Source: Spartobacteria bacterium
GTDB taxonomy: Bacteria > Verrucomicrobiota > Verrucomicrobiia > Chthoniobacterales > Chthoniobacteraceae
Length of the DNA stretch: 64,000 nt
NCBI GenBank assembly: GCA_021324825.1
Contig: JAJPII010000033.1
Coordinates: 186,001 to 250,000, forward strand
Direction: 5' to 3'
Both the position numbers and the translations under genes were made by a program. This document shows, piece by piece, positions 1 through 64,000 of this stretch; position 1 is the stretch's first letter; every line of letters begins with the position of its first letter. The notes under the pieces are model-generated. The model searched no databases. It was not told the DNA's origin and saw only the letters and a program-made list of their open reading frames with translations.

Positions 1-790
1 TGATGCCGGCGGACCGGTCGGACTCGTCCTGCGCTCCCTGCTTTGCCTCGTCCCGCTCATCCCGGGCTTTCACCAGATCCTGGTTCAGATGCTGGATCTC
101 CTCTTCCATGTTCTTCTTGCCGGTGAAATCCTTCGAGGTGTCCTGCAACGCGGATTTCAATGCTTCCTCCAGTTCGCGGATGCGCGACTTTTCCTCGACG
201 GCCTGGACCTTGGTCGAGTCGCGCTCCTTTAACGCGAGTTGAAGCTGGCTGGTGATCTCCTCGTTCCGCTTCTCGACTTCGTCCGCCCGCTCGTGTTCAG
301 CCTCGAGGTCTTGTTCCAGATGCTTGATCCGCCTCTTGACCGCTTCCACGGCGTCACCCGCGGTGGCGGGCTCTTCCATATTGGAAGGCGTCTCCTCGGG
401 CGGGCCTTTCTCCGGCAGCGGCGGCGCTTCCGATTCGGGGAGGCCCGACGGGGGCATCCTTGGCGGGCTCAGGGCGCCGGCCTTTTGCTGGAGTTTCGAG
501 ATGCTCTCCTCGGTCTTTTTCGTGCGGTAGGAAACGATCAGCGGCTGCCAGTCCGGGAAATCCTTCGTGAGCCTGTCCAGGAGGCCGTACGCGTGCCGGT
601 ATTTGGCGAGCGCCATTTTATAATTTTCGTCCGCCTCGAATTTCTCGGCAGCCTGCACGTCGAGATAGGCGCTCAGGAAAAGATCGGAAGGGTCCCGCGA
701 CTCCGCGCCGAGCAAGACCAAGCCGCTCGCGTTGAGGAATAAAACAAATAGAATGATCAGCAGCCGCCCCATGGAAAATGGCGAGAACAT
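1..790 (-). CDS. Exported coiled-coil protein with TPR-like N-terminus (partial, runs off left edge)
   Basis: The reading frame is open from an ATG at 790 to the window edge, so the C-terminus is missing. The first ~30 residues form a hydrophobic signal or anchor segment (MGRLLIILFVLFLNASG region). A helical stretch around residues 35-75 (AEKFEADENYKMALAKYRHA) resembles one TPR unit. A Pro/Glu-rich linker follows, then a charged heptad-like coiled coil from about residue 140 to the edge. A second ATG at 772 is an equally good start; neither has a clear Shine-Dalgarno. I infer a periplasmic or membrane-anchored scaffold protein; no enzymatic motif is visible. It is divergent from the HNH gene. 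Confidence 0.7.
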   Translation of the reverse strand, partial: MFSPFSMGRLLIILFVLFLNASGLVLLGAESRDPSDLFLSAYLDVQAAEKFEADENYKMALAKYRHAYGLLDRLTKDFPDWQPLIVSYRTKKTEESISKLQQKAGALSPPRMPPSGLPESEAPPLPEKGPPEETPSNMEEPATAGDAVEAVKRRIKHLEQDLEAEHERADEVEKRNEEITSQLQLALKERDSTKVQAVEEKSRIRELEEALKSALQDTSKDFTGKKNMEEEIQHLNQDLVKARDERDEAKQGAQDESDRSAGI

Positions 791-839
791 TACGTCAGAT
801 CAAAATTTGTTGCAAATGATTCCCCGTTCGCCGGAGTTA

Positions 840-868
840 TTGACACAAATTGGGCCGGGTGCTACTTT
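840..868 (+). promoter_or_regulatory. Candidate sigma-70 promoter of the HNH gene
   Basis: A perfect -35 TTGACA lies at 840-845, a 17-base spacer follows, and a -10-like TACTTT lies at 863-868 (matching the most conserved first, second and last bases). Predicted transcription would begin about 9 bases before the ATG at 884, giving a very short leader. This is pattern matching only. Confidence 0.45.
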
Positions 869-883
869 CCCGCCAAAATCCGG

Positions 884-1486
884 ATGCTGGATCGCCAAGT
901 TCTCGTGCTCAATCGGTTGTGGCAGGCGGTGAACGTATGCACCGTCAGGCGCGCTTTTGCCCTTTTATTCCAAGGGCACGCGCAAGTCGTCAGCGCCGAT
1001 TCGAACAATAACTTCTTCACCCACGATTTCCTGGGCTGGATGGACCTCTCCCTGCGCGAGCCGGAGGATGAGATGATGCACACCATCTCCTTCAAGGTGC
1101 GGGTGCCGCGGGTCATCGTCCTGCTCCTCTTCGACCGCCTGCCGAAGAAGGAGGTGAAATTCACCCGGCACAACATCTTCGCGCGCGACAAGGACACCTG
1201 CCAATATTGCGGCAAGGTCTTCGACCGGCGCGATCTAAATCTCGATCACGTCCTGCCGCGCGACAAGGGAGGGCAGACATCCTGGGAAAACGTGGTCTGC
1301 TCGTGCATCCCGTGCAACACCCGCAAGGGCAACCGCCTGCCGCACGAAGCGGGCATGCATCTCATCCGCAAGCCGAAGCGCCCGAAATGGCAGCCCTTTG
1401 TCGCGGTCACCTTTAGCGCGCCGCATCATGAAAGCTGGAAGCATTTCATCGACCTGGCGTACTGGAACGTCGAACTGAGCGACTGA
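884..1486 (+). CDS. HNH endonuclease family protein
   Basis: 200 residues. The N-terminal half (LDRQVLVLNRLWQAVNV) is the region typical of stand-alone bacterial HNH proteins of this family. The C-terminal half carries the zinc-binding and catalytic core: CQYCG near residue 107, the HNH segment NLDHVLPRDKGG near 119-130, then CIPCNTRKGNR. The two CxxC pairs should hold a structural zinc while the His-Asn-His residues bind the catalytic metal. It is not inside an intron or next to a transposase or phage gene, so a housekeeping or repair-type role is as likely as a mobile one. The 3' end faces a small lipoprotein gene across a repeat pair. Confidence 0.85.
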   Translation: MLDRQVLVLNRLWQAVNVCTVRRAFALLFQGHAQVVSADSNNNFFTHDFLGWMDLSLREPEDEMMHTISFKVRVPRVIVLLLFDRLPKKEVKFTRHNIFARDKDTCQYCGKVFDRRDLNLDHVLPRDKGGQTSWENVVCSCIPCNTRKGNRLPHEAGMHLIRKPKRPKWQPFVAVTFSAPHHESWKHFIDLAYWNVELSD

Positions 1487-1514
1487 GCCGGGGCCTCGCC
1501 CGCCTTCGTCCTCG

Positions 1515-1541
1515 TTGTAGAGGCGGCTGTGTCAGCCGCCT
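1515..1541 (+). repeat. Dispersed palindromic repeat, copy 1
   Basis: Starts TTGTAGAGGCGGCTG and continues through CAGCCGCCT, with a perfect 8-bp stem GGCGGCTG/CAGCCGCC and a tiny loop. It lies just after the HNH gene. Copy 2 stands 55 bases away in the opposite orientation, so the two form an inverted pair between convergent genes. Confidence 0.8.
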
Positions 1542-1595
1542 AACCAAACTAAAGACCTAAAAATAGCCTGCGCCTTCTCGTTGTTCTCCCTCCTC

Positions 1596-1623
1596 CAGGC
1601 GGCTGGCACAGCCGCCTCTACAA
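1596..1623 (-). repeat. Dispersed palindromic repeat, copy 2 (inverted relative to copy 1)
   Basis: Read on the minus strand it starts TTGTAGAGGCGGCTG and ends CAGCCGCCTG. The TCG preceding TTGTAG is also shared with copies 1 and 6. It lies 9 bases beyond the stop of the small lipoprotein gene. Confidence 0.8.
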
Positions 1624-1632
1624 CGACGGCGG

Positions 1633-1809
1633 TTAGTGAACGACGGTCGTCGTGGTGCTCGACCCGGATCCCGGCGCGACCGCGGATGGAACCGTTTCCT
1701 GCGTGCTGGTCGTCACCGTATGCGTTGGCGGGGGTGTTTCGTCATGCACGCAACCATTCAGCACCGCGGCGGAGACCACGGCCAGTAAGTAGAGGACGAT
1801 TTTTCTCAT
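1633..1809 (-). CDS. Small lipoprotein, 58 residues
   Basis: ATG at 1809, TAA at 1635-1633. The N-terminus MRKIVLYLLAVVSAAVLNGC is a signal peptide ending in a lipobox (LNGC), so Cys20 is the predicted lipidated residue. The remaining 38 residues are Thr/Ser/Pro-rich and probably unstructured. The start lies 51 bases beyond the stop of the receiver-kinase hybrid, on the same strand, so it may be the last gene of that operon. Short entericidin-like or spacer lipoproteins look like this, but no family can be assigned. Confidence 0.65.
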   Translation of the reverse strand: MRKIVLYLLAVVSAAVLNGCVHDETPPPTHTVTTSTQETVPSAVAPGSGSSTTTTVVH

Positions 1810-1860
1810 AACTAAAGAGTCTTCGCGACTGAAGGGGTTTTTGGTCGCCTCCTTCCTCGA

Positions 1861-3138
1861 CTACTTCTCGCAGGCTTGCAGGCAGAGGGTGAACTTGGTC
1901 CCGGCGCCGGCCTGCGTTTGCAGCCGGATCGCTCCCCCCGCTTCCTTGATGAGCCGCTTCACGATGGAGAGGCCGAGGCCCGTCCCCTTGTCGGCGGATT
2001 TGGTCGTGAATTTCTCCTCGAACATCCTGGGCATGATCGACTCGGGTATGCCGGGGCCGCTGTCATGCACGGAGACCAGCAGGAGCGGCGGCTTGTTCAG
2101 GAAAGCCTCCCGATTGATGAGACGCTCCGTGGAGCAGTCGACCATTTCGGCCAGGTTCATCGGCGTCGTGAGCCTCGCGCAACGGACTTCCACGGTATGC
2201 GGTTTCTCCGTGCATTGCAGGGCGTTTAGCGTGAGGTTCAGCAGGATTTGCAGCAAATCGGTGCCGTTGATGTCGGCGACGACGTCTTCCGGCAACCCGT
2301 GAAAGCCGAGCTTGTGCCCCGAGGCGCTAGGGTGGCGGCTCAGGAGTTCCTTCATGTCGGCGAGGATCTGGTTCATCCCGACGCGGGCCCGCTCCCCGGA
2401 AGGGTTGTTATGGAGAAAGCTGAGGTATCGCCGCGAGATTTCGAAGCACCGGGTGACCTGGCCGGTAAGCTTGCCGAGATCGTCTTTGATGATTTCCAAC
2501 TGCTCTCCCTCGACGCTTGCCGCGTCGCGGATCGCCTCGTTGATCATCTCGACATAGCCGGAGATGACGGTGAGCGGGCTGTTGATGTCGTGCAGGACGC
2601 TGGCGTAAATCTCGCCCTTGGTCTTGATGATTTCCTGCTGGAGCTGCTGATCCTGGATTTCCGCCTGGAGGGCGTTGAGCTTCTCGTCGGTCGTGGAAAA
2701 GCTTTCCGCGATGCGGCTTTTTTCCAGGGCGCGCGCGACGGCGGCGCGCATGGAGGTGATGTCGAACGGCTTGTTGAGATAATCGCACGCGCCGTAGCGG
2801 ATGGCGTGGCGCGCGGTCTCCAGCGTCTCGTAAGCGGTGAGCATGATGACGCCGATGGACGGCCTGACCTCCTTGATCTGCGCGAGAAGCTCGATGCCGG
2901 ACATGCCCGCCATGAGGATGTCGAGGATGGCCACCGAGACCTCGTGATCCCGGATGAGTTCCAGGGCGGATTGTCCGTCGCTCGCCAGGAGGACTTCGTA
3001 ATCGTTTTTGAAGACGATCTTCAACGACTGGCGCGGCCCTTCCTCGTCATCGACCACGAGCAGGATCGGTTTCCGGGCCGTCACGGTCGCGGGCGTCCGG
3101 GGCTTAGAAATGGTATCCGACGGTGAGGCTGAGGGCAT
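1861..3138 (-). CDS. Response-regulator receiver / histidine kinase hybrid
   Basis: 425 residues, no membrane segment. Residues 24-140 are a complete receiver domain: acidic pocket DDE at 30-32, phosphoacceptor Asp73 in AILDILMAG, Thr101, and Lys123 in LNKPF. A coiled linker leads to a HisKA-type box with His183 (LHDINSPLTV). The C-terminal HATPase has the N box (LLNLTLNALQ), G1 (DSGPGIP) and G2 (KGTGLGLSIVKRL). It is a soluble kinase whose input is a phosphoryl relay, presumably from the two kinases encoded upstream. Its start overlaps the end of the FadL gene by 35 bases, suggesting translational coupling; a shorter start (GTG before TARKPILL) cannot be excluded. Confidence 0.88.
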   Translation of the reverse strand: MPSASPSDTISKPRTPATVTARKPILLVVDDEEGPRQSLKIVFKNDYEVLLASDGQSALELIRDHEVSVAILDILMAGMSGIELLAQIKEVRPSIGVIMLTAYETLETARHAIRYGACDYLNKPFDITSMRAAVARALEKSRIAESFSTTDEKLNALQAEIQDQQLQQEIIKTKGEIYASVLHDINSPLTVISGYVEMINEAIRDAASVEGEQLEIIKDDLGKLTGQVTRCFEISRRYLSFLHNNPSGERARVGMNQILADMKELLSRHPSASGHKLGFHGLPEDVVADINGTDLLQILLNLTLNALQCTEKPHTVEVRCARLTTPMNLAEMVDCSTERLINREAFLNKPPLLLVSVHDSGPGIPESIMPRMFEEKFTTKSADKGTGLGLSIVKRLIKEAGGAIRLQTQAGAGTKFTLCLQACEK

Positions 3139-4312
3139 GACTCAGGAATCTGTAGGTTCCATCCGCGGGGTTCCCGTTGGAGATCGTCCGGTCTGGGCCG
3201 TAAGCGAGCTGGTACGCCACGTCCCAGGAAAACTGCTTTATATCCTGCCCGACGCCGACGCTGAATATATGCCGGTTCGAGTCGGGGACAATCGGGTTAA
3301 AGCTCGCCGCCGGCACGGAGTTCTCGCTGTAGATATAACCGACGCTTCCCCGCAGCCCGTAGGCGAAGTTGTGCGTCAGGCCCGTCTCCCACATGAAGCT
3401 GGAGTTCCAGTTGAACGGCAGAAACAGTTTGCCGGATTGCTGCGTCAACTGGACGGTCTTGAGGCAGTCCCAATCCGTCCAATCGAGATCGAACTCGAGG
3501 TTCCAGTCTTTCGCGGGCCGCAGGGATATGCCGAAGGTGACCTCCTGCGGAAACGGAATGCCGACCCTGGCGTTCTCGCGGGGAAGATGGACGACCGTGT
3601 CGTTGCCGAGCGCGGCGAACGGCAGCACCCGCGTCTCGGTGTGCCCTTCGAAGATGATGGAGGTGGCGCTGCGGTACGTGACGCCGAAGGAGACCCACTT
3701 GACCGGCTGGAACATGACGCCCGCGTTGAAGCCGATCGCGTCGCCATTGCCGCGGAAACGGAACTGATCCCCCTGGGTGAATATCCCGCGGCGCAGGGTC
3801 ACGTCCCCGTAGTTGACGGTCAGGCCCATCGCGATGGAAAGCTGGTCGCAAATCTTCCAGGCCGCCACGGGGTTCACCGTGGCATAAACCAACTGGGCCT
3901 CCGTCGCCAGGCTGCGGAAAGGCGTGTTGTCGGGGTATTGGATGCCGAAGCCAAAGGGAGCGTAAACCCCGAGGCCGAAGGTGATGGGGAAATTCTTGCT
4001 CGGCTGGTACGTGCAATAGAACTGGGGCGCGGGCTGAAGCGTGTCGGTGTTATCGACGGAAGGGCCGCCGCCGGCGGGGGAGAAATGATCTTTCAGGTAG
4101 ATCATGTAAGTCCCCAGGGTGACATGGACGCCGTCGAGTTGGGTGATGCCCGCCGGATTATAATAGATGGCGGAGGGATTATCCGCCGTGGCCGCGAAAG
4201 CGTCTCCGCGGGCGGTCGCTTCGGCGTCCTGATCGACGATGCGAATGCCGAGCGCGAACACGGAGGCGAGGGGGGCGGCGGCGAGGAGAAGCGAACAGAC
4301 GAGTGACCTCAT
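3104..4312 (-). CDS. FadL/OmpP1/TodX-family outer-membrane transporter
   Basis: 402 residues with a signal peptide (MRSLVCSLLLAAAPLASVFA). The mature N-terminus has the family hallmark around residues 40-56 (ATADNPSAIYYNPAG), the hatch region of FadL. Alternating beta-strand pattern follows, and the chain ends in Phe (VGYHF), the usual assembly signal for outer-membrane barrels. FadL proteins take up long-chain fatty acids or other hydrophobic molecules by lateral diffusion. Placement between sensor kinases and downstream of a ketoacyl synthase suggests a lipid-like substrate or signal; that link is inferred from context. Confidence 0.85.
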   Translation of the reverse strand: MRSLVCSLLLAAAPLASVFALGIRIVDQDAEATARGDAFAATADNPSAIYYNPAGITQLDGVHVTLGTYMIYLKDHFSPAGGGPSVDNTDTLQPAPQFYCTYQPSKNFPITFGLGVYAPFGFGIQYPDNTPFRSLATEAQLVYATVNPVAAWKICDQLSIAMGLTVNYGDVTLRRGIFTQGDQFRFRGNGDAIGFNAGVMFQPVKWVSFGVTYRSATSIIFEGHTETRVLPFAALGNDTVVHLPRENARVGIPFPQEVTFGISLRPAKDWNLEFDLDWTDWDCLKTVQLTQQSGKLFLPFNWNSSFMWETGLTHNFAYGLRGSVGYIYSENSVPAASFNPIVPDSNRHIFSVGVGQDIKQFSWDVAYQLAYGPDRTISNGNPADGTYRFLSHALSLTVGYHF

Positions 4313-4366
4313 GATGAGCAGAAATGGAGCAAGGATCGTGCTAAAGGCGCAAGCCCTTTCTCAAAA

Positions 4367-6364
4367 TCAAGAAGAAAGCGGCAGGGAGATTCGCACCAAT
4401 CCCGGCCGGTCTTTGTTGGAAGCGGGTATTTCGATTTTCCCGCGGTGGTTCTCGATGATCTTGCGGGTGACGGTCAAGCCCAGCCCCAGCCCGACGTTCC
4501 GGGTGGAGAAGAACGGCTCGTTCGCGCGCGCGGCCACTTCGGGAGGGAACCCGGAACCGGAGTCCTGCACCTCGATATTCAGCGAATTGGCGCCGTCTTC
4601 CTTGATGCGGACATCGACTTTCGGCTCCGCCGGGTTCGCCTGGAGCGCGTTCAGCATCACTTCCGAAAACGCGTGGCGCAACGCCTTGTAATCGCCGGCC
4701 ACGAGCCATTTCTCGGCGCTCTTTTCGAAGTTGAGGCGCGCGAGCTTGCCGTGGTGGAAGGTGTTCGCCTCGTGGAAAGCCTCGACGATCACCTCGCCCA
4801 ACTTGATCTTCTCGGCGAAATCGGTCTGGTCGCGCGCGAGGAACACCATCTGGTTCGCGAAGCGCGAGATGCGCTTGACCGAGCCGGACATCGCCTCCGC
4901 CAGCGAAACGCGGAAGTCCGGGTCGGCGAACTTCTCGGCGAGCAACTGCTCGTGCGTCGAGAGGGGGACGAGGGAGTTGCCGATCTCGTGCGCGAGGTGC
5001 TCGGCCATCGACTTCACAAGGCGCAGGTTGGAGCTTTCGATTTCAAGGCGCTGCGCCTTTTCCGTCTGCGTCGTGTCTTCCACGATCAGCAGCGCCGCGT
5101 CCGCGAGCGCCGACCCCTGGGTCCTGAACGGCGCTATCGCCACGCGATACGACGCGTGCGGCGTCTCGTCCATCTCATACCGGAAGGGCTCGGCGGCCAC
5201 CCCCGTCTTCAGGACGGTGAAGACCTTGCTGCCAAGATCCTGCGAGAGATCGGTGAACTCCATACTCTTTTTGGACGGATCGCGAACGAATAAATCCCGC
5301 GCGGCGGAGTTCGCGTGGAGGATCGAGAGATTGTTCCCTATCACCACGCAACCGGAACCGATCTGGCCGAGGATGCTGGCGATCATCGCGTGGCTGGTCC
5401 GCAACTGGTCGTGCAACCGGCTGTTGGTTATCGCCGGGCCGACCTCCTCGAGCATGTGAAAGATGAGGGCCAGTTCCTCGTTCGCATACGGCTCGCCCGT
5501 CAGGCGCCCGTCGAAGACCGCGACCCCGATGAGCGATTCGCGGTCCAGGACCGGGATGGCCACTTCGACTCCCAGCAGCCGGAACTCCCGCGCGGCGTCG
5601 CGGTCGTTGCGCGTCTCGTCGCTGTTGGCGCGCAGGATGCGCCCCTGCCGGTTCAACTGGCTTCCGATGCCGCTCCGCAGGGAAAGGGCGAAGTGGTCCA
5701 GGAAGGATTGATCGATGCCGATGGCGCACGCGGACCGCAGCCAGCGGTCGTCCTTGGCGTGGCCGCCCTCCGCGAGCGGCCCCGGGCTTTTTCGCAGGAA
5801 GACGACGGCCCGGTTGACGCCGAGAATCTCGCGCAGCAGAAAGAGGAAGCGCTTGAGGAGAGCGTCGGCGTCAAGGCCCTTGGAGAGAACCGCGGAAAAT
5901 CTGCGCAAGGATTCAAGCGCGCGGACCTGCTCGCTGTTTCTCCGCTCGGGCCGCGCTTCCATGGACGAAGCGGGCGGCGGGACGACGGTCTCCGCCTCGG
6001 CGCCGGCCTTTGAAAAAAGCCGGTCGAGCAGAGTGTTGAACGTCCGCGCGCGAAACGGCTTTGTCAGGACGTGCGATACTCCCATGAGATACGCGTCCTC
6101 CTCCCACTCCCATTCCTTCGCGTCGGCATAGACGATCATCGGGCACTGCGGCGCGAGGCTCTTCAATTCGCCGATGTTCCGGACGGCGCGCACGTCGCTC
6201 GCCTCGACCTCCAGGATGAGCGCGTCGATGGCGCCGCGCGTCAGCAGCGACTCCGCTTCCGCGACGCCGGTCTTGAAGATGATCTGGTAAACCGAGGGAT
6301 CGAGAACCGACTTTACGGACGAATACAACGCGGGCTGCCTCGCTATAACCAGGAGGGAAATCAT
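4367..6364 (-). CDS. Cytoplasmic sensor histidine kinase with degenerate receiver, GAF and PAS-like domains
   Basis: 665 residues, soluble. Residues 1-118 fold like a receiver (final KPF at 102-104), but the phosphoacceptor position reads LILEVEAS, with Glu52 instead of Asp, and the acidic pair near the N-terminus is absent: a pseudo-receiver. A GAF domain spans about 150-315 and a PAS-like segment about 325-435. The dimerisation box has His459 (HLAHEIGNSLVPL). The HATPase has the N box (EVMLNALQANP), G1 (DSGSGFP) and G2 (VGLGLGLTVTRKI). The start overlaps the upstream kinase stop as ATGA. No DNA-binding partner is encoded nearby. Confidence 0.88.
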   Translation of the reverse strand: MISLLVIARQPALYSSVKSVLDPSVYQIIFKTGVAEAESLLTRGAIDALILEVEASDVRAVRNIGELKSLAPQCPMIVYADAKEWEWEEDAYLMGVSHVLTKPFRARTFNTLLDRLFSKAGAEAETVVPPPASSMEARPERRNSEQVRALESLRRFSAVLSKGLDADALLKRFLFLLREILGVNRAVVFLRKSPGPLAEGGHAKDDRWLRSACAIGIDQSFLDHFALSLRSGIGSQLNRQGRILRANSDETRNDRDAAREFRLLGVEVAIPVLDRESLIGVAVFDGRLTGEPYANEELALIFHMLEEVGPAITNSRLHDQLRTSHAMIASILGQIGSGCVVIGNNLSILHANSAARDLFVRDPSKKSMEFTDLSQDLGSKVFTVLKTGVAAEPFRYEMDETPHASYRVAIAPFRTQGSALADAALLIVEDTTQTEKAQRLEIESSNLRLVKSMAEHLAHEIGNSLVPLSTHEQLLAEKFADPDFRVSLAEAMSGSVKRISRFANQMVFLARDQTDFAEKIKLGEVIVEAFHEANTFHHGKLARLNFEKSAEKWLVAGDYKALRHAFSEVMLNALQANPAEPKVDVRIKEDGANSLNIEVQDSGSGFPPEVAARANEPFFSTRNVGLGLGLTVTRKIIENHRGKIEIPASNKDRPGLVRISLPLSS

Positions 6365-8523
6365 TGAGCGACTTCCACGGCGGCTGACGGTGGGGTGACG
6401 GCCTGTCGGGTTGGCAAATCCACGTTAACAGTGGTGCCTTTTTTCACTTTGCTTGCAAGATTTAAATTGCCGCCGTGCAGATGAACGATCTTGCGGCAGA
6501 TCGAGAGGCCAAGCCCGAAGCCGCGGTTCTCATCCCCGCGGTCCTTGGTGGTGTAGTACGGAGTGAATATGCGGTTGAGGTTTTCCTCCGGTATGCCGTC
6601 CCCGCGGTCGATGATGGTGATGCGCACCCAGTCCCGCTTGGCCGGCGTCTTCGCGAGCCGCCCCGCCTCCACGCGCAATTCCGCGCCTTCCGGCGAGGCG
6701 TCCATGGCGTTGGAAAGCAGGTTTATCAGGAGGCGCTTGATGAGCACCTCGTCCATCTCCACGGAAATATCCGTCGCCGTCTTTACCGCGATCTCGATCT
6801 TCTTGCGCCGAAGCTGTTCCCGCACCATGTCGATCGATTGCCGCACCACTACGTCGAGCCGCCCGAGCTGTATGTTGGGCCGGAGATTCTTGGAGAAGAA
6901 CAGCGCGTCTTTTATATATGCGCGCATCGTTTCGATGTTGCGCATGGCGAGCGGCAGCAACTCGTCTTTCAACGCCTCGAGCGGTATGCCTTCGCCGGCG
7001 AGTTGCAACAGCGTCCACAGCGGGGTCAGCAGGTTGTTGAGATCGTGCGCCATCCCCCTGGACATGCGGCCCAGCAACTCCAGTTCCTGCGCGACCATGA
7101 CCTGGTCCCGCAGCCGCGCCTGGTTGATCATAAGGCTGAGGTTTTTCGCCAGCATGACGAGCAGTTCGATGTCCGTGGCGGTATAAGGATCGCCCGTCGT
7201 CTTAGGGCCGAGCAGCAGCAATCCGAACGGCTCTTCCTGGAAGAAAAACGGGAAGCAGAATTCCGCGTTGAACTGCCCCAGTTGCGCGCGCGCCTCCTTC
7301 TCCGCCTTCCCCTCCTTCGAGACGGAGTACGCGGGGTTCAGGGCTATGTATTCCTTGCCAGCCTCCATCGAGCGGAAGATCGCCGCGCTCCCCTGCAATT
7401 CCGGGTATTGTTGGTCGCCCAGGTCGGGATGCGAACGGAAGAGGGAGAAGACCTGGTTGGTCTCGTCCAGGAGGATGATCTGGTAGGAACGCGCGCAAAC
7501 GACCTTGGCAAGCAGATTGTGCAAATCCGCCAGCAAGGTTTCGGCGCTGCCGTAAAGCGGCATCGCGGCGGTGAAGCTCCGGATCTGGTCGTAGTATTCG
7601 AAGCGGTCTCCCAGGATTCTCTGCTCGATGGTCTCGCTGCCGCGGCCAAAGAGGCGCGGAAAATAAACCGAAGCCATCGTGCCGCTGACCACCAGCACCC
7701 CGAGCGCGCTGAAAAAGGAGCCGCGGGTGAACACGCCCGGGAAAAAAACCGTGATGGTAAGCATGAGCCCGAGGGCGATGACGAAAAGAAAAGCGAGCCG
7801 GACGACGTGCGCCACGACCCGGCTCAGCGTTACTTGAACATCCAGGAGCTGATGTTGCAGAACGCTATAGGCGATGATTATTCCATAGGACACTGCCGCC
7901 AGGCCGCCGTAAGGATAAACGGGGATTTTTGTGAACGGATAGTAATCGACGCCGACTATGGGGAGTATGTCATTCGTGCCGAGGACCGCCAGCAGGGCTT
8001 GTGAAAAGATCAGCGGGTCCAGGCGGGTCCGGTGCATCCGCGGCAGGAGCCTCCGCTTTCTTATGAGGATGCAAATCGCGACGAACATCAGCGCGAAGGA
8101 AAGCTGGGCCACGAATATTCCCGGCCCGGGAATGGCGTACCAGCCGGAAGCCGGTATCAGGCGGACGCCCGATATGAAAAAGTTGGTGAAGTCGGTCGCC
8201 GCGAGAATCCCGAGCGCGCCGTATATATACCAGATGTAGCGCTTGATCGGCACCTGCGCGATGGACAGCGAGATATGGAACAGCAGCGCCGGAATAAATA
8301 TGACGCCGAACCAAAGGATGCGCGCCCACAGGAGGGCGGCCCGCGGATCGTGCACCCTGAACAAATAAAACTGGCCCAGGTTCCAGATCGCGATGGCGAA
8401 GCCGAGGAAGAAGTAGATGCGGTTGACGGTTATCCGCGCGCCGCGGGTGATGACGAAGATCGGCAACAGGATGTTGCAGATGCATCCCATCAGCGGAATA
8501 AACGCCGCGAACTCCGATCTCAT
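6361..8523 (-). CDS. Membrane sensor histidine kinase, 7TM-type input plus GAF
   Basis: 720 residues. Residues 1-285 hold about eight hydrophobic segments, like the 7TM input of kinases such as PrsK. A GAF domain lies at about 310-470 (FCFPFFFQEEPFGLLLLG inside it). The dimerisation box has His493 (GMAHDLNNLLTPL), and the HATPase shows N (LLINLLSNAMDASP), G1 (DRGDGIP) and G2 (GFGLGLSICRKI) boxes. The C-terminus overlaps the next kinase as ATGA and the start overlaps the ketoacyl synthase stop the same way, so the three are surely co-translated. It is the only membrane-embedded sensor of the set and probably its entry point. Confidence 0.88.
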   Translation of the reverse strand: MRSEFAAFIPLMGCICNILLPIFVITRGARITVNRIYFFLGFAIAIWNLGQFYLFRVHDPRAALLWARILWFGVIFIPALLFHISLSIAQVPIKRYIWYIYGALGILAATDFTNFFISGVRLIPASGWYAIPGPGIFVAQLSFALMFVAICILIRKRRLLPRMHRTRLDPLIFSQALLAVLGTNDILPIVGVDYYPFTKIPVYPYGGLAAVSYGIIIAYSVLQHQLLDVQVTLSRVVAHVVRLAFLFVIALGLMLTITVFFPGVFTRGSFFSALGVLVVSGTMASVYFPRLFGRGSETIEQRILGDRFEYYDQIRSFTAAMPLYGSAETLLADLHNLLAKVVCARSYQIILLDETNQVFSLFRSHPDLGDQQYPELQGSAAIFRSMEAGKEYIALNPAYSVSKEGKAEKEARAQLGQFNAEFCFPFFFQEEPFGLLLLGPKTTGDPYTATDIELLVMLAKNLSLMINQARLRDQVMVAQELELLGRMSRGMAHDLNNLLTPLWTLLQLAGEGIPLEALKDELLPLAMRNIETMRAYIKDALFFSKNLRPNIQLGRLDVVVRQSIDMVREQLRRKKIEIAVKTATDISVEMDEVLIKRLLINLLSNAMDASPEGAELRVEAGRLAKTPAKRDWVRITIIDRGDGIPEENLNRIFTPYYTTKDRGDENRGFGLGLSICRKIVHLHGGNLNLASKVKKGTTVNVDLPTRQAVTPPSAAVEVAQ

Positions 8524-9791
8524 CCCGAATAGTTGCGAAGAACCAGGCAGGAATTTTTCCCGCCGAACCCGCTATTGAGATTTAGCGCGATCTTCAACGG
8601 GTAAGGGCGCGATTTCCCGGCTACATAGTCGAGATCGCATTCCTCGCCGGGCTCCTGGTGATTGAGCGTCATCGGAATCTCTTTATAATAAAGCGCGAGA
8701 GCGCAGACGACGGTTTCCAGCGCGCCGGCGCCCGCCATCAGGTGCCCGGTGACGGGTTTGGTGGAGCTGATGGCCACGCGTTTGGCGTGTTCCCCAAAAA
8801 AGGCTTTCACCGCGCGCGTCTCGACCAGGTCATTTGCGTCGGTCGCCGTGCCGTGCGCGTTGATGTAATCGACCTCCGTGCGCTGGATGCGCGCCGCGCG
8901 GATCGCCTTTTCCATGGCGCGAATGTACCCCTTCCCCTGCGGATGCGGCGCGAGCGGGTGGTACGCCTCGCAACTGCGGCCATGCGCGAGCACCTCGGCA
9001 TAAATCCGGGCGCCGCGGCCCAGCGCGTGCGTCAATTCCTCCAGCACGACGAACCCCGCGCCTTCCCCGAGCAGGAATCCGTCGCGCGTTTTGTCGAAGG
9101 GGCGCATCGCGCGCGCGGGTTCGCTGTTGTGCCGGGTCATCACCTTGCTCACGCAGAAGCCTCCCCACGCGGATTCGATCAACGACGCCTCCGCGCCGCC
9201 CGCGATCATCACGTCCACGTCCTCGTTGCGGATCATGGTCAGCGCGTAGCCCATCGCGTCGTTGCCGGAAGCGCTGCTGGAGGAACAGGTGATCGCGTGC
9301 CCCGTGACCCCGAGTTCGTTGGCTATCTCGCCGCTGCCCGCGCCCGCCGCGCCGCTGATTATCCCCGAGATGGTGACGCCGCGGTAACCCTTGCGCAGAA
9401 ACGCCTCCTTCGTCTCATACGCGGCTTCGTTGTTGCTCATGGAGGTCGCCTCGACCACTCCGCACCGGTCGGGATCGATCTTGGAGAAATCAATCTTCGC
9501 GTCCTCCGCGGCGAGCCGGGCCGCCGCCACGCTGTATTGCAACGAGAGGCTCAGCCGCCGCGCCGTCTTCGGGTCCATGTAACGCGCTGCGTCGAAGTCC
9601 TTGATCTCGGCGGCGACCTTGGAAGGCGTCTGGGAAACGTCGAAGCGCGTCACGGGACACGCCGCGCTTTTCCCCTCGCGGATGCTCGTCCAGAAAGTAT
9701 CCAGGTTCTTCCCGCTGGCGGCCATGACGCCCATGCCGGTCACTACCACGCGCCGGTGGCGGTTCATCGAATCTGGAGCGTCGTTATACAC
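8520..9791 (-). CDS. fabF: Beta-ketoacyl-ACP synthase II-like (FabF/KAS) condensing enzyme
   Basis: 423 residues, the normal length for FabF. The thiolase-fold triad is complete: Cys169 (HAITCSSSSASG), His313 (NAHGTATDAND) and His350 (TKPVTGHLMAGAGALE). The enzyme condenses malonyl-ACP with an acyl chain. The start is a GTG at 9791 preceded by AAGGGA; an ATG at 9767 (MNRHRRVVVTGMG) is the alternative. Unusually, no acyl carrier protein, FabG or FabD is adjacent; instead the stop overlaps a sensor kinase. It could be the general FabF or a dedicated KAS making a signalling or secreted lipid. The catalytic assignment is firm, the pathway is not. Confidence 0.88.
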   Translation of the reverse strand: MYNDAPDSMNRHRRVVVTGMGVMAASGKNLDTFWTSIREGKSAACPVTRFDVSQTPSKVAAEIKDFDAARYMDPKTARRLSLSLQYSVAAARLAAEDAKIDFSKIDPDRCGVVEATSMSNNEAAYETKEAFLRKGYRGVTISGIISGAAGAGSGEIANELGVTGHAITCSSSSASGNDAMGYALTMIRNEDVDVMIAGGAEASLIESAWGGFCVSKVMTRHNSEPARAMRPFDKTRDGFLLGEGAGFVVLEELTHALGRGARIYAEVLAHGRSCEAYHPLAPHPQGKGYIRAMEKAIRAARIQRTEVDYINAHGTATDANDLVETRAVKAFFGEHAKRVAISSTKPVTGHLMAGAGALETVVCALALYYKEIPMTLNHQEPGEECDLDYVAGKSRPYPLKIALNLNSGFGGKNSCLVLRNYSG

Positions 9792-9832
9792 GGAATCCCT
9801 TTTTGAACAGCAGCAGCCGCGCCGTTTCGCCC

Positions 9833-10186
9833 TTATTTGTCATACTTGACCAATTCCACCGTCTCCGTCACCAGGAGGGTATGCACGTAGTGCGTCGTAT
9901 GGCCGCAAAAGGAAATCTCATCCTCCATGACGGCCTTCAACTCCGGCGTCCCCTGGCATTTGAAAAGCGCTTCCTCGGATTCCCACCACGTTTCGACAAT
10001 CCCGTCGATCGGGGCGTCCGCGTTCTCATATTCCGCGCGCGGCACCGGGACGACGTGGTGCTGTGAATATTTGACGATGCCCGGCAGCTTGGCGACCAGC
10101 GGGCCGTGGACATTTTTCCAGTAAGCGTGGAATTCTTCAGCCGACATTTCCGGCTTCTTTCGCAGGACGACGAGACATTTGATCAT
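9833..10186 (-). CDS. EthD-domain protein
   Basis: 117 residues. The opening (IKCLVVLRKKPEMSAEEFHAYW) followed by HGPLVAKLPGIVKYSQHH is characteristic of the EthD family, small dimeric alpha-beta barrel (ferredoxin-like) proteins. Some members accompany cytochrome P450 systems; others act in aromatic polyketide or ether metabolism. No motif identifies a substrate. It lies 10 bases after the HIT gene and 41 bases before the KAS gene on the same strand, so it may share their transcript. A link to KAS-derived lipids is only positional. Confidence 0.75.
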   Translation of the reverse strand: MIKCLVVLRKKPEMSAEEFHAYWKNVHGPLVAKLPGIVKYSQHHVVPVPRAEYENADAPIDGIVETWWESEEALFKCQGTPELKAVMEDEISFCGHTTHYVHTLLVTETVELVKYDK

Positions 10187-10196
10187 AAATGGAATT

Positions 10197-10535
10197 TCAT
10201 CCGGGAGGCCAGGCGAGCGGGCGCTTGCCCAGCAGGTGAATGTGCAGGTGGGGGACGGATTCTCCGGCGTCCGGCCCGTTGTTGATGACGAGGCGGTATC
10301 CGCTGTGGAGAACGCCCGTCAGCTCCGCGACTTTCCGCGACGCCAGCAGCAGCCGGCCCAGCAGCCCGGCGTCGGCGTCCCCCGCGTCGGCGATGCGCGG
10401 TATGGGCCGCTTCGGCACGATGAGAACGTGAACGGGCGCCTGCTGGTTCACGTCGTGGAAGGCGATGAGGTCGTCCTCCTCGTAAACGATCGCCGCCGGG
10501 ATTTCGCGGTTGGAGATTTTTTCGAAAAGCGTCAT
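10197..10535 (-). CDS. HIT-family nucleotide hydrolase/transferase
   Basis: 112 residues from the ATG at 10535, which overlaps the upstream stop as ATGA. The histidine triad HLHIHLLG (residues ~96-103) is intact, and the N-terminal segment FEKISNREIPAAIVYEEDD is typical of the HINT/PKCI-like branch. Members hydrolyse purine nucleoside phosphoramidates such as AMP-lysine and aminoacyl-AMP. Cytoplasmic dimer expected. An upstream-extended frame to 10682 exists but carries no family sequence and overlaps the previous gene out of frame, so the shorter start is preferred. Confidence 0.88.
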   Translation of the reverse strand: MTLFEKISNREIPAAIVYEEDDLIAFHDVNQQAPVHVLIVPKRPIPRIADAGDADAGLLGRLLLASRKVAELTGVLHSGYRLVINNGPDAGESVPHLHIHLLGKRPLAWPPG

Positions 10536-11092
10536 GAGACGGAGAGAATAAAGCTGCGCGACGGGTTGACGGCGCTGATGTGCTCGCGGACGAAGGCGAC
10601 AATCTCCTCCCGCAGCGAATCGCACCCGCGGCTCCAGATTTTCCGGGAGCGCAGCCGCTTCACGCAATGTTCCAAACCCCACAATTCCACATGGGTTGTC
10701 CGGGGCGTCACCAGTTCCTGGAGCCGCCGCCCCAGGATTTCAAAGAACGCCAGTTCATAGCCGTCCGCCGCCTCGTTCGCCACTTCGCTCAGCGAGAGTT
10801 TCGCGGGCGGCGCGTCGGGAACGAAATGCAGGGCGACCTCCGCGTAGCCGATGACCTGGAGGATGTTGCGCACCGCCGCCGACAGGCGCTCGACGCCGAC
10901 GGTCGTGGCCTCGAACCCCGCGAGCAGATACGTCGTGACGCTTTCGGCCACGTGCTCCGCCAGCCACCATTCCTGGTAGCCCGCCCTCGACGCCGCGCGG
11001 CGCAGGGAACGCACCAGCCAATCCGTCTGGAACGCGACGAGACGCCCCTCGTCGAATTGCACCAGCGGAAAGTCGTCTTTGAGAGCGATCAT
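10532..11092 (-). CDS. Conserved protein with ATP-cone-like N-terminus, downstream of nrdR
   Basis: 186 residues from an ATG at 11092 that overlaps the nrdR stop as ATGA. Residues ~8-88 follow the ATP-cone layout: an F-DEGR-x-VAF opening, a helix with SLRRAASRAG, then VAESVTTYL, then VERLSAAVRNIL and the closing IGYAEVALHF, close to the ending of the NrdR and class I/III ribonucleotide reductase cones. The C-terminal half (LWGLEHCVKRLRSRKIWSRG) is unrecognised. I infer a nucleotide-sensing partner of NrdR or of a ribonucleotide reductase. The family is not identified and the cone call needs profile confirmation. Confidence 0.6.
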   Translation of the reverse strand: MIALKDDFPLVQFDEGRLVAFQTDWLVRSLRRAASRAGYQEWWLAEHVAESVTTYLLAGFEATTVGVERLSAAVRNILQVIGYAEVALHFVPDAPPAKLSLSEVANEAADGYELAFFEILGRRLQELVTPRTTHVELWGLEHCVKRLRSRKIWSRGCDSLREEIVAFVREHISAVNPSRSFILSVS

Positions 11093-11592
11093 CGGTTTCC
11101 GGCCGGTTCGAAAAGCTCGGACTGCCGCACATCCCGCCTCGGCTTCCGCTCGAGGGACTGTATCTCTTCTATAAAGGCGCCCACGTCCTGGAACTGCCGG
11201 TAGACCGAGGCGTAACGGACATAAGCCACTTCGTCGATCTGGTGCAGTTTCTCCATCACCTTCGTTCCTATCGTGAGCGACTTGACCTCGCGGGGATGAT
11301 TCGTCTCCAAATCGTGGATGATCTCCTCGACGGCCTTCTCCATTTTCTCGATGGCCACGGGCCGTTTCTCGCACGCCTTGCTGATTCCCAGGAAAAGCTT
11401 GTGCCGGTCAAACGGTTCGCCCCTGCCGTCGCGCTTAATGACCCGGATATCCGCCCGGTCAACCTGTTCATAAGTCGTAAACCGGTGTTCGCATACAAGA
11501 CACTCCCGCCTGCGCCGGATGGAGACGCCATCCTTCGATAATCGCGAATCGATCACCTTGTCTTCGACCGCACCGCACTTGGGACAGCGCAT
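11089..11592 (-). CDS. nrdR: Transcriptional repressor NrdR
   Basis: 167 residues, usual length about 150-165. Zinc ribbon at the N-terminus: CPKCG at 3-7 and CLVCEHRF at 32-39, with the RRRREC signature between them. ATP-cone from ~48 to 140 (VIKRDGRGEPFDRHKL to VRYASVYRQF). NrdR senses the ATP/dATP balance and represses ribonucleotide reductase operons by binding NrdR boxes. A promoter whose spacer is a good NrdR-box match lies 32 bases upstream, pointing to autoregulation. It is followed immediately by an ATP-cone-like gene. Confidence 0.95.
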   Translation of the reverse strand: MRCPKCGAVEDKVIDSRLSKDGVSIRRRRECLVCEHRFTTYEQVDRADIRVIKRDGRGEPFDRHKLFLGISKACEKRPVAIEKMEKAVEEIIHDLETNHPREVKSLTIGTKVMEKLHQIDEVAYVRYASVYRQFQDVGAFIEEIQSLERKPRRDVRQSELFEPAGNR

Positions 11593-11617
11593 AGTGGAAA
11601 AAGCTTTATCGACGACC

Positions 11618-11645
11618 TTTTTACCACAAGATATGGTGGAGTCAA
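11618..11645 (-). promoter_or_regulatory. nrdR promoter with an NrdR-box-like spacer
   Basis: On the minus strand: -35 TTGACT (11645-11640), a 16-base spacer (11639-11624), -10 TAAAAA (11623-11618). The spacer CCACCATATCTTGTGG is imperfectly palindromic and matches 12 of 16 positions of the NrdR box pattern acaCwAtATaTwGtgt, as does its complement. Bound NrdR would cover both promoter elements. Only one box is seen; NrdR sites often come in pairs. Confidence 0.45.
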
Positions 11646-11749
11646 CGCAAAACCGCGCGTTATTTTTCCTTAATCCAAATCGGCCTCCCGAGAGAGCGAT
11701 TGCAAACCGGCTCCTTCACTTGACCAGTTCGCGCAAAGCGCGCCGGCCG

Positions 11750-14190
<2,441 letters not shown>

Positions 14191-14191
<1 letters not shown>

Positions 14192-15279
14192 CAACTTAAC
14201 CGGACGAAGAGGCGGCCGGGCAACTGCTTCACGTAGCGTTTCATTTCGAGGGTGAGCAAAGTAGAGGACACCTGGCGCATTGGCAACCCGCATTTCGCGA
14301 CGAGGTCCTCCAGGGTGCTTTCCGCCTCGCCCAGCGAGTCGTAGATCGCTTTCTCCTCGCCCGCGAGCGCTTCGGACGCCTGCGCCCTTTCCATGATGTG
14401 GGGCGAATCGGGAAAAAGCGTCTCCATTTCCTCCAGGATATCCCGGACGCCGGTCACGAGCTTCGCGCCCTCCTGGATCAGCCGGTTCGTCCCCGCGCAG
14501 GTCGGGCGGTTGATCGGCCCCGGGACGGCGAAAACCGTGCGGCCCTGCTCGGCGGCCTGGTTCGCGGTGATCAACGCGCCGCTGTGTGCGCCCGCCTCCA
14601 CCACCAGCAAGCCGGAGGCCCAGCCGCTCACGATCCGGTTGCGTTGGGGGAAGGATTGCTGATCCGGCTGCGTTTCCATCGGGAACTCCGTCACCACCGC
14701 GCCCGAGGCGGCTATCTTTTCGGCCAGCGCCCGGTTCTCCTCCGGGTAAAGGCGGTTCAGCCCCGAGCCGAGAACGGCAATCGTCCTCCCTTTGGCGGCG
14801 AGCGCCCCCTGGTGGGCCGCCGTGTCGATGCCCCGCGCCAGGCCGCTCACCACGGTGTAGCCCGCATAGGCGAGCTGGTAGGAGAACTTCTTCGCGCATT
14901 CGAGGCCGTACTGGCTGGTCTGCCGCGAGCCGACGATGCTGATCGCATGGCGGTCGCGATCCGTGACTTCGCCCCATGCATAGAGAACAATAGGCGGGTT
15001 ATGTATCTCCCGGAGCAACCGCGGATAGACCGGCGACTCCGCCGTGAGAACCTTCGCCCCGAATGCGGCGATCCGCTTTAATTCGCCCTCCAGATCGACC
15101 GTTTTCTCCCAACTCGAGATCGCCTCCGCCAGGTCCCGCCCCGCGAAGTCCAGCAAGTCGCCGCTCCTCGCTTCCAGGATGCGCTGGGGCGTCTCGAAGA
15201 CTCCGAGCAACTTGCGCAAGCGCACCGGCCCCATCCTCGGGATCATGTTAATCGCGATGCACGCTTCGGTATAAGTCAC
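14191..15279 (-). CDS. dprA: DNA processing protein DprA
   Basis: 362 residues. An N-terminal helix-hairpin-helix/SAM-like region (residues 1-70) precedes the Rossmann core: SIVGSRQTSQYG, VVSGLARGIDTAAHQGAL, VLGSGLNRLYPEEN, FPQRNRIVSGW and GALITANQAAEQGR are all family signatures. A small winged-helix domain ends the protein (VAKCGLPMRQVSSTLLTLEM). DprA binds incoming single strands during transformation and loads RecA. With comF also present, competence is possible. The gene overlaps topB by one base. Confidence 0.95.
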
Positions 15280-15343
15280 GGGGTTGACCTATAGCACGAC
15301 CGTCAAACTTCACGCCGCCTAAAACACCTGGACTTCCCGCCCC

Positions 15344-15389
15344 AGGCGCCTGGCACAGCCGCCTCTACAACCAAGAGCGGGCAAAGTGC
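15344..15389 (-). repeat. Dispersed palindromic repeat, copy 3, with an extended 5' flank
   Basis: Core at 15344-15370 (minus strand TTGTAGAGGCGGCTG then a variant right arm ending GGCGCCTGGG). The preceding 19 bases (15371-15389, containing GCACTTTGC and CCGCTCTT) recur next to copy 5 in the same relative position, so the element is longer than the palindrome. It sits between the anti-sigma gene and dprA. Confidence 0.75.
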
Positions 15390-15400
15390 GTGACACACTC

Positions 15401-15664
15401 TCAGCCGTGGTTCCCCTCGCAATTCCCGCCGCGGTTGACCGCGTCGCGGATTTTCGCCATCAAACGCGCCTTCGTATCCGGCTTCGGCTGGTTGGGGCGC
15501 AAACTCAGGGCGAAAACGCTGTTCAACTTCCTGCACTCCCGTATGAATTCCTCGGCCCGCCGCCCAAACTGCTCGCGGGCTTCCTGGAAATGCGCGGTTT
15601 CCTCCTCGTCCAGCGCGCCGAGCACGTAAAGGCGGGATTTGTTCTCGAATTCTTCAAAACTCAT
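15401..15664 (-). CDS. Putative anti-sigma factor, short and without membrane segment
   Basis: 87 residues. The N-terminus (SRLYVLGALDEEETAHFQEA) is the helical anti-sigma domain seen in RskA-type anti-sigma factors paired with SigK-like ECF factors, in which it clamps the sigma factor. It overlaps the sigma gene by 11 bases, the usual sigma/anti-sigma arrangement. Full-length members continue into a membrane helix and an extracytoplasmic domain; this one stops after KARLMAKIRDAV plus a few residues, just before repeat copy 3. Either it is a soluble anti-sigma or the gene has lost its 3' part. Confidence 0.65.
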   Translation of the reverse strand: MSFEEFENKSRLYVLGALDEEETAHFQEAREQFGRRAEEFIRECRKLNSVFALSLRPNQPKPDTKARLMAKIRDAVNRGGNCEGNHG

Positions 15665-16244
15665 CTTTGAGACCCTTCAGACTTTCGGAAATCTTTTTTA
15701 AGCCCAGTTCAAGCCGCGTCTTTATCGTGCCTAAAGGAATATTCGTATGGGCGGCGATTTCGCGCTGACTCATTCCTTGAAAATAAGCGAATTCTATCGC
15801 CTCTTTCTGGGCCCGCGGCAAGGTGTTGATGGATTCGTAGAGCAACTGGCGGACGTCGGAGAGGAGGATGTCCTCCCGCGTGGTGTTGTGAACCCAGGCC
15901 TCGGGCTGCTGTTCGGTCTCGTGCTGGAGCCGTTCCTCCACCCGCGCGTACGCCTGCCGTTTTCTGAGCCGGTCGATGCTTCGCCGCCGGGTCAGCGTCA
16001 CCATCCAGCCGAGCGGCTTGCCCTTCGCGGCCGAGAAGTTGTGGGCCTGGTTCCAGACCTCCATGTAAATCTCCTGAAGCAGGTCGTCCGCCTCCGTCTC
16101 GTTGTGGATGATCCGCATGATGAGCGCCTTCAGGATGCCGCTGTAGCGGTCATACAGCGTCTCCAACGCCTCCGGCTTGCGTTCCTGGATGGCCTCCATC
16201 AGCGATTCGTCCGTGCATTCCGGCGTCACGTTCTCGGTCGTCAT
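15654..16244 (-). CDS. ECF RNA polymerase sigma factor
   Basis: 196 residues. Region 2 is present at ~20-90 (ALETLYDRYSGILKALIMRI, then DDLLQEIYMEVW and GWMVTLTRRRSIDRLRKRQ). Region 4 is at ~135-190 (LPRAQKEAIEFAYFQGMSQ, then REIAAHTNIPLGTIKTRLELG), a clear helix-turn-helix. The GKPLGWMVTLTRRRSIDRLR string resembles the SigK/ECF19-like group. It is co-translated with a short anti-sigma gene. The signal and regulon are unknown. It is divergent from the DHS-like gene; no confident promoter was found between them. Confidence 0.9.
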   Translation of the reverse strand: MTTENVTPECTDESLMEAIQERKPEALETLYDRYSGILKALIMRIIHNETEADDLLQEIYMEVWNQAHNFSAAKGKPLGWMVTLTRRRSIDRLRKRQAYARVEERLQHETEQQPEAWVHNTTREDILLSDVRQLLYESINTLPRAQKEAIEFAYFQGMSQREIAAHTNIPLGTIKTRLELGLKKISESLKGLKDEF

Positions 16245-16420
16245 CGCGGGAAAGATGGTTCAGGATCACCGTTCACGCATCTAAAAAAGCTGATGCCGGG
16301 CCGATTTCTTTCCCCTCCTTTGGAGCGCAGCCGGCAGGCTCCCTGGCCAAAGATTGAAACGTCAGTCCTGTGCAGGTTCAGGATTGCAATCGGCTCAATT
16401 TTCTTATTCCTTCCAGACGC

Positions 16421-17554
16421 ATGGCTTCTCTGAATAAATTCCCGCGGCTCCAGCCCGAGCCGATCAAAAAAAACTGCCGGGTCAGCGATCTTATCGACGG
16501 CTGCTTCAAGGCTTACAACGGCGGGCGCCTCGCGGAAGCGTGCCGGCTCTTTTCCCAAAAGATGCTGGCGGACGACGGCACGGTCGGCATGTCGATAACC
16601 GGCGCGCTGACTCCGGCGGGGCTGGGAAAGGCCGCGATCGTGCCGCTGATGAAAGCCGGTTTTGTCGACTGGATCGTCTCGACCGGCGCCAACCTGTACC
16701 ATGACCTCCACTACGGTCTCGGGATGGCGCTCCACGCCGGCTCGGCTTTTCTTGACGACATCGCCCTGCGCAATGAAGGAATCATCCGCATTTACGACGT
16801 GCTCTTCGGATACGACGTGCTGCTGGACACCGACGCCTTCGTGCGCCAGGTCATCCAGGAACCCGAGTTTCAGAAAACGATGGGTTCCGACGAATTCCAC
16901 TACCGGCTGGGCCGCTTCGTCTTCGAGCGCGAGAAAAAGCTCGGGCTGTCCGAGACCAGCGTATTGAGCGCCGCCTACCAGTATGGCGTGCCGGTTTTCA
17001 CCAGTTCCCCCGGCGACAGTTCCATCGGCATGAACGTCGCGGCGATGGCCTTGCGCGAGTCCAGCCTCCAGTTCGACGTGAATCGCGATGTGAACCAGTC
17101 CGCCGCCATCGTCTACGGCGCGAAGTCCGCGGGGGGCAAGTCGAGCGTCTTCATCCTGGGCGGCGGGTCGCCGAAGAATTTCATCCTGCAAACCGAGCCG
17201 CAGATCCAGGAGGTCATGGGCATCCACGAGCGCGGCCACGATTACTTCCTCCAATGCACCGACGCCCGGCCCGACACGGGCGGCCTCAGCGGCGCCACGC
17301 CCGGCGAAGCGGTCAGTTGGGGCAAGATCGATCCCGGCAACCTGCCCGATTGCGTGGTCTGCTACGCGGACGCCACCCTTGCGCTGCCGCTCATCACCGC
17401 CTACGCCTTGAGCAAGGCCGCGCCCCGCAAGCGCAAGCGCCTTTACGATTTCCGCGACCAGACGCTCGACCGCCTGCGGAAGCAATACATGAAGTCCGGC
17501 ACGGTTGAAAAAATCGCCCACCGCACCGACCTTTCCAGGAAAAAGCGTTCCTGA
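16421..17554 (+). CDS. Deoxyhypusine synthase-like protein
   Basis: 377 residues from the ATG at 16421 (a GTG at 16370 in the same frame would add 17). The NAD-binding fold shows [21 protein letters not shown] and [10 protein letters not shown]. The segment [13 protein letters not shown] aligns with the active-site region of eukaryotic DHS, and the catalytic lysine (Lys302) is present. Bacteria lack eIF5A, so bacterial homologues are thought to act on polyamines, for example making homospermidine; the substrate here is unknown. The stop overlaps hisD by one base, tying it to an amino-acid biosynthesis operon. Confidence 0.88.
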
Positions 17555-18816
17555 TGCGCACCCCGCGCCCCAACGATCCCAGTCTTCGCAGACGGTACTC
17601 GCCGTCCGCCGCCATCGAAAAGACCGTCCGCTCCATCCTTGCCGAAGTCCGTTCCGGCGGTGACGAAGCGCTCGTCCGGCTCACAAAAAAATTCGGCGGC
17701 CCGAAACTGAAACCGGGGGAATTGCGCGTCACCCCCGGGGAACTGGCGCTTGCCGGGAAAGCCGCCGGAGCGCAAACGCGGCGCGCCGTGAAGGAAGCGC
17801 GCGCCAATGTCCTGGCCTTCGCGAAACGGGGTTTGCGAAAGGATTGGCGCGGCAGAAATCGCCACGGCGTCGAGGTCGGCGAACGCTTCGACCCGTTTCT
17901 CCGCGTCGGCATTTACGTCCCGGGCGGCACGGCGCCGCTCGTCTCCACGGCGATCATGACGGTTGCCCTCGCCGTGGCGGCGGGCGTCCCCGAGATCGTC
18001 GTCGCCACGCCCGCGAATGCCTCCGGCGCCATTAATCCCGATCTTCTTTACGCCCTCGCCCAAGCCGGAGCGACCGAGATAATCAAGGCCGGCGGCGCGC
18101 AGGCCATCGCCGCGCTCGCCTACGGAACCGCCGCTGTCAAACCCGTCCTGAAGATATTCGGCCCCGGCAACGCTTATGTAGTCGAAGCAAAACGGCAGGT
18201 GTTCGGCGCCGTCGCGGTCGATCTTCTCCCGGGCCCCAGCGAGATTCTCGTCATCGCGGATGAAACGGGAAATCCCGATTGGATCGCCGCCGACCTGCTC
18301 GCCCAGGCCGAACACGGGAAGGGGAGTTCCGTCGGCTTGCTCACGACATCCCCGGAATTGCTTTCAGCCGTCAAGGAGAAGCTGGCCGCCCAGCGCCGGG
18401 GGTTGAACCGGGTCGAACACCTGGCGGAGGGGCTGGAAAACGCCTTCGTCATCCTCGTCAAGGAGATGGATGAAGCCGTCGAAATCGCGAACGAGTTCGC
18501 TCCCGAGCACCTCGCCATCGTGGCCCGCGACGAGGAAGCGCTGGCGCGGCGCATCCGCACGGCGGGCGCCATCTTTCTCGGAGGCATGTCTCCCGTCGTG
18601 GGCGGAGACTTCATCGCGGGACCGAGCCACGAGCTTCCGACCGGCGGCGCGGGCAAGTCGTTTTCGGGACTCACCGTGGACCAATTCCAACGGCGGACCA
18701 GCATCGTGCGGTTCGACAGGAAATCCCTTGCGGCCTCGCTCCCGGCAATCGAGGCTTTCAGCGAGATCGAGGGCCTGGACGCGCACGGGCGTTCCGCCGC
18801 GATACGACTGCAATGA
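17554..18816 (+). CDS. hisD: Histidinol dehydrogenase
   Basis: 420 residues, standard length. Landmarks: VGIYVPGGTAPLVSTAIM (substrate/NAD region), KIFGPGNAYVVEAKRQVFG, DLLPGPSEILVIAD, AEHGKGS, and NEFAPEHLAI containing the catalytic Glu-His pair. The zinc-dependent enzyme performs the last two oxidations of histidine synthesis. It follows the DHS-like gene with a one-base overlap and overlaps proA as ATGA; hisF and hisC lie elsewhere in the window, so the his genes are dispersed. Confidence 0.97.
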   Translation: MRTPRPNDPSLRRRYSPSAAIEKTVRSILAEVRSGGDEALVRLTKKFGGPKLKPGELRVTPGELALAGKAAGAQTRRAVKEARANVLAFAKRGLRKDWRGRNRHGVEVGERFDPFLRVGIYVPGGTAPLVSTAIMTVALAVAAGVPEIVVATPANASGAINPDLLYALAQAGATEIIKAGGAQAIAALAYGTAAVKPVLKIFGPGNAYVVEAKRQVFGAVAVDLLPGPSEILVIADETGNPDWIAADLLAQAEHGKGSSVGLLTTSPELLSAVKEKLAAQRRGLNRVEHLAEGLENAFVILVKEMDEAVEIANEFAPEHLAIVARDEEALARRIRTAGAIFLGGMSPVVGGDFIAGPSHELPTGGAGKSFSGLTVDQFQRRTSIVRFDRKSLAASLPAIEAFSEIEGLDAHGRSAAIRLQ

Positions 18817-20075
18817 CATCGCTACAGGATCAGATCACCGGCTTGGGAAAACGCGCCCGCGCGGCTTCCCGGCTCCTTGCGCAGGCGGGCGCGGACGCCA
18901 AGAACAACGCATTGCGCAAAATGGCGGATCAGCTTTCCGCCGATGAAAAAGAGATACTGGACGCAAACCGCAAGGATGTCGAAAAGGCGTCCGCGGACGG
19001 TCTCTCCAAGGCGGCGATCGACCGCCTGACCCTCGATCCGAAGCGCCTTAAAAAGATGGCGGATGAAATCCGCGCCGTCGCCGGCCTGGCGGACCCGGTC
19101 GGCAAAGTCCTCGCCGAATGGACGCGCCCCAACGGCCTTCGCATCACGAAAGTGCGCGTTCCCATCGGGGTGGTGGGCATCATCTACGAGTCGCGCCCGA
19201 ACGTCACCAGCGACGCCGCCGTCCTGTGCGCCAAGACGGGGAACGCCACGATCCTGCGGGGCGGCTCCGAGTCGATTCATTCCAATCTCGCGATCGCCGC
19301 CGCCCTGCAGCGGGGCGCGGTTGCCGGCGGCCTGCCCGCGGACGGCATCCTCCTCGTTCCGACGACCGACCGGGAAGCCGTCAAACTCATGGCGGGGATG
19401 GACAAGTATATCGACCTCATCATCCCCCGGGGCGGCCATGCCTTGATTGAGACCGTCGTCCAGCACGCGCGGATGCCCGTCATCAAGCACTTCCACGGCG
19501 TCTGCATCGCCTATGTGGACAAGGACGCCGACCTCGCCATGGCACAAAGCATCGTTTTGAATGGCAAGACGCAGCGCCCGGGCGTTTGCAACGCGCTGGA
19601 GACCGTCCTCGTCCACCGCGACGCCGCGCCCGCGTTCTTCGAAAAAACCGCGCCCGCGCTCTTTGAAAAAGGGGTCGAGTTGCGCGGCGACCCGGAGGTC
19701 ATCCGCCTGGCCGGGAACAAGGTCAAGCCCGCGACCGAAGCCGACTGGACCACGGAATATCTCGACCTCATCCTCGCTGCCCGCGTGGTGGAGAGCTTCG
19801 AGGACGCCGTGGAGCACATCGAAACCCACGGCTCGCATCACAGCGATTGCATCATCACGGGCAACGCGGAAACCGCGGAACGGTTCTTCGCCGAAGTGGA
19901 TTCCGCGACGGTTTATTGGAACGCCTCGACCCGGTTCACCGACGGCGCGGAATTCGGTTTCGGCGCGGAGATCGGCATCAGCACCGACAAGCTGCACGCC
20001 CGCGGCCCGATGGCCCTCGAGGAACTGACCAGCTACAAATATCTCATTCGCGGCAGCGGCCAAATCCGCGAATAA
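18813..20075 (+). CDS. proA: Gamma-glutamyl phosphate reductase
   Basis: 420 residues. Aldehyde-dehydrogenase fold with the ProA signatures VPIGVVGIIYESRPNVT and ILRGGSESIHSN, the catalytic cysteine in RPGVCNALETVLVH, and the C-terminal FGFGAEIGISTDKLHARGPM. It reduces glutamyl-5-phosphate in proline synthesis. ATGA overlap with hisD. proB is not in the window. Confidence 0.97.
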   Translation: MTSLQDQITGLGKRARAASRLLAQAGADAKNNALRKMADQLSADEKEILDANRKDVEKASADGLSKAAIDRLTLDPKRLKKMADEIRAVAGLADPVGKVLAEWTRPNGLRITKVRVPIGVVGIIYESRPNVTSDAAVLCAKTGNATILRGGSESIHSNLAIAAALQRGAVAGGLPADGILLVPTTDREAVKLMAGMDKYIDLIIPRGGHALIETVVQHARMPVIKHFHGVCIAYVDKDADLAMAQSIVLNGKTQRPGVCNALETVLVHRDAAPAFFEKTAPALFEKGVELRGDPEVIRLAGNKVKPATEADWTTEYLDLILAARVVESFEDAVEHIETHGSHHSDCIITGNAETAERFFAEVDSATVYWNASTRFTDGAEFGFGAEIGISTDKLHARGPMALEELTSYKYLIRGSGQIRE

Positions 20076-20127
20076 TTATTTTTGATTTGTAATTTCGCCG
20101 CGCTTCGCCGCCAATAAGGGAAGTCTC

Positions 20128-22302
20128 TTGCTTATGAACTCCCGCTCCCTCGTCCTTCTTCTCGCCGCATCCCTGGCCGCCTGCTCGCCCAAGCAGTCAA
20201 CCGAAACCGCCGCGCCGCCTCCCGGCGCGCCGTCCAAGGCCGCATCGCCTGCGAGCGCGGGCGACACATTTGGCTTTATGAGCCAGACGCCGGGCGACGT
20301 GGAAATGTACATGGCCGCTTTCAACTCCCGCGATGTCTGGCGGCGGTTCGTTCATAGCAAAGCGTACGCCGCCTTGCGCGAGAGCCATCTGTTCCGCCAC
20401 CATTTCGAGAGCCTGGCCCGCCCGCCCGGCGCGCGCAAGGCCCTGAACTTTCTCTCTCCCAACGCCGAGGCCGCAGTCACGGACCCCAACCTCCTGAAAT
20501 GGCGCCACATCGCCGCCGACGCGCTCGGGACGGAGGTCTTCATGAGTTGCGCTCCCGGCGGGACGCAGGCTTTCGCGGCGTTGCAGCAATTTCAAACGGA
20601 AATTCGCATCCAGCAGATGAAGGGCGCGGGCGGCCCGCCAAACCAATGGATGCAAACCGCCGTTCCATCCCTCGCGCCATTCATCGAGACGCTTCAGATT
20701 CCGCCCGTTGTCCTGGGCTTCAAGATGTCCGCCCAGAAGCAAGCCCTCCAGGAGCAGATCGACTACGTCAAGGCGAAGCTGCCTCCCACGGTCGCCGTCG
20801 CGACTTTCAACATCGGCGACAAGCCGTTCACCTCGTGGACATTCGTCGCGGGCAGTCTCATCCCCGCGGACAAGCAGCAGAAAATCCATGACTTCCTCGA
20901 CAAGAACATACCGGACAAAGTGGTCGCCGACCGCTACTTCCAGTCCCTCCTCGCGCGCAAGGCCGAGGTCGCTTTCGGTTATGTGGGAGACTACTTCCTC
21001 GTCTCGCTGGGCGCCGATCACGCCCACTTGAAGCTCGCCGCCACCCCGGCCGACTCGCTGCTCCAACGCCCGGAACTCTCCGTCCTCGGCCCGTACGCCG
21101 GCAAGAACATCTGGATGACTTCCTGGGCGGCGCAGAAGTCGCTGGAAACCCTTGTTGCGCAGAGGGGATCCGCTCTCCTTCCCGTCTTCGAGGGAATCAA
21201 GGCCGGCGCGCATCTCTCGCCGCAGGATAACGAGCAGATCGAGACCGATCTGCGGCGGATCGACACAAAGGCCCGGAATCTCTTTCGCCCGGCCGTCATC
21301 CAGGCGGCGGTCAGCGTGAGCTTCTGGCACGATGGCCTGCGCGCCGAGCAATACGGAGGCATCCTCCCCGCCGGCCTCGCCACCGGCAAGGACTTGACCC
21401 TCGGCTCCACGGACCTGCCCGCGAACTTCATCTGGGGCGACGGCCAGGAAGACCCGGCTTTCGTGGCCGCGTTTCTCGACTGGGTCGAGGATATCACCAA
21501 CACCGGCTTCAGCTTCTACCACCGCGCGCTTCTTCCGAAACTCAACGCCGTACAGCAGCAGCAATCCGCCATGGCGGAGGCGATGGCGCTCCCCAGGCTG
21601 ATCGACCTCTACCACATCACCCGCGACCAGCTCTTGAAGAGCTTCGGCACGGAGACCGCGGGCGGCATCGATCTCAACGGCGCCGTTCCCCCTCTGCCGA
21701 ACATACCGCCCGCCATCCAGCAACAAGGGAAGATTCCGAGACTGGCCAAAGTCCGGGAAGTGAAGGATCCGAAACTCCTCGCCCAAAGCTGGCAGAGCTA
21801 TCTCGCGCTCGCGCGGGGAATCGCCGCAATGCTTCCGCCCACCATGCAAGCGCCCGGCGGCATACCCGATCCCCAGCACAAGGATTTGGGCGGCGCCGAC
21901 ATGTTTTGGTATCCGCTGCCGATCAACGCGGGCGACCTGCTGCCGAACGTCGCGGTCACCGCCGGCGCGAAGAACTGGATATTCAGCACTTCGCCCGACT
22001 ACGCCGCGGCGATGAACGCCGCCCTCGTCAAAGGCGCTCCCAAAGACGCTAATACCGCCCTGAAGCTTGATATCCACATGACGGCTTTCTATGACTTCGC
22101 CGAGACTTGGATAAAGCTGCTGGCCGGGCACCCCGAGTTGATCAAAAAGCCCGATGCCGCGGCGAACTTCAACAGGTACGAGGGGCATATCCTGACTCTC
22201 TTGAAAGCTTTCCGTGTTCTTCAGGGAATGGAAGTCCGCTATTTCGAGGAAAACGGCGGCCTGCGCGTCTCCACCGTCGTTCACGTCCGCGACATCCAGT
22301 AA
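20128..22302 (+). CDS. Large lipoprotein of unknown function
   Basis: 724 residues from a TTG at 20128 that has AAGGGA at good spacing; an ATG at 20134 is the alternative. The signal peptide ends in a lipobox (SLAAC), and a Pro/Ala-rich linker follows. The long remainder has no transmembrane segment and no catalytic motif I recognise; its alternation of helices and strands resembles DUF3352-type secreted proteins, but this is a weak impression. It is probably anchored to a membrane facing the periplasm. It lies 52 bases after proA and 6 bases before the monooxygenase gene. Confidence 0.7.
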   Translation: MLMNSRSLVLLLAASLAACSPKQSTETAAPPPGAPSKAASPASAGDTFGFMSQTPGDVEMYMAAFNSRDVWRRFVHSKAYAALRESHLFRHHFESLARPPGARKALNFLSPNAEAAVTDPNLLKWRHIAADALGTEVFMSCAPGGTQAFAALQQFQTEIRIQQMKGAGGPPNQWMQTAVPSLAPFIETLQIPPVVLGFKMSAQKQALQEQIDYVKAKLPPTVAVATFNIGDKPFTSWTFVAGSLIPADKQQKIHDFLDKNIPDKVVADRYFQSLLARKAEVAFGYVGDYFLVSLGADHAHLKLAATPADSLLQRPELSVLGPYAGKNIWMTSWAAQKSLETLVAQRGSALLPVFEGIKAGAHLSPQDNEQIETDLRRIDTKARNLFRPAVIQAAVSVSFWHDGLRAEQYGGILPAGLATGKDLTLGSTDLPANFIWGDGQEDPAFVAAFLDWVEDITNTGFSFYHRALLPKLNAVQQQQSAMAEAMALPRLIDLYHITRDQLLKSFGTETAGGIDLNGAVPPLPNIPPAIQQQGKIPRLAKVREVKDPKLLAQSWQSYLALARGIAAMLPPTMQAPGGIPDPQHKDLGGADMFWYPLPINAGDLLPNVAVTAGAKNWIFSTSPDYAAAMNAALVKGAPKDANTALKLDIHMTAFYDFAETWIKLLAGHPELIKKPDAAANFNRYEGHILTLLKAFRVLQGMEVRYFEENGGLRVSTVVHVRDIQ

Positions 22303-22308
22303 AACCGT

Positions 22309-23775
22309 ATGGCGGAGCACGATGTGCTCATAGTTGGCGCGGGTCCCACCGGGCTCGTCCTGGCCATTTGCCTGACCCGGCTTGGCGCTCGGGTTCGCAT
22401 CATCGACAAGACCCAAGGGCCCGGAACAACCTCGCGAGCCATGGTGCTCCACGCCCGGAACCTGGAATTCTATCGGCAGTTCGGTTTCGCGGATGCGGCC
22501 ATCGAAGGCGGGATTCGCTTCAAAGGGGTGAACCTCTGGGCCGGCGGCAAACACGCCGGGCGCATCGCGTTTGAAGATGTCGGCCCCGGCCTCAGCCGCT
22601 ATCCTTTCCCGCTGGTCTACCCCCAGGACCAGCATGAGCAAATGCTCGTCGGGCAACTCGCCCGGCTGGGAGTGGGCGTGGAACGCGAGACCGAACTTCT
22701 CTCCTTCCAAACCGTGGACGGCGGCGTCCGGGCCCGGTTGAAAGGCGGCGGCGTCCACCAGGCGCGCTTCCTCGCGGGATGCGACGGCGCCCGTTCCACG
22801 GTTCGGGAAGAACTCGGCGTCGGCTTCCCGGGCGGAACCTACGCGGACTTATTCTACGTGGCGGACGTTATCGGGAGCGGCCCGCCCTCAAACGGCGACA
22901 CGCACGTCGCGCTGGACGAGGCCGACATCCTCGCCGTCTTTCCGATGAAGGGGCCCGGACGCATGCGGCTGGTCGGCTCGTTGCGGGAGCCGCCCGCCGA
23001 AGAACTGCGCTGGGAGGACGTGAGCAAACGCATCATCGAACACCTCCGGCTCAAGATCGACGAGGTGCGCTGGTTCTCCACATACCGCGTGCATCACCGC
23101 GTCGCCTCCGCGTTCCGGCGCGGCCCGGTCTTCCTGCTGGGCGACGCCGCGCATATCCACAGCCCCGTGGGCGGGCAGGGGATGAACACCGGCATCGGCG
23201 ACGCCGTGAATCTCGGCTGGAAACTGGCCGCCGTATTGCAAAACCGCATCGACCCCGAAGCGCTGGACACGTTTGAAACCGAGCGGATCGCCTTCGCCCG
23301 CCAGCTTGTCAGCACCACCGACAAAGCCTTCGAGTTCATCAACAACCGCGGACCGATCGCCGAGGGCGTCCGTCTTCACGTCGTGCCGTTTCTTCTTCCC
23401 AAGCTCTTCAGCCTCCGCGCGGGCCGCCGTCTTCTCTTCAAAACCGTGTCTCAGCTTGCCGTCAAATATCCCGACAGCCCGTTGAGCGCCGGCCCCGAAG
23501 GAGGCGACCGCCTCCCGTGGATTTCGTTCGGCGACGACGGGGACAACTACGCCCCGCTTTCGAGTTTCGACTGGCAGGTTCACTGTTACGGCGAGGCTCC
23601 GCCCGAAGTCCGCGAACTTTGCGGGGCGAGGGGGATGCCCCTTCATGTTTTTCCATCGCACCCTGGAATCGAGGAAGACGCGGTCTATCTTGTACGTCCG
23701 GACGGACACATCGGCCTTGACGGCGCGTCCGCGCTTGGGAACTACCTCGACGAACACAAGATATTGCCGCGATGA
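22309..23775 (+). CDS. FAD-dependent aromatic-ring monooxygenase (PHBH/phenol hydroxylase-like)
   Basis: 488 residues. Dinucleotide-binding GAGPTG at 10-15 of the N-terminus, the DG motif (LAGCDGARSTVREEL, ~156-170), and the FAD ribityl motif GDAAHIHSPVGGQGMNTGIG with DAVNLGWKLA, all typical of FAD_binding_3 flavoproteins. The C-terminal ~100 residues are thioredoxin-like, as in phenol hydroxylase relatives. It probably hydroxylates an aromatic or polyketide-like substrate with NAD(P)H. The stop overlaps a methyltransferase as ATGA; hydroxylase followed by methyltransferase is a tailoring or quinone-type arrangement. Confidence 0.88.
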   Translation: MAEHDVLIVGAGPTGLVLAICLTRLGARVRIIDKTQGPGTTSRAMVLHARNLEFYRQFGFADAAIEGGIRFKGVNLWAGGKHAGRIAFEDVGPGLSRYPFPLVYPQDQHEQMLVGQLARLGVGVERETELLSFQTVDGGVRARLKGGGVHQARFLAGCDGARSTVREELGVGFPGGTYADLFYVADVIGSGPPSNGDTHVALDEADILAVFPMKGPGRMRLVGSLREPPAEELRWEDVSKRIIEHLRLKIDEVRWFSTYRVHHRVASAFRRGPVFLLGDAAHIHSPVGGQGMNTGIGDAVNLGWKLAAVLQNRIDPEALDTFETERIAFARQLVSTTDKAFEFINNRGPIAEGVRLHVVPFLLPKLFSLRAGRRLLFKTVSQLAVKYPDSPLSAGPEGGDRLPWISFGDDGDNYAPLSSFDWQVHCYGEAPPEVRELCGARGMPLHVFPSHPGIEEDAVYLVRPDGHIGLDGASALGNYLDEHKILPR

Positions 23776-24569
23776 AACTTGACGAAGTTCAGGAAAAGGC
23801 CAGGGATCAATTCTCGAAACAAAGCCATCGCTACGGCCGGGGCCACATCCTGGAAAACGTGGACGACATCCGCGCCGCGCTGGAGGCCCTCCCGCTGCCG
23901 CCGCGCGCGCGCGCGCTCGATATCGCCTGCGGCGCGGGGCACACCGGGCTTTACCTCGCAGGCCTCGGCCATGACGTGACGCTCGCAGACATCGCCGCGC
24001 CCATGCTCGCCCGCGCGCGGGAAGCCGCTGAAAAGAAAGGGCTTTCCGTGCGGACGAACCAGCACGCCGCGGAGGAGCTTCCCTACCCGGATGGCGCATT
24101 CGACCTCGTCGCCTGCCGCGTGGCCGCGCACCACTTCAGTTCGCCGGAATCCTTTTTCCGCGAGAGCGCACGGGTGTTGCGGCCCGGCGGCTGGTTCCTG
24201 CTCATCGACGGCTCGGCGCCCGATGGCAACCCGGAAGCCGAAGAGTGGCTCCACGCCGTCGAGATCGCCCACGACCCGAGCCACCGCCGGTTGCTGACCC
24301 CCGGCGCCGCGAGACGCCTCTGCGAACAAAGCGGCCTCGCCGTGCGCCGCCTCACCCTCTCGCCATTCAAGATGCCGGACCTCGAGTGGTATTTCGAAAC
24401 CTCCGACACCACCCCCGAGAATCGCCGCCGATTATACGAATTGGTGAAGACGGCCTCGCCCGCCATCCGTTCCCTCTTTCAACTCGGGGAAGAGGATGGA
24501 AAAATCGTCTGGTTCTGGCGGCGCATGGCCCTCGTCGCGGAGAAGTCGGAGAAAAAACCCCATGTCTGA
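23772..24569 (+). CDS. Class I SAM-dependent methyltransferase
   Basis: 265 residues. Motif I ALDIACGAGHTGLYLAGLG (~48-66), acidic motif LADIAAPML, motif post-I EELPYPDGAFDLVACR and motif III VLRPGGWFLLID are clear, as in UbiE/Methyltransf_11 proteins. The N-terminal QFSKQSHRYGRGHI fits the UbiE-like group. The product could be a C- or O-methyltransferase acting after the preceding hydroxylase. It overlaps the monooxygenase as ATGA and the next methyltransferase by 8 bases. Confidence 0.88.
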   Translation: MKLDEVQEKARDQFSKQSHRYGRGHILENVDDIRAALEALPLPPRARALDIACGAGHTGLYLAGLGHDVTLADIAAPMLARAREAAEKKGLSVRTNQHAAEELPYPDGAFDLVACRVAAHHFSSPESFFRESARVLRPGGWFLLIDGSAPDGNPEAEEWLHAVEIAHDPSHRRLLTPGAARRLCEQSGLAVRRLTLSPFKMPDLEWYFETSDTTPENRRRLYELVKTASPAIRSLFQLGEEDGKIVWFWRRMALVAEKSEKKPHV

Positions 24570-25362
24570 TCGAGCCTGCCCCTCCTGCGGCCGCGAGAAC
24601 AACGCCCCCGCCTCCACCGTCGAGGGCGGTTGGAAGCTGATGCGCTGCCCGCATTGCCAGTTCACCTACCTCGCGAACCCGGTCGATTACGAAGCGCTCG
24701 ACAAGGAATACGCCTGGGAAGTCTCCTCCGTGAAAGAAAACGAACGGCGCAAGGAACGCGCCCCGTTTACCCACGCCGTCAGCAGCGGCATGAAGTGGTT
24801 CCGCCAGCGCGTGCTGAAGAGGAACAAGCTCGGAACCCTCATGCGCCTCTATTTCCAGCCCGGCAACGTTCTCGACATCGGCTGCGCGGGCGGAGGAATC
24901 CTGAAAGCGCTGCCGCCGGGCGCCACGCCTTACGGCATCGAAATCTCCGAGGCGCTCTTCAAGAAGGCCGAGAAAATCTGCGCCAAACGGGGCGGCAAGG
25001 CCCTGCACGCGGACGGCCTCTCCGGCCTGCGCCAGTTTGGAGACGGGATGTTCTCGGGCATCATCATGTCCGCCTACCTCGAGCACGAAGTCCAGCCGCT
25101 CCCCGTCCTGCGCGAATGCCGCCGGACTTTGAAGGAGGGCGGGCGCCTCATCATCAAAGTCCCGAACTATTCATCCATCACCCGCGTCATCCGAGGCAAG
25201 AACTGGTGCGGCATGCGCTTCCCGGAACACGTGAACTATTTTACTCCCGCCTCCCTGCGCGCCATGATCCTCGGCGCCGGCCTGCGCGTGGAACGCTTCC
25301 GGTTGCAGGATCGCTCGCCCATCAGCGACACGCTCTGGCTGGTCGCCGGGAAAGCGCGATGA
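24562..25362 (+). CDS. Zinc-ribbon class I methyltransferase
   Basis: 266 residues from the ATG at 24562. An N-terminal zinc ribbon (CPSCGRENN at 6-14 and CPHCQFTYL at ~31-39) precedes a Methyltransf_11/23 domain with motif I NVLDIGCAGGGILKALP. The SAYLEHEVQPLPVLRECRRT and LKEGGRLIIKVPN segments are typical of methyltransferases modifying sugars or polysaccharide ends. An 8-base overlap with the previous gene and an ATGA overlap with the phosphoesterase show operon membership. The substrate is unknown. A frame-open extension to 24496 lies inside the preceding gene and is unlikely. Confidence 0.85.
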   Translation: MSDRACPSCGRENNAPASTVEGGWKLMRCPHCQFTYLANPVDYEALDKEYAWEVSSVKENERRKERAPFTHAVSSGMKWFRQRVLKRNKLGTLMRLYFQPGNVLDIGCAGGGILKALPPGATPYGIEISEALFKKAEKICAKRGGKALHADGLSGLRQFGDGMFSGIIMSAYLEHEVQPLPVLRECRRTLKEGGRLIIKVPNYSSITRVIRGKNWCGMRFPEHVNYFTPASLRAMILGAGLRVERFRLQDRSPISDTLWLVAGKAR

Positions 25363-26090
25363 AGATCGCCGTCTTCAGCGATGTCCACAGCAACCTGCCC
25401 GCCCTGGAAGCCGTGTTGCGCGACATCCGGAAAGCGGGGGTGGCGCGCATCCTCTGCCTCGGCGACACGGTCGGCTACAACGCCGAGCCGTCCGCCTGCC
25501 TCGCGCGGGTGCGCGCCGCGTGCGAATTCGTCGTGCAGGGGAACCACGACCTCGCGTGCGCGGACGACGGCTCCATCGGCGATTTCAATGAAATGGCGAG
25601 GGCCGGAATCCTGTATTCGAGAAAACGCCTCTCGGCCGAGGAAAAAAACTATCTGCGCGGACTGCCGCTGGTGAAAGAGAGCGGCGGGTTCGGATTCGTC
25701 CACGCCTCGCTCGACGAGCCGGGGGAGTTTCGTTACGTGCTTTCCGTGGTGGACGCGCTCCTGCATTTCAGCGAGCAGGGGATGAACGTGGCCTTCGGCG
25801 GGCACACGCACAAACCGATCGTATGGGTCATGGGAAGAAAGCGCGGCCTGGAAATCATGGAGGCGAAGGCGAGAGTGAGCCTCGCCGAACCGGGGAGATA
25901 TTTCGTCAACGTCGGTTCCGTGGGCCAGAACCGGGAAGGCGAACCCGCGGCCTGCTACGTGCTCTTCGACCCGGAAAAGCGGGAAATCGAATACCGCCGC
26001 ATCGCCTACGACGTGGAAGCGGCGCAGGAACGGATAATGGCGGCGGGGCTCCCGAAAATACTGGCGATGCGCCTGGAAAGGGGGAGGTGA
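25359..26090 (+). CDS. Calcineurin-like metallophosphoesterase
   Basis: 243 residues. Metal-binding motifs in order: FSDVHSN (6-12), CLGDTVGYN (~34-42), GNHD (~64-67), and GGHTHKP (~147-153). This is the YfcE/MJ0936-like single-domain class, cytoplasmic, two-metal phosphodiesterase or phosphatase. ATGA overlap with the preceding methyltransferase. The physiological substrate cannot be told. A second, smaller phosphoesterase of the same superfamily lies at 59885-60346. Confidence 0.9.
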   Translation: MKIAVFSDVHSNLPALEAVLRDIRKAGVARILCLGDTVGYNAEPSACLARVRAACEFVVQGNHDLACADDGSIGDFNEMARAGILYSRKRLSAEEKNYLRGLPLVKESGGFGFVHASLDEPGEFRYVLSVVDALLHFSEQGMNVAFGGHTHKPIVWVMGRKRGLEIMEAKARVSLAEPGRYFVNVGSVGQNREGEPAACYVLFDPEKREIEYRRIAYDVEAAQERIMAAGLPKILAMRLERGR

Positions 26091-26118
26091 GAATCGTAAA
26101 AAATCCCGCCACCTTGGA

Positions 26119-26134
26119 CCCGCCTCTACGACAA
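26119..26134 (-). repeat. Fragment of the dispersed palindromic repeat (copy 4, half-site)
   Basis: The plus strand reads CCCGCCTCTACGACAAC, close to the GCCGCCTCTACAAC end of the repeat. The other palindrome arm is missing. Like the complete copies it lies between convergent genes. Confidence 0.4.
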
Positions 26135-26151
26135 CGCCGCTCAGGGATCAC

Positions 26152-27372
26152 TTATTGGGAAGTAAATTCCGGGGACGTTCCCGAGCCTTCCCATAGCGCG
26201 ATGGCTTCCCCGACAAGGAACAACGAGCCGGTCACCAAGATTCGGCGGACGCGGCGTTTGGCGATCTCCAGCGCGTCGGACAGATTCCCGGCGGGCGTGC
26301 AGGAGACGGTGGGATTCACGGCGCCGATGGCTTCCGCCAGTTCTTCGACGGTCGCGGAACGTGCGCTGCGAACGGGCGTGACGATGAAGGCGTCGGCGAT
26401 GGGCGTCAACTCGGCGCAAATCGCGGGAATATCCTTGTCCTTGAGCGCGCCGAGGATGACCGTCGCCTTGGCGTCGCCGTAGATCTCCCTCCACGTCAGC
26501 GCGAGCCGTTCGGCGGCGGCTTTGTTGTGGGCGCCGTCCAGGATGCAGCGGCGGTCGAGTATCTGGAAGCGTCCCGGCCAGACGGCTTCCGAGATTCCTT
26601 TTTCAATCGCGCGCGCGGAGACTTCGATGCCGCCGGCTTCGAGGGCTGCAAGGGCGAGGGCGGCGTTCCATTTCTGGTGGCTGCCAGGCAGGCCCGGCAC
26701 GGCGGTTTTGATCGGGGCGGAAATAAAATGGAGTTCCGAGCCGCACCGGGCCGCGGCTTGGGCGAGCACCGCCGCGGCTTCGTCGCGCTGGGGGGCGGAG
26801 ACGGCGGGGACGCCCGGTTTGATGATGCCGGCTTTCTCCCCCGCGATGGCGGCGAGGGTCGAGCCGAGCCACGCCTGGTGGTCGAACTCTATGGAGGTGA
26901 GCACGGAGACGGCCGGGGTGACGACGTTCGTCGCGTCGAACCGCCCGCCGAGGCCGGTTTCCAGGACGACTAGTTCCACCTCTTTGCTTTGGAAATAGTC
27001 GAGGGCGAGCGCGGTGGTTATCTCGAAAAAAGTCGGCGGCGGTTCGCTTTCTTCTACAAGCGCCCGGATGCGGGTGAGGCCTTCCGCGGCTTCGTCTTCC
27101 CCGATCTTCGCGCCGTCGACGCGGATGCGCTCGCGGAAGGTGACGAGATGCGGCGAGGTGAAAAGTCCCGTGCGACGCCCCCCGGCCCGGCAAATGGCGT
27201 CGAGGATGGCGCAGACGGAGCCTTTCCCGTTCGTTCCGGCTACGTGCAGAAAGCGCCGCGCGCCAGGATCGACGCCGAGCCGTTCAAGAAGGTTCCTCGT
27301 GCTGTCGAGGCCGAGCTTTATGCCGCGCCGTTGCGCTCCGTAAAGCCAGGCGCCTGCCTCGGCGTAGTTCAC
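26152..27372 (-). CDS. folC: Folylpolyglutamate/dihydrofolate synthase
   Basis: 406 residues from a GTG at 27372 that overlaps the accD stop as GTGA. P-loop VAGTNGKGSVCAIL, the Mur-ligase signatures TSPHLVTFRERIRVDG and LETGLGGRFDATN, and the C-terminal LDGAHNKAAAERLA are present. It adds glutamates to folate, and may also make dihydrofolate. folP is separate at 34.5 kb. accD-folC is a frequent bacterial gene pair. An apparent longer frame to 27552 lies antiparallel-free but inside accD and is unlikely. Confidence 0.95.
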   Translation of the reverse strand: MNYAEAGAWLYGAQRRGIKLGLDSTRNLLERLGVDPGARRFLHVAGTNGKGSVCAILDAICRAGGRRTGLFTSPHLVTFRERIRVDGAKIGEDEAAEGLTRIRALVEESEPPPTFFEITTALALDYFQSKEVELVVLETGLGGRFDATNVVTPAVSVLTSIEFDHQAWLGSTLAAIAGEKAGIIKPGVPAVSAPQRDEAAAVLAQAAARCGSELHFISAPIKTAVPGLPGSHQKWNAALALAALEAGGIEVSARAIEKGISEAVWPGRFQILDRRCILDGAHNKAAAERLALTWREIYGDAKATVILGALKDKDIPAICAELTPIADAFIVTPVRSARSATVEELAEAIGAVNPTVSCTPAGNLSDALEIAKRRVRRILVTGSLFLVGEAIALWEGSGTSPEFTSQ

Positions 27373-28220
27373 GCGCTTTTCGGCGAGAGATAATTCAGCG
27401 CTTCGGCGAGCGTGGCCCGCATCTTTTTCCGGTGGACGATCATGTCCACGAGGCCGTGCTCCTCCAGGAACTCGGCGGTCTGGAATCCGGCGGGGAGTTC
27501 CTGGTGCGTGGTCTCGCGGATGACGCGGGCGCCGGCGAAGCCGATGGTGCATTTCGGCTCGGAGACGATGAGATCCCCAAGCGAAGCGAAGCTGGCCATG
27601 ACGCCCGCCATGGTGGAATTGGTGAGCACGACGATGTACGGAAGACCCGCCTGGGCGTGCAGGGCCAGCGCGCCGCTGGTCTTGGCCATTTGCATGAGGC
27701 TGAGCATCCCCTCATACATGCGCGCGCCGCCGGACGCCGCGAAAAGGATGACGGGCGTCCGCTCCGCCGTGCCGCGTTCGATGGTGCGCGTTATCTTCTC
27801 GCCGACGACGGAACCCATCGACGCGGCCAGGAAATGGAAATCCATCGCCGCGAGGGAAATTTTCCGCCCGGACAGCAGACCCGTGCCGCAGATGACCGCT
27901 TCCTTGAGGCCGGTTTTCTTCTGATGTTTCTTCAGCGTGTCGGTGTAGGTGACGAGGCCTTTGAATTTCAGCGTGTCGACCGAAAGCATGTCGGCGTCCA
28001 GCTCCTCGAACGTGCCGGGATCGACGAAGTCTTCGATCCGCTCGCGGGCGGCCTGGGTGAAATGGTAGTCGCAGTTGGGACAGACGCGCTGGTTCTGCGT
28101 CAGTTCCAGGTTATGCGTCACGTCGCCGCATTCCGGGCATTTCTGCCAGAGCCCTTCCGGCATGTCTTTCTTCTTTTTGCTCGAGCCGTGGCCGAAAGGA
28201 CGCTTCTGAAAAATTCCCAT
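27369..28220 (-). CDS. accD: Acetyl-CoA carboxylase carboxyltransferase subunit beta
   Basis: 283 residues from the ATG at 28220 (MGIFQKRPFG). The N-terminal zinc ribbon has CPECGD and CPNCDYHF. The carboxyltransferase core shows FHFLAASMGSVVGEKITR, ASGGARMYEGMLSLMQMAK, VVLTNSTMAGVMASFASLGD and GFAGARVIRETT. It provides malonyl-CoA for fatty acid synthesis together with AccA/B/C, which are not in the window. It overlaps folC as GTGA and follows comF by 11 bases. Confidence 0.97.
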   Translation of the reverse strand: MGIFQKRPFGHGSSKKKKDMPEGLWQKCPECGDVTHNLELTQNQRVCPNCDYHFTQAARERIEDFVDPGTFEELDADMLSVDTLKFKGLVTYTDTLKKHQKKTGLKEAVICGTGLLSGRKISLAAMDFHFLAASMGSVVGEKITRTIERGTAERTPVILFAASGGARMYEGMLSLMQMAKTSGALALHAQAGLPYIVVLTNSTMAGVMASFASLGDLIVSEPKCTIGFAGARVIRETTHQELPAGFQTAEFLEEHGLVDMIVHRKKMRATLAEALNYLSPKSA

Positions 28221-28231
28221 ACGTTTGTTCC

Positions 28232-28954
28232 TCAGCCGCGCGCGACGGTGATGACCCGCACCGATTCCGCCCCGGCATGGCGCAATACCCGCGCGCACTC
28301 TCCGGTCGTCGAACCGGTGGTGAAAACATCGTCAACCAGCAGCAGATGCTTGCCGCGCACATCCCCATTCTTGCGCATTTCAAACGCATTGCGCAAGTTT
28401 TCCATGCGTTGTTCGCGGTCGAGCCGCGTTTGGGTGGCGGTGTCGCGGACGCGCCGCAGGCAATTCAGCACCGGCGCGCGGTTCCTGAGCATGTGCGCGA
28501 GGACCTCAGCCTGGTTGAACCCCCGCATCCGCAGCCGCCCCGGATGCAGCGGCACAGGCACGAGGAAGTCGCACGGCCCCGACGCGATGCGGGAGTCCCC
28601 CAGCGACTCGGCGAGCCACCGCCCGAGCGGACGCCGCAGACGCCTTTCTCCCTCGTACTTGAAGCGGTGCAGAAGCTCGCGGACGACGCCGCGGCTCGAA
28701 CAAACGCTGACGGCGCAGGAAAAAGAGAAAGGCCGGCAATTCGAGCAGGTGAAACCGTCCTCCAGCGCGCCGTCGAACGGCTGGGAGCAGACTTCGCAAA
28801 AGGGGCGCTCGATCCGTTTGACGCCTTCGAGACACGCCTGGCAGAGGTGCTCGCCTTCGGGAATATCCGCGCCGCAGTGGACGCAGTGCGGCGGATAGAG
28901 CAGGGTCGCCAGCGCGCCCCAAGCGTTCTTTAGAAGAGTGGAACCAGAAAGCAT
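28232..28954 (-). CDS. comF: ComF-family phosphoribosyltransferase-like protein
   Basis: 240 residues from the ATG at 28954 (MLSGSTLL); a start at 29008 would overlap the divergent CPBP gene further. N-terminal double zinc-finger region: CVHCGADIPEGEHLCQAC and CEVCSQPF...CSNC. The PRTase loop DFLVPVPLHPGRLRMRGFNQ and the PRPP motif HLLLVDDVFTTGSTTGEC are intact. ComF is needed for DNA uptake steps in transformation. With dprA it suggests, but does not prove, natural competence. Confidence 0.92.
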   Translation of the reverse strand: MLSGSTLLKNAWGALATLLYPPHCVHCGADIPEGEHLCQACLEGVKRIERPFCEVCSQPFDGALEDGFTCSNCRPFSFSCAVSVCSSRGVVRELLHRFKYEGERRLRRPLGRWLAESLGDSRIASGPCDFLVPVPLHPGRLRMRGFNQAEVLAHMLRNRAPVLNCLRRVRDTATQTRLDREQRMENLRNAFEMRKNGDVRGKHLLLVDDVFTTGSTTGECARVLRHAGAESVRVITVARG

Positions 28955-29870
28955 TCGAAACCCCGCGCACGGGAGAGTAACATCTCCCTCCTTGAAAGAC
29001 ATCGGCAAAATTCTCGTTTTTCTGCTCGGCTCGGTTCTTCTCGGCGCGCTCCTGGCGCCGGAGCTTTACTGGGTTTGCGTCTGGCTGGGTCGCCACGCGA
29101 ATGTGGCCTTCCTGCGCGATGTCGAGTTCCGGCGCGTATTCGACCGGGCGATTCTTTTCTCGGTTCTTTGCCTCCTCTGGCCGCTGATCCGCTGGTTGCG
29201 CGCCGCCAGTCTCCGCGAATTTGGCTTGGAACGCGACCCGCGACGGTGGAGGCACCTCATCCTGGGAGCGGCGATTTCCCTCGGGTCGATGATTCTTCTG
29301 GCCGCGCTGCTTATCGCGTCGCATCGGTACAACCAGCGGGTCCTCTTCTCGTGGTTGAAGCTGGCTTCCGTCCTGCCGGCGGCCGCCGTGGTCGCTCTCC
29401 TCGAAGAATTCCTTTTCCGGGGCGCGCTCCAGGGGTTGCTGGAGCGCTCCGGGTCCGCGCTTCAGGCGCTCTTTTTCGTCGCGGCGCTCTATTCCATCGT
29501 GCATTTCCTGAAGCCCCCGCCGGAGGGCGTGCGGCCCGGCGCGGTTACGTGGCTTTCCGGGTTCGAGACGATCCCGAACAGCTTCTGGCAATTTCGGCAG
29601 CCCCGGCTGGTGCTGGGCGGTTTCATCACGCTCTTTATCGTCGGCGTCATCCTCGGCTATGCGCGTTCGCGGACGCGCGCCTTGTGGATGCCAATCGGCC
29701 TGCACGCGGGGTGGGTCGTGGGGAAACTGGGGTTCGCCATCGTGGCCATACGCACCCCGGTCGATGCCGGATTCTGGTTCGGGCCGGACTTGCTTACGGG
29801 CGTCGCGCCCGTGTGCATCTTGGCGTGCAGCGGCCTCGCGGTCGCCGGCCTGCTCCGTTGCGAAAAATGA
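28938..29870 (+). CDS. CPBP-family intramembrane metalloprotease
   Basis: 310 residues, about eight transmembrane helices. The CPBP/Abi motifs are present: EEFLFRG (glutamates and arginine, ~155-161), a His in SIVHFL (~189), and the final GLHAGW (~258). These residues form the active site of Rce1-like glutamyl/metallo proteases. The substrate is unknown. The annotated ATG overlaps the first 17 bases of the divergent comF; a TTG at 28992 (LKDIGKILVFLLG) would avoid this. ATGA overlap with the next small gene. Confidence 0.85.
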   Translation: MEPESIRNPAHGRVTSPSLKDIGKILVFLLGSVLLGALLAPELYWVCVWLGRHANVAFLRDVEFRRVFDRAILFSVLCLLWPLIRWLRAASLREFGLERDPRRWRHLILGAAISLGSMILLAALLIASHRYNQRVLFSWLKLASVLPAAAVVALLEEFLFRGALQGLLERSGSALQALFFVAALYSIVHFLKPPPEGVRPGAVTWLSGFETIPNSFWQFRQPRLVLGGFITLFIVGVILGYARSRTRALWMPIGLHAGWVVGKLGFAIVAIRTPVDAGFWFGPDLLTGVAPVCILACSGLAVAGLLRCEK

Positions 29871-30127
29871 CCAGGGTAACCCACGTCTGGAAGGAAGCGA
29901 CCCCGGATGGGCAAAAACGGGAGGTGCGCGCGGTCAAGTTCAACGGCGCGTTTCGCATCCAATCCAAGCTGCGGGATGAGACCGCGTGGACTTACCACGA
30001 CGTTCCGCGCATCGAAGACCTGCGGGAACTGCGCGAAGTCCTTTTCCGGAAATACCAGCGACGGCGGGCGCCTTACGAGGATGTCGTGTTGCTCGACGAA
30101 CTTCTTCGCAGGCGCGAGCGGGAATAG
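29867..30127 (+). CDS. Small conserved hypothetical protein, 86 residues
   Basis: ATG at 29867 overlaps the CPBP stop as ATGA. The protein is basic and soluble: a beta-rich first half (THVWKEATPDGQKREVRAVK, then FNGAFRIQSKL) and a helical C-terminus (EDLRELREVLFRKYQRRRAP). No catalytic residues or known family. The layout suggests a small adaptor or nucleic-acid-binding protein, which is a guess. It is co-translated with the membrane protease and ends before repeat copy 5. Confidence 0.65.
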   Translation: MTRVTHVWKEATPDGQKREVRAVKFNGAFRIQSKLRDETAWTYHDVPRIEDLRELREVLFRKYQRRRAPYEDVVLLDELLRRRERE

Positions 30128-30146
30128 ATCCTTTGGAGCAGGTAAT

Positions 30147-30196
30147 GCACTTTGCGCCCGCTCTTTGTGTTGTAGAGGCGGCTGCGCCAGCCGCCT
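30147..30196 (+). repeat. Dispersed palindromic repeat, copy 5, with extended 5' flank
   Basis: Core TTGTAGAGGCGGCTG...CAGCCGCCT at 30170-30196. The 23 bases before it contain GCACTTTG and CCCGCTCTT, matching the flank of copy 3. It lies between a rightward gene and the convergent infA. Confidence 0.8.
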
Positions 30197-30241
30197 GGGG
30201 AGCGGGTTCCTTGGTCTTTGGTTAGGCTCAACCAGCCCCGC

Positions 30242-30460
30242 TTACTGGAGGCGGTAGACGATGCGGGCCTTGTCGAGATCGTAAGGCGACATTTCGAGCT
30301 TCACACGGTCGCCGTTCGCGAGGCGTATGAAGCGCTTCCTCATCTTGCCGGAGATGTGGGCGAGCACCTGATGCTGATTGTCGAGCTCGACCCGGAACAT
30401 CGTCCCCGCGAGAACGGCGACGATTTTACCTTCAACGTCGATGGTTTTTTCTACTGCCAT
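30242..30460 (-). CDS. infA: Translation initiation factor IF-1
   Basis: 72 residues, exactly the usual length. The OB-fold is recognisable throughout: [39 protein letters not shown], and the C-terminal [13 protein letters not shown]-1 binds the ribosomal A site during initiation. It is the last gene of a glnB-HU-infA leftward run with 44-50 base gaps. Confidence 0.97.
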
Positions 30461-30504
30461 TGGGCGTAATCCTAACCGCTATGGTTGCTCAACGCAACCG
30501 CTAA

Positions 30505-30801
30505 CTATTTGGCGCCGAGAACGGCGTCCTTGGCGGCTTTGCCGATGCGGAATTTCACCACGGTCTTCGCCGGAATCTTGATGGCCTCGCCGGTGGCGGG
30601 ATTGCGTCCCTTGCGGGCTTTGCGCTTCTGTTTTACGAGCTTGCCGAAACCGGGGAGAACGAATTCGCCCTTCCGCTTGGTCTCGCGGTAAGCGATGGAG
30701 GTGAGAGTGTCGAGGAACAGGCCGGCTACTTTGCGGGAGGTCTCGGTCGCCTCCGCGAGTTCGGTCTGAAGCTGGGTCTTGGTCATTTTGGATGAAGGCA
30801 T
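30505..30801 (-). CDS. HU/IHF-family DNA-binding protein
   Basis: 98 residues from the ATG at 30801; an ATG at 30786 (MTKTQLQTEL) is possible. The family signature GRNPATGEAIKIPAKTVVKF is intact, as is the FVLPGFGKL core of the dimer and the basic beta arm (KQKRKARKGRNP). It bends DNA and organises the nucleoid. Neither start has a recognisable Shine-Dalgarno. Confidence 0.95.
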   Translation of the reverse strand: MPSSKMTKTQLQTELAEATETSRKVAGLFLDTLTSIAYRETKRKGEFVLPGFGKLVKQKRKARKGRNPATGEAIKIPAKTVVKFRIGKAAKDAVLGAK

Positions 30802-30851
30802 AGAAACGCGGTTGTAGCCGACACCCCCCAAGGAAGCAATACCAAAAACTG

Positions 30852-31235
<384 letters not shown>

Positions 31236-31299
31236 CTAAGGCGCCGGCTTTAAATTTTTTGGTCCTCGAAAAGGACGGAACGTTAACGCGCGCCAGATT

Positions 31300-31315
31300 A
31301 GCATTTGCTATGCCA
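31300..31315 (-). promoter_or_regulatory. Candidate sigma-54 (-24/-12) promoter for the PII gene
   Basis: The minus strand reads TGGCAT-N5-ATGCT. The GG (-24) and GC (-12) dinucleotides are at the required spacing, and TGGCA and TGC/T match the consensus TGGCAC-N5-TTGCW. Transcription would begin near 31288, leaving a ~100-base leader before the ATG at 31190. Confidence 0.5.
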
Positions 31316-31449
31316 GAGATTTTTACCTTCGATCCATGAAGGGGAACGCCGTAATCCGGGCGGTTTTCCCTGAACAAAACCGGCCATGCTGAGCAAAAGA
31401 GGCCATCGGGGCTAGCCTGGAAGCATCTCACGGACTTATCGTTGCCTGG

Positions 31450-31472
31450 GAGCGGGAACCGAAGTGCGTGAC
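31450..31472. repeat. Possible remnant of the extended repeat flank
   Basis: GAGCGGG, a short variable stretch, then AAGTGCGTGAC resembles 15375-15394 beside repeat copy 3. No palindrome core is attached here. It lies in the 292-base spacer between xer and the PII gene. Confidence 0.3.
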
Positions 31473-31482
31473 GCGGACTAAC

Positions 31483-32379
31483 TCAGGCTCGCGGATGCGC
31501 TTCGTTATAAGCCTTCTTCAAACGCTCGGTGGTGACGTGCGTATAAATTTGGGTGGTGGAGAGACTCGCGTGCCCCAACAGGGATTGCACGCTGCGAAGG
31601 TCCGCGCCGTTATCCAGCAGATGGGTCGCGAAGCTGTGGCGGAGTTTGTGAGGGCTTAGCGCGATGGGGATGTTTGTCTCCCTCAAATATTTTTTTAGCA
31701 GCAGCCACACGGAACGCGGCGACAATCGCCGGCGAAGTTTACTGACAAAAAGCGGGCCGGATGAGACTCCGGCTTGATGCCGATAAATCTGGATCGCCTC
31801 CAGCGCTGGCGCGCCCACGGGGCAGACGCGTTCCTTGCGGCCTTTGCCGAGGACGCGGACGCTTTCCGAGTACGGGTCGAGATCGGGGACGTCCAGGTTG
31901 ACCAGTTCCTGAAGCCGGAGGCCGCTGCTATAGAAGAGTTCCATGATGGCGACATCCCGCGCGGCGATCCAGGCGGGCGCTTGTTTGGAGCGCTTCATCC
32001 TGCCCGGAGCGGAGAGGAGTTCTTCCACCTGCTTCACGGTCAGGAGCAGCGGCAGTTTTTTTTCCGTCTTGGGCAACTGCACGGCCAGGAGCGGGTTGAC
32101 CTTCAAGCCATGGCGTTCGACAAGGAAACGGTAAAACGCGCGGAGCGCGGAGAAGAGCAGGCGTATATAAGTCCGTGCCCTGCCTTCCTTCATGCAGGCG
32201 TAGAGAAAGGCGCGAAAGTGGGCGGGCGAGCATTCGAGCCAGCCGGGAATCCCGGGCTGGGCTTTGAACGTCTCCAGGGCGCTCCGGTATGCGATGAGGG
32301 TGCGCGGCGAAACATTCCGCTCAACCTCCAGGCAACGGAGGAACGCCTCTTCTAGTCGATCCCTTTTAGTAGCGGTCAG
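31483..32379 (-). CDS. xerC: XerC/XerD-type tyrosine recombinase (non-canonical start)
   Basis: 298 residues if translation begins at a CTG at 32379, which overlaps the previous stop as CTGA. The first ATG in frame (32193) would delete about 60 residues that clearly belong to the SAM-like DNA-binding domain (LEVERNVSPRTLIAYRSALE). No ATG, GTG or TTG lies in between. The catalytic domain is complete: Arg in GLRLQELVNL, Lys in GKGRKERVCPV, HKLRHSFATHLL, LGHASLSTTQIYTHV (final nucleophile Tyr). The 298-residue length equals XerC/XerD of other bacteria, so it is a chromosome-dimer-resolution candidate, not an integrase. Confidence 0.88.
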   Translation of the reverse strand: MTATKRDRLEEAFLRCLEVERNVSPRTLIAYRSALETFKAQPGIPGWLECSPAHFRAFLYACMKEGRARTYIRLLFSALRAFYRFLVERHGLKVNPLLAVQLPKTEKKLPLLLTVKQVEELLSAPGRMKRSKQAPAWIAARDVAIMELFYSSGLRLQELVNLDVPDLDPYSESVRVLGKGRKERVCPVGAPALEAIQIYRHQAGVSSGPLFVSKLRRRLSPRSVWLLLKKYLRETNIPIALSPHKLRHSFATHLLDNGADLRSVQSLLGHASLSTTQIYTHVTTERLKKAYNEAHPRA

Positions 32380-33629
32380 CCTTTTCGTCCCATCGGCACG
32401 CCCAGTTCTTCCGGCTGGGAACTCGCGCCGACTTCGCCCTTGCGCGCCGTGGCCCGCTTTAGGGAGAGGGTGGCCGAACGCGTCTCCAGACCATCGGGCG
32501 ACTGTGCCAGAATCGGGATTTCATGATCGGCGTCCGGGAACTTGAAGTGGTATCGGAACGTCCCGTCCGGCTTCAGGGCAATCTGCTTGCCGTCGATCCA
32601 GACCGTGGCGTCGGGATGCGTGCCGCCGTAGAAGATGACCTCCGCGTTCACGTGCATGAAAAACCCGCGTTCGCCTTGTTCGGAGAACGGTTGCGCGCTC
32701 CAGCTTGCGCCCGCGGCGGTGCTCCAACTGGAACTCAGCGCGCTGAACAAGCTGCTCTCCGCCGGCCCCCAACTGCTCTCCGCGGAAAGGAGGATCTCGG
32801 CGAGTCGCCCCTTTTCGGAGAGGAGGCTGGCGCTTTCGGTGTTCAGCTTTTCCTCAAGCTGCTTGCGGATGAGTTGATCGATCTCGCCGGAGCCCATGGC
32901 GATCTTGTTGACGAGGTCTTCGCCGACGAGCGCGGCGAGCACGCCCCGTTGTTCCTCCGTCCAGTCCGGGATGGCGCCCGGCGCGAAGGAGAGATGGCGG
33001 CCCTCGCCCTGCAGGCGCGAGAGAGCGTGGATGAGGCTTTCGCCCGTGGCCATGGTGGCTTTGACCATATCCACGAGGCGCTGGAACGTGAGATGAAAGG
33101 GAACGGTTGCGAAGTCCGACGCGGAAGCCGCGGCCAGCACGTCGGAAGGCGTCGCCGCTTCATTGGAGCGGATGATCGTCGTCCAGGCGCCTTCGGTGTT
33201 GAAATAGCCGAGTTCCACGACGAAGGTGGCTCCGGCCTGGTTCACCGGTATATACCAGTTCCTCGCCTCGGGATTGATCTCGATGAGACCATCCTGGCCG
33301 CCGCCGGAGACCTTCAATGAAAATTTGCGTTCACCGCCCCGGGTCAAGGAAGCGGGGTATTGCGTCCAGTCCACATCCCAGTAACAAAAGAGCCAATGGG
33401 GATCGCGAGCGATCAGGTAAAGCGTCTTTTCCCCGTAACTCAAGGGAAGATCGCCCAAATCCTCGTAATGCGGGGTGGGCGCGTGCTGGATTTCGGGGCC
33501 GGCTTCGTACTTGTGAACGTCGCCCTCCGTTTTTGCCCGCACCACCGGCTCCTTGGAGACTTGGAAAGGCGTTTGTTTGGCCGTCCCGTTCGGGGCGGTA
33601 TTGGATGAGTCTGAATTTGAGGTTCCCAT
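32376..33629 (-). CDS. DUF4912-domain protein
   Basis: 417 residues, cytoplasmic. A disordered, charged N-terminus (1-50) leads to the DUF4912 core: LPLSYGEKTLYLIARDPHWL and FCYWDVDW at ~63-90, with a beta-rich region to ~165. A helical middle section (~180-300) follows, and the C-terminal part (GFFMHVNAEVIFYGGTHPDA, WIDGKQIALKPDGTF) is a second beta-sandwich-like segment containing Trp and Gly landmarks of the family. Its function is unknown. Its stop overlaps the presumed CTG start of xerC. Confidence 0.8.
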   Translation of the reverse strand: MGTSNSDSSNTAPNGTAKQTPFQVSKEPVVRAKTEGDVHKYEAGPEIQHAPTPHYEDLGDLPLSYGEKTLYLIARDPHWLFCYWDVDWTQYPASLTRGGERKFSLKVSGGGQDGLIEINPEARNWYIPVNQAGATFVVELGYFNTEGAWTTIIRSNEAATPSDVLAAASASDFATVPFHLTFQRLVDMVKATMATGESLIHALSRLQGEGRHLSFAPGAIPDWTEEQRGVLAALVGEDLVNKIAMGSGEIDQLIRKQLEEKLNTESASLLSEKGRLAEILLSAESSWGPAESSLFSALSSSWSTAAGASWSAQPFSEQGERGFFMHVNAEVIFYGGTHPDATVWIDGKQIALKPDGTFRYHFKFPDADHEIPILAQSPDGLETRSATLSLKRATARKGEVGASSQPEELGVPMGRKG

Positions 33630-33679
33630 AAGTTAAAATTCCCTTATCAATTTATTATCTGGTCGGGCAAAACGCCGGA

Positions 33680-33708
33680 AGATTAGGATTTTGTGGAACA
33701 CGATGCAA
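33680..33708 (-). promoter_or_regulatory. Candidate promoter of the DUF4912-xer operon
   Basis: Minus strand: -35-like TTGCAT (33708-33703), 17-base spacer, -10-like TAATCT (33685-33680). The surrounding 33630-33794 spacer is notably AT-rich for this genome. The spacer also has to serve the divergent hisF, for which no convincing promoter was found. Weak evidence. Confidence 0.3.
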
Positions 33709-33794
33709 CAATATTTTTCAAAAAACTTTTATTCGTTACCAGTTTTGGCCTTTTCCAAGGGGAATGTTACCAATAGAGGGCGAAAATCTTTCTC

Positions 33795-34568
33795 ATGTTG
33801 ACCAAACGGATCATTCCTTGCCTGGACGTCACCGGCGGACGGGTTGTCAAAGGCACCCGGTTCCTCAATCTACGCGACGCGGGGGACCCTGTCGAATGCG
33901 CCATGGCTTATAACGACCAGGGGGCGGACGAACTCGTCTTTCTCGACATTACCGCTTCTTCGGATAATCGGGCGACGATGGTTGACGTTGTGGAACGGAC
34001 CGCGGAACAATGTTTTATGCCGCTGACGGTCGGCGGAGGCATCCGTGTCGTTGAGGACATCCGGACGATGCTGAACGCCGGCGCCGACAAGGTCAGCCTC
34101 AATACGGCGGCCATCCAGCGGCCTGAACTGATAGCGGAAGCGGCGGAAGCGTTCGGGTCGCAGTGCGTCGTGGCGGCCATCGACGCCAAGCGCAACGAGA
34201 GGGGCGGTTGGACTGTTTATACGCATGGGGGGCGGAAGCCGACCGAACTGGAGGCGGTGGCCTGGGCGCGGGAAGCGGAGGCGAGGGGAGCGGGGGAGAT
34301 ACTTTTGACGAGCATGGACGCCGACGGCACGCAGGGCGGCTATGATCTCCGCCTGAATGCGGCGGTGAGCGGGGCGGTCGGCATACCGCTCATCGCCAGC
34401 GGAGGCGCGGGCTCGCTGGAGCACATGGCGGCGGTGCTGCTGGAAGGAAAGGCGGACGCGGTGTTGGCGGCTAGCATTTTTCATTTCGGCCAGTACACGG
34501 TGGAGGACGTGAAGCGCTATCTCGCGGACCGGGGGCTGCCGATGCGGTTGACTAAGCGCGGGCGATAG
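33795..34568 (+). CDS. hisF: Imidazole glycerol phosphate synthase subunit HisF
   Basis: 257 residues. TIM barrel with the two catalytic aspartates in [15 protein letters not shown] (Asp11) and [15 protein letters not shown] (~Asp130). Phosphate-binding segments [16 protein letters not shown] and ASGGAG are also present. It makes the imidazole ring from PRFAR and ammonia delivered by HisH. hisH and hisA are not adjacent. Its 3' end overlaps the convergent folP by 17 bases. Confidence 0.97.
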
Positions 34569-35352
34569 CGGTCAGAATACGGATCGCCTGTCTGGCGGCC
34601 CGGACGTTGTGAACGCGGAAGATTGTCGCTCCCCTGGCGAGTCCCGCGACGAGACAGGCGACGGTTCCGGCGTCGCGCTCCGCCGGATTCGCGATGCCGA
34701 GCGCCTCGCCGATGAGCGTCTTGCGGGAGACGGGCAGAAGGATCGGCCGCCCGAATTTCCGGAGCCGCGCCAGGTTTTTCAGGATCGAGAGATTCGCCTC
34801 CCGCCGTTTGGCGAAATCCAGGCCGGGGTCGAGGATGATGGCATCCCGGGGCAATCCCGCGCGGAGGGCGAGGTCTATTTTTCGTGAGAAGAAACCGTCC
34901 AGGGTTTCCATGACATCTTCATAGACGACGTGGGTGTGGGGTATTTTTGGTTCGCCCACGGTGTGCATGATGACCAGCGACGCGCCGTGGCGTGCGCAGA
35001 GCGCGGCGTTCTCGTCCGTGGGGAGGCCGCCGATGTCGTTGAGGATGTCGCCGCCCAGGGCCAGCGCCGGCCCCGCGACGGCGGGCCGCCAGGTGTTGAT
35101 GGAAAGGAGCGCGGTTTCCCGGTACTCCCGGATGAATGGGGCCAGGCGGTCCAGTTCCTCGCCGGGAGTGACGGCGGGGCGATTCGTCCGCGCGCTTTCG
35201 GCGCCCACGTCGATGATGTCTGCGCCCTGGGCGACCATCTCACCGGCGCGGGCGAGGGCCAGGCTGGGGTCGGTTAGGGCGTCGCCGGAAAAAGAATCGG
35301 CGCAGAGATTGATGATCCCCATGACAAGGGGACCGGGCGGCAGCGGTCTCAA
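34552..35352 (-). CDS. folP: Dihydropteroate synthase
   Basis: 266 residues from a TTG at 35352, which overlaps the preceding stop as TTGA; a longer start at 35388 lies inside the upstream gene. Family motifs: [63 protein letters not shown], and FRVHNV. Differences from the usual text are SINTWRP (commonly SIDTxxP) and LCADSF (commonly VTPDSF). It condenses pABA with dihydropterin pyrophosphate. These substitutions are near the pterin/pABA pocket, so a DHPS-like specialised role is possible though less likely. Confidence 0.88.
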
Positions 35353-35738
35353 AGACCTTCGATGACGTCTTCCGCGGGCGGTTTGCACCCTTCCAGCATT
35401 TGCTCATGCACGGCTTCGTCCATTCCCTCGGCCACCAATTCCTCGACCACGTTATCGGACTCGTCGAACCCGATTTTCTCGCTGTGGCTCCCGGCCGAAG
35501 GAGCGACCATGTCGCGTTCCGAGACGAAGGGCGCGGCGTTTTCGCCCTCGTCCAACTCGTGTTCGCGGCCTCCGCGCAGTTCGCGCTTGGCCTCTTTCCA
35601 ATCTTCCTCGGTAACGTCGGAGCGTCCGTCGATGCGGGCCAGTTCCCTCGCTCTCGAACGAACCAGTTCCGGGGAGGGGACCCCCATTCCGTTGCTATGG
35701 GTTATGATCTTGCCTTGGGGCGGCTGCGACCCTTTCAT
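35349..35738 (-). CDS. Acidic conserved hypothetical protein, 129 residues
   Basis: Soluble and strongly acidic. Residues ~22-58 (ELVRSRARELARIDGRS, then VTEEDWKEAKRELRG) resemble the helical unit of DUF2934-type short proteins, in which an RARELA motif precedes a W-x-x-A helix. The C-terminal half is Glu/Asp-rich and probably flexible. The stop overlaps the folP start as TTGA, and the start is 41 bases after the nucleotidyltransferase gene. No function is assigned. Confidence 0.65.
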   Translation of the reverse strand: MKGSQPPQGKIITHSNGMGVPSPELVRSRARELARIDGRSDVTEEDWKEAKRELRGGREHELDEGENAAPFVSERDMVAPSAGSHSEKIGFDESDNVVEELVAEGMDEAVHEQMLEGCKPPAEDVIEGL

Positions 35739-35779
35739 ACCGGAATTGTACGACGATTGTCCGCCGGTTCAAGGGGAGT

Positions 35780-36532
35780 TTACTTCACAAACTTCTGGAA
35801 TATCGGGCCGGCTTCCTCGAGCGTTTCCTTGCTGCCGATGTCGAACCAGGTGCCTTTGATGAGATAGGTCTGCACCGGCAGGCGGGGGTAGAGCCATTGG
35901 ATGAAGCGCCCGGGCTGGTCGGGATTGTTCCCCGCGGCGATGTACTCGGGGAACATCGCCACGGTTTTCGCGGAGTAATAGTAGAGAGCGATGCCCGTGA
36001 CGGTGCTGCTCGGCTTCGCCGGCTTCTCCTCGAAGTGAACGATCTTCCCGACCGGGTCGACGGAAATGCTGTTGTATTTCTTGATCGCCTCCAGGTCGCC
36101 CACGTCATACGTGGCGAGAGTGGCGGGATGCTTCTTCGCGAATTCGGCGAACCCCTCGAGCGATTCGCTGAAAAGGTTGTCCCCCGCGACGACGATGAGA
36201 TCGGCGTTCGCCAGGCCTTCCTTGCCGACGACGAAGTTGATGTCGCCGATTGCGCCGAGCTTGTCGGTGTCGCTCATCGAGCCGTCGTTGACGATCTTGA
36301 AGGAGAGCTTGGGCTGGCGTTTCACGTAACCGTCCGCCCAGGTCTGGAAATCGGCGGCGAACTTGTTGTTGGTGACGACAAAGACGGTCTCGATGTCCGG
36401 GATGGGGGCGAGATTATCCAGAACCCACTCGATCATCGGTTTGCCTGCGACTTCGAGGAGGGGCTTTGCCTTGGTGAGGGTGAGGGGATACAGGCGGGTG
36501 GCGTACCCCGCGGCGAGAATGAGGACGTTCAT
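35780..36532 (-). CDS. Sugar-phosphate nucleotidyltransferase
   Basis: 250 residues. NTP_transferase fold: NVLILAAGYATRLYPLTLTK (nucleotide-binding loop), KAKPLLEVAGKPMIEWVLD, VAGDNLF with the metal-binding Asp, and FEEKPAKP. It resembles RmlA/GlmU-like dTTP- or UTP-dependent enzymes that activate sugar phosphates. No acyltransferase or hexapeptide tail is present. The sugar is unknown. Divergent from lexA across an 81-base spacer. Confidence 0.88.
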   Translation of the reverse strand: MNVLILAAGYATRLYPLTLTKAKPLLEVAGKPMIEWVLDNLAPIPDIETVFVVTNNKFAADFQTWADGYVKRQPKLSFKIVNDGSMSDTDKLGAIGDINFVVGKEGLANADLIVVAGDNLFSESLEGFAEFAKKHPATLATYDVGDLEAIKKYNSISVDPVGKIVHFEEKPAKPSSTVTGIALYYYSAKTVAMFPEYIAAGNNPDQPGRFIQWLYPRLPVQTYLIKGTWFDIGSKETLEEAGPIFQKFVK

Positions 36533-36613
36533 ACGTTGAATTCACGCGAAGTGAACGCTCGCGACAAGAAAAAACCGCTGGTTTCCTCTTGCAAATGCCC
36601 GGCTTCCGTTGGC

Positions 36614-37249
36614 ATGTTCATGGGAACAGTGTCCGCCGCCACGCAACGCCAGCAGGAAGTCCTCGAATTTCTCGAGGATCATCTGGCGCGCACCGGCATC
36701 ATGCCGTCCACGCGGGAGATACAGGAGCATTTCGGGTTTGCGAGCCAGACCGCCGCGGTCAATCATCTCCGCGCCCTGGAGAGCAAGGGCAAGATACGGC
36801 GGCTCGCGGGCAAGGCGCGGGGCGTGGCGCTCAGTTCCGTCTTGAAGCGGGATCGGGTGGTCGATGTGCCGATCCATGGCAGCATCGTCGCGGGCATGGC
36901 CGCCCTGGCGGAGCAGGAAGAGGAGGGGTTTTTTTCGGTCACCGCCTCGGCGGCGGGCATCACGCCCTCGGGCAGGACGTTCGCGTTGCGGGTGCGGGGC
37001 GATTCGATGGCGGGGGCGAATGTTTTCGAGGACGACATCGTCATCCTGGAAATGCGGGAGCCTCGCAACGGGGATATCGTGGCGGCGCTCATCGACGGCG
37101 AAACGACCCTGAAGCGGTATCTCGTCAAAAACGCCCAGCCTTTCCTCAAGGCGGAGAATCCCGCGTATCCCGACCTCGTTCCGGCCCGGGAACTGGTCGT
37201 GCAAGGCGTGCTCGTGGCGCTGCTGCGGCGCTTTCACGGCGGGCGGTAG
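36614..37249 (+). CDS. lexA: LexA SOS repressor
   Basis: 211 residues from the first ATG. N-terminal winged helix (QRQQEVLEFLEDHLARTGIM, then PSTREIQEHFGFASQTAAVN). Self-cleavage site Ala-Gly in GSIVAGMAALAEQEE, catalytic serine in RVRGDSMAGANVFEDD and lysine in GETTLKRYLV, so autoproteolysis is expected. In-frame starts at 36620 (ATG) and 36629 (GTG, giving 206 residues, MSAATQRQQE) are possible; the last leaves the LexA operator entirely upstream of the coding region. Confidence 0.93.
   Translation: MFMGTVSAATQRQQEVLEFLEDHLARTGIMPSTREIQEHFGFASQTAAVNHLRALESKGKIRRLAGKARGVALSSVLKRDRVVDVPIHGSIVAGMAALAEQEEEGFFSVTASAAGITPSGRTFALRVRGDSMAGANVFEDDIVILEMREPRNGDIVAALIDGETTLKRYLVKNAQPFLKAENPAYPDLVPARELVVQGVLVALLRRFHGGR
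36615..36628. promoter_or_regulatory. LexA operator (TGTTC-N4-GAACA)
   Basis: Perfect palindrome TGTTC-ATGG-GAACA overlapping the first candidate starts of lexA. This is the LexA-binding motif reported for Verrucomicrobia, unlike the CTGT-N8-ACAG of enterics or the GAAC-N4-GTTC of Firmicutes. It implies autorepression and argues for a GTG start at 36629. Confidence 0.8.
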
Positions 37250-37275
37250 GCGGCCGGCGCAGCCGCCTCGGCGAC
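37247..37275 (-). repeat. Degenerate copy of the dispersed palindromic repeat (copy 7)
   Basis: TAGGCGGCCGGCGC then AGCCGCCTC keeps the palindrome with one changed base, but the TACAAC end is altered to GGCGAC. The lexA stop codon (TAG) lies at its left edge. Confidence 0.5.
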
Positions 37276-37341
37276 AGGACGCGCGCTCCAGGAATTTCAA
37301 TTCGCGCTTTGCCGTTCCCGCTTCCCGTTTATAGTGCCCGC

Positions 37342-38133
37342 ATGGACGGCGGAATCCTCCTAATGATCAAGCGGTTCCTTCAGCACCTCAGCAGCATCGT
37401 GTGGCTGATGGTCGACGCTTCCCAGGAGATGGCGGACAATATGATCCGCGGCCGCCTCCCGTTTCGCGTCAACACCTTCTTCGAGCAGACGGACCGCGCG
37501 GGGGTCGGCTCCGTGCCGCTCGTGGCGCTGGTCTCCTTTTTTCTCGGCCTGACCATGTCGCTCCTCACCGGTTACCAGCTCCGGCCTTATGGCACGGAAC
37601 GGCTTGTGCCCGGGTTGGTCGCGATCGGCTTTTCCCGCGAACTCGGGCCGCTCATCACGGGCATCATGGTCGCGGCGCGCATCGGGGCGGCGTTCACGGC
37701 GGAGCTTGGGACGATGACCGTCTCCGAGGAAGTCGAAGCGATCGAGGCGATGGGGATCGGGCCGCTCCGTTTCCTGGTGGCGCCGCGCGTGCTGGCTGTC
37801 TTTCTCCTGATGCCGTGCCTGGTCGTCATCTCCAACGTCACCGCCGACCTCGGGGCGGCGCTCATCTGCAAATGGCAGCTGGGGATCCCGGTGCGCTACT
37901 TTGGCGACCTGGTGCATTCCAGCATCGAGTCGCGGGACATCGTCGCGGGGACGATCAAGAGCTTCCTGTTCGGCCTCATTGTCGGCACGGTCTCCTGTTA
38001 CAAGGGCCTCGCGGTGGAAGGCGGCGCGGCGGGGGTGGGCGATTCCACGACGTCGAGCGTCGTCATTGCGATCACCTCGGTCATCATTTTCGATACGCTG
38101 TGCAACATCGTCCTCGTGGCGATCTACCCGTGA
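37342..38133 (+). CDS. mlaE: MlaE-type ABC transporter permease
   Basis: 263 residues with about five membrane helices. The PF02405 permease signatures are visible: FFLGLTMSLLTGYQLRPYG, then GFSRELGPLITGIMVAARIG with AAFTAELGTMTVSEEVEAI, and a conserved C-terminal SVVIAITSVIIFDTL. With the ATPase and MCE proteins that follow it forms a transporter of the Mla/Mkl class moving phospholipids or other lipids between the envelope membranes. One-base overlap with the ATPase gene. Confidence 0.92.
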   Translation: MDGGILLMIKRFLQHLSSIVWLMVDASQEMADNMIRGRLPFRVNTFFEQTDRAGVGSVPLVALVSFFLGLTMSLLTGYQLRPYGTERLVPGLVAIGFSRELGPLITGIMVAARIGAAFTAELGTMTVSEEVEAIEAMGIGPLRFLVAPRVLAVFLLMPCLVVISNVTADLGAALICKWQLGIPVRYFGDLVHSSIESRDIVAGTIKSFLFGLIVGTVSCYKGLAVEGGAAGVGDSTTSSVVIAITSVIIFDTLCNIVLVAIYP

Positions 38134-38897
38134 TGGACGAAAGCGTTGTCGATATGAAAGGCGTCAGCCTCGCGTTTGGCGCGAAGAAAATCCTGAATGA
38201 CCTGAATCTGGCCGTGCATTCCCGCGAGCGGCTCGTGGTTCTCGGCCAGAGCGGCAGCGGCAAGAGCACCCTCCTGCGGCTGATCGTCGGCATCCTCCGG
38301 CCCAACGGCGGCGTCGTCCGCTTCAAGGGCAGGGAAGTGAGCCGGATGCGCCGCCCGCATTTGAACCGCATGCGGCAGAAGATCGGGATGGTCTATCAAT
38401 ATTCCGCGCTCATAAGTTCCCTGAACGTGCGGGACAACCTCGCGCTGCCGCTGGAGGAACTGACCGACAAGAAGGAGGAGGAGATCAACAGGATCATCGA
38501 CGAAAAGCTCGATATGGTCGGGATGTCGGACACCAAAAACCAGATGCCCGCGGAGTTGAGCGGCGGCATGCGCAAACGGATCGGCCTCGCCCGCGCGCTG
38601 GTGATGGAGCCGGAACTGATCCTCTTCGACGAACCGTCCGCGGGGCTGGACCCGGTCATCAGTTCCGTCATCGACGAACTCATCATCAGCCTCACGGAAA
38701 AAACCGACGCCACCTCCATCATCGTCACGCACGAGATGGACAGCGCGTTTAAGATTGCCACCCGCATGGCCATGCTCTACCAAGGCAACATCATCGAAAA
38801 CGACACTCCCGACGCGTTTCGCCGTTCGAAGAACGCCGTCGTCTCGCAATTCATTTCGGGCAGCACGCAGGGGCCCATACTGGAGAAAAAGAAATGA
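38133..38897 (+). CDS. mlaF: MlaF-type ABC transporter ATP-binding protein
   Basis: 254 residues. Walker A GQSGSGKST, Q-loop VYQYSALISS, ABC signature LSGGMRKRIGLARAL, Walker B LILFDEPSAGLDPV, switch His in IVTHEMD. The FDEPSAGLDPVIS and MRKRIGLARAL sequences are typical of the MlaF/Mkl branch. One-base overlap before, ATGA overlap after; clearly part of the lipid transporter operon. Confidence 0.95.
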   Translation: MDESVVDMKGVSLAFGAKKILNDLNLAVHSRERLVVLGQSGSGKSTLLRLIVGILRPNGGVVRFKGREVSRMRRPHLNRMRQKIGMVYQYSALISSLNVRDNLALPLEELTDKKEEEINRIIDEKLDMVGMSDTKNQMPAELSGGMRKRIGLARALVMEPELILFDEPSAGLDPVISSVIDELIISLTEKTDATSIIVTHEMDSAFKIATRMAMLYQGNIIENDTPDAFRRSKNAVVSQFISGSTQGPILEKKK

Positions 38898-39871
38898 GGG
38901 TCTTCCGGCAGGAAATCCGCACCGGCGTTCTCGTCATTGTCACCATCGGCATCCTCGTGGCCGTCCTGCTGCTGCTTGGCGCGCCGGGCGTCTTCAGCCC
39001 GCTCGTCACCTACCGGATATTTTTCGACAACGCGGGCGGGATAAAGCTGGGCGGGCCGGTCATGCTCGCGGGGCGCAAGATCGGCCAGGTGACCAGGCTC
39101 ATCTCGCCGGTGAAGGTCGCCGACCGCCCCGCCAACTTCAAGGAGGACGAAACCCTCGTGGTGGTGGAAGTGGCCAAGAGCGCGGAAGTCTATCGCGAAG
39201 TCACCGTCCGCATGGAGCAGAGCAGCCTGCTGGGGGATGTCCTCATCGACTTCACCTCCGGCGTGGAGACCAGCGGGCGCGCGCCCAACGGCTCCTACTT
39301 CATCGGGGAGCGCGAACGGGGCTTTGGGGAATCCATCGCCGACGCCGTCATCCTCCTCAAACAGCAGATCATCCCCGTCGCGCAGGAGGCGACCAAGACC
39401 ATGGAATCGCTGCGCGAAACGTCCGTGAACCTGCAACGCTTCACCGCGGCGGGATCGAACATGGATAAGGCGATCGAACGGTTCCGCGACTTCGGGGACA
39501 ACATGGTGCAGATGACCAAGCCGGACAGCCAGTTGCTGAATTCCATCAAGAGCCTCCACGCCTCGCTCGACAACATCAACAAACTGACCGGCGACCTCGT
39601 GAAGAACGACCAGCTCAAGGTGACCCTGGAGAACTTCCAGAGCGCGGCGGACAACATCCAGAAAGTGAGCGGGAACCTGGATCGCATCGTCATGCGGCTC
39701 GGCCCCAGCATGGAAGGCATCGCGAACAACGCGCGCGATTTCACGAACGTCATCAAGCGGCAGCCGTGGCGCCTCATCTGGCACTCCACGGTCAGCTACC
39801 CGGGCGACGCTCCCGCTCCGCCGGATCAGGCGCCCGCGCCGCGGAAAAGACGCGTCCGCTCCGAAGAATAA
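38894..39871 (+). CDS. mlaD: MlaD/MCE-domain substrate-binding protein
   Basis: 325 residues. An N-terminal membrane helix (TGVLVIVTIGILVAVLLLLG) anchors it to the inner membrane, followed by the MCE domain (~38-115: YRIFFDNAGGIKLGGPVMLA, GRKIGQVTRL). A long helical region (~150-290) with heptad repeats (ASLDNINKLTGDLVKNDQL) follows, as in hexameric MCE proteins that form a lipid-conducting channel. A basic C-terminus closes it. mlaB/C homologues are not adjacent. Confidence 0.92.
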   Translation: MRVFRQEIRTGVLVIVTIGILVAVLLLLGAPGVFSPLVTYRIFFDNAGGIKLGGPVMLAGRKIGQVTRLISPVKVADRPANFKEDETLVVVEVAKSAEVYREVTVRMEQSSLLGDVLIDFTSGVETSGRAPNGSYFIGERERGFGESIADAVILLKQQIIPVAQEATKTMESLRETSVNLQRFTAAGSNMDKAIERFRDFGDNMVQMTKPDSQLLNSIKSLHASLDNINKLTGDLVKNDQLKVTLENFQSAADNIQKVSGNLDRIVMRLGPSMEGIANNARDFTNVIKRQPWRLIWHSTVSYPGDAPAPPDQAPAPRKRRVRSEE

Positions 39872-39911
39872 GCGTTGCCAAATCGGAAAAGCGCGATAGT
39901 TTGTCCGTCCC

Positions 39912-40121
39912 ATGCCAAAGTCCATCGCACGTCGCAAGACCAAGAAATCGGTAGCCAAGCGGTTTAAAATCACCGGCACGGGCAAAGTCCTTTTCCGCCA
40001 TTCGGCCAAGCGGCATTTGCTCGCTTCCAAGAGTTCGAAGCGCAAGCGCCAGCTCGGCAAGGCGGGAGTCGTGGACGAGACAGACGTGAAGCGGATAAAG
40101 GAGAACCTTCCTTTCCACTAG
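39912..40121 (+). CDS. rpmI: 50S ribosomal protein L35
   Basis: 69 residues, highly basic. Family sequence from the start: PKSIARRKTKKSVAKRFKIT, GTGKVLFRHSAKRHLLASKS. It is in the 23S rRNA-bound surface of the large subunit. infC, which normally precedes rpmI, is absent; the Mla-type operon is upstream instead (40-base gap). It is followed by a 121-base spacer with possible regulatory pairing. Confidence 0.96.
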   Translation: MPKSIARRKTKKSVAKRFKITGTGKVLFRHSAKRHLLASKSSKRKRQLGKAGVVDETDVKRIKENLPFH

Positions 40122-40139
40122 ACTGAAGTGTAAAGGGAA

Positions 40140-40238
40140 CGGTCTGCCCTCCTGCCGAATCGGAATAAGATCGGCCGCCGGCGAACGAGGTCGGGGAGAC
40201 CGCACATAAAAAACAGTTCGCTGGAAAGAAAGGGCAGA
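40140..40238 (+). promoter_or_regulatory. Candidate rplT leader with two mutually exclusive pairings
   Basis: In the spacer, TCTGCCCT (40143-40150) is exactly complementary to AGGGCAGA (40231-40238), which includes the probable rplT Shine-Dalgarno AGGG eight bases before the ATG. The overlapping CGGTCT...CCC (40140-40149) instead can pair with GGG...AGACCG (40193-40202) with one mismatch. The two pairings cannot form together, as in an on/off ribosomal-protein leader. Confidence 0.4.
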
Positions 40239-40242
40239 GAAC

Positions 40243-40620
40243 ATGCCAAGAGCAACGAACGCTCCCGCAAGCCGGGAACGGCGCAAGCGCGTCCTGGACA
40301 AGGCGAAGGGTTACAGGGGCCGCCGGTCGAAACTATTCCGTTACGCGAAAGACGCGGTGATGAAGGGCGATTACTGGTCGTACCGCGACCGGAAGAACCG
40401 CAAGCGGACGTTCCGCTACCTCTGGATACAGCGCATCAACGCCGCCTGCCGCGCGCACGGCCTCACGTACAGCCGGTTCATGGAAGGCGTGACCGCGCTG
40501 GGGCTGGGCTTGGACCGCAAGGTTCTTTCCGAGATGGCGATCAGCGACGAAGCCGCTTTCAAAGTCATCGTCGAGAAGGTGAGCGCCGCGCTCGCGGAGA
40601 AGACCAAAAAAGCCGCCTGA
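40243..40620 (+). CDS. rplT: 50S ribosomal protein L20
   Basis: 125 residues. Canonical L20: RATNAPASRERRKRVLDKAK, GYRGRRSKLFRYAKDAVMK, YSYRDRKNRKRTFR-like segment, and the C-terminal globular part (LGLGLDRKVLSEMAISDEAA). L20 is an early assembly protein and in many bacteria an autogenous repressor of its own operon, which gives weight to the leader noted upstream. pheS follows after 5 bases. Confidence 0.97.
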   Translation: MPRATNAPASRERRKRVLDKAKGYRGRRSKLFRYAKDAVMKGDYWSYRDRKNRKRTFRYLWIQRINAACRAHGLTYSRFMEGVTALGLGLDRKVLSEMAISDEAAFKVIVEKVSAALAEKTKKAA

Positions 40621-40625
40621 TTTTC

Positions 40626-41633
40626 TTGGAGGAGGAACTCCAGAGGATCGGGGCCGAGGCCCTGACGGAGATCGCGCGGGCCGGGAGCGAGGCCGAGGTC
40701 GAGGCGTCGCGCGTAAAGTACCTCGGGCGCGCCGGGAGCGTTTCCGCGTGGAGCGAACGGATGAAGTCGCTCGCCAAGGAGGAGAAACCGCGCATCGGGA
40801 AACTCTTGAACGAAACGCGGGCCGCCGTCGCCGAAGCGCTGGAAAGGCGCCGCGCCGCGCTCGATTCCGAGAAGGACGCCCGCGCTTTCGCCAGCCTTGA
40901 CATATCCCTGCCCGGAACGCCTGTCAGACCGGGCGGGCTGCACCCGATCACCCTTTTGCAGGATCGCGCCGCCGCCGTTTTTCGCAGGATGGGATTCGCG
41001 CTCGCGGAAGGGCCGGACGTGGAAACGGAGTGGCATTGTTTCGACGCGCTCAACACCCCGCCCGACCACCCGGCGCGCAACGAAAGGGACACCTTCTACC
41101 TGCCGGACGGGCGGCTGCTGCGCACGCACACCTCGACCGTGCAAATCCGCGCGATGGAACAGGCGCCGCCGCCGGTGCGGATAATCGCTCCGGGCGCGGC
41201 GTACCGGCGGGATGAGATCGACGCCACGCACCTGGCGCAATTCACCCAGATGGAGGGCCTCTACGTGGATCGCGGAGTCAGCGTCGCCGATTTGAAAGGG
41301 ACGCTGGAGTTTTTCTTCCGGGAGCTTCTGGGCGCCGGGGCGAAATGCAGGTTCCGCCCGCATTTCTTTCCGTTCACCGAGCCGAGTTTCGAGATCGACA
41401 TCCGGGCCAGGGCCAGCGGGAAATGGCTGGAACTGGCCGGTTGCGGCATGGTCGACCCGGCCGTGTTCGAAGCGGTGAACGGCAAGCGAGGCGACGCCGC
41501 GTACGACCCGGAGGAATACACCGGCTTCGCCTTTGGGTTCGGGCTTGACCGGCTGGCGATGATCCTGTCGGACGTGCCGGACATACGCGGGTTCATCGAG
41601 AACGACGTCCGCTTTCTTTCCCAGTTCCGATGA
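40626..41633 (+). CDS. pheS: Phenylalanine-tRNA ligase subunit alpha
   Basis: 335 residues from a TTG at 40626, which gives the right N-terminal length against E. coli PheS; there is no ATG or GTG in the first coils. N-terminal coiled coil to ~90, then the class II catalytic core: GGLHPITLLQDRAAAVF, FDALNTPPDHPARNERDTFY, RTHTSTVQIRAMEQA, RRDEIDATHLAQFTQMEGLY, and motif 3 GFAFGFGLDRLAMILSDVPD. GGAGGAGG appears just inside the frame, so the initiation signal is unusual. ATGA overlap with pheT. Confidence 0.96.
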   Translation: MEEELQRIGAEALTEIARAGSEAEVEASRVKYLGRAGSVSAWSERMKSLAKEEKPRIGKLLNETRAAVAEALERRRAALDSEKDARAFASLDISLPGTPVRPGGLHPITLLQDRAAAVFRRMGFALAEGPDVETEWHCFDALNTPPDHPARNERDTFYLPDGRLLRTHTSTVQIRAMEQAPPPVRIIAPGAAYRRDEIDATHLAQFTQMEGLYVDRGVSVADLKGTLEFFFRELLGAGAKCRFRPHFFPFTEPSFEIDIRARASGKWLELAGCGMVDPAVFEAVNGKRGDAAYDPEEYTGFAFGFGLDRLAMILSDVPDIRGFIENDVRFLSQFR

Positions 41634-43858
41634 AGGTCTCGCTCAACTGGCTTCGAGAATTCGTGGAGTTCGACGAGAACGCCCTTGCCGACCTGCTCAC
41701 GCGCGCGGGGGTGGAAGTGGAGGGAGTCGAGAAGCGCGGCGTGGCGCTGGACAAGGTCGTCGTGGCGCGGATAGTCCGCTCCGAGCGCCATCCCAACGCG
41801 GACCGGCTCAGCGTCTGCCAGGTGGACGACGGCTCCGGCCAGCCGCGCCAGATCGTCTGCGGCGCGAGGAATTTCCAGGCGGGAGACAAGGTTCCGCTCG
41901 CGCTGCCGGGCGCGATCCTGCCGGGCGATTTCAGGATAAAGGCGAGCAAGCTGCGGGGCGTCGAGTCGGAAGGGATGCTTTGCAGCGCGCGCGAACTCGA
42001 ATTGGCGGAAGACGCGGAAGGGCTCCTGATTCTTCCGGCGACCGCGCGAACGGGCGCGCCTCTCGCGGAGTTGTTCCCGCCCGACACGGTTCTCGACATC
42101 GAGGTGACTCCGAACCGCCCGGACTTGCTAAGCCACGGGGGCATGGCGCGCGAGATCGCCGCGCTGACCGGCAAACCGTGGAAGGGCCTGGATTCGCAAG
42201 CGATTGTCCACGACGGCGGAGCGGACGTGCGCGTCGAGGCGGGCGCCGAATGCCCCCTCTATTCCGCGACCCGGGTGGCGAATGTAAATGTCGGCCCGAG
42301 CCCGGATTGGCTTCGCAAAAAGCTGGAAGCAATCGGTTCGCGTCCGATCAACAACATCGTCGATGCGACGAATTTCGTGATGTTCGAGCGGGGGCAGCCG
42401 CTCCACGCGTTCGACGCGGGGAAAATCGAAGGGGGCATCGTCGTCCGCTTCGCGCGGGAAGGGGAGGAATTCCTCGCTCTGGACGGACGGAAATACATTT
42501 TGGGTTCGCGGGACCTCGTCATCGCGGATTCCCGGCGCGTCGTCGCTTTGGCCGGGGTGATGGGCGGCGAAGACTCCGGCGTCACCGGCTCGACGACGGA
42601 AGTCATCCTGGAAAGCGCCTCGTTCGATCCCGCCCACGTGCGGCGGACGGCCCGCCGGCTCGGGCTGCGCAGCGAGTCGAGCCACCGTTTTGAACGCGGG
42701 GTGGACATCGGGAATATTCTGCCGTCCGCCGGGCGCGCGCTGGAGTTGATGGGCGGCGCCGTGACGGGCGTCGGGATCGCCGGGAACCCGGTGAGACAAC
42801 GCCGCGAGGTCGTGTTGCGTTACGCGCGCTGCGACGCTCTTCTCGGAACAGCCGTGGGCGATGACAGGATTGACCGGATCCTCACGGGTTTTGGCTTGAA
42901 GAAAGGCGCGGGGTGGGAAATCCCGTCGTACCGGAACGACCTGGCGCGGGAAGTCGATCTCATCGAGGAAGTGATGCGCGTCGTGGGAATGGAAGTCATC
43001 CCCTCGAAAACCACCGCGCGGTTCGCGGCAAGCAGCGACGCCGACCGGGCGTACGACCGGGACATGGCGCTGCGCCGGACGCTGGCGGCGCTCGGGTTTT
43101 TCGAGGCGCGGACGCTCTCGCTCGTTTCCGAAGGTTTCCGGCGCGTGCGCAATCCGTTGAACGAAGAGCAATCCGCGTTGCGCTCGAGCCTTCTGCCCGG
43201 TTTGCTGCGAGCGGTGGAAACGAATGCGCGGTTCGGGACGAAGGATGTGCGCTTGTTCGAGCTTGGCCGCGTATTTGGCGCGGAGGAGGAAACGACGCAC
43301 GTCGCCTTGGTTATGACGGGCGCCTCCGGCGAGCGAAGCTGGCGCGACCCGCACCCGAGGCAAGCCGATTTGTTCGACCTGAAGGGCGTCCTGGCCGCGG
43401 CCCGGCTGGGCGAGATCGCTTTCGAAAAAGCGGACGGCGATTCACTGGATGTCCTGCTGGATGGAAGGCGCGCCGGGCGGGCGGGCCAGGCGGCGGCTGT
43501 TCTCTTCGCGGAACTGGAGCTTCCCGCAGCGGCGGAGGGCGCGGGGAAGGGGAGTTGCCGGGCGGTCGGGATTTATCCCGCCATCGCGCGGGACATCGCC
43601 CTCGTCCTTCCGGAGGAAATTCCGCACGGGCGCGTCCTGGAAATTCTGCGGAAGGGAAACGAGCCGCTCCTGGAGCGGGCGGAGTTATTCGACCTTTTCA
43701 GCGATCCGGAAAAGTTGCCCGCGGGAAAAAAGTCGCTCGCATATTCATTGACATACCGGGCGAAAGACAGGACATTGACGGCGGATGAGGCGAACGCGGC
43801 GCATGCGCGTTTGAAGGAGCTCCTGAAGGCGGGACTCGATGTCCAGTTCAGGGAGTAG
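41630..43858 (+). CDS. pheT: Phenylalanine-tRNA ligase subunit beta
   Basis: 742 residues, slightly shorter than the usual ~790. N-terminal domain MKVSLNWLREFVEFDENALA, tRNA-binding EMAP-like fold (~40-150), B3/B4 editing region (NNIVDATNFVMFERGQPLHA), B5 (~390-460), catalytic-like core, and C-terminal FDX-ACB domain (FDLFSDPEKLPAGKKSLAYS). Together with PheS it forms the alpha2-beta2 enzyme. A strong terminator follows at 44059-44113. Confidence 0.96.
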   Translation: MKVSLNWLREFVEFDENALADLLTRAGVEVEGVEKRGVALDKVVVARIVRSERHPNADRLSVCQVDDGSGQPRQIVCGARNFQAGDKVPLALPGAILPGDFRIKASKLRGVESEGMLCSARELELAEDAEGLLILPATARTGAPLAELFPPDTVLDIEVTPNRPDLLSHGGMAREIAALTGKPWKGLDSQAIVHDGGADVRVEAGAECPLYSATRVANVNVGPSPDWLRKKLEAIGSRPINNIVDATNFVMFERGQPLHAFDAGKIEGGIVVRFAREGEEFLALDGRKYILGSRDLVIADSRRVVALAGVMGGEDSGVTGSTTEVILESASFDPAHVRRTARRLGLRSESSHRFERGVDIGNILPSAGRALELMGGAVTGVGIAGNPVRQRREVVLRYARCDALLGTAVGDDRIDRILTGFGLKKGAGWEIPSYRNDLAREVDLIEEVMRVVGMEVIPSKTTARFAASSDADRAYDRDMALRRTLAALGFFEARTLSLVSEGFRRVRNPLNEEQSALRSSLLPGLLRAVETNARFGTKDVRLFELGRVFGAEEETTHVALVMTGASGERSWRDPHPRQADLFDLKGVLAAARLGEIAFEKADGDSLDVLLDGRRAGRAGQAAAVLFAELELPAAAEGAGKGSCRAVGIYPAIARDIALVLPEEIPHGRVLEILRKGNEPLLERAELFDLFSDPEKLPAGKKSLAYSLTYRAKDRTLTADEANAAHARLKELLKAGLDVQFRE

Positions 43859-44058
43859 CGGATCTTTGATTTTTTAGGGCTTACCCTGCGTTGTTCGCGA
43901 TAAAAGGCGATAAATCCCGGACCGATATGATTGACAAATCAGGAGGCTGGGTCGGGGGGTGGATGACATGCCTTAATTGGAAGTCAGAAACCTTTTGACG
44001 GTCGTCCGTCCGTTACCAGAAGGGAACGGGAATTTCGCCTGAACGGCAAAAGCGGGGT

Positions 44059-44113
44059 AAAAAGGCATTCTGGAATAGCGATCGCTGGGATCTGACCAGA
44101 ATGCCTTTTTTTT
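44059..44113 (+). terminator. Intrinsic terminator after pheT
   Basis: 15-base arms AAAAAGGCATTCTGG (44059-44073) and CCAGAATGCCTTTTT (44096-44110) pair perfectly around a 22-base loop, and the T tract runs to 44113. It stands ~200 bases after the pheT stop and 27 before the exonuclease ATG. The intervening 43859-44058 has no ORF or clear element; it might be a 3' UTR or hold a small RNA. Confidence 0.9.
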
Positions 44114-44139
44114 CGCCCGCGCCGGGGTAGGCTGGCCCG

Positions 44140-45042
44140 GTGAAACTCCTGCTCGTCGACGGCAACTACTATGTCTACCGCTCCTTTTTCGCGATCCGCA
44201 ACCTGACGAACTCGCGCGGCGAACCGACCAATGCCATTTACGGTTTTGTGAAAACCGTGCGCCGGATGTTGAGCGACCTGAAGCCCGATTTCGGCGCGGT
44301 GGTCTGGGACCACGGCCTGCCCGAGCGGAGGACGCAACTCCAGCCCGCCTACAAGCAGCAGCGGGCGGAGATGCCGTTGGAGATGCAGCCGCAGTTGAAA
44401 TACATCCACGGGCTGACGCCGTTGCTGGGGTTGAAGGGGGTGCTGCTCCCGAACACGGAGGCCGACGACCTGATGGCGTCGTATGTCGAGGCCGCCGCCG
44501 GCGCGGAGGTCACCCTCGCGACGAACGACAAGGACCTTTTCCAACTCGTCGGCGAGAGGGTGAAGGTTTATTCCACCGCCAAGGCGGATCTCCCCTCGCC
44601 GAAGGAGACCTACGTTCTGCTCGGAACGGACACGGTCGAGAAAAAATGGGGCGTCCCTCCCGCGCGCATCGGCGATGTGTTGAGCCTCATCGGCGACAGC
44701 GTGGACAACATCCCCGGCGTTTCCGGCCTGGGGCCGAAAAACGCGGCGGCTCTTATTCGCGATTTCGGCGGCCTGGAATCGCTCCTGCAGAGGCTGGACG
44801 AGGTCAAGAATGAGCGCGTCCGGGAGAAGCTGAAAGCGGCGCGCGAGCAGATACTCCAGAACCGGGAAATGGTGAAGCTGGAGACCGATCTGCCGCTGCC
44901 CGCCCCCTTGGAAAGCCTGCGTGTCAGCCCGCGCTACCCCGAGTTGCTGGAAGCGATGGAGGCGTGCGAATTCAAGTCGCTGCTGGTCGAAATCAGGAAC
45001 GAAGCCGCGGCCGCCGGCAACCCGCAGGGGGAGTTGTTTTAG
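44140..45042 (+). CDS. 5'-3' exonuclease (PolA N-domain/FEN family), stand-alone
   Basis: 300 residues, only the nuclease domain of DNA polymerase I, without the polymerase. Acidic metal-binding residues: LLVDGNYYVYRSFFA, VVWDHG, PNTEADDLMASYV, ATNDKDLFQLV, and the helix-hairpin-helix IGDSVDNIPGVSGLGPKNAA. FEN-type proteins remove RNA primers or flaps. The arrangement is a single gene after the pheT terminator; the stop is followed at once by the lptD region, so both may share a transcript. Confidence 0.93.
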   Translation: MKLLLVDGNYYVYRSFFAIRNLTNSRGEPTNAIYGFVKTVRRMLSDLKPDFGAVVWDHGLPERRTQLQPAYKQQRAEMPLEMQPQLKYIHGLTPLLGLKGVLLPNTEADDLMASYVEAAAGAEVTLATNDKDLFQLVGERVKVYSTAKADLPSPKETYVLLGTDTVEKKWGVPPARIGDVLSLIGDSVDNIPGVSGLGPKNAAALIRDFGGLESLLQRLDEVKNERVREKLKAAREQILQNREMVKLETDLPLPAPLESLRVSPRYPELLEAMEACEFKSLLVEIRNEAAAAGNPQGELF

Positions 45043-45099
45043 CCTTTGCAAGGGAAGTGGCTGTTGAATACCCTGTGCGCACTTCGTTCCATGCGTTCC

Positions 45100-47418
45100 A
45101 TGAAAAGGCGGCCCTTTCTTTATATTCTGGCTCTTTTCCTGCTGAACCTTCCCTCGTGCCTCGCGCAATTCGACAGCCTGGGCGGCTCGCCGGTGGAGAT
45201 CAACGCCGACAGCCAGCGTTTCGAGGGCGGCCTGGCGATCGCCGAAGGGCATGCGGTCGTCAGTTACGTCGATACGACGATCTATGCCGACTACGCGCAG
45301 TATGACACCGCCTCGCACGACATCCTCGTCCGCGGAAACGTGAGAATCTACGAGCAGCCCCAGCCGCCCAAGCCGGGCCAGACGACGGGGGGAAAACCCG
45401 GCCACGTCTTCGTCGGCGAACGCGCGGTGTACAATCTCGACACGAAGGAATTGCGCGGCGCGAATTTCCGGGGGGATTTCGATCCCTTCTTTTTCTCGGC
45501 CGATTCGCTCAGCACCATCGGGTCCAATGCGTATCAGATCCGGGGCGGCGTCTTCACGACCAGCGATTCCTCCAAGCCGGATTTTCATCTCCGGGCCAAG
45601 AGCGTCCGCATCTATCCCAAGGACAGGATCATCTTCAGCAATGTAACCCTGTACGTCGGCCAGACGCCGGTCTTCTGGTTCCCGTACCTCTGGCAATGGC
45701 TGCGCGATGACGAGAGCTTCACCATCACGCCCGGGTATTCGAGCATCTGGGGCGCGTACGTGCTGGGGCAGTTCACGTTCCCCATCGGCGACAAGATTTC
45801 GGGCCAGCTTCAGCTTGACGTCCGCTCATTGCGCGGCATGGGCGTCGGTTTCAACGCCAAGACGCGGTTTGGCGAGAATGACAGAAGCTGGGCGCGTTTC
45901 CGCTCCTACTACATCCAGGACCAGGCCGAGACGACGAACGACACATCCCTCGCCCGCGAGGACGTCGCCCCGACCCGGTACCGCGTCTCCTTTCAATCCC
46001 AGACCTTCATCGCGGACGATCTCTACGCGCTTATCGACATCAACAAGCTCAGCGACCCGCTCTTCCTCCAGGACTTCGCGCAGAACGAATCGCGGATCAA
46101 TCCGCAGCCCGACAACGTGGCCTCCGTCACGAAGCTGGATGAGGACTTCTCGGTCACGGGAATCGTGCGCGCCCAGTTCAACAACTTCTTCGACACCACC
46201 GAACGGCTGCCGGAACTGGTGCTCGACATAAAGCCGCACGCCCTCTTCAACTCGCCGATTTTCTACGAAGGCGAGACCGGCGCGGCCTATCTCCGGCAGG
46301 CCTTCGGCATCGGCACGAATTTCCCCGATTACGAAACGGTGCGGCTCGATTCCTTTCATCAGTTTTCCTATCCGCGCACCTATTTCGGCTGGCTCTCCAT
46401 CACGCCGCGCGCGGGCATCCGCGAGACGTACTACGGGCAGTCGGGCGACACGCAGGCCGTGACGACGCTGGAGACGATCTCCATCCCCGCGGGCCTCAAC
46501 ACGCCCGCCACGCAGGAGTCGATCACGAAACAGACGAACGAGCTTTTCAAGGACGGCCCCGTCCAGCGAACGGTGGTCAACGCCGGCGTCGAGGCCTCCT
46601 TCAAGCTCTCGCGCGCGTTCGAGGACGTGCAGTCGCGGGCGTTCGGCCTGGACGGCCTGCGGCATGTCATCCAGCCGTACACGGATTTCTCATGGGTTTA
46701 CAGCGACCGCAACGCCAGCTCCATCCTCCAGTTCGACCGCTTCGAAGCCTCCGCCGAGCTGCCTCCGCTGGATTTCCCCCAATTCACCAGCACCGATTCC
46801 ATCACCAGCTGGACAATCTGGCGCCTCGGCGTCCGCAACCGCCTGGAGACGCGCCGGGACAACACCACCATGACCTGGTGGGACATGGACACCTTTTTCG
46901 ACGTGAACATCCGGCAGCCCGCGTTCCCCGGCATCACGTACCGGGAAGGGCCGGTCTCGAACCTCCACAACCTGCTCCGCTTCTACCCGGTCTCGTGGGC
47001 GAACCTGACCATCGACTCGCAGACGCCCCTCCTCAAGACGGGGTTCACCGAGGTGAACACCGCCTTCAGCTTCTTTTTCAACCCGAACCTGCAAACGAGC
47101 ATCGGCCACCGCTACATCGACGGGAACCCGTATTTCGTGAACAGCAGCGACCTCACCTTCGGCGCGTACTGGCGGCTGACGGACAACTGGGCGCTGAGCA
47201 TGAACGACGAATACGAGTTCGCCACCGGCACGCTCGAAAACCAGCAGTACGAAATTCATCGGGACCTGAGCAGTTGGACTTCCTCTTTGGGCGTATATGT
47301 GCGAAATAACGGCGGCGGAAACGTCGATTACGGCGTCACGCTCACATTTACTCTCAAAGGGGCGCCGCAGGCTTCACTGCCGTTTAGCTTCGACCCGTAC
47401 AACACCAACAATAGATAA
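45100..47418 (+). CDS. lptD: LPS-assembly protein LptD (OstA-like) outer-membrane barrel
   Basis: 772 residues from the ATG at 45100; ATG 45091 and TTG 45046 are alternative starts in the same frame. Signal peptide (MKRRPFLYILALFLLNLPSC), then an LptA/OstA-like beta-jellyroll (~30-190: VEINADSQRFEGGLAIAEGH, YADYAQYDTASHDILVRGNV), then a large beta-rich barrel region with many aromatic strand ends. LptD with LptE inserts LPS in the outer leaflet. It has PYLWQWLRDD-type strands typical of the family. The C-terminus does not end in Phe. Confidence 0.86.
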   Translation: MKRRPFLYILALFLLNLPSCLAQFDSLGGSPVEINADSQRFEGGLAIAEGHAVVSYVDTTIYADYAQYDTASHDILVRGNVRIYEQPQPPKPGQTTGGKPGHVFVGERAVYNLDTKELRGANFRGDFDPFFFSADSLSTIGSNAYQIRGGVFTTSDSSKPDFHLRAKSVRIYPKDRIIFSNVTLYVGQTPVFWFPYLWQWLRDDESFTITPGYSSIWGAYVLGQFTFPIGDKISGQLQLDVRSLRGMGVGFNAKTRFGENDRSWARFRSYYIQDQAETTNDTSLAREDVAPTRYRVSFQSQTFIADDLYALIDINKLSDPLFLQDFAQNESRINPQPDNVASVTKLDEDFSVTGIVRAQFNNFFDTTERLPELVLDIKPHALFNSPIFYEGETGAAYLRQAFGIGTNFPDYETVRLDSFHQFSYPRTYFGWLSITPRAGIRETYYGQSGDTQAVTTLETISIPAGLNTPATQESITKQTNELFKDGPVQRTVVNAGVEASFKLSRAFEDVQSRAFGLDGLRHVIQPYTDFSWVYSDRNASSILQFDRFEASAELPPLDFPQFTSTDSITSWTIWRLGVRNRLETRRDNTTMTWWDMDTFFDVNIRQPAFPGITYREGPVSNLHNLLRFYPVSWANLTIDSQTPLLKTGFTEVNTAFSFFFNPNLQTSIGHRYIDGNPYFVNSSDLTFGAYWRLTDNWALSMNDEYEFATGTLENQQYEIHRDLSSWTSSLGVYVRNNGGGNVDYGVTLTFTLKGAPQASLPFSFDPYNTNNR

Positions 47419-47433
47419 GGACAGCCAGAGAAT

Positions 47434-48747
47434 ATGAGCAGCATGGATCTTTGCATCATCGGTTCGGGATATGTCGGCCTGGTTAGCGGCGCTTGTTTCG
47501 CCGAGGTCGGCCACAAAGTCGTCTGCGTCGACAACGACCCGAAAAAAGTCGCGGCCTTGCAATCGGGGCGCATCCCGATCTATGAGCCGGGCCTGGAAGA
47601 CATCGTCCACCGCAACGTCTCCGCGGGCCGCCTGCGCTTCACCGACAAGATCGAGGACGGCGTCGACAACTCGCAGGTCGTCTTCATCGCCGTGCCCACC
47701 CCTCCGCAGCCGGACGGCAGCGTGGACTTGAGCTTCATCGAAAAGGTCGCCCGCGAGATCGCCGGCGTGCTGAAGGAATACCGCGTCGTCGTGGACAAGA
47801 GCACCGTGCCCGTGAAGACCGGCGAGAAAGTCGCCGAGACGATCAAGCGCTACAACCGCGCCGGGGCGGAATTCGACGTGGTGAGCAACCCCGAATTCCT
47901 CCGCGAAGGGTGCGCCGTGGCCGACCTCATGAAACCGGACCGCGTCGTCATCGGCTCTGCGAGCGACCGCGCGCTGGCGTTGATGAAGAAAGTCTACGAG
48001 CCGTTCATGGCGCCCATCCTCGTCACGGACATCAACAGCGCCGAACTGATCAAGCACGCCGCCAACTCCTTCCTCGCCCTCAAGATATCCTACATCAACG
48101 CCGTCTCGGCCATCTGCGACGCGAGCGGCGCGGACATCGAGAAAGTCGCCGACGGCATCGGCGCGGACAAGCGCATCGGACGCAGCTTCCTCAACGCGGG
48201 CCTCGGCTACGGCGGCTCGTGTTTCCCGAAGGACATCGCCGCGTTCATCGCCATCAGCGACGCGCTGGGCGTCCCGTTCACGCTGTTGAAGGAAGTGCAG
48301 CGCATCAACAAGGACCAGAAGGAGCGCTTCCTGAAAGGTCTCCGCGACGCCCTGTGGGTCTTGCGCGACAAGAAGATCGCCGTGTGGGGGCTCACCTTCA
48401 AACCGGATACGGACGACGTGCGCAGTTCCGTCGCCATCGAGATCGTGAACGATCTCGTAAAGGAAGGCGCCATCGTCACCGCCTACGATCCCAAGGGGAT
48501 GGAGAAAGCCGTCGAGTGGAAAATGGTGGAAGGCGCGCGCCTCGTTCATTCGGCCCTCGAAGCCGTGGAAGGCGCCGAAGCGCTCGTCCTGGCGACCGAG
48601 TGGGGCGAGTTCGCCAACGTCGATCTCCAGGAAGTGAAAAAACGCATGATGACTCCGATGATCTTCGACGGGCGCAACCTCTTCGACCCCGCGACGATGA
48701 AAGACCTCGGGTTCGCCTACAAGTGCATCGGCCGCAGTACGGTATAG
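47434..48747 (+). CDS. ugd: UDP-glucose 6-dehydrogenase
   Basis: 437 residues. Rossmann start LCIIGSGYVGLVSGACFAEV, SNPEFLREGCAVADL, central KHAANSFLALKISYINAV, catalytic cysteine in GYGGSCFPKDIAAF, and C-terminal VWGLTFKPDTDDVRSSVAIE. It makes UDP-glucuronate for exopolysaccharide or LPS. Sixteen bases after lptD, so probably in the same envelope-related operon. Confidence 0.95.
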   Translation: MSSMDLCIIGSGYVGLVSGACFAEVGHKVVCVDNDPKKVAALQSGRIPIYEPGLEDIVHRNVSAGRLRFTDKIEDGVDNSQVVFIAVPTPPQPDGSVDLSFIEKVAREIAGVLKEYRVVVDKSTVPVKTGEKVAETIKRYNRAGAEFDVVSNPEFLREGCAVADLMKPDRVVIGSASDRALALMKKVYEPFMAPILVTDINSAELIKHAANSFLALKISYINAVSAICDASGADIEKVADGIGADKRIGRSFLNAGLGYGGSCFPKDIAAFIAISDALGVPFTLLKEVQRINKDQKERFLKGLRDALWVLRDKKIAVWGLTFKPDTDDVRSSVAIEIVNDLVKEGAIVTAYDPKGMEKAVEWKMVEGARLVHSALEAVEGAEALVLATEWGEFANVDLQEVKKRMMTPMIFDGRNLFDPATMKDLGFAYKCIGRSTV

Positions 48748-48807
48748 CGTTTTTCTCCACCCCGCCGTAAGTTGAAGCCCGCCTCCGTTTTGGGGGCGGG
48801 GGAAGCC

Positions 48808-50025
48808 ATGTCCGCCGCCAACCCGCGAGCCGCTTGCGTCCAGGCCCTGCTTCGGTGGGAGGAGGGCGGGGAATTCTCCGACGCCATCATCCATGACGCG
48901 CTCGCCGAGGGCGGTCTCGGCGCGCTGGATCGCGCCCTGCTGCAGGAACTCTTCTACGGCGTGCTGAGAAATCTTTCCCTGCTGGACTTCGTCGCCTCGC
49001 TCCTGCGGGACGGCCCGGTGGACGGGTTCACGCGGCAGGTATTGCGCCTCGGGTTGTACCAGATATTCCTTACGCGCATACCGCCCCACGCCGCGGTGAA
49101 CGAGACGGTCAACCTCGCCTCCAAATCCCGGGGGCTGGTGAACGCCATCCTGCGGAGAAGCCTCCGGGAGCGCGAGGACCTCGAACGCGTCCTCCGCGGG
49201 AAATCGCCCGCGATCCGGCTTTCGCACCCCGAGTTCCTGCTGGCGCGCTGGGCGCAACGTTACGGCCGCGAAGCCGCGGAAAGATTGTGCGAGTGGGACA
49301 ACACCCCGGCGGAACTGTACGTCCGCGCCAACACGCTGCGGGTGACCCCGGGCGAACTTCTCCGGAGCGTTCCCGGCGCGGAAGCGAGCGCCGCGCACCC
49401 GCTGGCGATCAAAGTGAAGCAACTCCCGTTTTCCTGGATAATGGGCGGCCTATGCTACGTGCAGGACCCGAGCACCCTGCTGGCATGCGACCTCCTCGCG
49501 CCGCGCCCAGGCGAGAAAGTCCTGGACGCCTGCGCGGCGCCCGGCGGCAAGACGACCCACATGGCGCAACTGATGGAAAACCGCGGGGAGATCGCCGTGT
49601 GCGACTGTTCGCCGCAACGCCTGAAGCGCCTGGAAACAAACCTCAAACGTCTCGGCGTGGAAAACGCAACAATCGTCGTAAAGGACTGGCTGGACGACAC
49701 GGCGCCCTTTGAACCCGAGACCTTCGATCGGATCCTCGTCGATGCTCCCTGCACGAACACCGGCGTGCTTCGGCGGCGGATCGACGCGCGGTGGCGGCTC
49801 GGCGCCTCGGACTTCGAGACGATGCCGGAAAAGCAAACCCGCATCCTGGAAGCCGTTGCGCCGCTCCTTAAGCCCGGCGGTGTTTTGGTTTACAGCACAT
49901 GCAGCCTGGAGATTGAAGAGAATGAAAATATCCGGGCCGGCTCGTTGGAATTCGTGGAATCAAAAACGGCCCTGCCATTCCGCGACGCCACGGACGGAGC
50001 GTTCGCCGCGAAGTGGACGCGATGA
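48808..50025 (+). CDS. rsmB: 16S rRNA (cytosine967-C5)-methyltransferase RsmB-like
   Basis: 405 residues from the ATG at 48808, which has GGGGGA upstream. NusB-like N-terminal domain (ALLRWEEGGEFSDAIIHDAL, LDRALLQELFYGVLRN), then a SAM-dependent RNA m5C core: motif I VLDACAAPGGKTTHMA, catalytic cysteine motif YSTCSLEIEENEN and the assisting cysteine in DAPCTNTGVLRRR. Modifies 16S rRNA. The in-frame start at 48772 is less likely. Confidence 0.93.
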   Translation: MSAANPRAACVQALLRWEEGGEFSDAIIHDALAEGGLGALDRALLQELFYGVLRNLSLLDFVASLLRDGPVDGFTRQVLRLGLYQIFLTRIPPHAAVNETVNLASKSRGLVNAILRRSLREREDLERVLRGKSPAIRLSHPEFLLARWAQRYGREAAERLCEWDNTPAELYVRANTLRVTPGELLRSVPGAEASAAHPLAIKVKQLPFSWIMGGLCYVQDPSTLLACDLLAPRPGEKVLDACAAPGGKTTHMAQLMENRGEIAVCDCSPQRLKRLETNLKRLGVENATIVVKDWLDDTAPFEPETFDRILVDAPCTNTGVLRRRIDARWRLGASDFETMPEKQTRILEAVAPLLKPGGVLVYSTCSLEIEENENIRAGSLEFVESKTALPFRDATDGAFAAKWTR

Positions 50026-50126
50026 AATGGTAATCCTGCGCGCAATAAAGACTGGGTGAATTTTTTCTCGATATTGGGGGTTTTCACCTATTCCCACGGC
50101 CAGAGGCTGTCGCTAAGGTCCTCTCC

Positions 50127-50927
50127 ATGCCTCCATTCATTAAGCCGGACCAACTCTCTCCCGGAGACGTGTTTTTATATCATGGCGATTCGTTTATCTC
50201 CAAACTGATCCGCCTGTTTGACGGCACGGAATACAGCCACGCGTCGATCTGGCAGGGCGATCACGTAGTGGAGGCGCTCGGGAACGGCATTACGAAGAAT
50301 ACCCTCGCCGCCAGTGTAAGCGGCGCCAAGTTCGTGGATGTTTACCGGTTTATCAGTTCGGAAGGGCAGAATAAGCTCGGCTCAGCCGAGTACCCGGCGA
50401 AGCCGGTGCTCGACAGGGTGGCGTTTTACGAAGCCCATCCGGAACGTTACGCCTACGAGGAGATAGTGCTCCTGGCAATGCTGGCGTCCACACGGCGGCT
50501 GCCCATTCCCGGTCTCGGCCTTGTGTTGCGCAATGTTCTTGATTCCGCGTCGGAAGTCCTTGCGCGGATGGTCGCGGCCGGAAAGCAACCGATGATCTGC
50601 TCTGAATTGGTCTACCGCTGCTATGTGGAGGCGGGCCAGAAATATTTCATCCGCATCCGCGGGGCGGACGTGGCGATGGCGCAAGCGGCGAGCGTCCTGG
50701 CGAATGCGGGCTCGTCGGCTCCGCTCGATGCGGCTTCCGCGGCCGACGCGGCTTTCGACGAAGAGGCGGCCGTTTTTTTGGAAAATTTCTACGCGGTGAG
50801 CGGCGCGACCCCGCCGGGCGCCGCGGTGCAAGGTGAAGCGAGCCTTCAGGCGGTGGCTGATTTTGTGACGCCCGGCGACTTGAAGAAATCGCCGAATCTT
50901 CAATTGGCCGGAACGTTGCGCCTCTAA
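50127..50927 (+). CDS. Permuted papain-like amidase/peptidase (YiiX/YaeF-like)
   Basis: 266 residues, no signal peptide. The N-terminal part LSPGDVFLYHGDSFISKLIR, DGTEYSHASIWQGDHVVEAL carries the catalytic His38 followed by the Glu49 region, and Cys158 lies in PMICSELVYRCYVEAG, the circularly permuted order (His before Cys) of NlpC/P60-like permuted papain folds. Members hydrolyse amide or ester bonds in peptides or lipids. The last ~90 residues are Ala-rich and unassigned. The stop is one base before the subtilase gene, indicating co-expression. No promoter was recognised in 50026-50126. Confidence 0.82.
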   Translation: MPPFIKPDQLSPGDVFLYHGDSFISKLIRLFDGTEYSHASIWQGDHVVEALGNGITKNTLAASVSGAKFVDVYRFISSEGQNKLGSAEYPAKPVLDRVAFYEAHPERYAYEEIVLLAMLASTRRLPIPGLGLVLRNVLDSASEVLARMVAAGKQPMICSELVYRCYVEAGQKYFIRIRGADVAMAQAASVLANAGSSAPLDAASAADAAFDEEAAVFLENFYAVSGATPPGAAVQGEASLQAVADFVTPGDLKKSPNLQLAGTLRL

Positions 50928-50928
50928 T

Positions 50929-52326
50929 ATGAAGACCAAATCGCAAAAAAGCGCGCGCCCTCGGTTGCTGACTGAAATCGAAAATATGATCCAGCCGTCC
51001 ATGCCGGCCCGGGAGGCTGTTTTGGGAGCCGAAAATTTTGTTGACCCGGGGTCGCTATTTACCGGCCGCTATCTGGTGCTTCTTCCCGAGTCCGGTGGAA
51101 CGTCCGCCAAACTCAAAACATTGACGGATGCCTCGGGCGTAAGCGTGGCTTCCACGGGGGATTTCGCCGAAGGATGGAGCGGCCTGGACAGCCTGGGCGG
51201 CGCGGAGGCGCTGTTTTTTTCGGAGTTGGGCGTCGCGGTGGTGGACGCGCCGCCGGATAAAACGCAAGCGCTGATGGCCGCCGCGGGAGAAGAAAGCGGC
51301 CAAGGCATCATTGTTGAACCGGAACGCTATGTATTCCCGATAGACGAGAGGGACTACTTCCGCGGTTACCGGGACGGAGTAAACGATCTTACCCGGCGAA
51401 TTCTCAATCCGGGCGGCTCCGAACCCGGTTCAGACCTCGGAGGAGCTTCCCAGCCGGCTCCCGCGGCCATGCAGGTGACGTGGGGTCTCCAGGCAGCCAA
51501 GGCCGATGTGTCGAGTCGCAATGGCGCCGGCGTCCGTGTGGCGGTGCTTGACACGGGGATCGATCGTCAACATCCCGATTTTGTCGGGCGCGCGATCACG
51601 TCGCAGTCGTTTGTGAACGGAGAGGACGAGCAGGACGTCCTCGGCCATGGGACGCACTGCATTGGAACCGCTTGCGGACCGCGGCTGGTTTCCGCGCCAA
51701 ACACGCCGCGCTATGGAATCGCCTGGCAGGCCGAGATTTTTGTCGGCAAAATATTTGACAGGATCACGCGGCGCGCCCCGGATTCGAGGATATTGGCCGG
51801 TATCGAAGCCGCGATGCGCCAAGGTTGCGCGGTGGTGTCGATGTCGCTCGGCGCGCCGGTGAGCGTGAACGCGCCTTTCAACGCGGTGATGGAACAGGCC
51901 GCGGCCCGGGCTCTCGCGAAAGGCGTCTTGATCATCGCGGCGGCCGGCAACGACAGTCGCCGGCCAGGAGATGTCCGTCCCGTAAGCCATCCGGCCAACT
52001 GTCCTTCCATCATGGCGGTGGCGGCGGTGGATTCGAACATGCGGGTTGCGCCATTTTCAAACGGCGGCCTGAATCCAAACGGAGGTAAGATCGACCTCGC
52101 GGGGCCGGGCGTGGGCGTTTTCTCCTCCTGGCCGATGCCCACGCGGTACAACACTCTAAGCGGAACGAGCATGGCGACGCCCCATGTGGCCGGTTGCGCG
52201 GCGTTGCATGCGCAGGCCGGCGACCTGCGGGGAGGCGCGTTGTGGGCCCGTTTGCTGCAGACCGCGCGCGCGTTGCCGCTGTCATCCTCGGATGTGGGAG
52301 GGGGGCTGGTCCAGGCGCCCCTGTGA
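50929..52326 (+). CDS. Subtilisin-like serine protease (S8), apparently cytoplasmic, with N-terminal I9-like segment
   Basis: 465 residues. Catalytic triad: Asp208 (VAVLDTGID), His240 (LGHGTHCIG), Ser414 (LSGTSMATPHVAG), with oxyanion Asn341 (AAAGND). Residues ~45-140 (RYLVLLPESGG, LKTLTDASGV, LGVAVVDAPPD) look like an I9-type inhibitory propeptide, normally removed to activate the protease. No signal peptide or lipobox: it is predicted to remain in the cytoplasm, unusual for subtilases. It lies between a permuted papain-like enzyme and a separate inhibitor-like protein. Confidence 0.92.
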   Translation: MKTKSQKSARPRLLTEIENMIQPSMPAREAVLGAENFVDPGSLFTGRYLVLLPESGGTSAKLKTLTDASGVSVASTGDFAEGWSGLDSLGGAEALFFSELGVAVVDAPPDKTQALMAAAGEESGQGIIVEPERYVFPIDERDYFRGYRDGVNDLTRRILNPGGSEPGSDLGGASQPAPAAMQVTWGLQAAKADVSSRNGAGVRVAVLDTGIDRQHPDFVGRAITSQSFVNGEDEQDVLGHGTHCIGTACGPRLVSAPNTPRYGIAWQAEIFVGKIFDRITRRAPDSRILAGIEAAMRQGCAVVSMSLGAPVSVNAPFNAVMEQAAARALAKGVLIIAAAGNDSRRPGDVRPVSHPANCPSIMAVAAVDSNMRVAPFSNGGLNPNGGKIDLAGPGVGVFSSWPMPTRYNTLSGTSMATPHVAGCAALHAQAGDLRGGALWARLLQTARALPLSSSDVGGGLVQAPL

Positions 52327-52384
52327 TGGTGAGCGACAGGGAGTTGCGATTTGCCTTCGCCCGGCTGAACGGTTATTGTCAGGT

Positions 52385-52615
52385 ATGCCACGCTTCAACA
52401 TATCCGTTGAGCCCGAGGGGAAAGGATTTCACGAGACGGTACAGCGTCTTCGGAAAGCGGGGGTGAAGGTTGAGCAGGAGCTCGAATTTTCCGGAGTGGT
52501 AACGGGCACCGTGGATGCTTCGGCGGAAAGCAAGTTGCGGCGAATCCCAGGCGTCAGGGACATTGTGGCGGATTCCGAGGTTCAGCTTCCGCCGCCCGAG
52601 AGTCCGGTGCAATAG
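52385..52615 (+). CDS. Small I9-like (subtilisin-propeptide fold) putative protease inhibitor
   Basis: 76 residues, ATG at 52385. Predicted order strand-helix-strand-helix-strand: FNISVEPEG, FHETVQRLRKAG, QELEFSGVVTGTVD, AESKLRRIPGVRD, ADSEVQL. This is the beta-alpha-beta-beta-alpha-beta layout of subtilisin propeptides and stand-alone I9 inhibitors, and it has the RIPGVRDIV turn seen in them. It starts 58 bases after the subtilase stop. Assignment rests on pattern and context, not on a full family match. Confidence 0.65.
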   Translation: MPRFNISVEPEGKGFHETVQRLRKAGVKVEQELEFSGVVTGTVDASAESKLRRIPGVRDIVADSEVQLPPPESPVQ

Positions 52616-52627
52616 CTTTCCTTCGCC

Positions 52628-53374
52628 TCAGAAATCGACCGATAACCCGGCGACGAGGTGGTGTGTCAACGGATCCATTTCGATGGACCCTTTCGGGATG
52701 CTCATGTTTTCGAGCGCGGCGTAGGTGAATTTGTACTCGAACATGAGGGCCAGGTGCTCGATCAGGTGAAACCTCACGCCCGCGAAGGCCTCGAGGCCGG
52801 GGCCGCGCAGTTGGTAGTTCTGGTGGAAAGAGTTGTCCACTCTCGACTCGACGTGGGGAATCGCCGCGCCAAGCCCCAGGCCGATATATGGCTGGAAGCG
52901 CCCCAGGAAATCCTTGCCCGGATTGCCGGGAAGCCAGCGGTAGACGATGTCTCCCAGCACGAGGTTCAGCCCGTGCGAGATGCTGAATGTCTGGACGATC
53001 CTGTCCATCGGCTGGACGTTGTTCACTGCAACGCCCGCGTGATCGCCCGTCACCAGGTAGTTTTGACTCGTGTTGGCGTAAAGTTTCGCGTGGAAATATT
53101 CGCCGCCGAAACCCCAGTGCGAATATTGGTCGCGAAACCAGAGGAGCCTTCCGCCGTAATAGGGCGGCGATTCGAAATCCCTGCCTTTGAAGGAAACATC
53201 GTGGAAGGTCAGATCCGTGCCGTCATTCTTTTGGACGCGCACGTCGTTGTTTTGGGTGAACGCCATTCCCGTGAAGAGGGAGAAGTCGATCTCGGCGCGC
53301 GCCGTCGCTCCGCAGGCCGCGAACACGCCGCAGAGCAGCAGCGCCAGGGATGTCGTTTGCGTTTTCGATTTCAT
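52628..53374 (-). CDS. Small outer-membrane beta-barrel protein (OmpW/opacity-like)
   Basis: 248 residues from the ATG at 53374 (MKSKTQTTSLALLLC signal peptide). Alternating aromatic/polar strands, aromatic girdle residues such as YGGRLLWFRDQYSHWGFGGE, FQPYIGLGLGAAIPHV, and a final LSVDF with terminal Phe indicate an eight-stranded outer-membrane barrel. No substrate-specific motif. Its 3' end faces the I9-like gene with a 12-base gap, so it is not part of that operon. Confidence 0.78.
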   Translation of the reverse strand: MKSKTQTTSLALLLCGVFAACGATARAEIDFSLFTGMAFTQNNDVRVQKNDGTDLTFHDVSFKGRDFESPPYYGGRLLWFRDQYSHWGFGGEYFHAKLYANTSQNYLVTGDHAGVAVNNVQPMDRIVQTFSISHGLNLVLGDIVYRWLPGNPGKDFLGRFQPYIGLGLGAAIPHVESRVDNSFHQNYQLRGPGLEAFAGVRFHLIEHLALMFEYKFTYAALENMSIPKGSIEMDPLTHHLVAGLSVDF

Positions 53375-53437
53375 GGGGGGCGGGCGAAGGCCATTTCTTG
53401 TAGGCGCCGCGCCGCGCCGTGGCAAGGGGATAATGCC

Positions 53438-54283
53438 TCAAACTTTATGCCCGGCGAAGACGGCGTAACGCAGCGAGCCGAGGTTATAGGCGAGCCAGAT
53501 GCGGAACATCGTGAGGGCGAAGACGCGGTTGCGGCTGTGCCCGTTCAGGAGGTATCGGGCGTAGGCGGGTTTTCGCGCCAGGTTCACGAGGAAGCGCCGG
53601 GCGCAGATGGGCCACGTCTTTTTCACGCGCGCGGTGAGGTCTTCGAGATGATCGACGGCGAAGCCGGCCGATTCGTAGAAGCGTCTGTATTCCTGCGGGT
53701 CTCCGATGCCGGGCATGCGGCCTTCGCGGCAGATGGGTTCGAGCAACAAGCGGCTTTCCCATGCGCGGGCGTCTTCCTTCGCGAGCCAACTGCATACGAC
53801 GAGGCGTCCGCCGGGTTTCAGCACCCTGGCCGCTTGCGCGAAGAAGGCGGGTTTGTCGGGCATGTGCTCGGAACTTTCGACGGCGATGACGGAGTCGAAG
53901 CTTGCGGCGGGGAGGGAATTCTCCAGCCAGTCGCCGAGCAGGTAGGAGGGATTCGGAGAGGCGGAAGCCGTCCGCGAGGCGAAGCGGAATTGCGCGGGCG
54001 AAAGGGTTATGCCCGTGACTTCGGCGCCCAGCTCGCCCGCCAGGATGCGGGCCGTCGCGCCGTAGCCGCAGCCCGCGTCGCACACGCGGTCCCCGGGCTT
54101 TATCCCCGCGTGGCGGGCGACGAGGTCCACCAACTGGCGCGCGGCTTTCGCGGGCGAATCGCCGCGCCGGAGCCATAGGCCGTGGTGGACGTGTTCGCCC
54201 CAGATTTCCCGGTAGAAATGATCCAGTTCGTCGTAGTGCCCGGCGATCTCCCCGGCGCTGGGTTGCAGGCGGGACGCGATCAA
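53438..54283 (-). CDS. SAM-dependent methyltransferase (tocopherol/cyclopropane-type class I)
   Basis: 281 residues from a TTG at 54283 overlapping the OmpA-like stop as TTGA. The N-terminus HYDELDHFYREIWGEHVHHG is the signature of gamma-tocopherol/sterol methyltransferase-like proteins. Motif I VCDAGCGYGATARILA, then VTGITLSPAQF, VESSEHMPDKPAFFA and VLKPGGRLVVCSWL follow. The methyl acceptor is probably a prenyl-quinone or lipid, by family similarity only. Confidence 0.85.
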   Translation of the reverse strand: MIASRLQPSAGEIAGHYDELDHFYREIWGEHVHHGLWLRRGDSPAKAARQLVDLVARHAGIKPGDRVCDAGCGYGATARILAGELGAEVTGITLSPAQFRFASRTASASPNPSYLLGDWLENSLPAASFDSVIAVESSEHMPDKPAFFAQAARVLKPGGRLVVCSWLAKEDARAWESRLLLEPICREGRMPGIGDPQEYRRFYESAGFAVDHLEDLTARVKKTWPICARRFLVNLARKPAYARYLLNGHSRNRVFALTMFRIWLAYNLGSLRYAVFAGHKV

Positions 54284-55263
54284 GGGTTCGCGTGCTGGTG
54301 GATGACGATCTCGACGCGCCGGTTGATCTGCTGCTGCTCGACGGAACCGCCGGGGGGTGCGATGAGTTTCGTGCTCCCGAAGCCCTTGGTCTGGATCCTG
54401 GAGGGCTGGATGCCCATCGTGGCGACGAGCCATTGCTTAACGGAGTCCGCCCGCCGCAGGCTCAGGCCCATGTTGTAGTCCGCCTTGCCAAACGAGTCGG
54501 TATGCCCCTCGATGCTGAAAGCCGCGTGCGGGTTGGTGAGGATGAGTTTGCCGAGTTTCTCGAGGCTGCTCACGGCCCCCGGGCGCAAGGTCGCCTGGTC
54601 GTAGTCGAACAACAGGTCGGTCGGCATGAGGATGGGCCCGGCCTTCGCGTTCTTTGAACCCGAAGCGCTGAGGGCCTGGTCGATGCTCTGGAAGCCTTCC
54701 GGAACCGCGCCGCCTCCCGTTCCGAGGTCGCGTAGCTTCAGTTTGGGGGCGTTGGAAATCTTCGGGTTGTCTTTGATGAGCTGGCTGCGGAGCGACGGAT
54801 CGGCATCCTCTTCGATTGAGCGGCTGATCTTTTGCTCCATCTGTTTGGCGGACTGGAGCTTGCTCATGTCCAGCTTGTCCTCGGCGGGGACGAGCTGTTT
54901 TACGGGCTGTTCCGCCAGCGGGGTGGCTTTCAGTTCCTCGAACGGCTTTTCTTCCGGGGGCGTCTGGATTTCCTTCACGGGGTTGGGCATGACCATCTTC
55001 GGCTGCGCGGGTTCCTTGTCGGCGTCCAGCAGTTTTTCCGGGATGTCGATCCTCCGCGCCTTGAACACTCTCGGCACCAACCGTTGCTCGATCGGCCCTT
55101 CGCTGAAGCGCTCCAGCTTCGCGCTCTTGAAACAGATGAGCAGCCCCGCGTGGAAAAGGAGCGAGAGGATGAGCGCGAAGAAAAACCATTTGCGCATGAC
55201 GGGCGCTTCCCCCGCGTTCGACTGGTATGTTTCCAGGGCCTTCACCGCCTCCAACATACACAA
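54280..55263 (-). CDS. Inner-membrane-anchored OmpA-domain protein with TonB-like linker
   Basis: 327 residues. One N-terminal hydrophobic segment (WFFFALILSLLFHAGLLICF) without a clear cleavage site, then a long Pro/Glu/Lys-rich linker (~60-150: EKLLDADKEPAQPKM, PPEEKPFEELKATPLAEQPV) like TonB, then an OmpA-like peptidoglycan-binding domain at ~215-320 (FDYDQATLRPGAVSSLEKLG, FSIEGHTDSFGKADYNMGLS, RRADSVKQWL). The single membrane anchor makes it different from OmpA itself; it may tether the inner membrane to the wall. Start ambiguous: 55263 or the ATG at 55197 (MRKWFFFA). Confidence 0.78.
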   Translation of the reverse strand: MCMLEAVKALETYQSNAGEAPVMRKWFFFALILSLLFHAGLLICFKSAKLERFSEGPIEQRLVPRVFKARRIDIPEKLLDADKEPAQPKMVMPNPVKEIQTPPEEKPFEELKATPLAEQPVKQLVPAEDKLDMSKLQSAKQMEQKISRSIEEDADPSLRSQLIKDNPKISNAPKLKLRDLGTGGGAVPEGFQSIDQALSASGSKNAKAGPILMPTDLLFDYDQATLRPGAVSSLEKLGKLILTNPHAAFSIEGHTDSFGKADYNMGLSLRRADSVKQWLVATMGIQPSRIQTKGFGSTKLIAPPGGSVEQQQINRRVEIVIHQHANP

Positions 55264-55326
55264 AGATCGCGCGGTCTCAATTCCCGGTGGCCATTTGGGG
55301 GCGCGAGCGTATGTTCTTCGTTCCTC

Positions 55327-55827
55327 ATGACCGGATTTTGGAAAAAGCTATTCTCCTTCGCAAAGGCGAAGCTGCACTCGCTCATCCAGATTCACGACAC
55401 TCCGCACGCAATCGCCGGCGGCGTCGGTCTCGGGATTTTCATCAGCTTCACGCCGCTCTTTTTCATACGGGTACTGTTGGCCGTCCTGCTCGCATGGGCC
55501 TTGCGGTGCAGCAAGATCGCCGCGGCCATCGCGGTGAATCTGCACGAGCTGATATTCTTCCTCTGGCCGTTTGTCTATCGCCTGGAATACAAGGTCGGGT
55601 TCTGGCTTCTCTCCAACCCGCATCATTTTCCTCCGAAGCTCAGGGAGGTGAACCTGATCGAGCATCTGAACTGGGACATGATTCGGTACCAGGCCCGGAA
55701 CCTCGAGCGGATCGGCGGCCCGTGGATGCTCGGGTCGATGATCCTCGGCATACCGGTGGCGATCCTCTCCTTCTTCGTCACGTTGAAGCTCGTCGAGGCC
55801 CACCAGAAGAAGCATCCGCGGCATTGA
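55327..55827 (+). CDS. DUF2062 membrane protein
   Basis: 166 residues. Three to four hydrophobic helices (AIAGGVGLGIFISFTPLFFI, VLLAVLLAWALRCSKIAAA, GSMILGIPVAILSFFVTLKL). The GVGLGIFISFTP and ALRCSKIAAAIAVNL segments are family features of DUF2062, a small membrane family sometimes fused or adjacent to glycosyltransferases. Function unknown. One-base overlap (TGATG) with the EboE-like gene. Confidence 0.8.
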   Translation: MTGFWKKLFSFAKAKLHSLIQIHDTPHAIAGGVGLGIFISFTPLFFIRVLLAVLLAWALRCSKIAAAIAVNLHELIFFLWPFVYRLEYKVGFWLLSNPHHFPPKLREVNLIEHLNWDMIRYQARNLERIGGPWMLGSMILGIPVAILSFFVTLKLVEAHQKKHPRH

Positions 55828-56981
55828 TGCTCGTCCAGGGGAAGCAACTCGTCTATTGCCTCAACGTTCACCGCGGGGAGACCTGGGCGGAGAATTTCGC
55901 GGCGATTCGCGAGAAAGCGCTCGCCGTGCGGCGGCTCGTGGCTCCGGGCGAACCGTTCGGGCTGGGGTTGCGCCTCGGCGGGCGGGCGGCGCGTGATCTC
56001 GCGTCGCCGGAAGCGCGGCGCGAGGCGGCCGATTATTTCGCGGCGGAAAATCTCCATGCCGTCACGGTGAACGCCTTCCCGCATGGCCAATTCCACGGCG
56101 CGCGGGTGAAGGAGAATGTCTATCGACCCGATTGGCGGACGACGGAGCGGAGAGATTACACGAATCTCGTCGCGGATATCCTTGCGGATTTGCTGCCGGA
56201 AGGGGGCAGGGGAAGCATCAGCACGGCGCCGTGTTCCTTTAAAGGATGGGTCGGGAAGGAGGATGTTTCCCTGATGGGGTCGCGCCTGGCGGAATGCGCC
56301 GCCCATCTCGCCGCCATCCGCGAACGGACGGGCAGGGAAATCTTCCTGGGTCTGGAGCCGGAACCCGGCTGTTACCTTGAGACAACGGAGGAGGCTGTCG
56401 CGTTTTTCAACGAAGCGCTGCCGCAAGAAGAGGCGGTGCGGCGGCATTTGGGCGTCTGCGTGGATACGTGCCATACGGCGATCCAGTTCGAGGAGATCGC
56501 GGAAACGCTGTGCCGTTATGAACGCGAGGGGATAGGCGTTTCGAAAATCCAGCTCAGCGCGGCTCTCCGCGTCACGCCGGACGAAGAAAGCCTCCGTGCG
56601 CTGCTCCCTTTTTGCGAGCCGGTCTATCTCCACCAGGTGAAGGCGAGGCGGCGCTCAGGCGAGTTGCTCTCATGGCTGGACCTGCCGGAAGCGCTCCGCG
56701 AAGCGCCGCGCCACCGCGACATCGAGGAGATGCGGATCCATTTCCACGTCCCGCTGTTTTTCGAGGGGAAGGGGGCGCTGGGATCGACGGCGCATTTGCT
56801 GGATGAAGCGCTCTTCCGGCAGACGCGAACGGAGCACCTGGAGATCGAGACCTATACTTTCGACGTGCTGCCTCCCGAGCTAAGGGAGGGGGGGATCGCG
56901 CATAGCATCGCGCGGGAATATGAGTGGGTTATTGGCCGGGCTGCGGCTTCCGCTCGTCGCTCTGGAGCGGGGCGCTGTTGA
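55827..56981 (+). CDS. EboE-like TIM-barrel protein (sugar isomerase/epimerase fold)
   Basis: 384 residues, soluble. The N-terminus (LVYCLNVHRGETWAENFAAI) and following GLGLRLGGRAARDL and NAFPHGQFHGARVKENVYRP correspond to the EboE metabolite-traffic family, a xylose-isomerase-like TIM barrel of the ebo gene set in cyanobacteria and some other phyla. Likely metal-binding residues in LEPEPGCYLETTEEA and CVDTCHTAIQFEE. The rest of the ebo cluster (EboA, B, C, D, F) is not seen here. The 3' end overlaps the convergent downstream gene by 53 bases. Medium confidence in the family, low in function. Confidence 0.7.
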   Translation: MLVQGKQLVYCLNVHRGETWAENFAAIREKALAVRRLVAPGEPFGLGLRLGGRAARDLASPEARREAADYFAAENLHAVTVNAFPHGQFHGARVKENVYRPDWRTTERRDYTNLVADILADLLPEGGRGSISTAPCSFKGWVGKEDVSLMGSRLAECAAHLAAIRERTGREIFLGLEPEPGCYLETTEEAVAFFNEALPQEEAVRRHLGVCVDTCHTAIQFEEIAETLCRYEREGIGVSKIQLSAALRVTPDEESLRALLPFCEPVYLHQVKARRRSGELLSWLDLPEALREAPRHRDIEEMRIHFHVPLFFEGKGALGSTAHLLDEALFRQTRTEHLEIETYTFDVLPPELREGGIAHSIAREYEWVIGRAAASARRSGAGRC

Positions 56982-57408
56982 TGACGAGGTCGCGCAGGCG
57001 CGAGGCGGTGATGACCTTGTCCGTCTGCAAGTCGATCTCGCCGTTCGGGCTGATGACGATGATGTTGAAGGCCTGTTTCACCCCGTAGTCGGCGATGACG
57101 CCGGGCCCGTTGGAAGCGACGGCGAACGGAATATCCGAAGGGATGCTCCCGCCCGCATCCTCCAAAAACGCGGCGGCGAAGACCACCTTGCGGGCCGCGA
57201 AGTCCTGGTAAAGCTCCTCGAGCTTTTTGGCTTCCTCCCGGAACGATTTTTCCTGGGGAGAGCGCGCGACGAGAAGGCAGACGGAAACGCCTCGGACGCT
57301 CTTGAGCGAGTCCAGTTTGCCGCCCGCGGCGTCCCAGCCGAAGTTCGGCGCCGGGTTTGCAAAGGCGGCCGCCGCCAGCGAGAGAAAGAGAACGAGGAAT
57401 TTCGTCAT
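56929..57408 (-). CDS. Exported thioredoxin-like protein without CxxC
   Basis: 159 residues. Signal peptide ([20 protein letters not shown]), then a compact alpha/beta domain; the sequence VRGVSVCLLVARSPQEKSFR, VVFAAAFLEDA, PFAVASNGPGVIADYGV, NIIVISPNGEIDLQ matches the order of a thioredoxin/peroxiredoxin-like fold, but the active CxxC is absent and the only cysteine is Cys44. Role unknown. ATGA overlap with frr places it in the pyrH-frr transcript. Long 53-base 3' overlap with the convergent EboE-like gene. Confidence 0.6.
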   Translation of the reverse strand: MTKFLVLFLSLAAAAFANPAPNFGWDAAGGKLDSLKSVRGVSVCLLVARSPQEKSFREEAKKLEELYQDFAARKVVFAAAFLEDAGGSIPSDIPFAVASNGPGVIADYGVKQAFNIIVISPNGEIDLQTDKVITASRLRDLVINSAPLQSDERKPQPGQ

Positions 57409-57965
57409 ATCTTCATGATGTCGGCTTCCTTGTGGGCGACGGCGTCGTCGATCTTTTTCACAAAGGCGTCCGTCAGTTTCTGGATTTCCCCTTCGAGGTC
57501 GCGTCGCGCGTCCTCGGTGATGTCGCCCGCTTTCTCGATCTTCTTCGCTTCGTCGATGCCGTCCCGCCGGTTTCCCCGGATGCGAACCCGGGCTTCCTCC
57601 GCCATCTGCTTGATCGTCTTGACGAGGTCCTTGCGGCGCTCCTCGGAAAGCTCGGGTATCGGCAGTCGGATGATCTTTCCGTCGACCGCCGGGTTGATTC
57701 CGATCTTCGACTCCTTGATCGCCTTCTCGATGTCTTTGACGGTGGCGGCGTCGAAAGGCTGGATGACGAGCAGGCGGGGCTCGGGCGTGGTTATCAACGC
57801 GAGTTGCTTCAGTTTCATGGCGGCGCCGTACGCCTGGACGTCGATGTTCTCGACGAGGGCCGGAGAAGCTTTCCCCGTGCGGATGGAGGAAAATTCGTGC
57901 ACCATGTAATCGGCGCCTTTTTCCATGGCGGCCTCTGTTTCGAGAAGAATTTCGTCGGGGCTCAT
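57405..57965 (-). CDS. frr: Ribosome recycling factor
   Basis: 186 residues. Classic RRF: the three-helix bundle ends [21 protein letters not shown] and the hinge [42 protein letters not shown] with EF-G splits the post-termination ribosome. ATGA overlap with pyrH, the usual pyrH-frr pairing; tsf and rpsB are not upstream, hisC is. Confidence 0.97.
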
Positions 57966-58711
57966 AATAGGGAAGACGCTTCCGAAGTCACCAGCGTGCC
58001 GACTTTCTCGCCCCGGACGGCTCTCTTGATGCTCTCGCGGTCCATCATGTCAAAGACGATGATGGGGATGTTGTTGTCCATGCAAAGGCTGAACGAGGTG
58101 GAATCCATCACTTCCAGGCGTTTGGTCAGCGCCTCGGTATAGCTGATGCGGTCGTACTTCCGCGCGTTGGGATTTTTCTTGGGATCGGAGTCGTAAATGC
58201 CGTCCACTTTCGTCGCCTTGAGGATGACCTGCGCGCCGATTTCGTTCGCCCGCAACGCCGCGGTGGTGTCGGTCGAAAAGAATGGGTTGCCCGTGCCCGC
58301 GACGAAGATGACTACGCGCCCCAGTCCCAGGTGCCGCATGGCGCGCCGGCGGATGAACGGCTCGGCGACTTCCTTCATCTCGATGGCGGTCTGGACGCGG
58401 GTGTTGACGCCGAGTTGCTCCAACTGGCTTTGCAATGCCATGCCGTTGATGACTGTGGCGAGCATCCCCATGTAATCCGCGGTGGTGCGTTCCATGCCGC
58501 GATGGCTTGCGGAAAGCCCGCGCCAGATGTTCCCGCCGCCGATGACGACCGCGATCTCGACTCCCATGGCCTGGACTTCCTGTATCCGCCGGGCCAGGTC
58601 GTTGACGATCTGCGGGGAGATGACGTCGCCGCTGCCCGGCGCGCGCAACGCCTCTCCGCTAAGTTTCAGGACGATTCGCTTGTACGGGAGGGTAGCCATG
58701 TGGCGGGACAT
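57962..58711 (-). CDS. pyrH: Uridylate kinase
   Basis: 249 residues (a start at 58699 would remove four residues). Amino-acid-kinase fold with [55 protein letters not shown] and [17 protein letters not shown], all family motifs. It phosphorylates UMP to UDP. Follows hisC by 37 bases and overlaps frr. Confidence 0.97.
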
Positions 58712-58748
58712 GAAACACGAAAGCCCGGCGGCTTGAAAGGCGAATTTT

Positions 58749-59840
58749 TTAGATGAGCGCCCGCAGCGCCTCCACGAAGCGCCGGTTCTGCTCCATCGTC
58801 CCGACGGAGACGCGGATCCATTCCGGCAGTTTGTACGAGGCCATCGAGCGAACGATGACGCCCCGCCGCAGCAGCGCCTTGAAGATCGCGTCGCCCTCCC
58901 CCGTTTTCACCAGGACGAAATTCGCGAAGCTCGGCACGTATTCCAGCCCCAGCGCGGCGAATTGCGTTTCGAGGTAACGGCGGCCCTCCCGCGTAAGGTC
59001 CCGGGTTTTGGCGAGGTGCCCTTCGTCCTGCAATCCCGCCAGGGCGCCCGCCTGGGCGATGCTGTTGGCGTTGAAAGGCTGCCTCGTTTTTTGCAGGATG
59101 CTCATGATCTCCCTGCTCCCGATGCCGTAGCCGATGCGAAGCCCCGCCAGGCCCTGGATTTTCGAGAATGTCCGGAGCACAACGACGTTTTCGCGCCCTT
59201 CGCGGATGTATTTCAGAGTATCCGGCGGTTCGTCGACGAATTCGTAATACGCCTCGTCGAAGACGACGATGACGCGCCCAGGCACGCGATCCATGAACCG
59301 GTCGATCTCCCCCTGGGAAACGAGCGTGCCGGTCGGGTTGTTCGGATTCGCCACGAAGATTTCCCGCGTCCGCGGCGTGACGGCCGCGGCCATCGCTTCC
59401 AGATCGTGCTTGAAACCGGGGTCCGGCACTTCGACGGTCTTCGCGCCGAAAAGAGTCGCCATGAGTTTGTAGACGACAAAGGCGTGTTTGGCGGTGATGA
59501 TCTCATCCCCCGGTTTCAGGAAAGCGTGCCCGACGAACTCGATGATCTCGTTCGAGCCGTTGCCCAGGAGGATATTCTCGCGGTCGAGGCCGAATTTCCC
59601 CGCGATGGCCTCCCGCAGGTAATATCCGCCGCCGTCGGGGTAGAAGTGGACGCGCTCCAGCGCCTCGTGCATGGCCGCGAGCGCCTTGGGCGAAGGGCCG
59701 AGCGGGTTTTCGTTGGAGGCGAGCTTGACGATATCCGCCGGCTTCAGGCCAAGCTCCCGCGCGACGTCCTCTATCGGCTTGCCCGGCTCATAGGTGACAA
59801 GATCGCGCAACTGTCCGTTTGCATACTCCCAGATCGACAT
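58749..59840 (-). CDS. hisC: Histidinol-phosphate aminotransferase
   Basis: 363 residues. PLP fold type [59 protein letters not shown], and the PLP-lysine in [18 protein letters not shown]. Converts imidazole-acetol phosphate in the histidine pathway, though relatives act on other aromatic amino acids. Divergent from the YfcE-like gene across a 44-base spacer. Confidence 0.94.
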
Positions 59841-59884
59841 GAAAGGATAGGTAGTCCATTACCGGATTGGAGTCTCTGAAAAAT

Positions 59885-60346
59885 ATGCGCATCGCCGTCA
59901 TTTCCGACACGCACGACCGATTGCCGGACATCCTGCTCGAATCCCTGGCCGGAGCGGACGAGATATGGCATCTCGGCGACGTGTGCGAGGAGGAGACATT
60001 GCTGGAAGTGACCGCGCTCGGCCCGCCCGTGAAGGTCGTCTGCGGCAACTGCGACCGCTGCATCCGCTGGCCCATGACCCTGAAGTTCGAGATGGAGGGA
60101 ACCCGGGTATGCCTCATCCATATCCCGCCGAGACAGGCGCCGGCGGGAACCGACTTGCTCCTGCACGGCCACACGCACGTCCCGCGCGACGAGATGGTCA
60201 ACGGCGTCCGCTTCCTGAATCCCGGCCCCGTCTCGAGGCCGAACCGGGGCGCGCCGCCCAGCTTCGCGTGGCTCGAGCTAAGCCGCGGCGCCGCCGTATC
60301 CTGGAGGCTCCAGTTACTGCCGGGCCAACACGAGTCCGACTACTGA
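59885..60346 (+). CDS. YfcE/MJ0936-type metallophosphoesterase
   Basis: 153 residues from the ATG at 59885; a TTG at 59867 in frame is less likely. Complete metal-binding pattern: AVISDTHDRLPD, HLGDVCEEE, VCGNCDR, HGHTHVPRDE, LNPGPVSRPNRG. Single-domain cytoplasmic phosphodiesterase of the same class as E. coli YfcE. Overlaps the DUF456 gene by one base (TGATG). Confidence 0.92.
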   Translation: MRIAVISDTHDRLPDILLESLAGADEIWHLGDVCEEETLLEVTALGPPVKVVCGNCDRCIRWPMTLKFEMEGTRVCLIHIPPRQAPAGTDLLLHGHTHVPRDEMVNGVRFLNPGPVSRPNRGAPPSFAWLELSRGAAVSWRLQLLPGQHESDY

Positions 60347-60828
60347 TGCTCGTATTCTGGTGGGTCCTCACGCTTCTGTTGATGCTCGCCGGGTTGGCCG
60401 GGACGGTCATCCCTCTGATCCCCGGGACGATCATCATCCTCGGCGCGGCGGCGCTTCACCATTTCGCGGCCGGCCCGGCGCACAGCGTCGATTGGCCGAC
60501 GCTCGTCATCCTTACCCTGCTGATGCTGGCGGCCCAGGCGCTCGACCTCGTAAGCGGTTCCATCGGCGCCAAATGGTTTGGAGCCACGCGGTGGGGAGCG
60601 CTTGGCGGCATCGCGGGCGGAATAGCCGGACTCTTCTTTGGAATCCCCGGGATATTCATCGGCCCGCCGGCGGGCGTGCTGATCGGCGAATTGCTCGGCG
60701 GCAAAGGAATACTACCCGCGGGCCGCTCGACATGGGGCACGCTGCTTGGAACAACCGCGGGAATCTTCGCCAAATTCCTGATAGGGCTGGTGATGATTGC
60801 CTGGTTCCTCATCGCGGCCATTCATTAG
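60346..60828 (+). CDS. DUF456-type small membrane protein
   Basis: 160 residues, four or five hydrophobic helices rich in Gly/Ala (LAGLAGTVIPLIPGTIIILG; WGALGGIAGGIAGLFFGIPG; IFIGPPAGVLIGELLGG). This Gly-x-x-Gly pattern with GxxxPGxIxxxxAALxHH is typical of DUF456 (IPR007403). Function unknown. Overlaps the phosphoesterase stop by one base. Confidence 0.8.
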   Translation: MLVFWWVLTLLLMLAGLAGTVIPLIPGTIIILGAAALHHFAAGPAHSVDWPTLVILTLLMLAAQALDLVSGSIGAKWFGATRWGALGGIAGGIAGLFFGIPGIFIGPPAGVLIGELLGGKGILPAGRSTWGTLLGTTAGIFAKFLIGLVMIAWFLIAAIH

Positions 60829-60859
60829 CGAGTGAGCCGTTGTCGTTGCGGGCGGCTGA

Positions 60860-60885
60860 CACAGCCGCCTCTACAACGAATCGGC
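60860..60885 (-). repeat. Dispersed palindromic repeat, copy 6, overlapping a gene's stop
   Basis: Minus strand TTGTAGAGGCGGCTG then CAGCCGCC. The TAG is the stop codon of the PRC-barrel gene (60871), so the repeat supplies the end of that reading frame. Convergent gene ends on both sides. Confidence 0.8.
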
Positions 60886-61593
60886 GGGTGATTGCTGGAT
60901 TTGCTCCTGCGTCAGGCGGACGACGATTTTGAATTCCTCGTAGCTGATTCGCTCGACTTCACCCGTGGCGACCAGGAATTTCTTTCCCGCGAACAAGTGG
61001 CCGGTTTCCCCGGCGATCTGGCGGATGACCCAACTCTTGTCGTCCATGGCGAAATCGGTGACGTGCCCGGCAAGCCCGTCGCTCGCCTCGAGGGCGTAGT
61101 TGAGAACGGACTTCGCGCTCCGCAGGTGCGCGTCCTCCGTTTGAGTAGACGGCTCGGGCGTAAACGGTTCGGGCGGCGGGACGACTGCGAGCGCGCCAGC
61201 GTCCCATAACGCGCCGGGAAAGGCGCTCATGCCCCAAAGCCCGCCGCCGTTCCAGTAGGAAGGCCAGCCGTAGTAGCGGTAGTATTCCTCCTCGTATTGC
61301 CGCGAGACGGGTTTGTGCGATTCGATGGAAGGGCTGTTCTCGATCTGCTCCTTCGTCAGGTTTACGGAGAGGGCTTTTCCGCCTTCGATGACGCTTCCGA
61401 ACGCATGGGGCGAGATGAGGACCAAGCGGCCCGGTATCCAGGAGCCGGTATCGACGACCAGGTAACGCACCGCCCAGGCGGCGTCGTCGAAATAAACGTC
61501 CTTGATGTGGCCTATGTGTCCGCCGTCGGATGCGGCGAGTGTGTTTCCAAAGAGCTGTTTGACGATCTGCAACATAGCGTACCCATACAGCAT
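60871..61593 (-). CDS. Double PRC-barrel domain protein
   Basis: 240 residues (a start at 61575, MLQIVKQLFG, is possible). Two PRC-barrel units: residues ~8-80 (GNTLAASDGGHIGHIKDVYF, AVRYLVVDTGSW) and ~160-235 (SVLNYALEASDGLAGHVTDF, VIRQIAGETGHL), joined by a Tyr/Trp/Pro-rich spacer (EEEYYRYYGWPSYWNGGGLW). PRC-barrels bind other proteins or RNA in the photosynthetic apparatus, RimM and stress proteins. No catalytic residues. Stop codon lies inside repeat copy 6. Confidence 0.82.
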   Translation of the reverse strand: MLYGYAMLQIVKQLFGNTLAASDGGHIGHIKDVYFDDAAWAVRYLVVDTGSWIPGRLVLISPHAFGSVIEGGKALSVNLTKEQIENSPSIESHKPVSRQYEEEYYRYYGWPSYWNGGGLWGMSAFPGALWDAGALAVVPPPEPFTPEPSTQTEDAHLRSAKSVLNYALEASDGLAGHVTDFAMDDKSWVIRQIAGETGHLFAGKKFLVATGEVERISYEEFKIVVRLTQEQIQQSPADSL

Positions 61594-61599
61594 CGCGGA

Positions 61600-63687
61600 C
61601 TAGAAGGCGACGCCGAATGTGACGTGGAAGGCGCCGACGCTTTCATCGGGCTTTTTGTCGGGGTTGTAGCCGTAGTCGATCCGCAACGGGCCGATTGGCA
61701 GCCGGTAGCGGATTCCGCCGCCCAGTGCGTAACGCAGATCGCCGACGCCTTGCGAAACCTTGGAGCCGATGCCGCCGGCATCCGCGAAGACGGCGCCTTG
61801 CAAATCTCCGTACAGCGGAAAGGTGTATTCGATATTGAGGGTCGTAAACGTTTCGCCGCCGATTGGGAAATGGTGCGAATCCTTGGGGCCCAATTCCAGT
61901 TCATTGAAGCTCCGCACGGTCCGCGCGCCGCCGTTGAAGAAGCGCTCGTCGATGGGGATCGTGGATTGCCCCTGGAAAGGCTCGATGATGCCGCCGCGCG
62001 CGCCGAACGCCACCATGCTCGTGACCTTCTCAACGCCGTCTTCCGCCTTCGTTTTCGTTATCGGCAGGTAGTAGGAGAAGCGGTACGTGGCGCGCAGGAA
62101 ATCGAGCGAGCTGCCGATGACGCTGGAGGCCGCATCCGCCGTGAGGTTGGCGATGTAACCCCCGGCGGGGTTTATCTTGCTGTCGCGCTCGTCCAGGGTG
62201 GCGGTGGCGCCGATGCTGTTCGCGAGGTAACCGGTTTTCCCAAGGTCCTGCACTTCGATGCCGCCGTTCTGGATGCTGACCTGCCGCACCAGGAGGAAGA
62301 CCGTGCCCTTGAGCTTTTTCGTCAGGTCGCGGCCAAGCTCGAGCCGGAAGCCGGTTTCATCTTTGGAGTAGCCGAGGTTTTGCTGGTTCAAGGCGTAGAG
62401 CTTCGCCTGCAGGGCGTAGTCGCTCTCAAGAAACCAGGGGTCGTTGTACAGGATTTCTCCGCGCAGGAACCGCTGCGCGTACTCGAAGGTGGAAGTAAGC
62501 GAACGCCCCGTGCCGAAAAAGTCGTGGTCGCCGAGCGTCAGTTGCGCGATGGCGCCTTCGAACGTGTCGTAGCCAAGGCCGAAGCCGACCTCCTTGGCCT
62601 TCGCCTCCTCGACCTGCATGTCGAGCGCGACTTCATTGGTCGGCAGGGCGCGCGGGGTTATCGTCAGTTTCTTGAAGAGTCCCGTCCGCATCATCGCCTC
62701 GAATTCTTCGTTGAGCTTGCGCGGGTCGTATATTTTTCCCTTCAACTTCGCGAATCGCTTCGGGAGAAATCCGGCGTGCAGGCGGTCAAGGCCGGTTACG
62801 TTCACCCCGTCAAAGCGAAACAAGTTGCCGGACTCGATCTGGAAGTTGACCGGGACGACGCCTTTCACGGCCGTATCCGGGTTGCTCTCCGCGGTCACCT
62901 TCGCCAGGAAGTAGCCGTGCGTCTTGTAGAAGTAGACGACGGTCCGCTGCATGTTCGTGACCCCGTCCTGCGTGTAGGGCTTGGTGGAAAACGGGGCGAG
63001 TTGATCCGACAATTCTTTCTCGGGGTAGAAGACGAGGTCTCCCGAGAAATTCAGCTTGCCGAAAGTGTAGCGGATTCCTTCCTGGATATCGACGTGGAGC
63101 GCGACGCCCGTCTTGTCCGGCGAATAATGAATCTCCGCGGGTTTGACGACGGAGTGGAGATACCCCTCCGACTGATAGAGCGCGGCGATCCGGTCGACGC
63201 CGGTCTGGATGTCCTCCTCTACGAACGGGAGATTCCCTTTGGCGCGCGGGAAGCGCTCCTGCGTCGCGCCGAGCAGGTAGCCCGCCATCGTGCCCGAGGT
63301 CGAAAGGGTGTTCCCGCTGAAGCTGACCCCGGTGACGTGGGTGAGGGGGCCTTCGCGAATCTTCAGCGTAAGGCCGCCGTTTATCTCCCACTTCACCTCC
63401 GCCTGCGAATAGCCGTTGCGGTGGTAGAAAACGCCCAGGAAAAACGCCGTGTCATCCGCGGAGGCGGGGGTCAGCCCGCCCTTGTTGATGGCGTTGATCT
63501 GATCCGCGATGGCCGCGCGCAACTGGCTTTCGGAGAACTTCGTCGCGCCTTCGAACCGGATGCCGAAGTTCGTCTTCGCCGGCGCGGGCGTCGGCATCGA
63601 CTGGACGGGATTCGGGCTGTATTTCTCGACCGCCGCGCGCGCGCACAATGTGGAAAGCAGCAGCGCCGCCAGGATAAACGGCTTCAT
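61600..63687 (-). CDS. tamA: Omp85-family outer-membrane assembly protein (TamA-like)
   Basis: 695 residues with signal peptide (MKPFILAALLLSTLCARA). Several POTRA domains (~40-370: IRFEGATKFSESQLRAAIAD, VSFSGNTLSTSGTMAGYLLG, LNFSGDLVFYPEKELSDQLA), then an Omp85 barrel with GGARTVRSFNELELGP (the RGF-like loop) and AGGYIANLT; it ends in Phe (FGVAF). A TamB-like gene overlaps its start as ATGA, so it belongs to the TAM rather than the BAM system; BamA-like activity is possible. Confidence 0.87.
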   Translation of the reverse strand: MKPFILAALLLSTLCARAAVEKYSPNPVQSMPTPAPAKTNFGIRFEGATKFSESQLRAAIADQINAINKGGLTPASADDTAFFLGVFYHRNGYSQAEVKWEINGGLTLKIREGPLTHVTGVSFSGNTLSTSGTMAGYLLGATQERFPRAKGNLPFVEEDIQTGVDRIAALYQSEGYLHSVVKPAEIHYSPDKTGVALHVDIQEGIRYTFGKLNFSGDLVFYPEKELSDQLAPFSTKPYTQDGVTNMQRTVVYFYKTHGYFLAKVTAESNPDTAVKGVVPVNFQIESGNLFRFDGVNVTGLDRLHAGFLPKRFAKLKGKIYDPRKLNEEFEAMMRTGLFKKLTITPRALPTNEVALDMQVEEAKAKEVGFGLGYDTFEGAIAQLTLGDHDFFGTGRSLTSTFEYAQRFLRGEILYNDPWFLESDYALQAKLYALNQQNLGYSKDETGFRLELGRDLTKKLKGTVFLLVRQVSIQNGGIEVQDLGKTGYLANSIGATATLDERDSKINPAGGYIANLTADAASSVIGSSLDFLRATYRFSYYLPITKTKAEDGVEKVTSMVAFGARGGIIEPFQGQSTIPIDERFFNGGARTVRSFNELELGPKDSHHFPIGGETFTTLNIEYTFPLYGDLQGAVFADAGGIGSKVSQGVGDLRYALGGGIRYRLPIGPLRIDYGYNPDKKPDESVGAFHVTFGVAF

Positions 63688-64000
63688 CGGAAATGGAGGA
63701 GGTACCGCACTTCGCCGCGCAGATACCCCTGCACGTCGAGGCCGCCCACGAGCTGGTATTGCTGGGTCAGCTTCAAGGTGGTTGTCAGCTCCTGTTTCCC
63801 GGTGCGGGGGTCCACGCCGCCCACGTTCACCGAGATGCGGTCCGCCAGCGATTCATTCTCCGAAGGCGCTTTCTGCTTGAAGACCTTCCGGTAAACCTTC
63901 TGGAACAGCAGCGCCGCCGCCCGGCCCGCCAGCACGTCGGCGGCGCCGCTGCCGGTCAATTCCTGCGAGGTCGCGCCCGTGGCCAGCAGCGAGACGATGT
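63684..64000 (-). CDS. tamB: TamB-like translocation/assembly module protein, C-terminal end (partial, runs off right edge)
   Basis: Only ~105 C-terminal residues are inside the window; the frame stays open through 64000. The sequence IVSLLATGATSQELTGSGAA, LADRISVNVGG, KLTQQYQLVGGLDVQGYLRG and a final YLLHFR corresponds to the C-terminal DUF490 end of TamB, which docks to TamA. TamB spans the periplasm from the inner membrane and carries lipids. ATGA overlap with tamA. Confidence 0.82.
   Translation of the reverse strand, partial: IVSLLATGATSQELTGSGAADVLAGRAAALLFQKVYRKVFKQKAPSENESLADRISVNVGGVDPRTGKQELTTTLKLTQQYQLVGGLDVQGYLRGEVRYLLHFR

What the first reader, a model, noticed from the sequence alone, without database searches (positions are those of the whole stretch)
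1633..9791. Operon joining a ketoacyl synthase, a FadL barrel and three histidine kinases, with no DNA-binding regulator
Seen: fabF-like (8520-9791), 7TM-GAF kinase (6361-8523), pseudo-receiver-GAF-PAS kinase (4367-6364), FadL (3104-4312), receiver-kinase (1861-3138) and a small lipoprotein (1633-1809) run on one strand; three junctions overlap (4, 4 and 35 bases) and FadL follows a kinase by 54. The only intact receiver (Asp73) is itself fused to a kinase, so phosphate flow would end inside the set or go to an unlinked regulator. Known: FadL passes hydrophobic molecules and KAS builds acyl chains. Inference: the unit makes or imports a lipid-like signal and senses it, a circuit I do not recognise as described.
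Basis: partly seen in the sequence, partly recalled or inferred. Interest (0 to 1): 0.72.

Follow-up and report, generated by a model that had tools for sequence, protein, structure and literature searches.

The report
Lipid-signal kinase cassette of Verrucomicrobiota
Five neighbouring genes in a verrucomicrobial genome (a fatty-acid-synthase-like enzyme with a changed active site, an outer-membrane lipid channel and three signalling kinases) form a set kept together across much of the phylum, and they look like an undescribed circuit for sensing, and perhaps making, a lipid signal.

Summary
In detail: all six ORFs and junctions are where stated. The unit is not confined to this genome. KAS-HKA(7TM)-HKB recurs in 28 of 41 named Verrucomicrobiota loci, with FadL-REC-HK appended in several, including cultured Chthoniobacter flavus, and the short overlaps recur. 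The KAS is not the housekeeping FabF. Three findings change the interpretation. (1) The window KAS has Ser173 where FabF has its nucleophilic Cys; His, Lys, His and gate Phe are kept, and Ser is fixed across one large clade. A deep homologue clade keeps Cys but loses one or both His. (2) Most relatives carry an ICMT-family methyltransferase just upstream; this genome has none, and an EthD gene sits there. In five genomes KAS is replaced by a LuxD-like acyltransferase fused to a methyltransferase, found in 384 genomes only there. (3) Two distant versions include an NtrC-type regulator. The recurring theme (acyl enzyme, methyltransferase, membrane kinase, FadL, REC-kinase) resembles in logic the Ralstonia Phc quorum-sensing system. 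The lipid itself, the phosphate flow and the output are inferred. The small lipoprotein is not part of the set.

The parts
8520..9791 (-). KAS II-like (FabF-fold) protein; likely start ATG 9767; FabF nucleophile Cys replaced by Ser173, with His313, Lys345, His350 and Phe409 kept
6361..8523 (-). HKA: 7TM-GAF-HisKA-HATPase membrane histidine kinase, catalytic boxes intact in all orthologues
4367..6364 (-). HKB: pseudo-receiver-GAF-(PAS)-kinase, soluble; His459 and N and G boxes intact
3104..4312 (-). FadL/OMPP1-family outer-membrane channel
1861..3138 (-). REC-HK: intact receiver (Asp73) fused to a kinase, no DNA-binding domain; 35-nt overlap with FadL
9833..10186 (-). EthD-domain protein in the position where relatives carry the ICMT methyltransferase; membership uncertain
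10197..10682 (-). HIT-family gene, syntenic upstream flank in Chthoniobacteraceae (flank, not functional part)
11089..11592 (-). NrdR, syntenic upstream flank (not functional part)

Best explanation
The five genes (KAS, HKA, HKB, FadL, REC-HK) are one sensory unit for an acyl-derived (lipid-like) signal. Shown: the cassette is conserved and tightly packed, and the KAS position is filled by enzymes of acyl chemistry, usually with a methyltransferase. Inferred: the acyl enzyme takes an acyl group from a carrier and (with ICMT or another methyltransferase in relatives) makes or modifies a hydrophobic molecule; FadL lets it through the outer membrane; the 7TM kinase HKA senses it and HKB adds a cytosolic GAF/PAS input; one or both phosphorylate Asp73 of the REC-HK, which switches that kinase on (as in LvrB) and passes phosphate to an unlinked regulator, probably of NtrC type as in the distant versions that encode one in the operon. 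In the window genome the KAS most likely acts as an acyl-transferring or acyl-binding Ser protein rather than a standard condensing enzyme, and no ICMT is present, so this strain may only listen to the signal or make a non-methylated form of it.
For: Conserved order: 28 of 41 named loci have KAS-HKA-HKB; FadL-REC-HK follow in L073, L074 (C. flavus), L075, L078, L085, and in L090 where the contig begins in HKA. Overlaps: ICMT>KAS, KAS>HKA and HKA>HKB are mostly -4, and FadL>REC-HK overlaps by 11-35 nt in six of seven loci. Module KAS form a clade apart from housekeeping KAS (99*), and only 2 of 42 non-module KAS genes have a kinase- or receiver-like neighbour. An ICMT gene adjoins KAS in most relatives. 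In f24/f21 genomes a LuxD-like acyltransferase (PF02273)-methyltransferase fusion takes the KAS place beside HKA and opposite HKB-FadL(-REC-HK); it occurs in 5 of 384 class genomes, all at this locus. L175 holds the whole set plus NtrC. The distant REC-HK finds the module REC-HK as best match in 3 of 3 genomes. Kinase residues are kept throughout. Precedents: FadL aids long-chain AHL perception (PMC5977203); Phc makes a fatty-acid methyl ester and includes a REC-HK without DNA-binding domain (PMC8578825); the Ser-nucleophile ketosynthase DpsC self-acylates and transfers acyl to ACP (PMC12664062).
Against: No molecule, ligand or phosphotransfer has been measured. The window genome lacks ICMT, so production of a methylated signal there is not supported. 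FadL and REC-HK are absent beside the cassette in genus g6, and some loci have HKB-REC-HK without KAS, so the parts are separable. KAS catalytic residues erode in f4/f8, which fits sensing better than synthesis there. A single transcript is inferred from spacing only.
Confidence: 0.5

Rival explanations
1. Intracellular acyl-status sensor: the KAS is a non-condensing relative that binds acyl-ACP and reports fatty-acid supply to HKB/HKA by protein contact; FadL is a regulated or co-sensed importer. No extracellular signal is made.
For: Catalytic residues change in different ways in different lineages (Ser-His-His; Cys-His-Asn; Cys-Tyr-Asn; Cys-Trp-Ile), while the gene stays locked to the kinases. 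Basic residues in the KxxRR region, which I take for the ACP-docking edge, are partly kept. HKB is cytosolic with GAF/PAS.
Against: Other lineages keep a full Cys-His-Lys-His-Phe set (8 of 23; also L195). The linked methyltransferases and the acyltransferase-methyltransferase swap point to chemistry, not only binding.
Confidence: 0.25
2. Nutrient-response system: the kinases sense an outside hydrophobic substrate taken up by FadL and control its use; KAS, ICMT or the acyltransferase process the substrate. Not cell-cell signalling.
For: The kinases' best curated models include AtoS and the linked regulator is AtoC/NtrC-like; AMP-ligase-like genes lie next to two distant versions.
Against: AtoS and AtoC cut-offs are not met. 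I saw no beta-oxidation or degradation genes travelling with the cassette. The acyl enzymes are of biosynthetic type.
Confidence: 0.15
3. Chance packing: a redundant fabF copy and unrelated kinases happen to share an operon.
For: Kinase genes are abundant in these genomes.
Against: Recurrence across families and orders with shared overlaps, a distinct KAS clade, and only 2 of 42 control KAS genes next to kinase- or receiver-like genes.
Confidence: 0.02

Closest known systems
Phc quorum-sensing operon phcBSRQ of Ralstonia (PMC8578825, PMC11960443)
   Same: Methyltransferase (here in relatives), a sensor kinase and a REC-HK protein lacking a DNA-binding domain; in some versions also a single-receiver protein nearby
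   Different: Here a KAS or LuxD-like acyltransferase and a FadL channel are built in, there is a second GAF/PAS kinase, the methyltransferase is ICMT-family or fused to the acyltransferase, and the window genome has no ICMT; sequence orthology to Phc proteins was not tested
LvrA/LvrB of Leptospira; REC-controlled histidine kinases (PMC13269768, PMC5863495)
   Same: REC-HK with intact receiver, no DNA-binding domain, in an operon with another kinase; output through an unlinked partner
   Different: LvrB model cut-off is not met (98 of 500 bits); partner kinases are 7TM-GAF and pseudo-REC-GAF-PAS; acyl enzyme and FadL linked
FabF / KAS II
   Same: Two KAS domains, His-Lys-His and GFGG gate; 41-42% identity to the genome's own FabF copies
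   Different: Ser173 in place of the nucleophilic Cys; separate clade; operon with kinases
DpsC-type Ser ketosynthases (PMC12664062)
   Different: DpsC is a KAS III-type priming enzyme with a Ser-His-Asp triad; the window protein is KAS II-type with Ser-His-His
FadL in rhizobial long-chain AHL perception (PMC5977203)
   Same: FadL-family channel aiding perception of a lipid signal
   Different: That system is AHL-based, without a linked kinase cascade
PrsK/PrsR of the XrtA/PEP-CTERM system
   Same: PrsK model matches HKA residues 216-704
   Different: 115.6 of 300 bits, cut-off not met; no exosortase genes seen in the cassette

Membership tests
FabF / beta-ketoacyl-ACP synthase II | Nucleophilic Cys | tested here: not met
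   Ser173 in alignment to FabF chains of known structure and to 20 of 20 paralogues
FabF / beta-ketoacyl-ACP synthase II | His, Lys, His and gate Phe | tested here: met
   His313, Lys345, His350, Phe409
FabF / beta-ketoacyl-ACP synthase II | TIGR03150 equivalog cut-off 493.75 bits | tested here: not met
   440.4 bits; the broader NF005589 cut-off (387) is met with 427.8
FadL/OMPP1 family | PF03349 cut-off | tested here: met
   168.4 against 29.7 bits
FadL equivalog (long-chain fatty acid transporter) | NF007988 cut-off 585 bits | tested here: not met
   59.1 bits
REC-controlled histidine kinase (LvrB type) | Intact receiver plus DHp plus CA, no DNA-binding domain | tested here: met
REC-controlled histidine kinase (LvrB type) | Receiver phosphorylation activates the kinase | not testable with these tools
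   needs protein assays
Phc-type fatty-acid methyl ester quorum sensing | Linked methyltransferase that makes the signal | tested here: not met
   No ICMT in the window genome and no methyltransferase in the window's cassette; ICMT or fused methyltransferase present in relatives
Phc-type fatty-acid methyl ester quorum sensing | Sensor kinase plus REC-HK without DNA-binding domain in one operon | tested here: met
Phc-type fatty-acid methyl ester quorum sensing | Sequence orthology to PhcS/PhcR; LysR regulator PhcA | not tested
   no Phc sequences were at hand
Phc-type fatty-acid methyl ester quorum sensing | A secreted fatty-acid methyl ester is the signal | not testable with these tools
   needs lipid chemistry
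PrsK (XrtA/PEP-CTERM) | TIGR02916 cut-off 300 bits | tested here: not met
   115.6 bits

The most novel reading that the evidence does not exclude
A previously undescribed lipid quorum-sensing family of Verrucomicrobiota: an interchangeable acyl enzyme plus methyltransferase makes a methylated acyl signal, FadL returns it, and a 7TM kinase, a GAF/PAS kinase and a REC-kinase read it; in one large clade the synthase is a KAS II with a Ser nucleophile.
Probability: 0.33. Interest if true: 0.82.

Novelty: new variant of a known kind. Interest (0 to 1): 0.62.

Why it matters
I know of no dedicated lipid signalling system described for Verrucomicrobiota, and the paper searches found none for this gene set. 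The cassette is conserved, occurs in a cultured species (Chthoniobacter flavus Ellin428) and makes direct predictions: a lipid dependent on KAS/ICMT, FadL-dependent sensing and phosphate transfer to the REC-kinase. The conserved Cys-to-Ser change in a KAS II clade is also a natural experiment on ketosynthase chemistry.

Tried and rejected
An AlphaFold model of the KAS from a 12-row alignment was poor (mean pLDDT 54) and was not used or searched. A first tree (LG+I+G4) put the distant KAS clade outside FabF plus module; the mixture-model tree joined it to the module clade with support 81, not starred, so a single origin of all module KAS is favoured but not shown. HKB of the distant version had the module HKB as best hit in two genomes but second in the window genome. 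The window KAS Cys169 was at first taken for the nucleophile and rejected after alignment. A unique orthologue of the linked NtrC regulator was sought in the window genome and not found: at least seven similar ones. The lipoprotein was rejected as a part. No literature describing the cassette was found. Sigma-70 promoter and terminator scans did not exceed shuffles.

Full report
Observation. Pfam confirms the domain calls, with HKB's receiver below cut-off. Sigma-70 promoter-like and terminator-like sites in the region are no more frequent than in shuffles. The KAS may start at ATG 9767.

Neighbourhood. Upstream on the same strand lie EthD (9833-10186), a HIT gene, an ATP-cone-like gene and NrdR. 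In Chthoniobacteraceae the NrdR-HIT flank is shared, and in most relatives an ICMT-family methyltransferase lies between HIT and KAS (Pfam ICMT 72.3 and 69.4 bits). The window genome has no ICMT by two searches; the family search rang in control genomes. EthD occupies the place.

Distribution. A scan with an HKB alignment gave 41 Verrucomicrobiota loci and one unrelated kinase, among them Chthoniobacter flavus Ellin428. KAS-HKA-HKB is contiguous in 28; FadL-REC-HK follow in part of the window's family and in L085, and in L090 where the contig starts within HKA; HKB or HKB-REC-HK stands without KAS in at least six (the L085 KAS was recovered). FadL of C. flavus is seen in L043. The 4-nt overlaps and the FadL/REC-HK overlap recur. 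As a control, of 42 non-module KAS genes only two show a kinase- or receiver-like neighbour within 1.5 kb.

The KAS. The window genome has two further FabF-like proteins with Cys-His-His and a more distant one. Module KAS form one clade (99*). Against Bacillus FabF the nucleophile aligns with Ser173. In a dereplicated set, 15 of 23 module KAS have Ser and 8 Cys, one change on the tree; all keep His, Lys, His, Phe. The Ser state is thus old and kept, not a fresh loss. A second clade, in families f4, f8, f14 and f30, keeps Cys and Lys but shows His/Asn, Tyr/Asn, Trp/Asn or Trp/Ile in the two His positions and Leu, Ile or Met for the gate Phe. Cys-His-Asn is the triad of FabH (PMC12664062), so the f14 and f30 proteins could still be active; the Tyr and Trp forms are less likely to condense.

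The distant versions. In f8 and f4 the order is KAS-HKA-HKB with a divergent REC-HK. In L175 (f14) KAS-HKA-HKB-NtrC lie opposite FadL-REC-HK, so the entire set recurs with a DNA-binding regulator. L178 (f30) has KAS-HKA-HKB-NtrC followed by an AMP-ligase-like gene. Reciprocal searches link REC-HK (best in 3 of 3 genomes) and mostly HKB.

Replacement of the KAS. In f24 and f21 genomes HKB-FadL (and REC-HK) lie opposite an operon that begins with a LuxD-like acyltransferase fused to a methyltransferase, followed by a 7TM-GAF kinase. Ser121, Asp220 and His248 are invariant and sit where I recall the LuxD triad. This fusion occurs in 5 of 384 class genomes, all at this locus. In the same family L195 keeps ICMT-KAS-HKA-HKB-FadL-REC-HK, with Cys in the KAS. 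FadL of the two types is 39% identical. So two unrelated enzyme pairs, each combining acyl and methyl chemistry, fill the same slot.

Kinases. The phospho-acceptor His and the N box are kept in every row with sequence there, for all three kinases, as is the full receiver site of REC-HK; HKB's receiver lacks the acidic pair. LvrB, the studied REC-controlled kinase, is switched on by receiver phosphorylation and passes phosphate to a separate partner (PMC13269768). Phosphate flow here is inferred by that analogy.

Mechanism and comparison. The best-supported reading is a lipid-signal sensory unit, similar in logic to Phc, with FadL as entry. Shown: conservation, spacing, residue states and enzyme swap. 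Inferred: the ligand, its synthesis, the sensing kinase, the phosphate route and the output. Failing the Phc methyltransferase feature in the window genome lowers the claim of membership, not the resemblance in logic. Main rivals are an intracellular acyl-status sensor, favoured by the eroded active sites of f4 and f8, and a nutrient-response system.

Noticed in passing
window 1507-1631; also 15344, 30172, 37248, 60850: Dispersed GTAGAGGCGGCTG-type palindromes (8 pattern matches, 0.01 expected), REP-like; a 35-nt inverted pair follows the lipoprotein gene.
   Followed up: partly
G000 contig C9 61911-91750 (L005-L008, L010, L011): Several KAS domains in very long ORFs suggest a modular polyketide synthase cluster in the window genome.
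   Followed up: no
L178 2288-3556 and L062 14471-16696: AMP-ligase-like genes (DVU_1553-family-like, below cut-off) next to two distant cassettes.
   Followed up: partly
L066 15455-17881 and other f8 loci: A conserved protein of about 808 aa that looks to me like a lantibiotic dehydratase-type protein lies beyond the divergent REC-HK in f8 genomes.
   Followed up: no
L066 6578-7024, L067 14086-14532: A single-receiver protein lies downstream of HKB and an aldolase gene in f8, a possible PhcQ-like phosphate acceptor.
   Followed up: no
L143 (G041:C10): A FabF-like paralogue of another type also lies beside a histidine kinase.
   Followed up: no
L057 5241-10710: In G016 the KAS and HKB reading frames are each split, by frameshift or assembly error.
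   Followed up: no
L058 (= L109): An HKA-HKB-REC-HK set without KAS in G048, a genome that holds a second HKB on another contig (L056).
   Followed up: no
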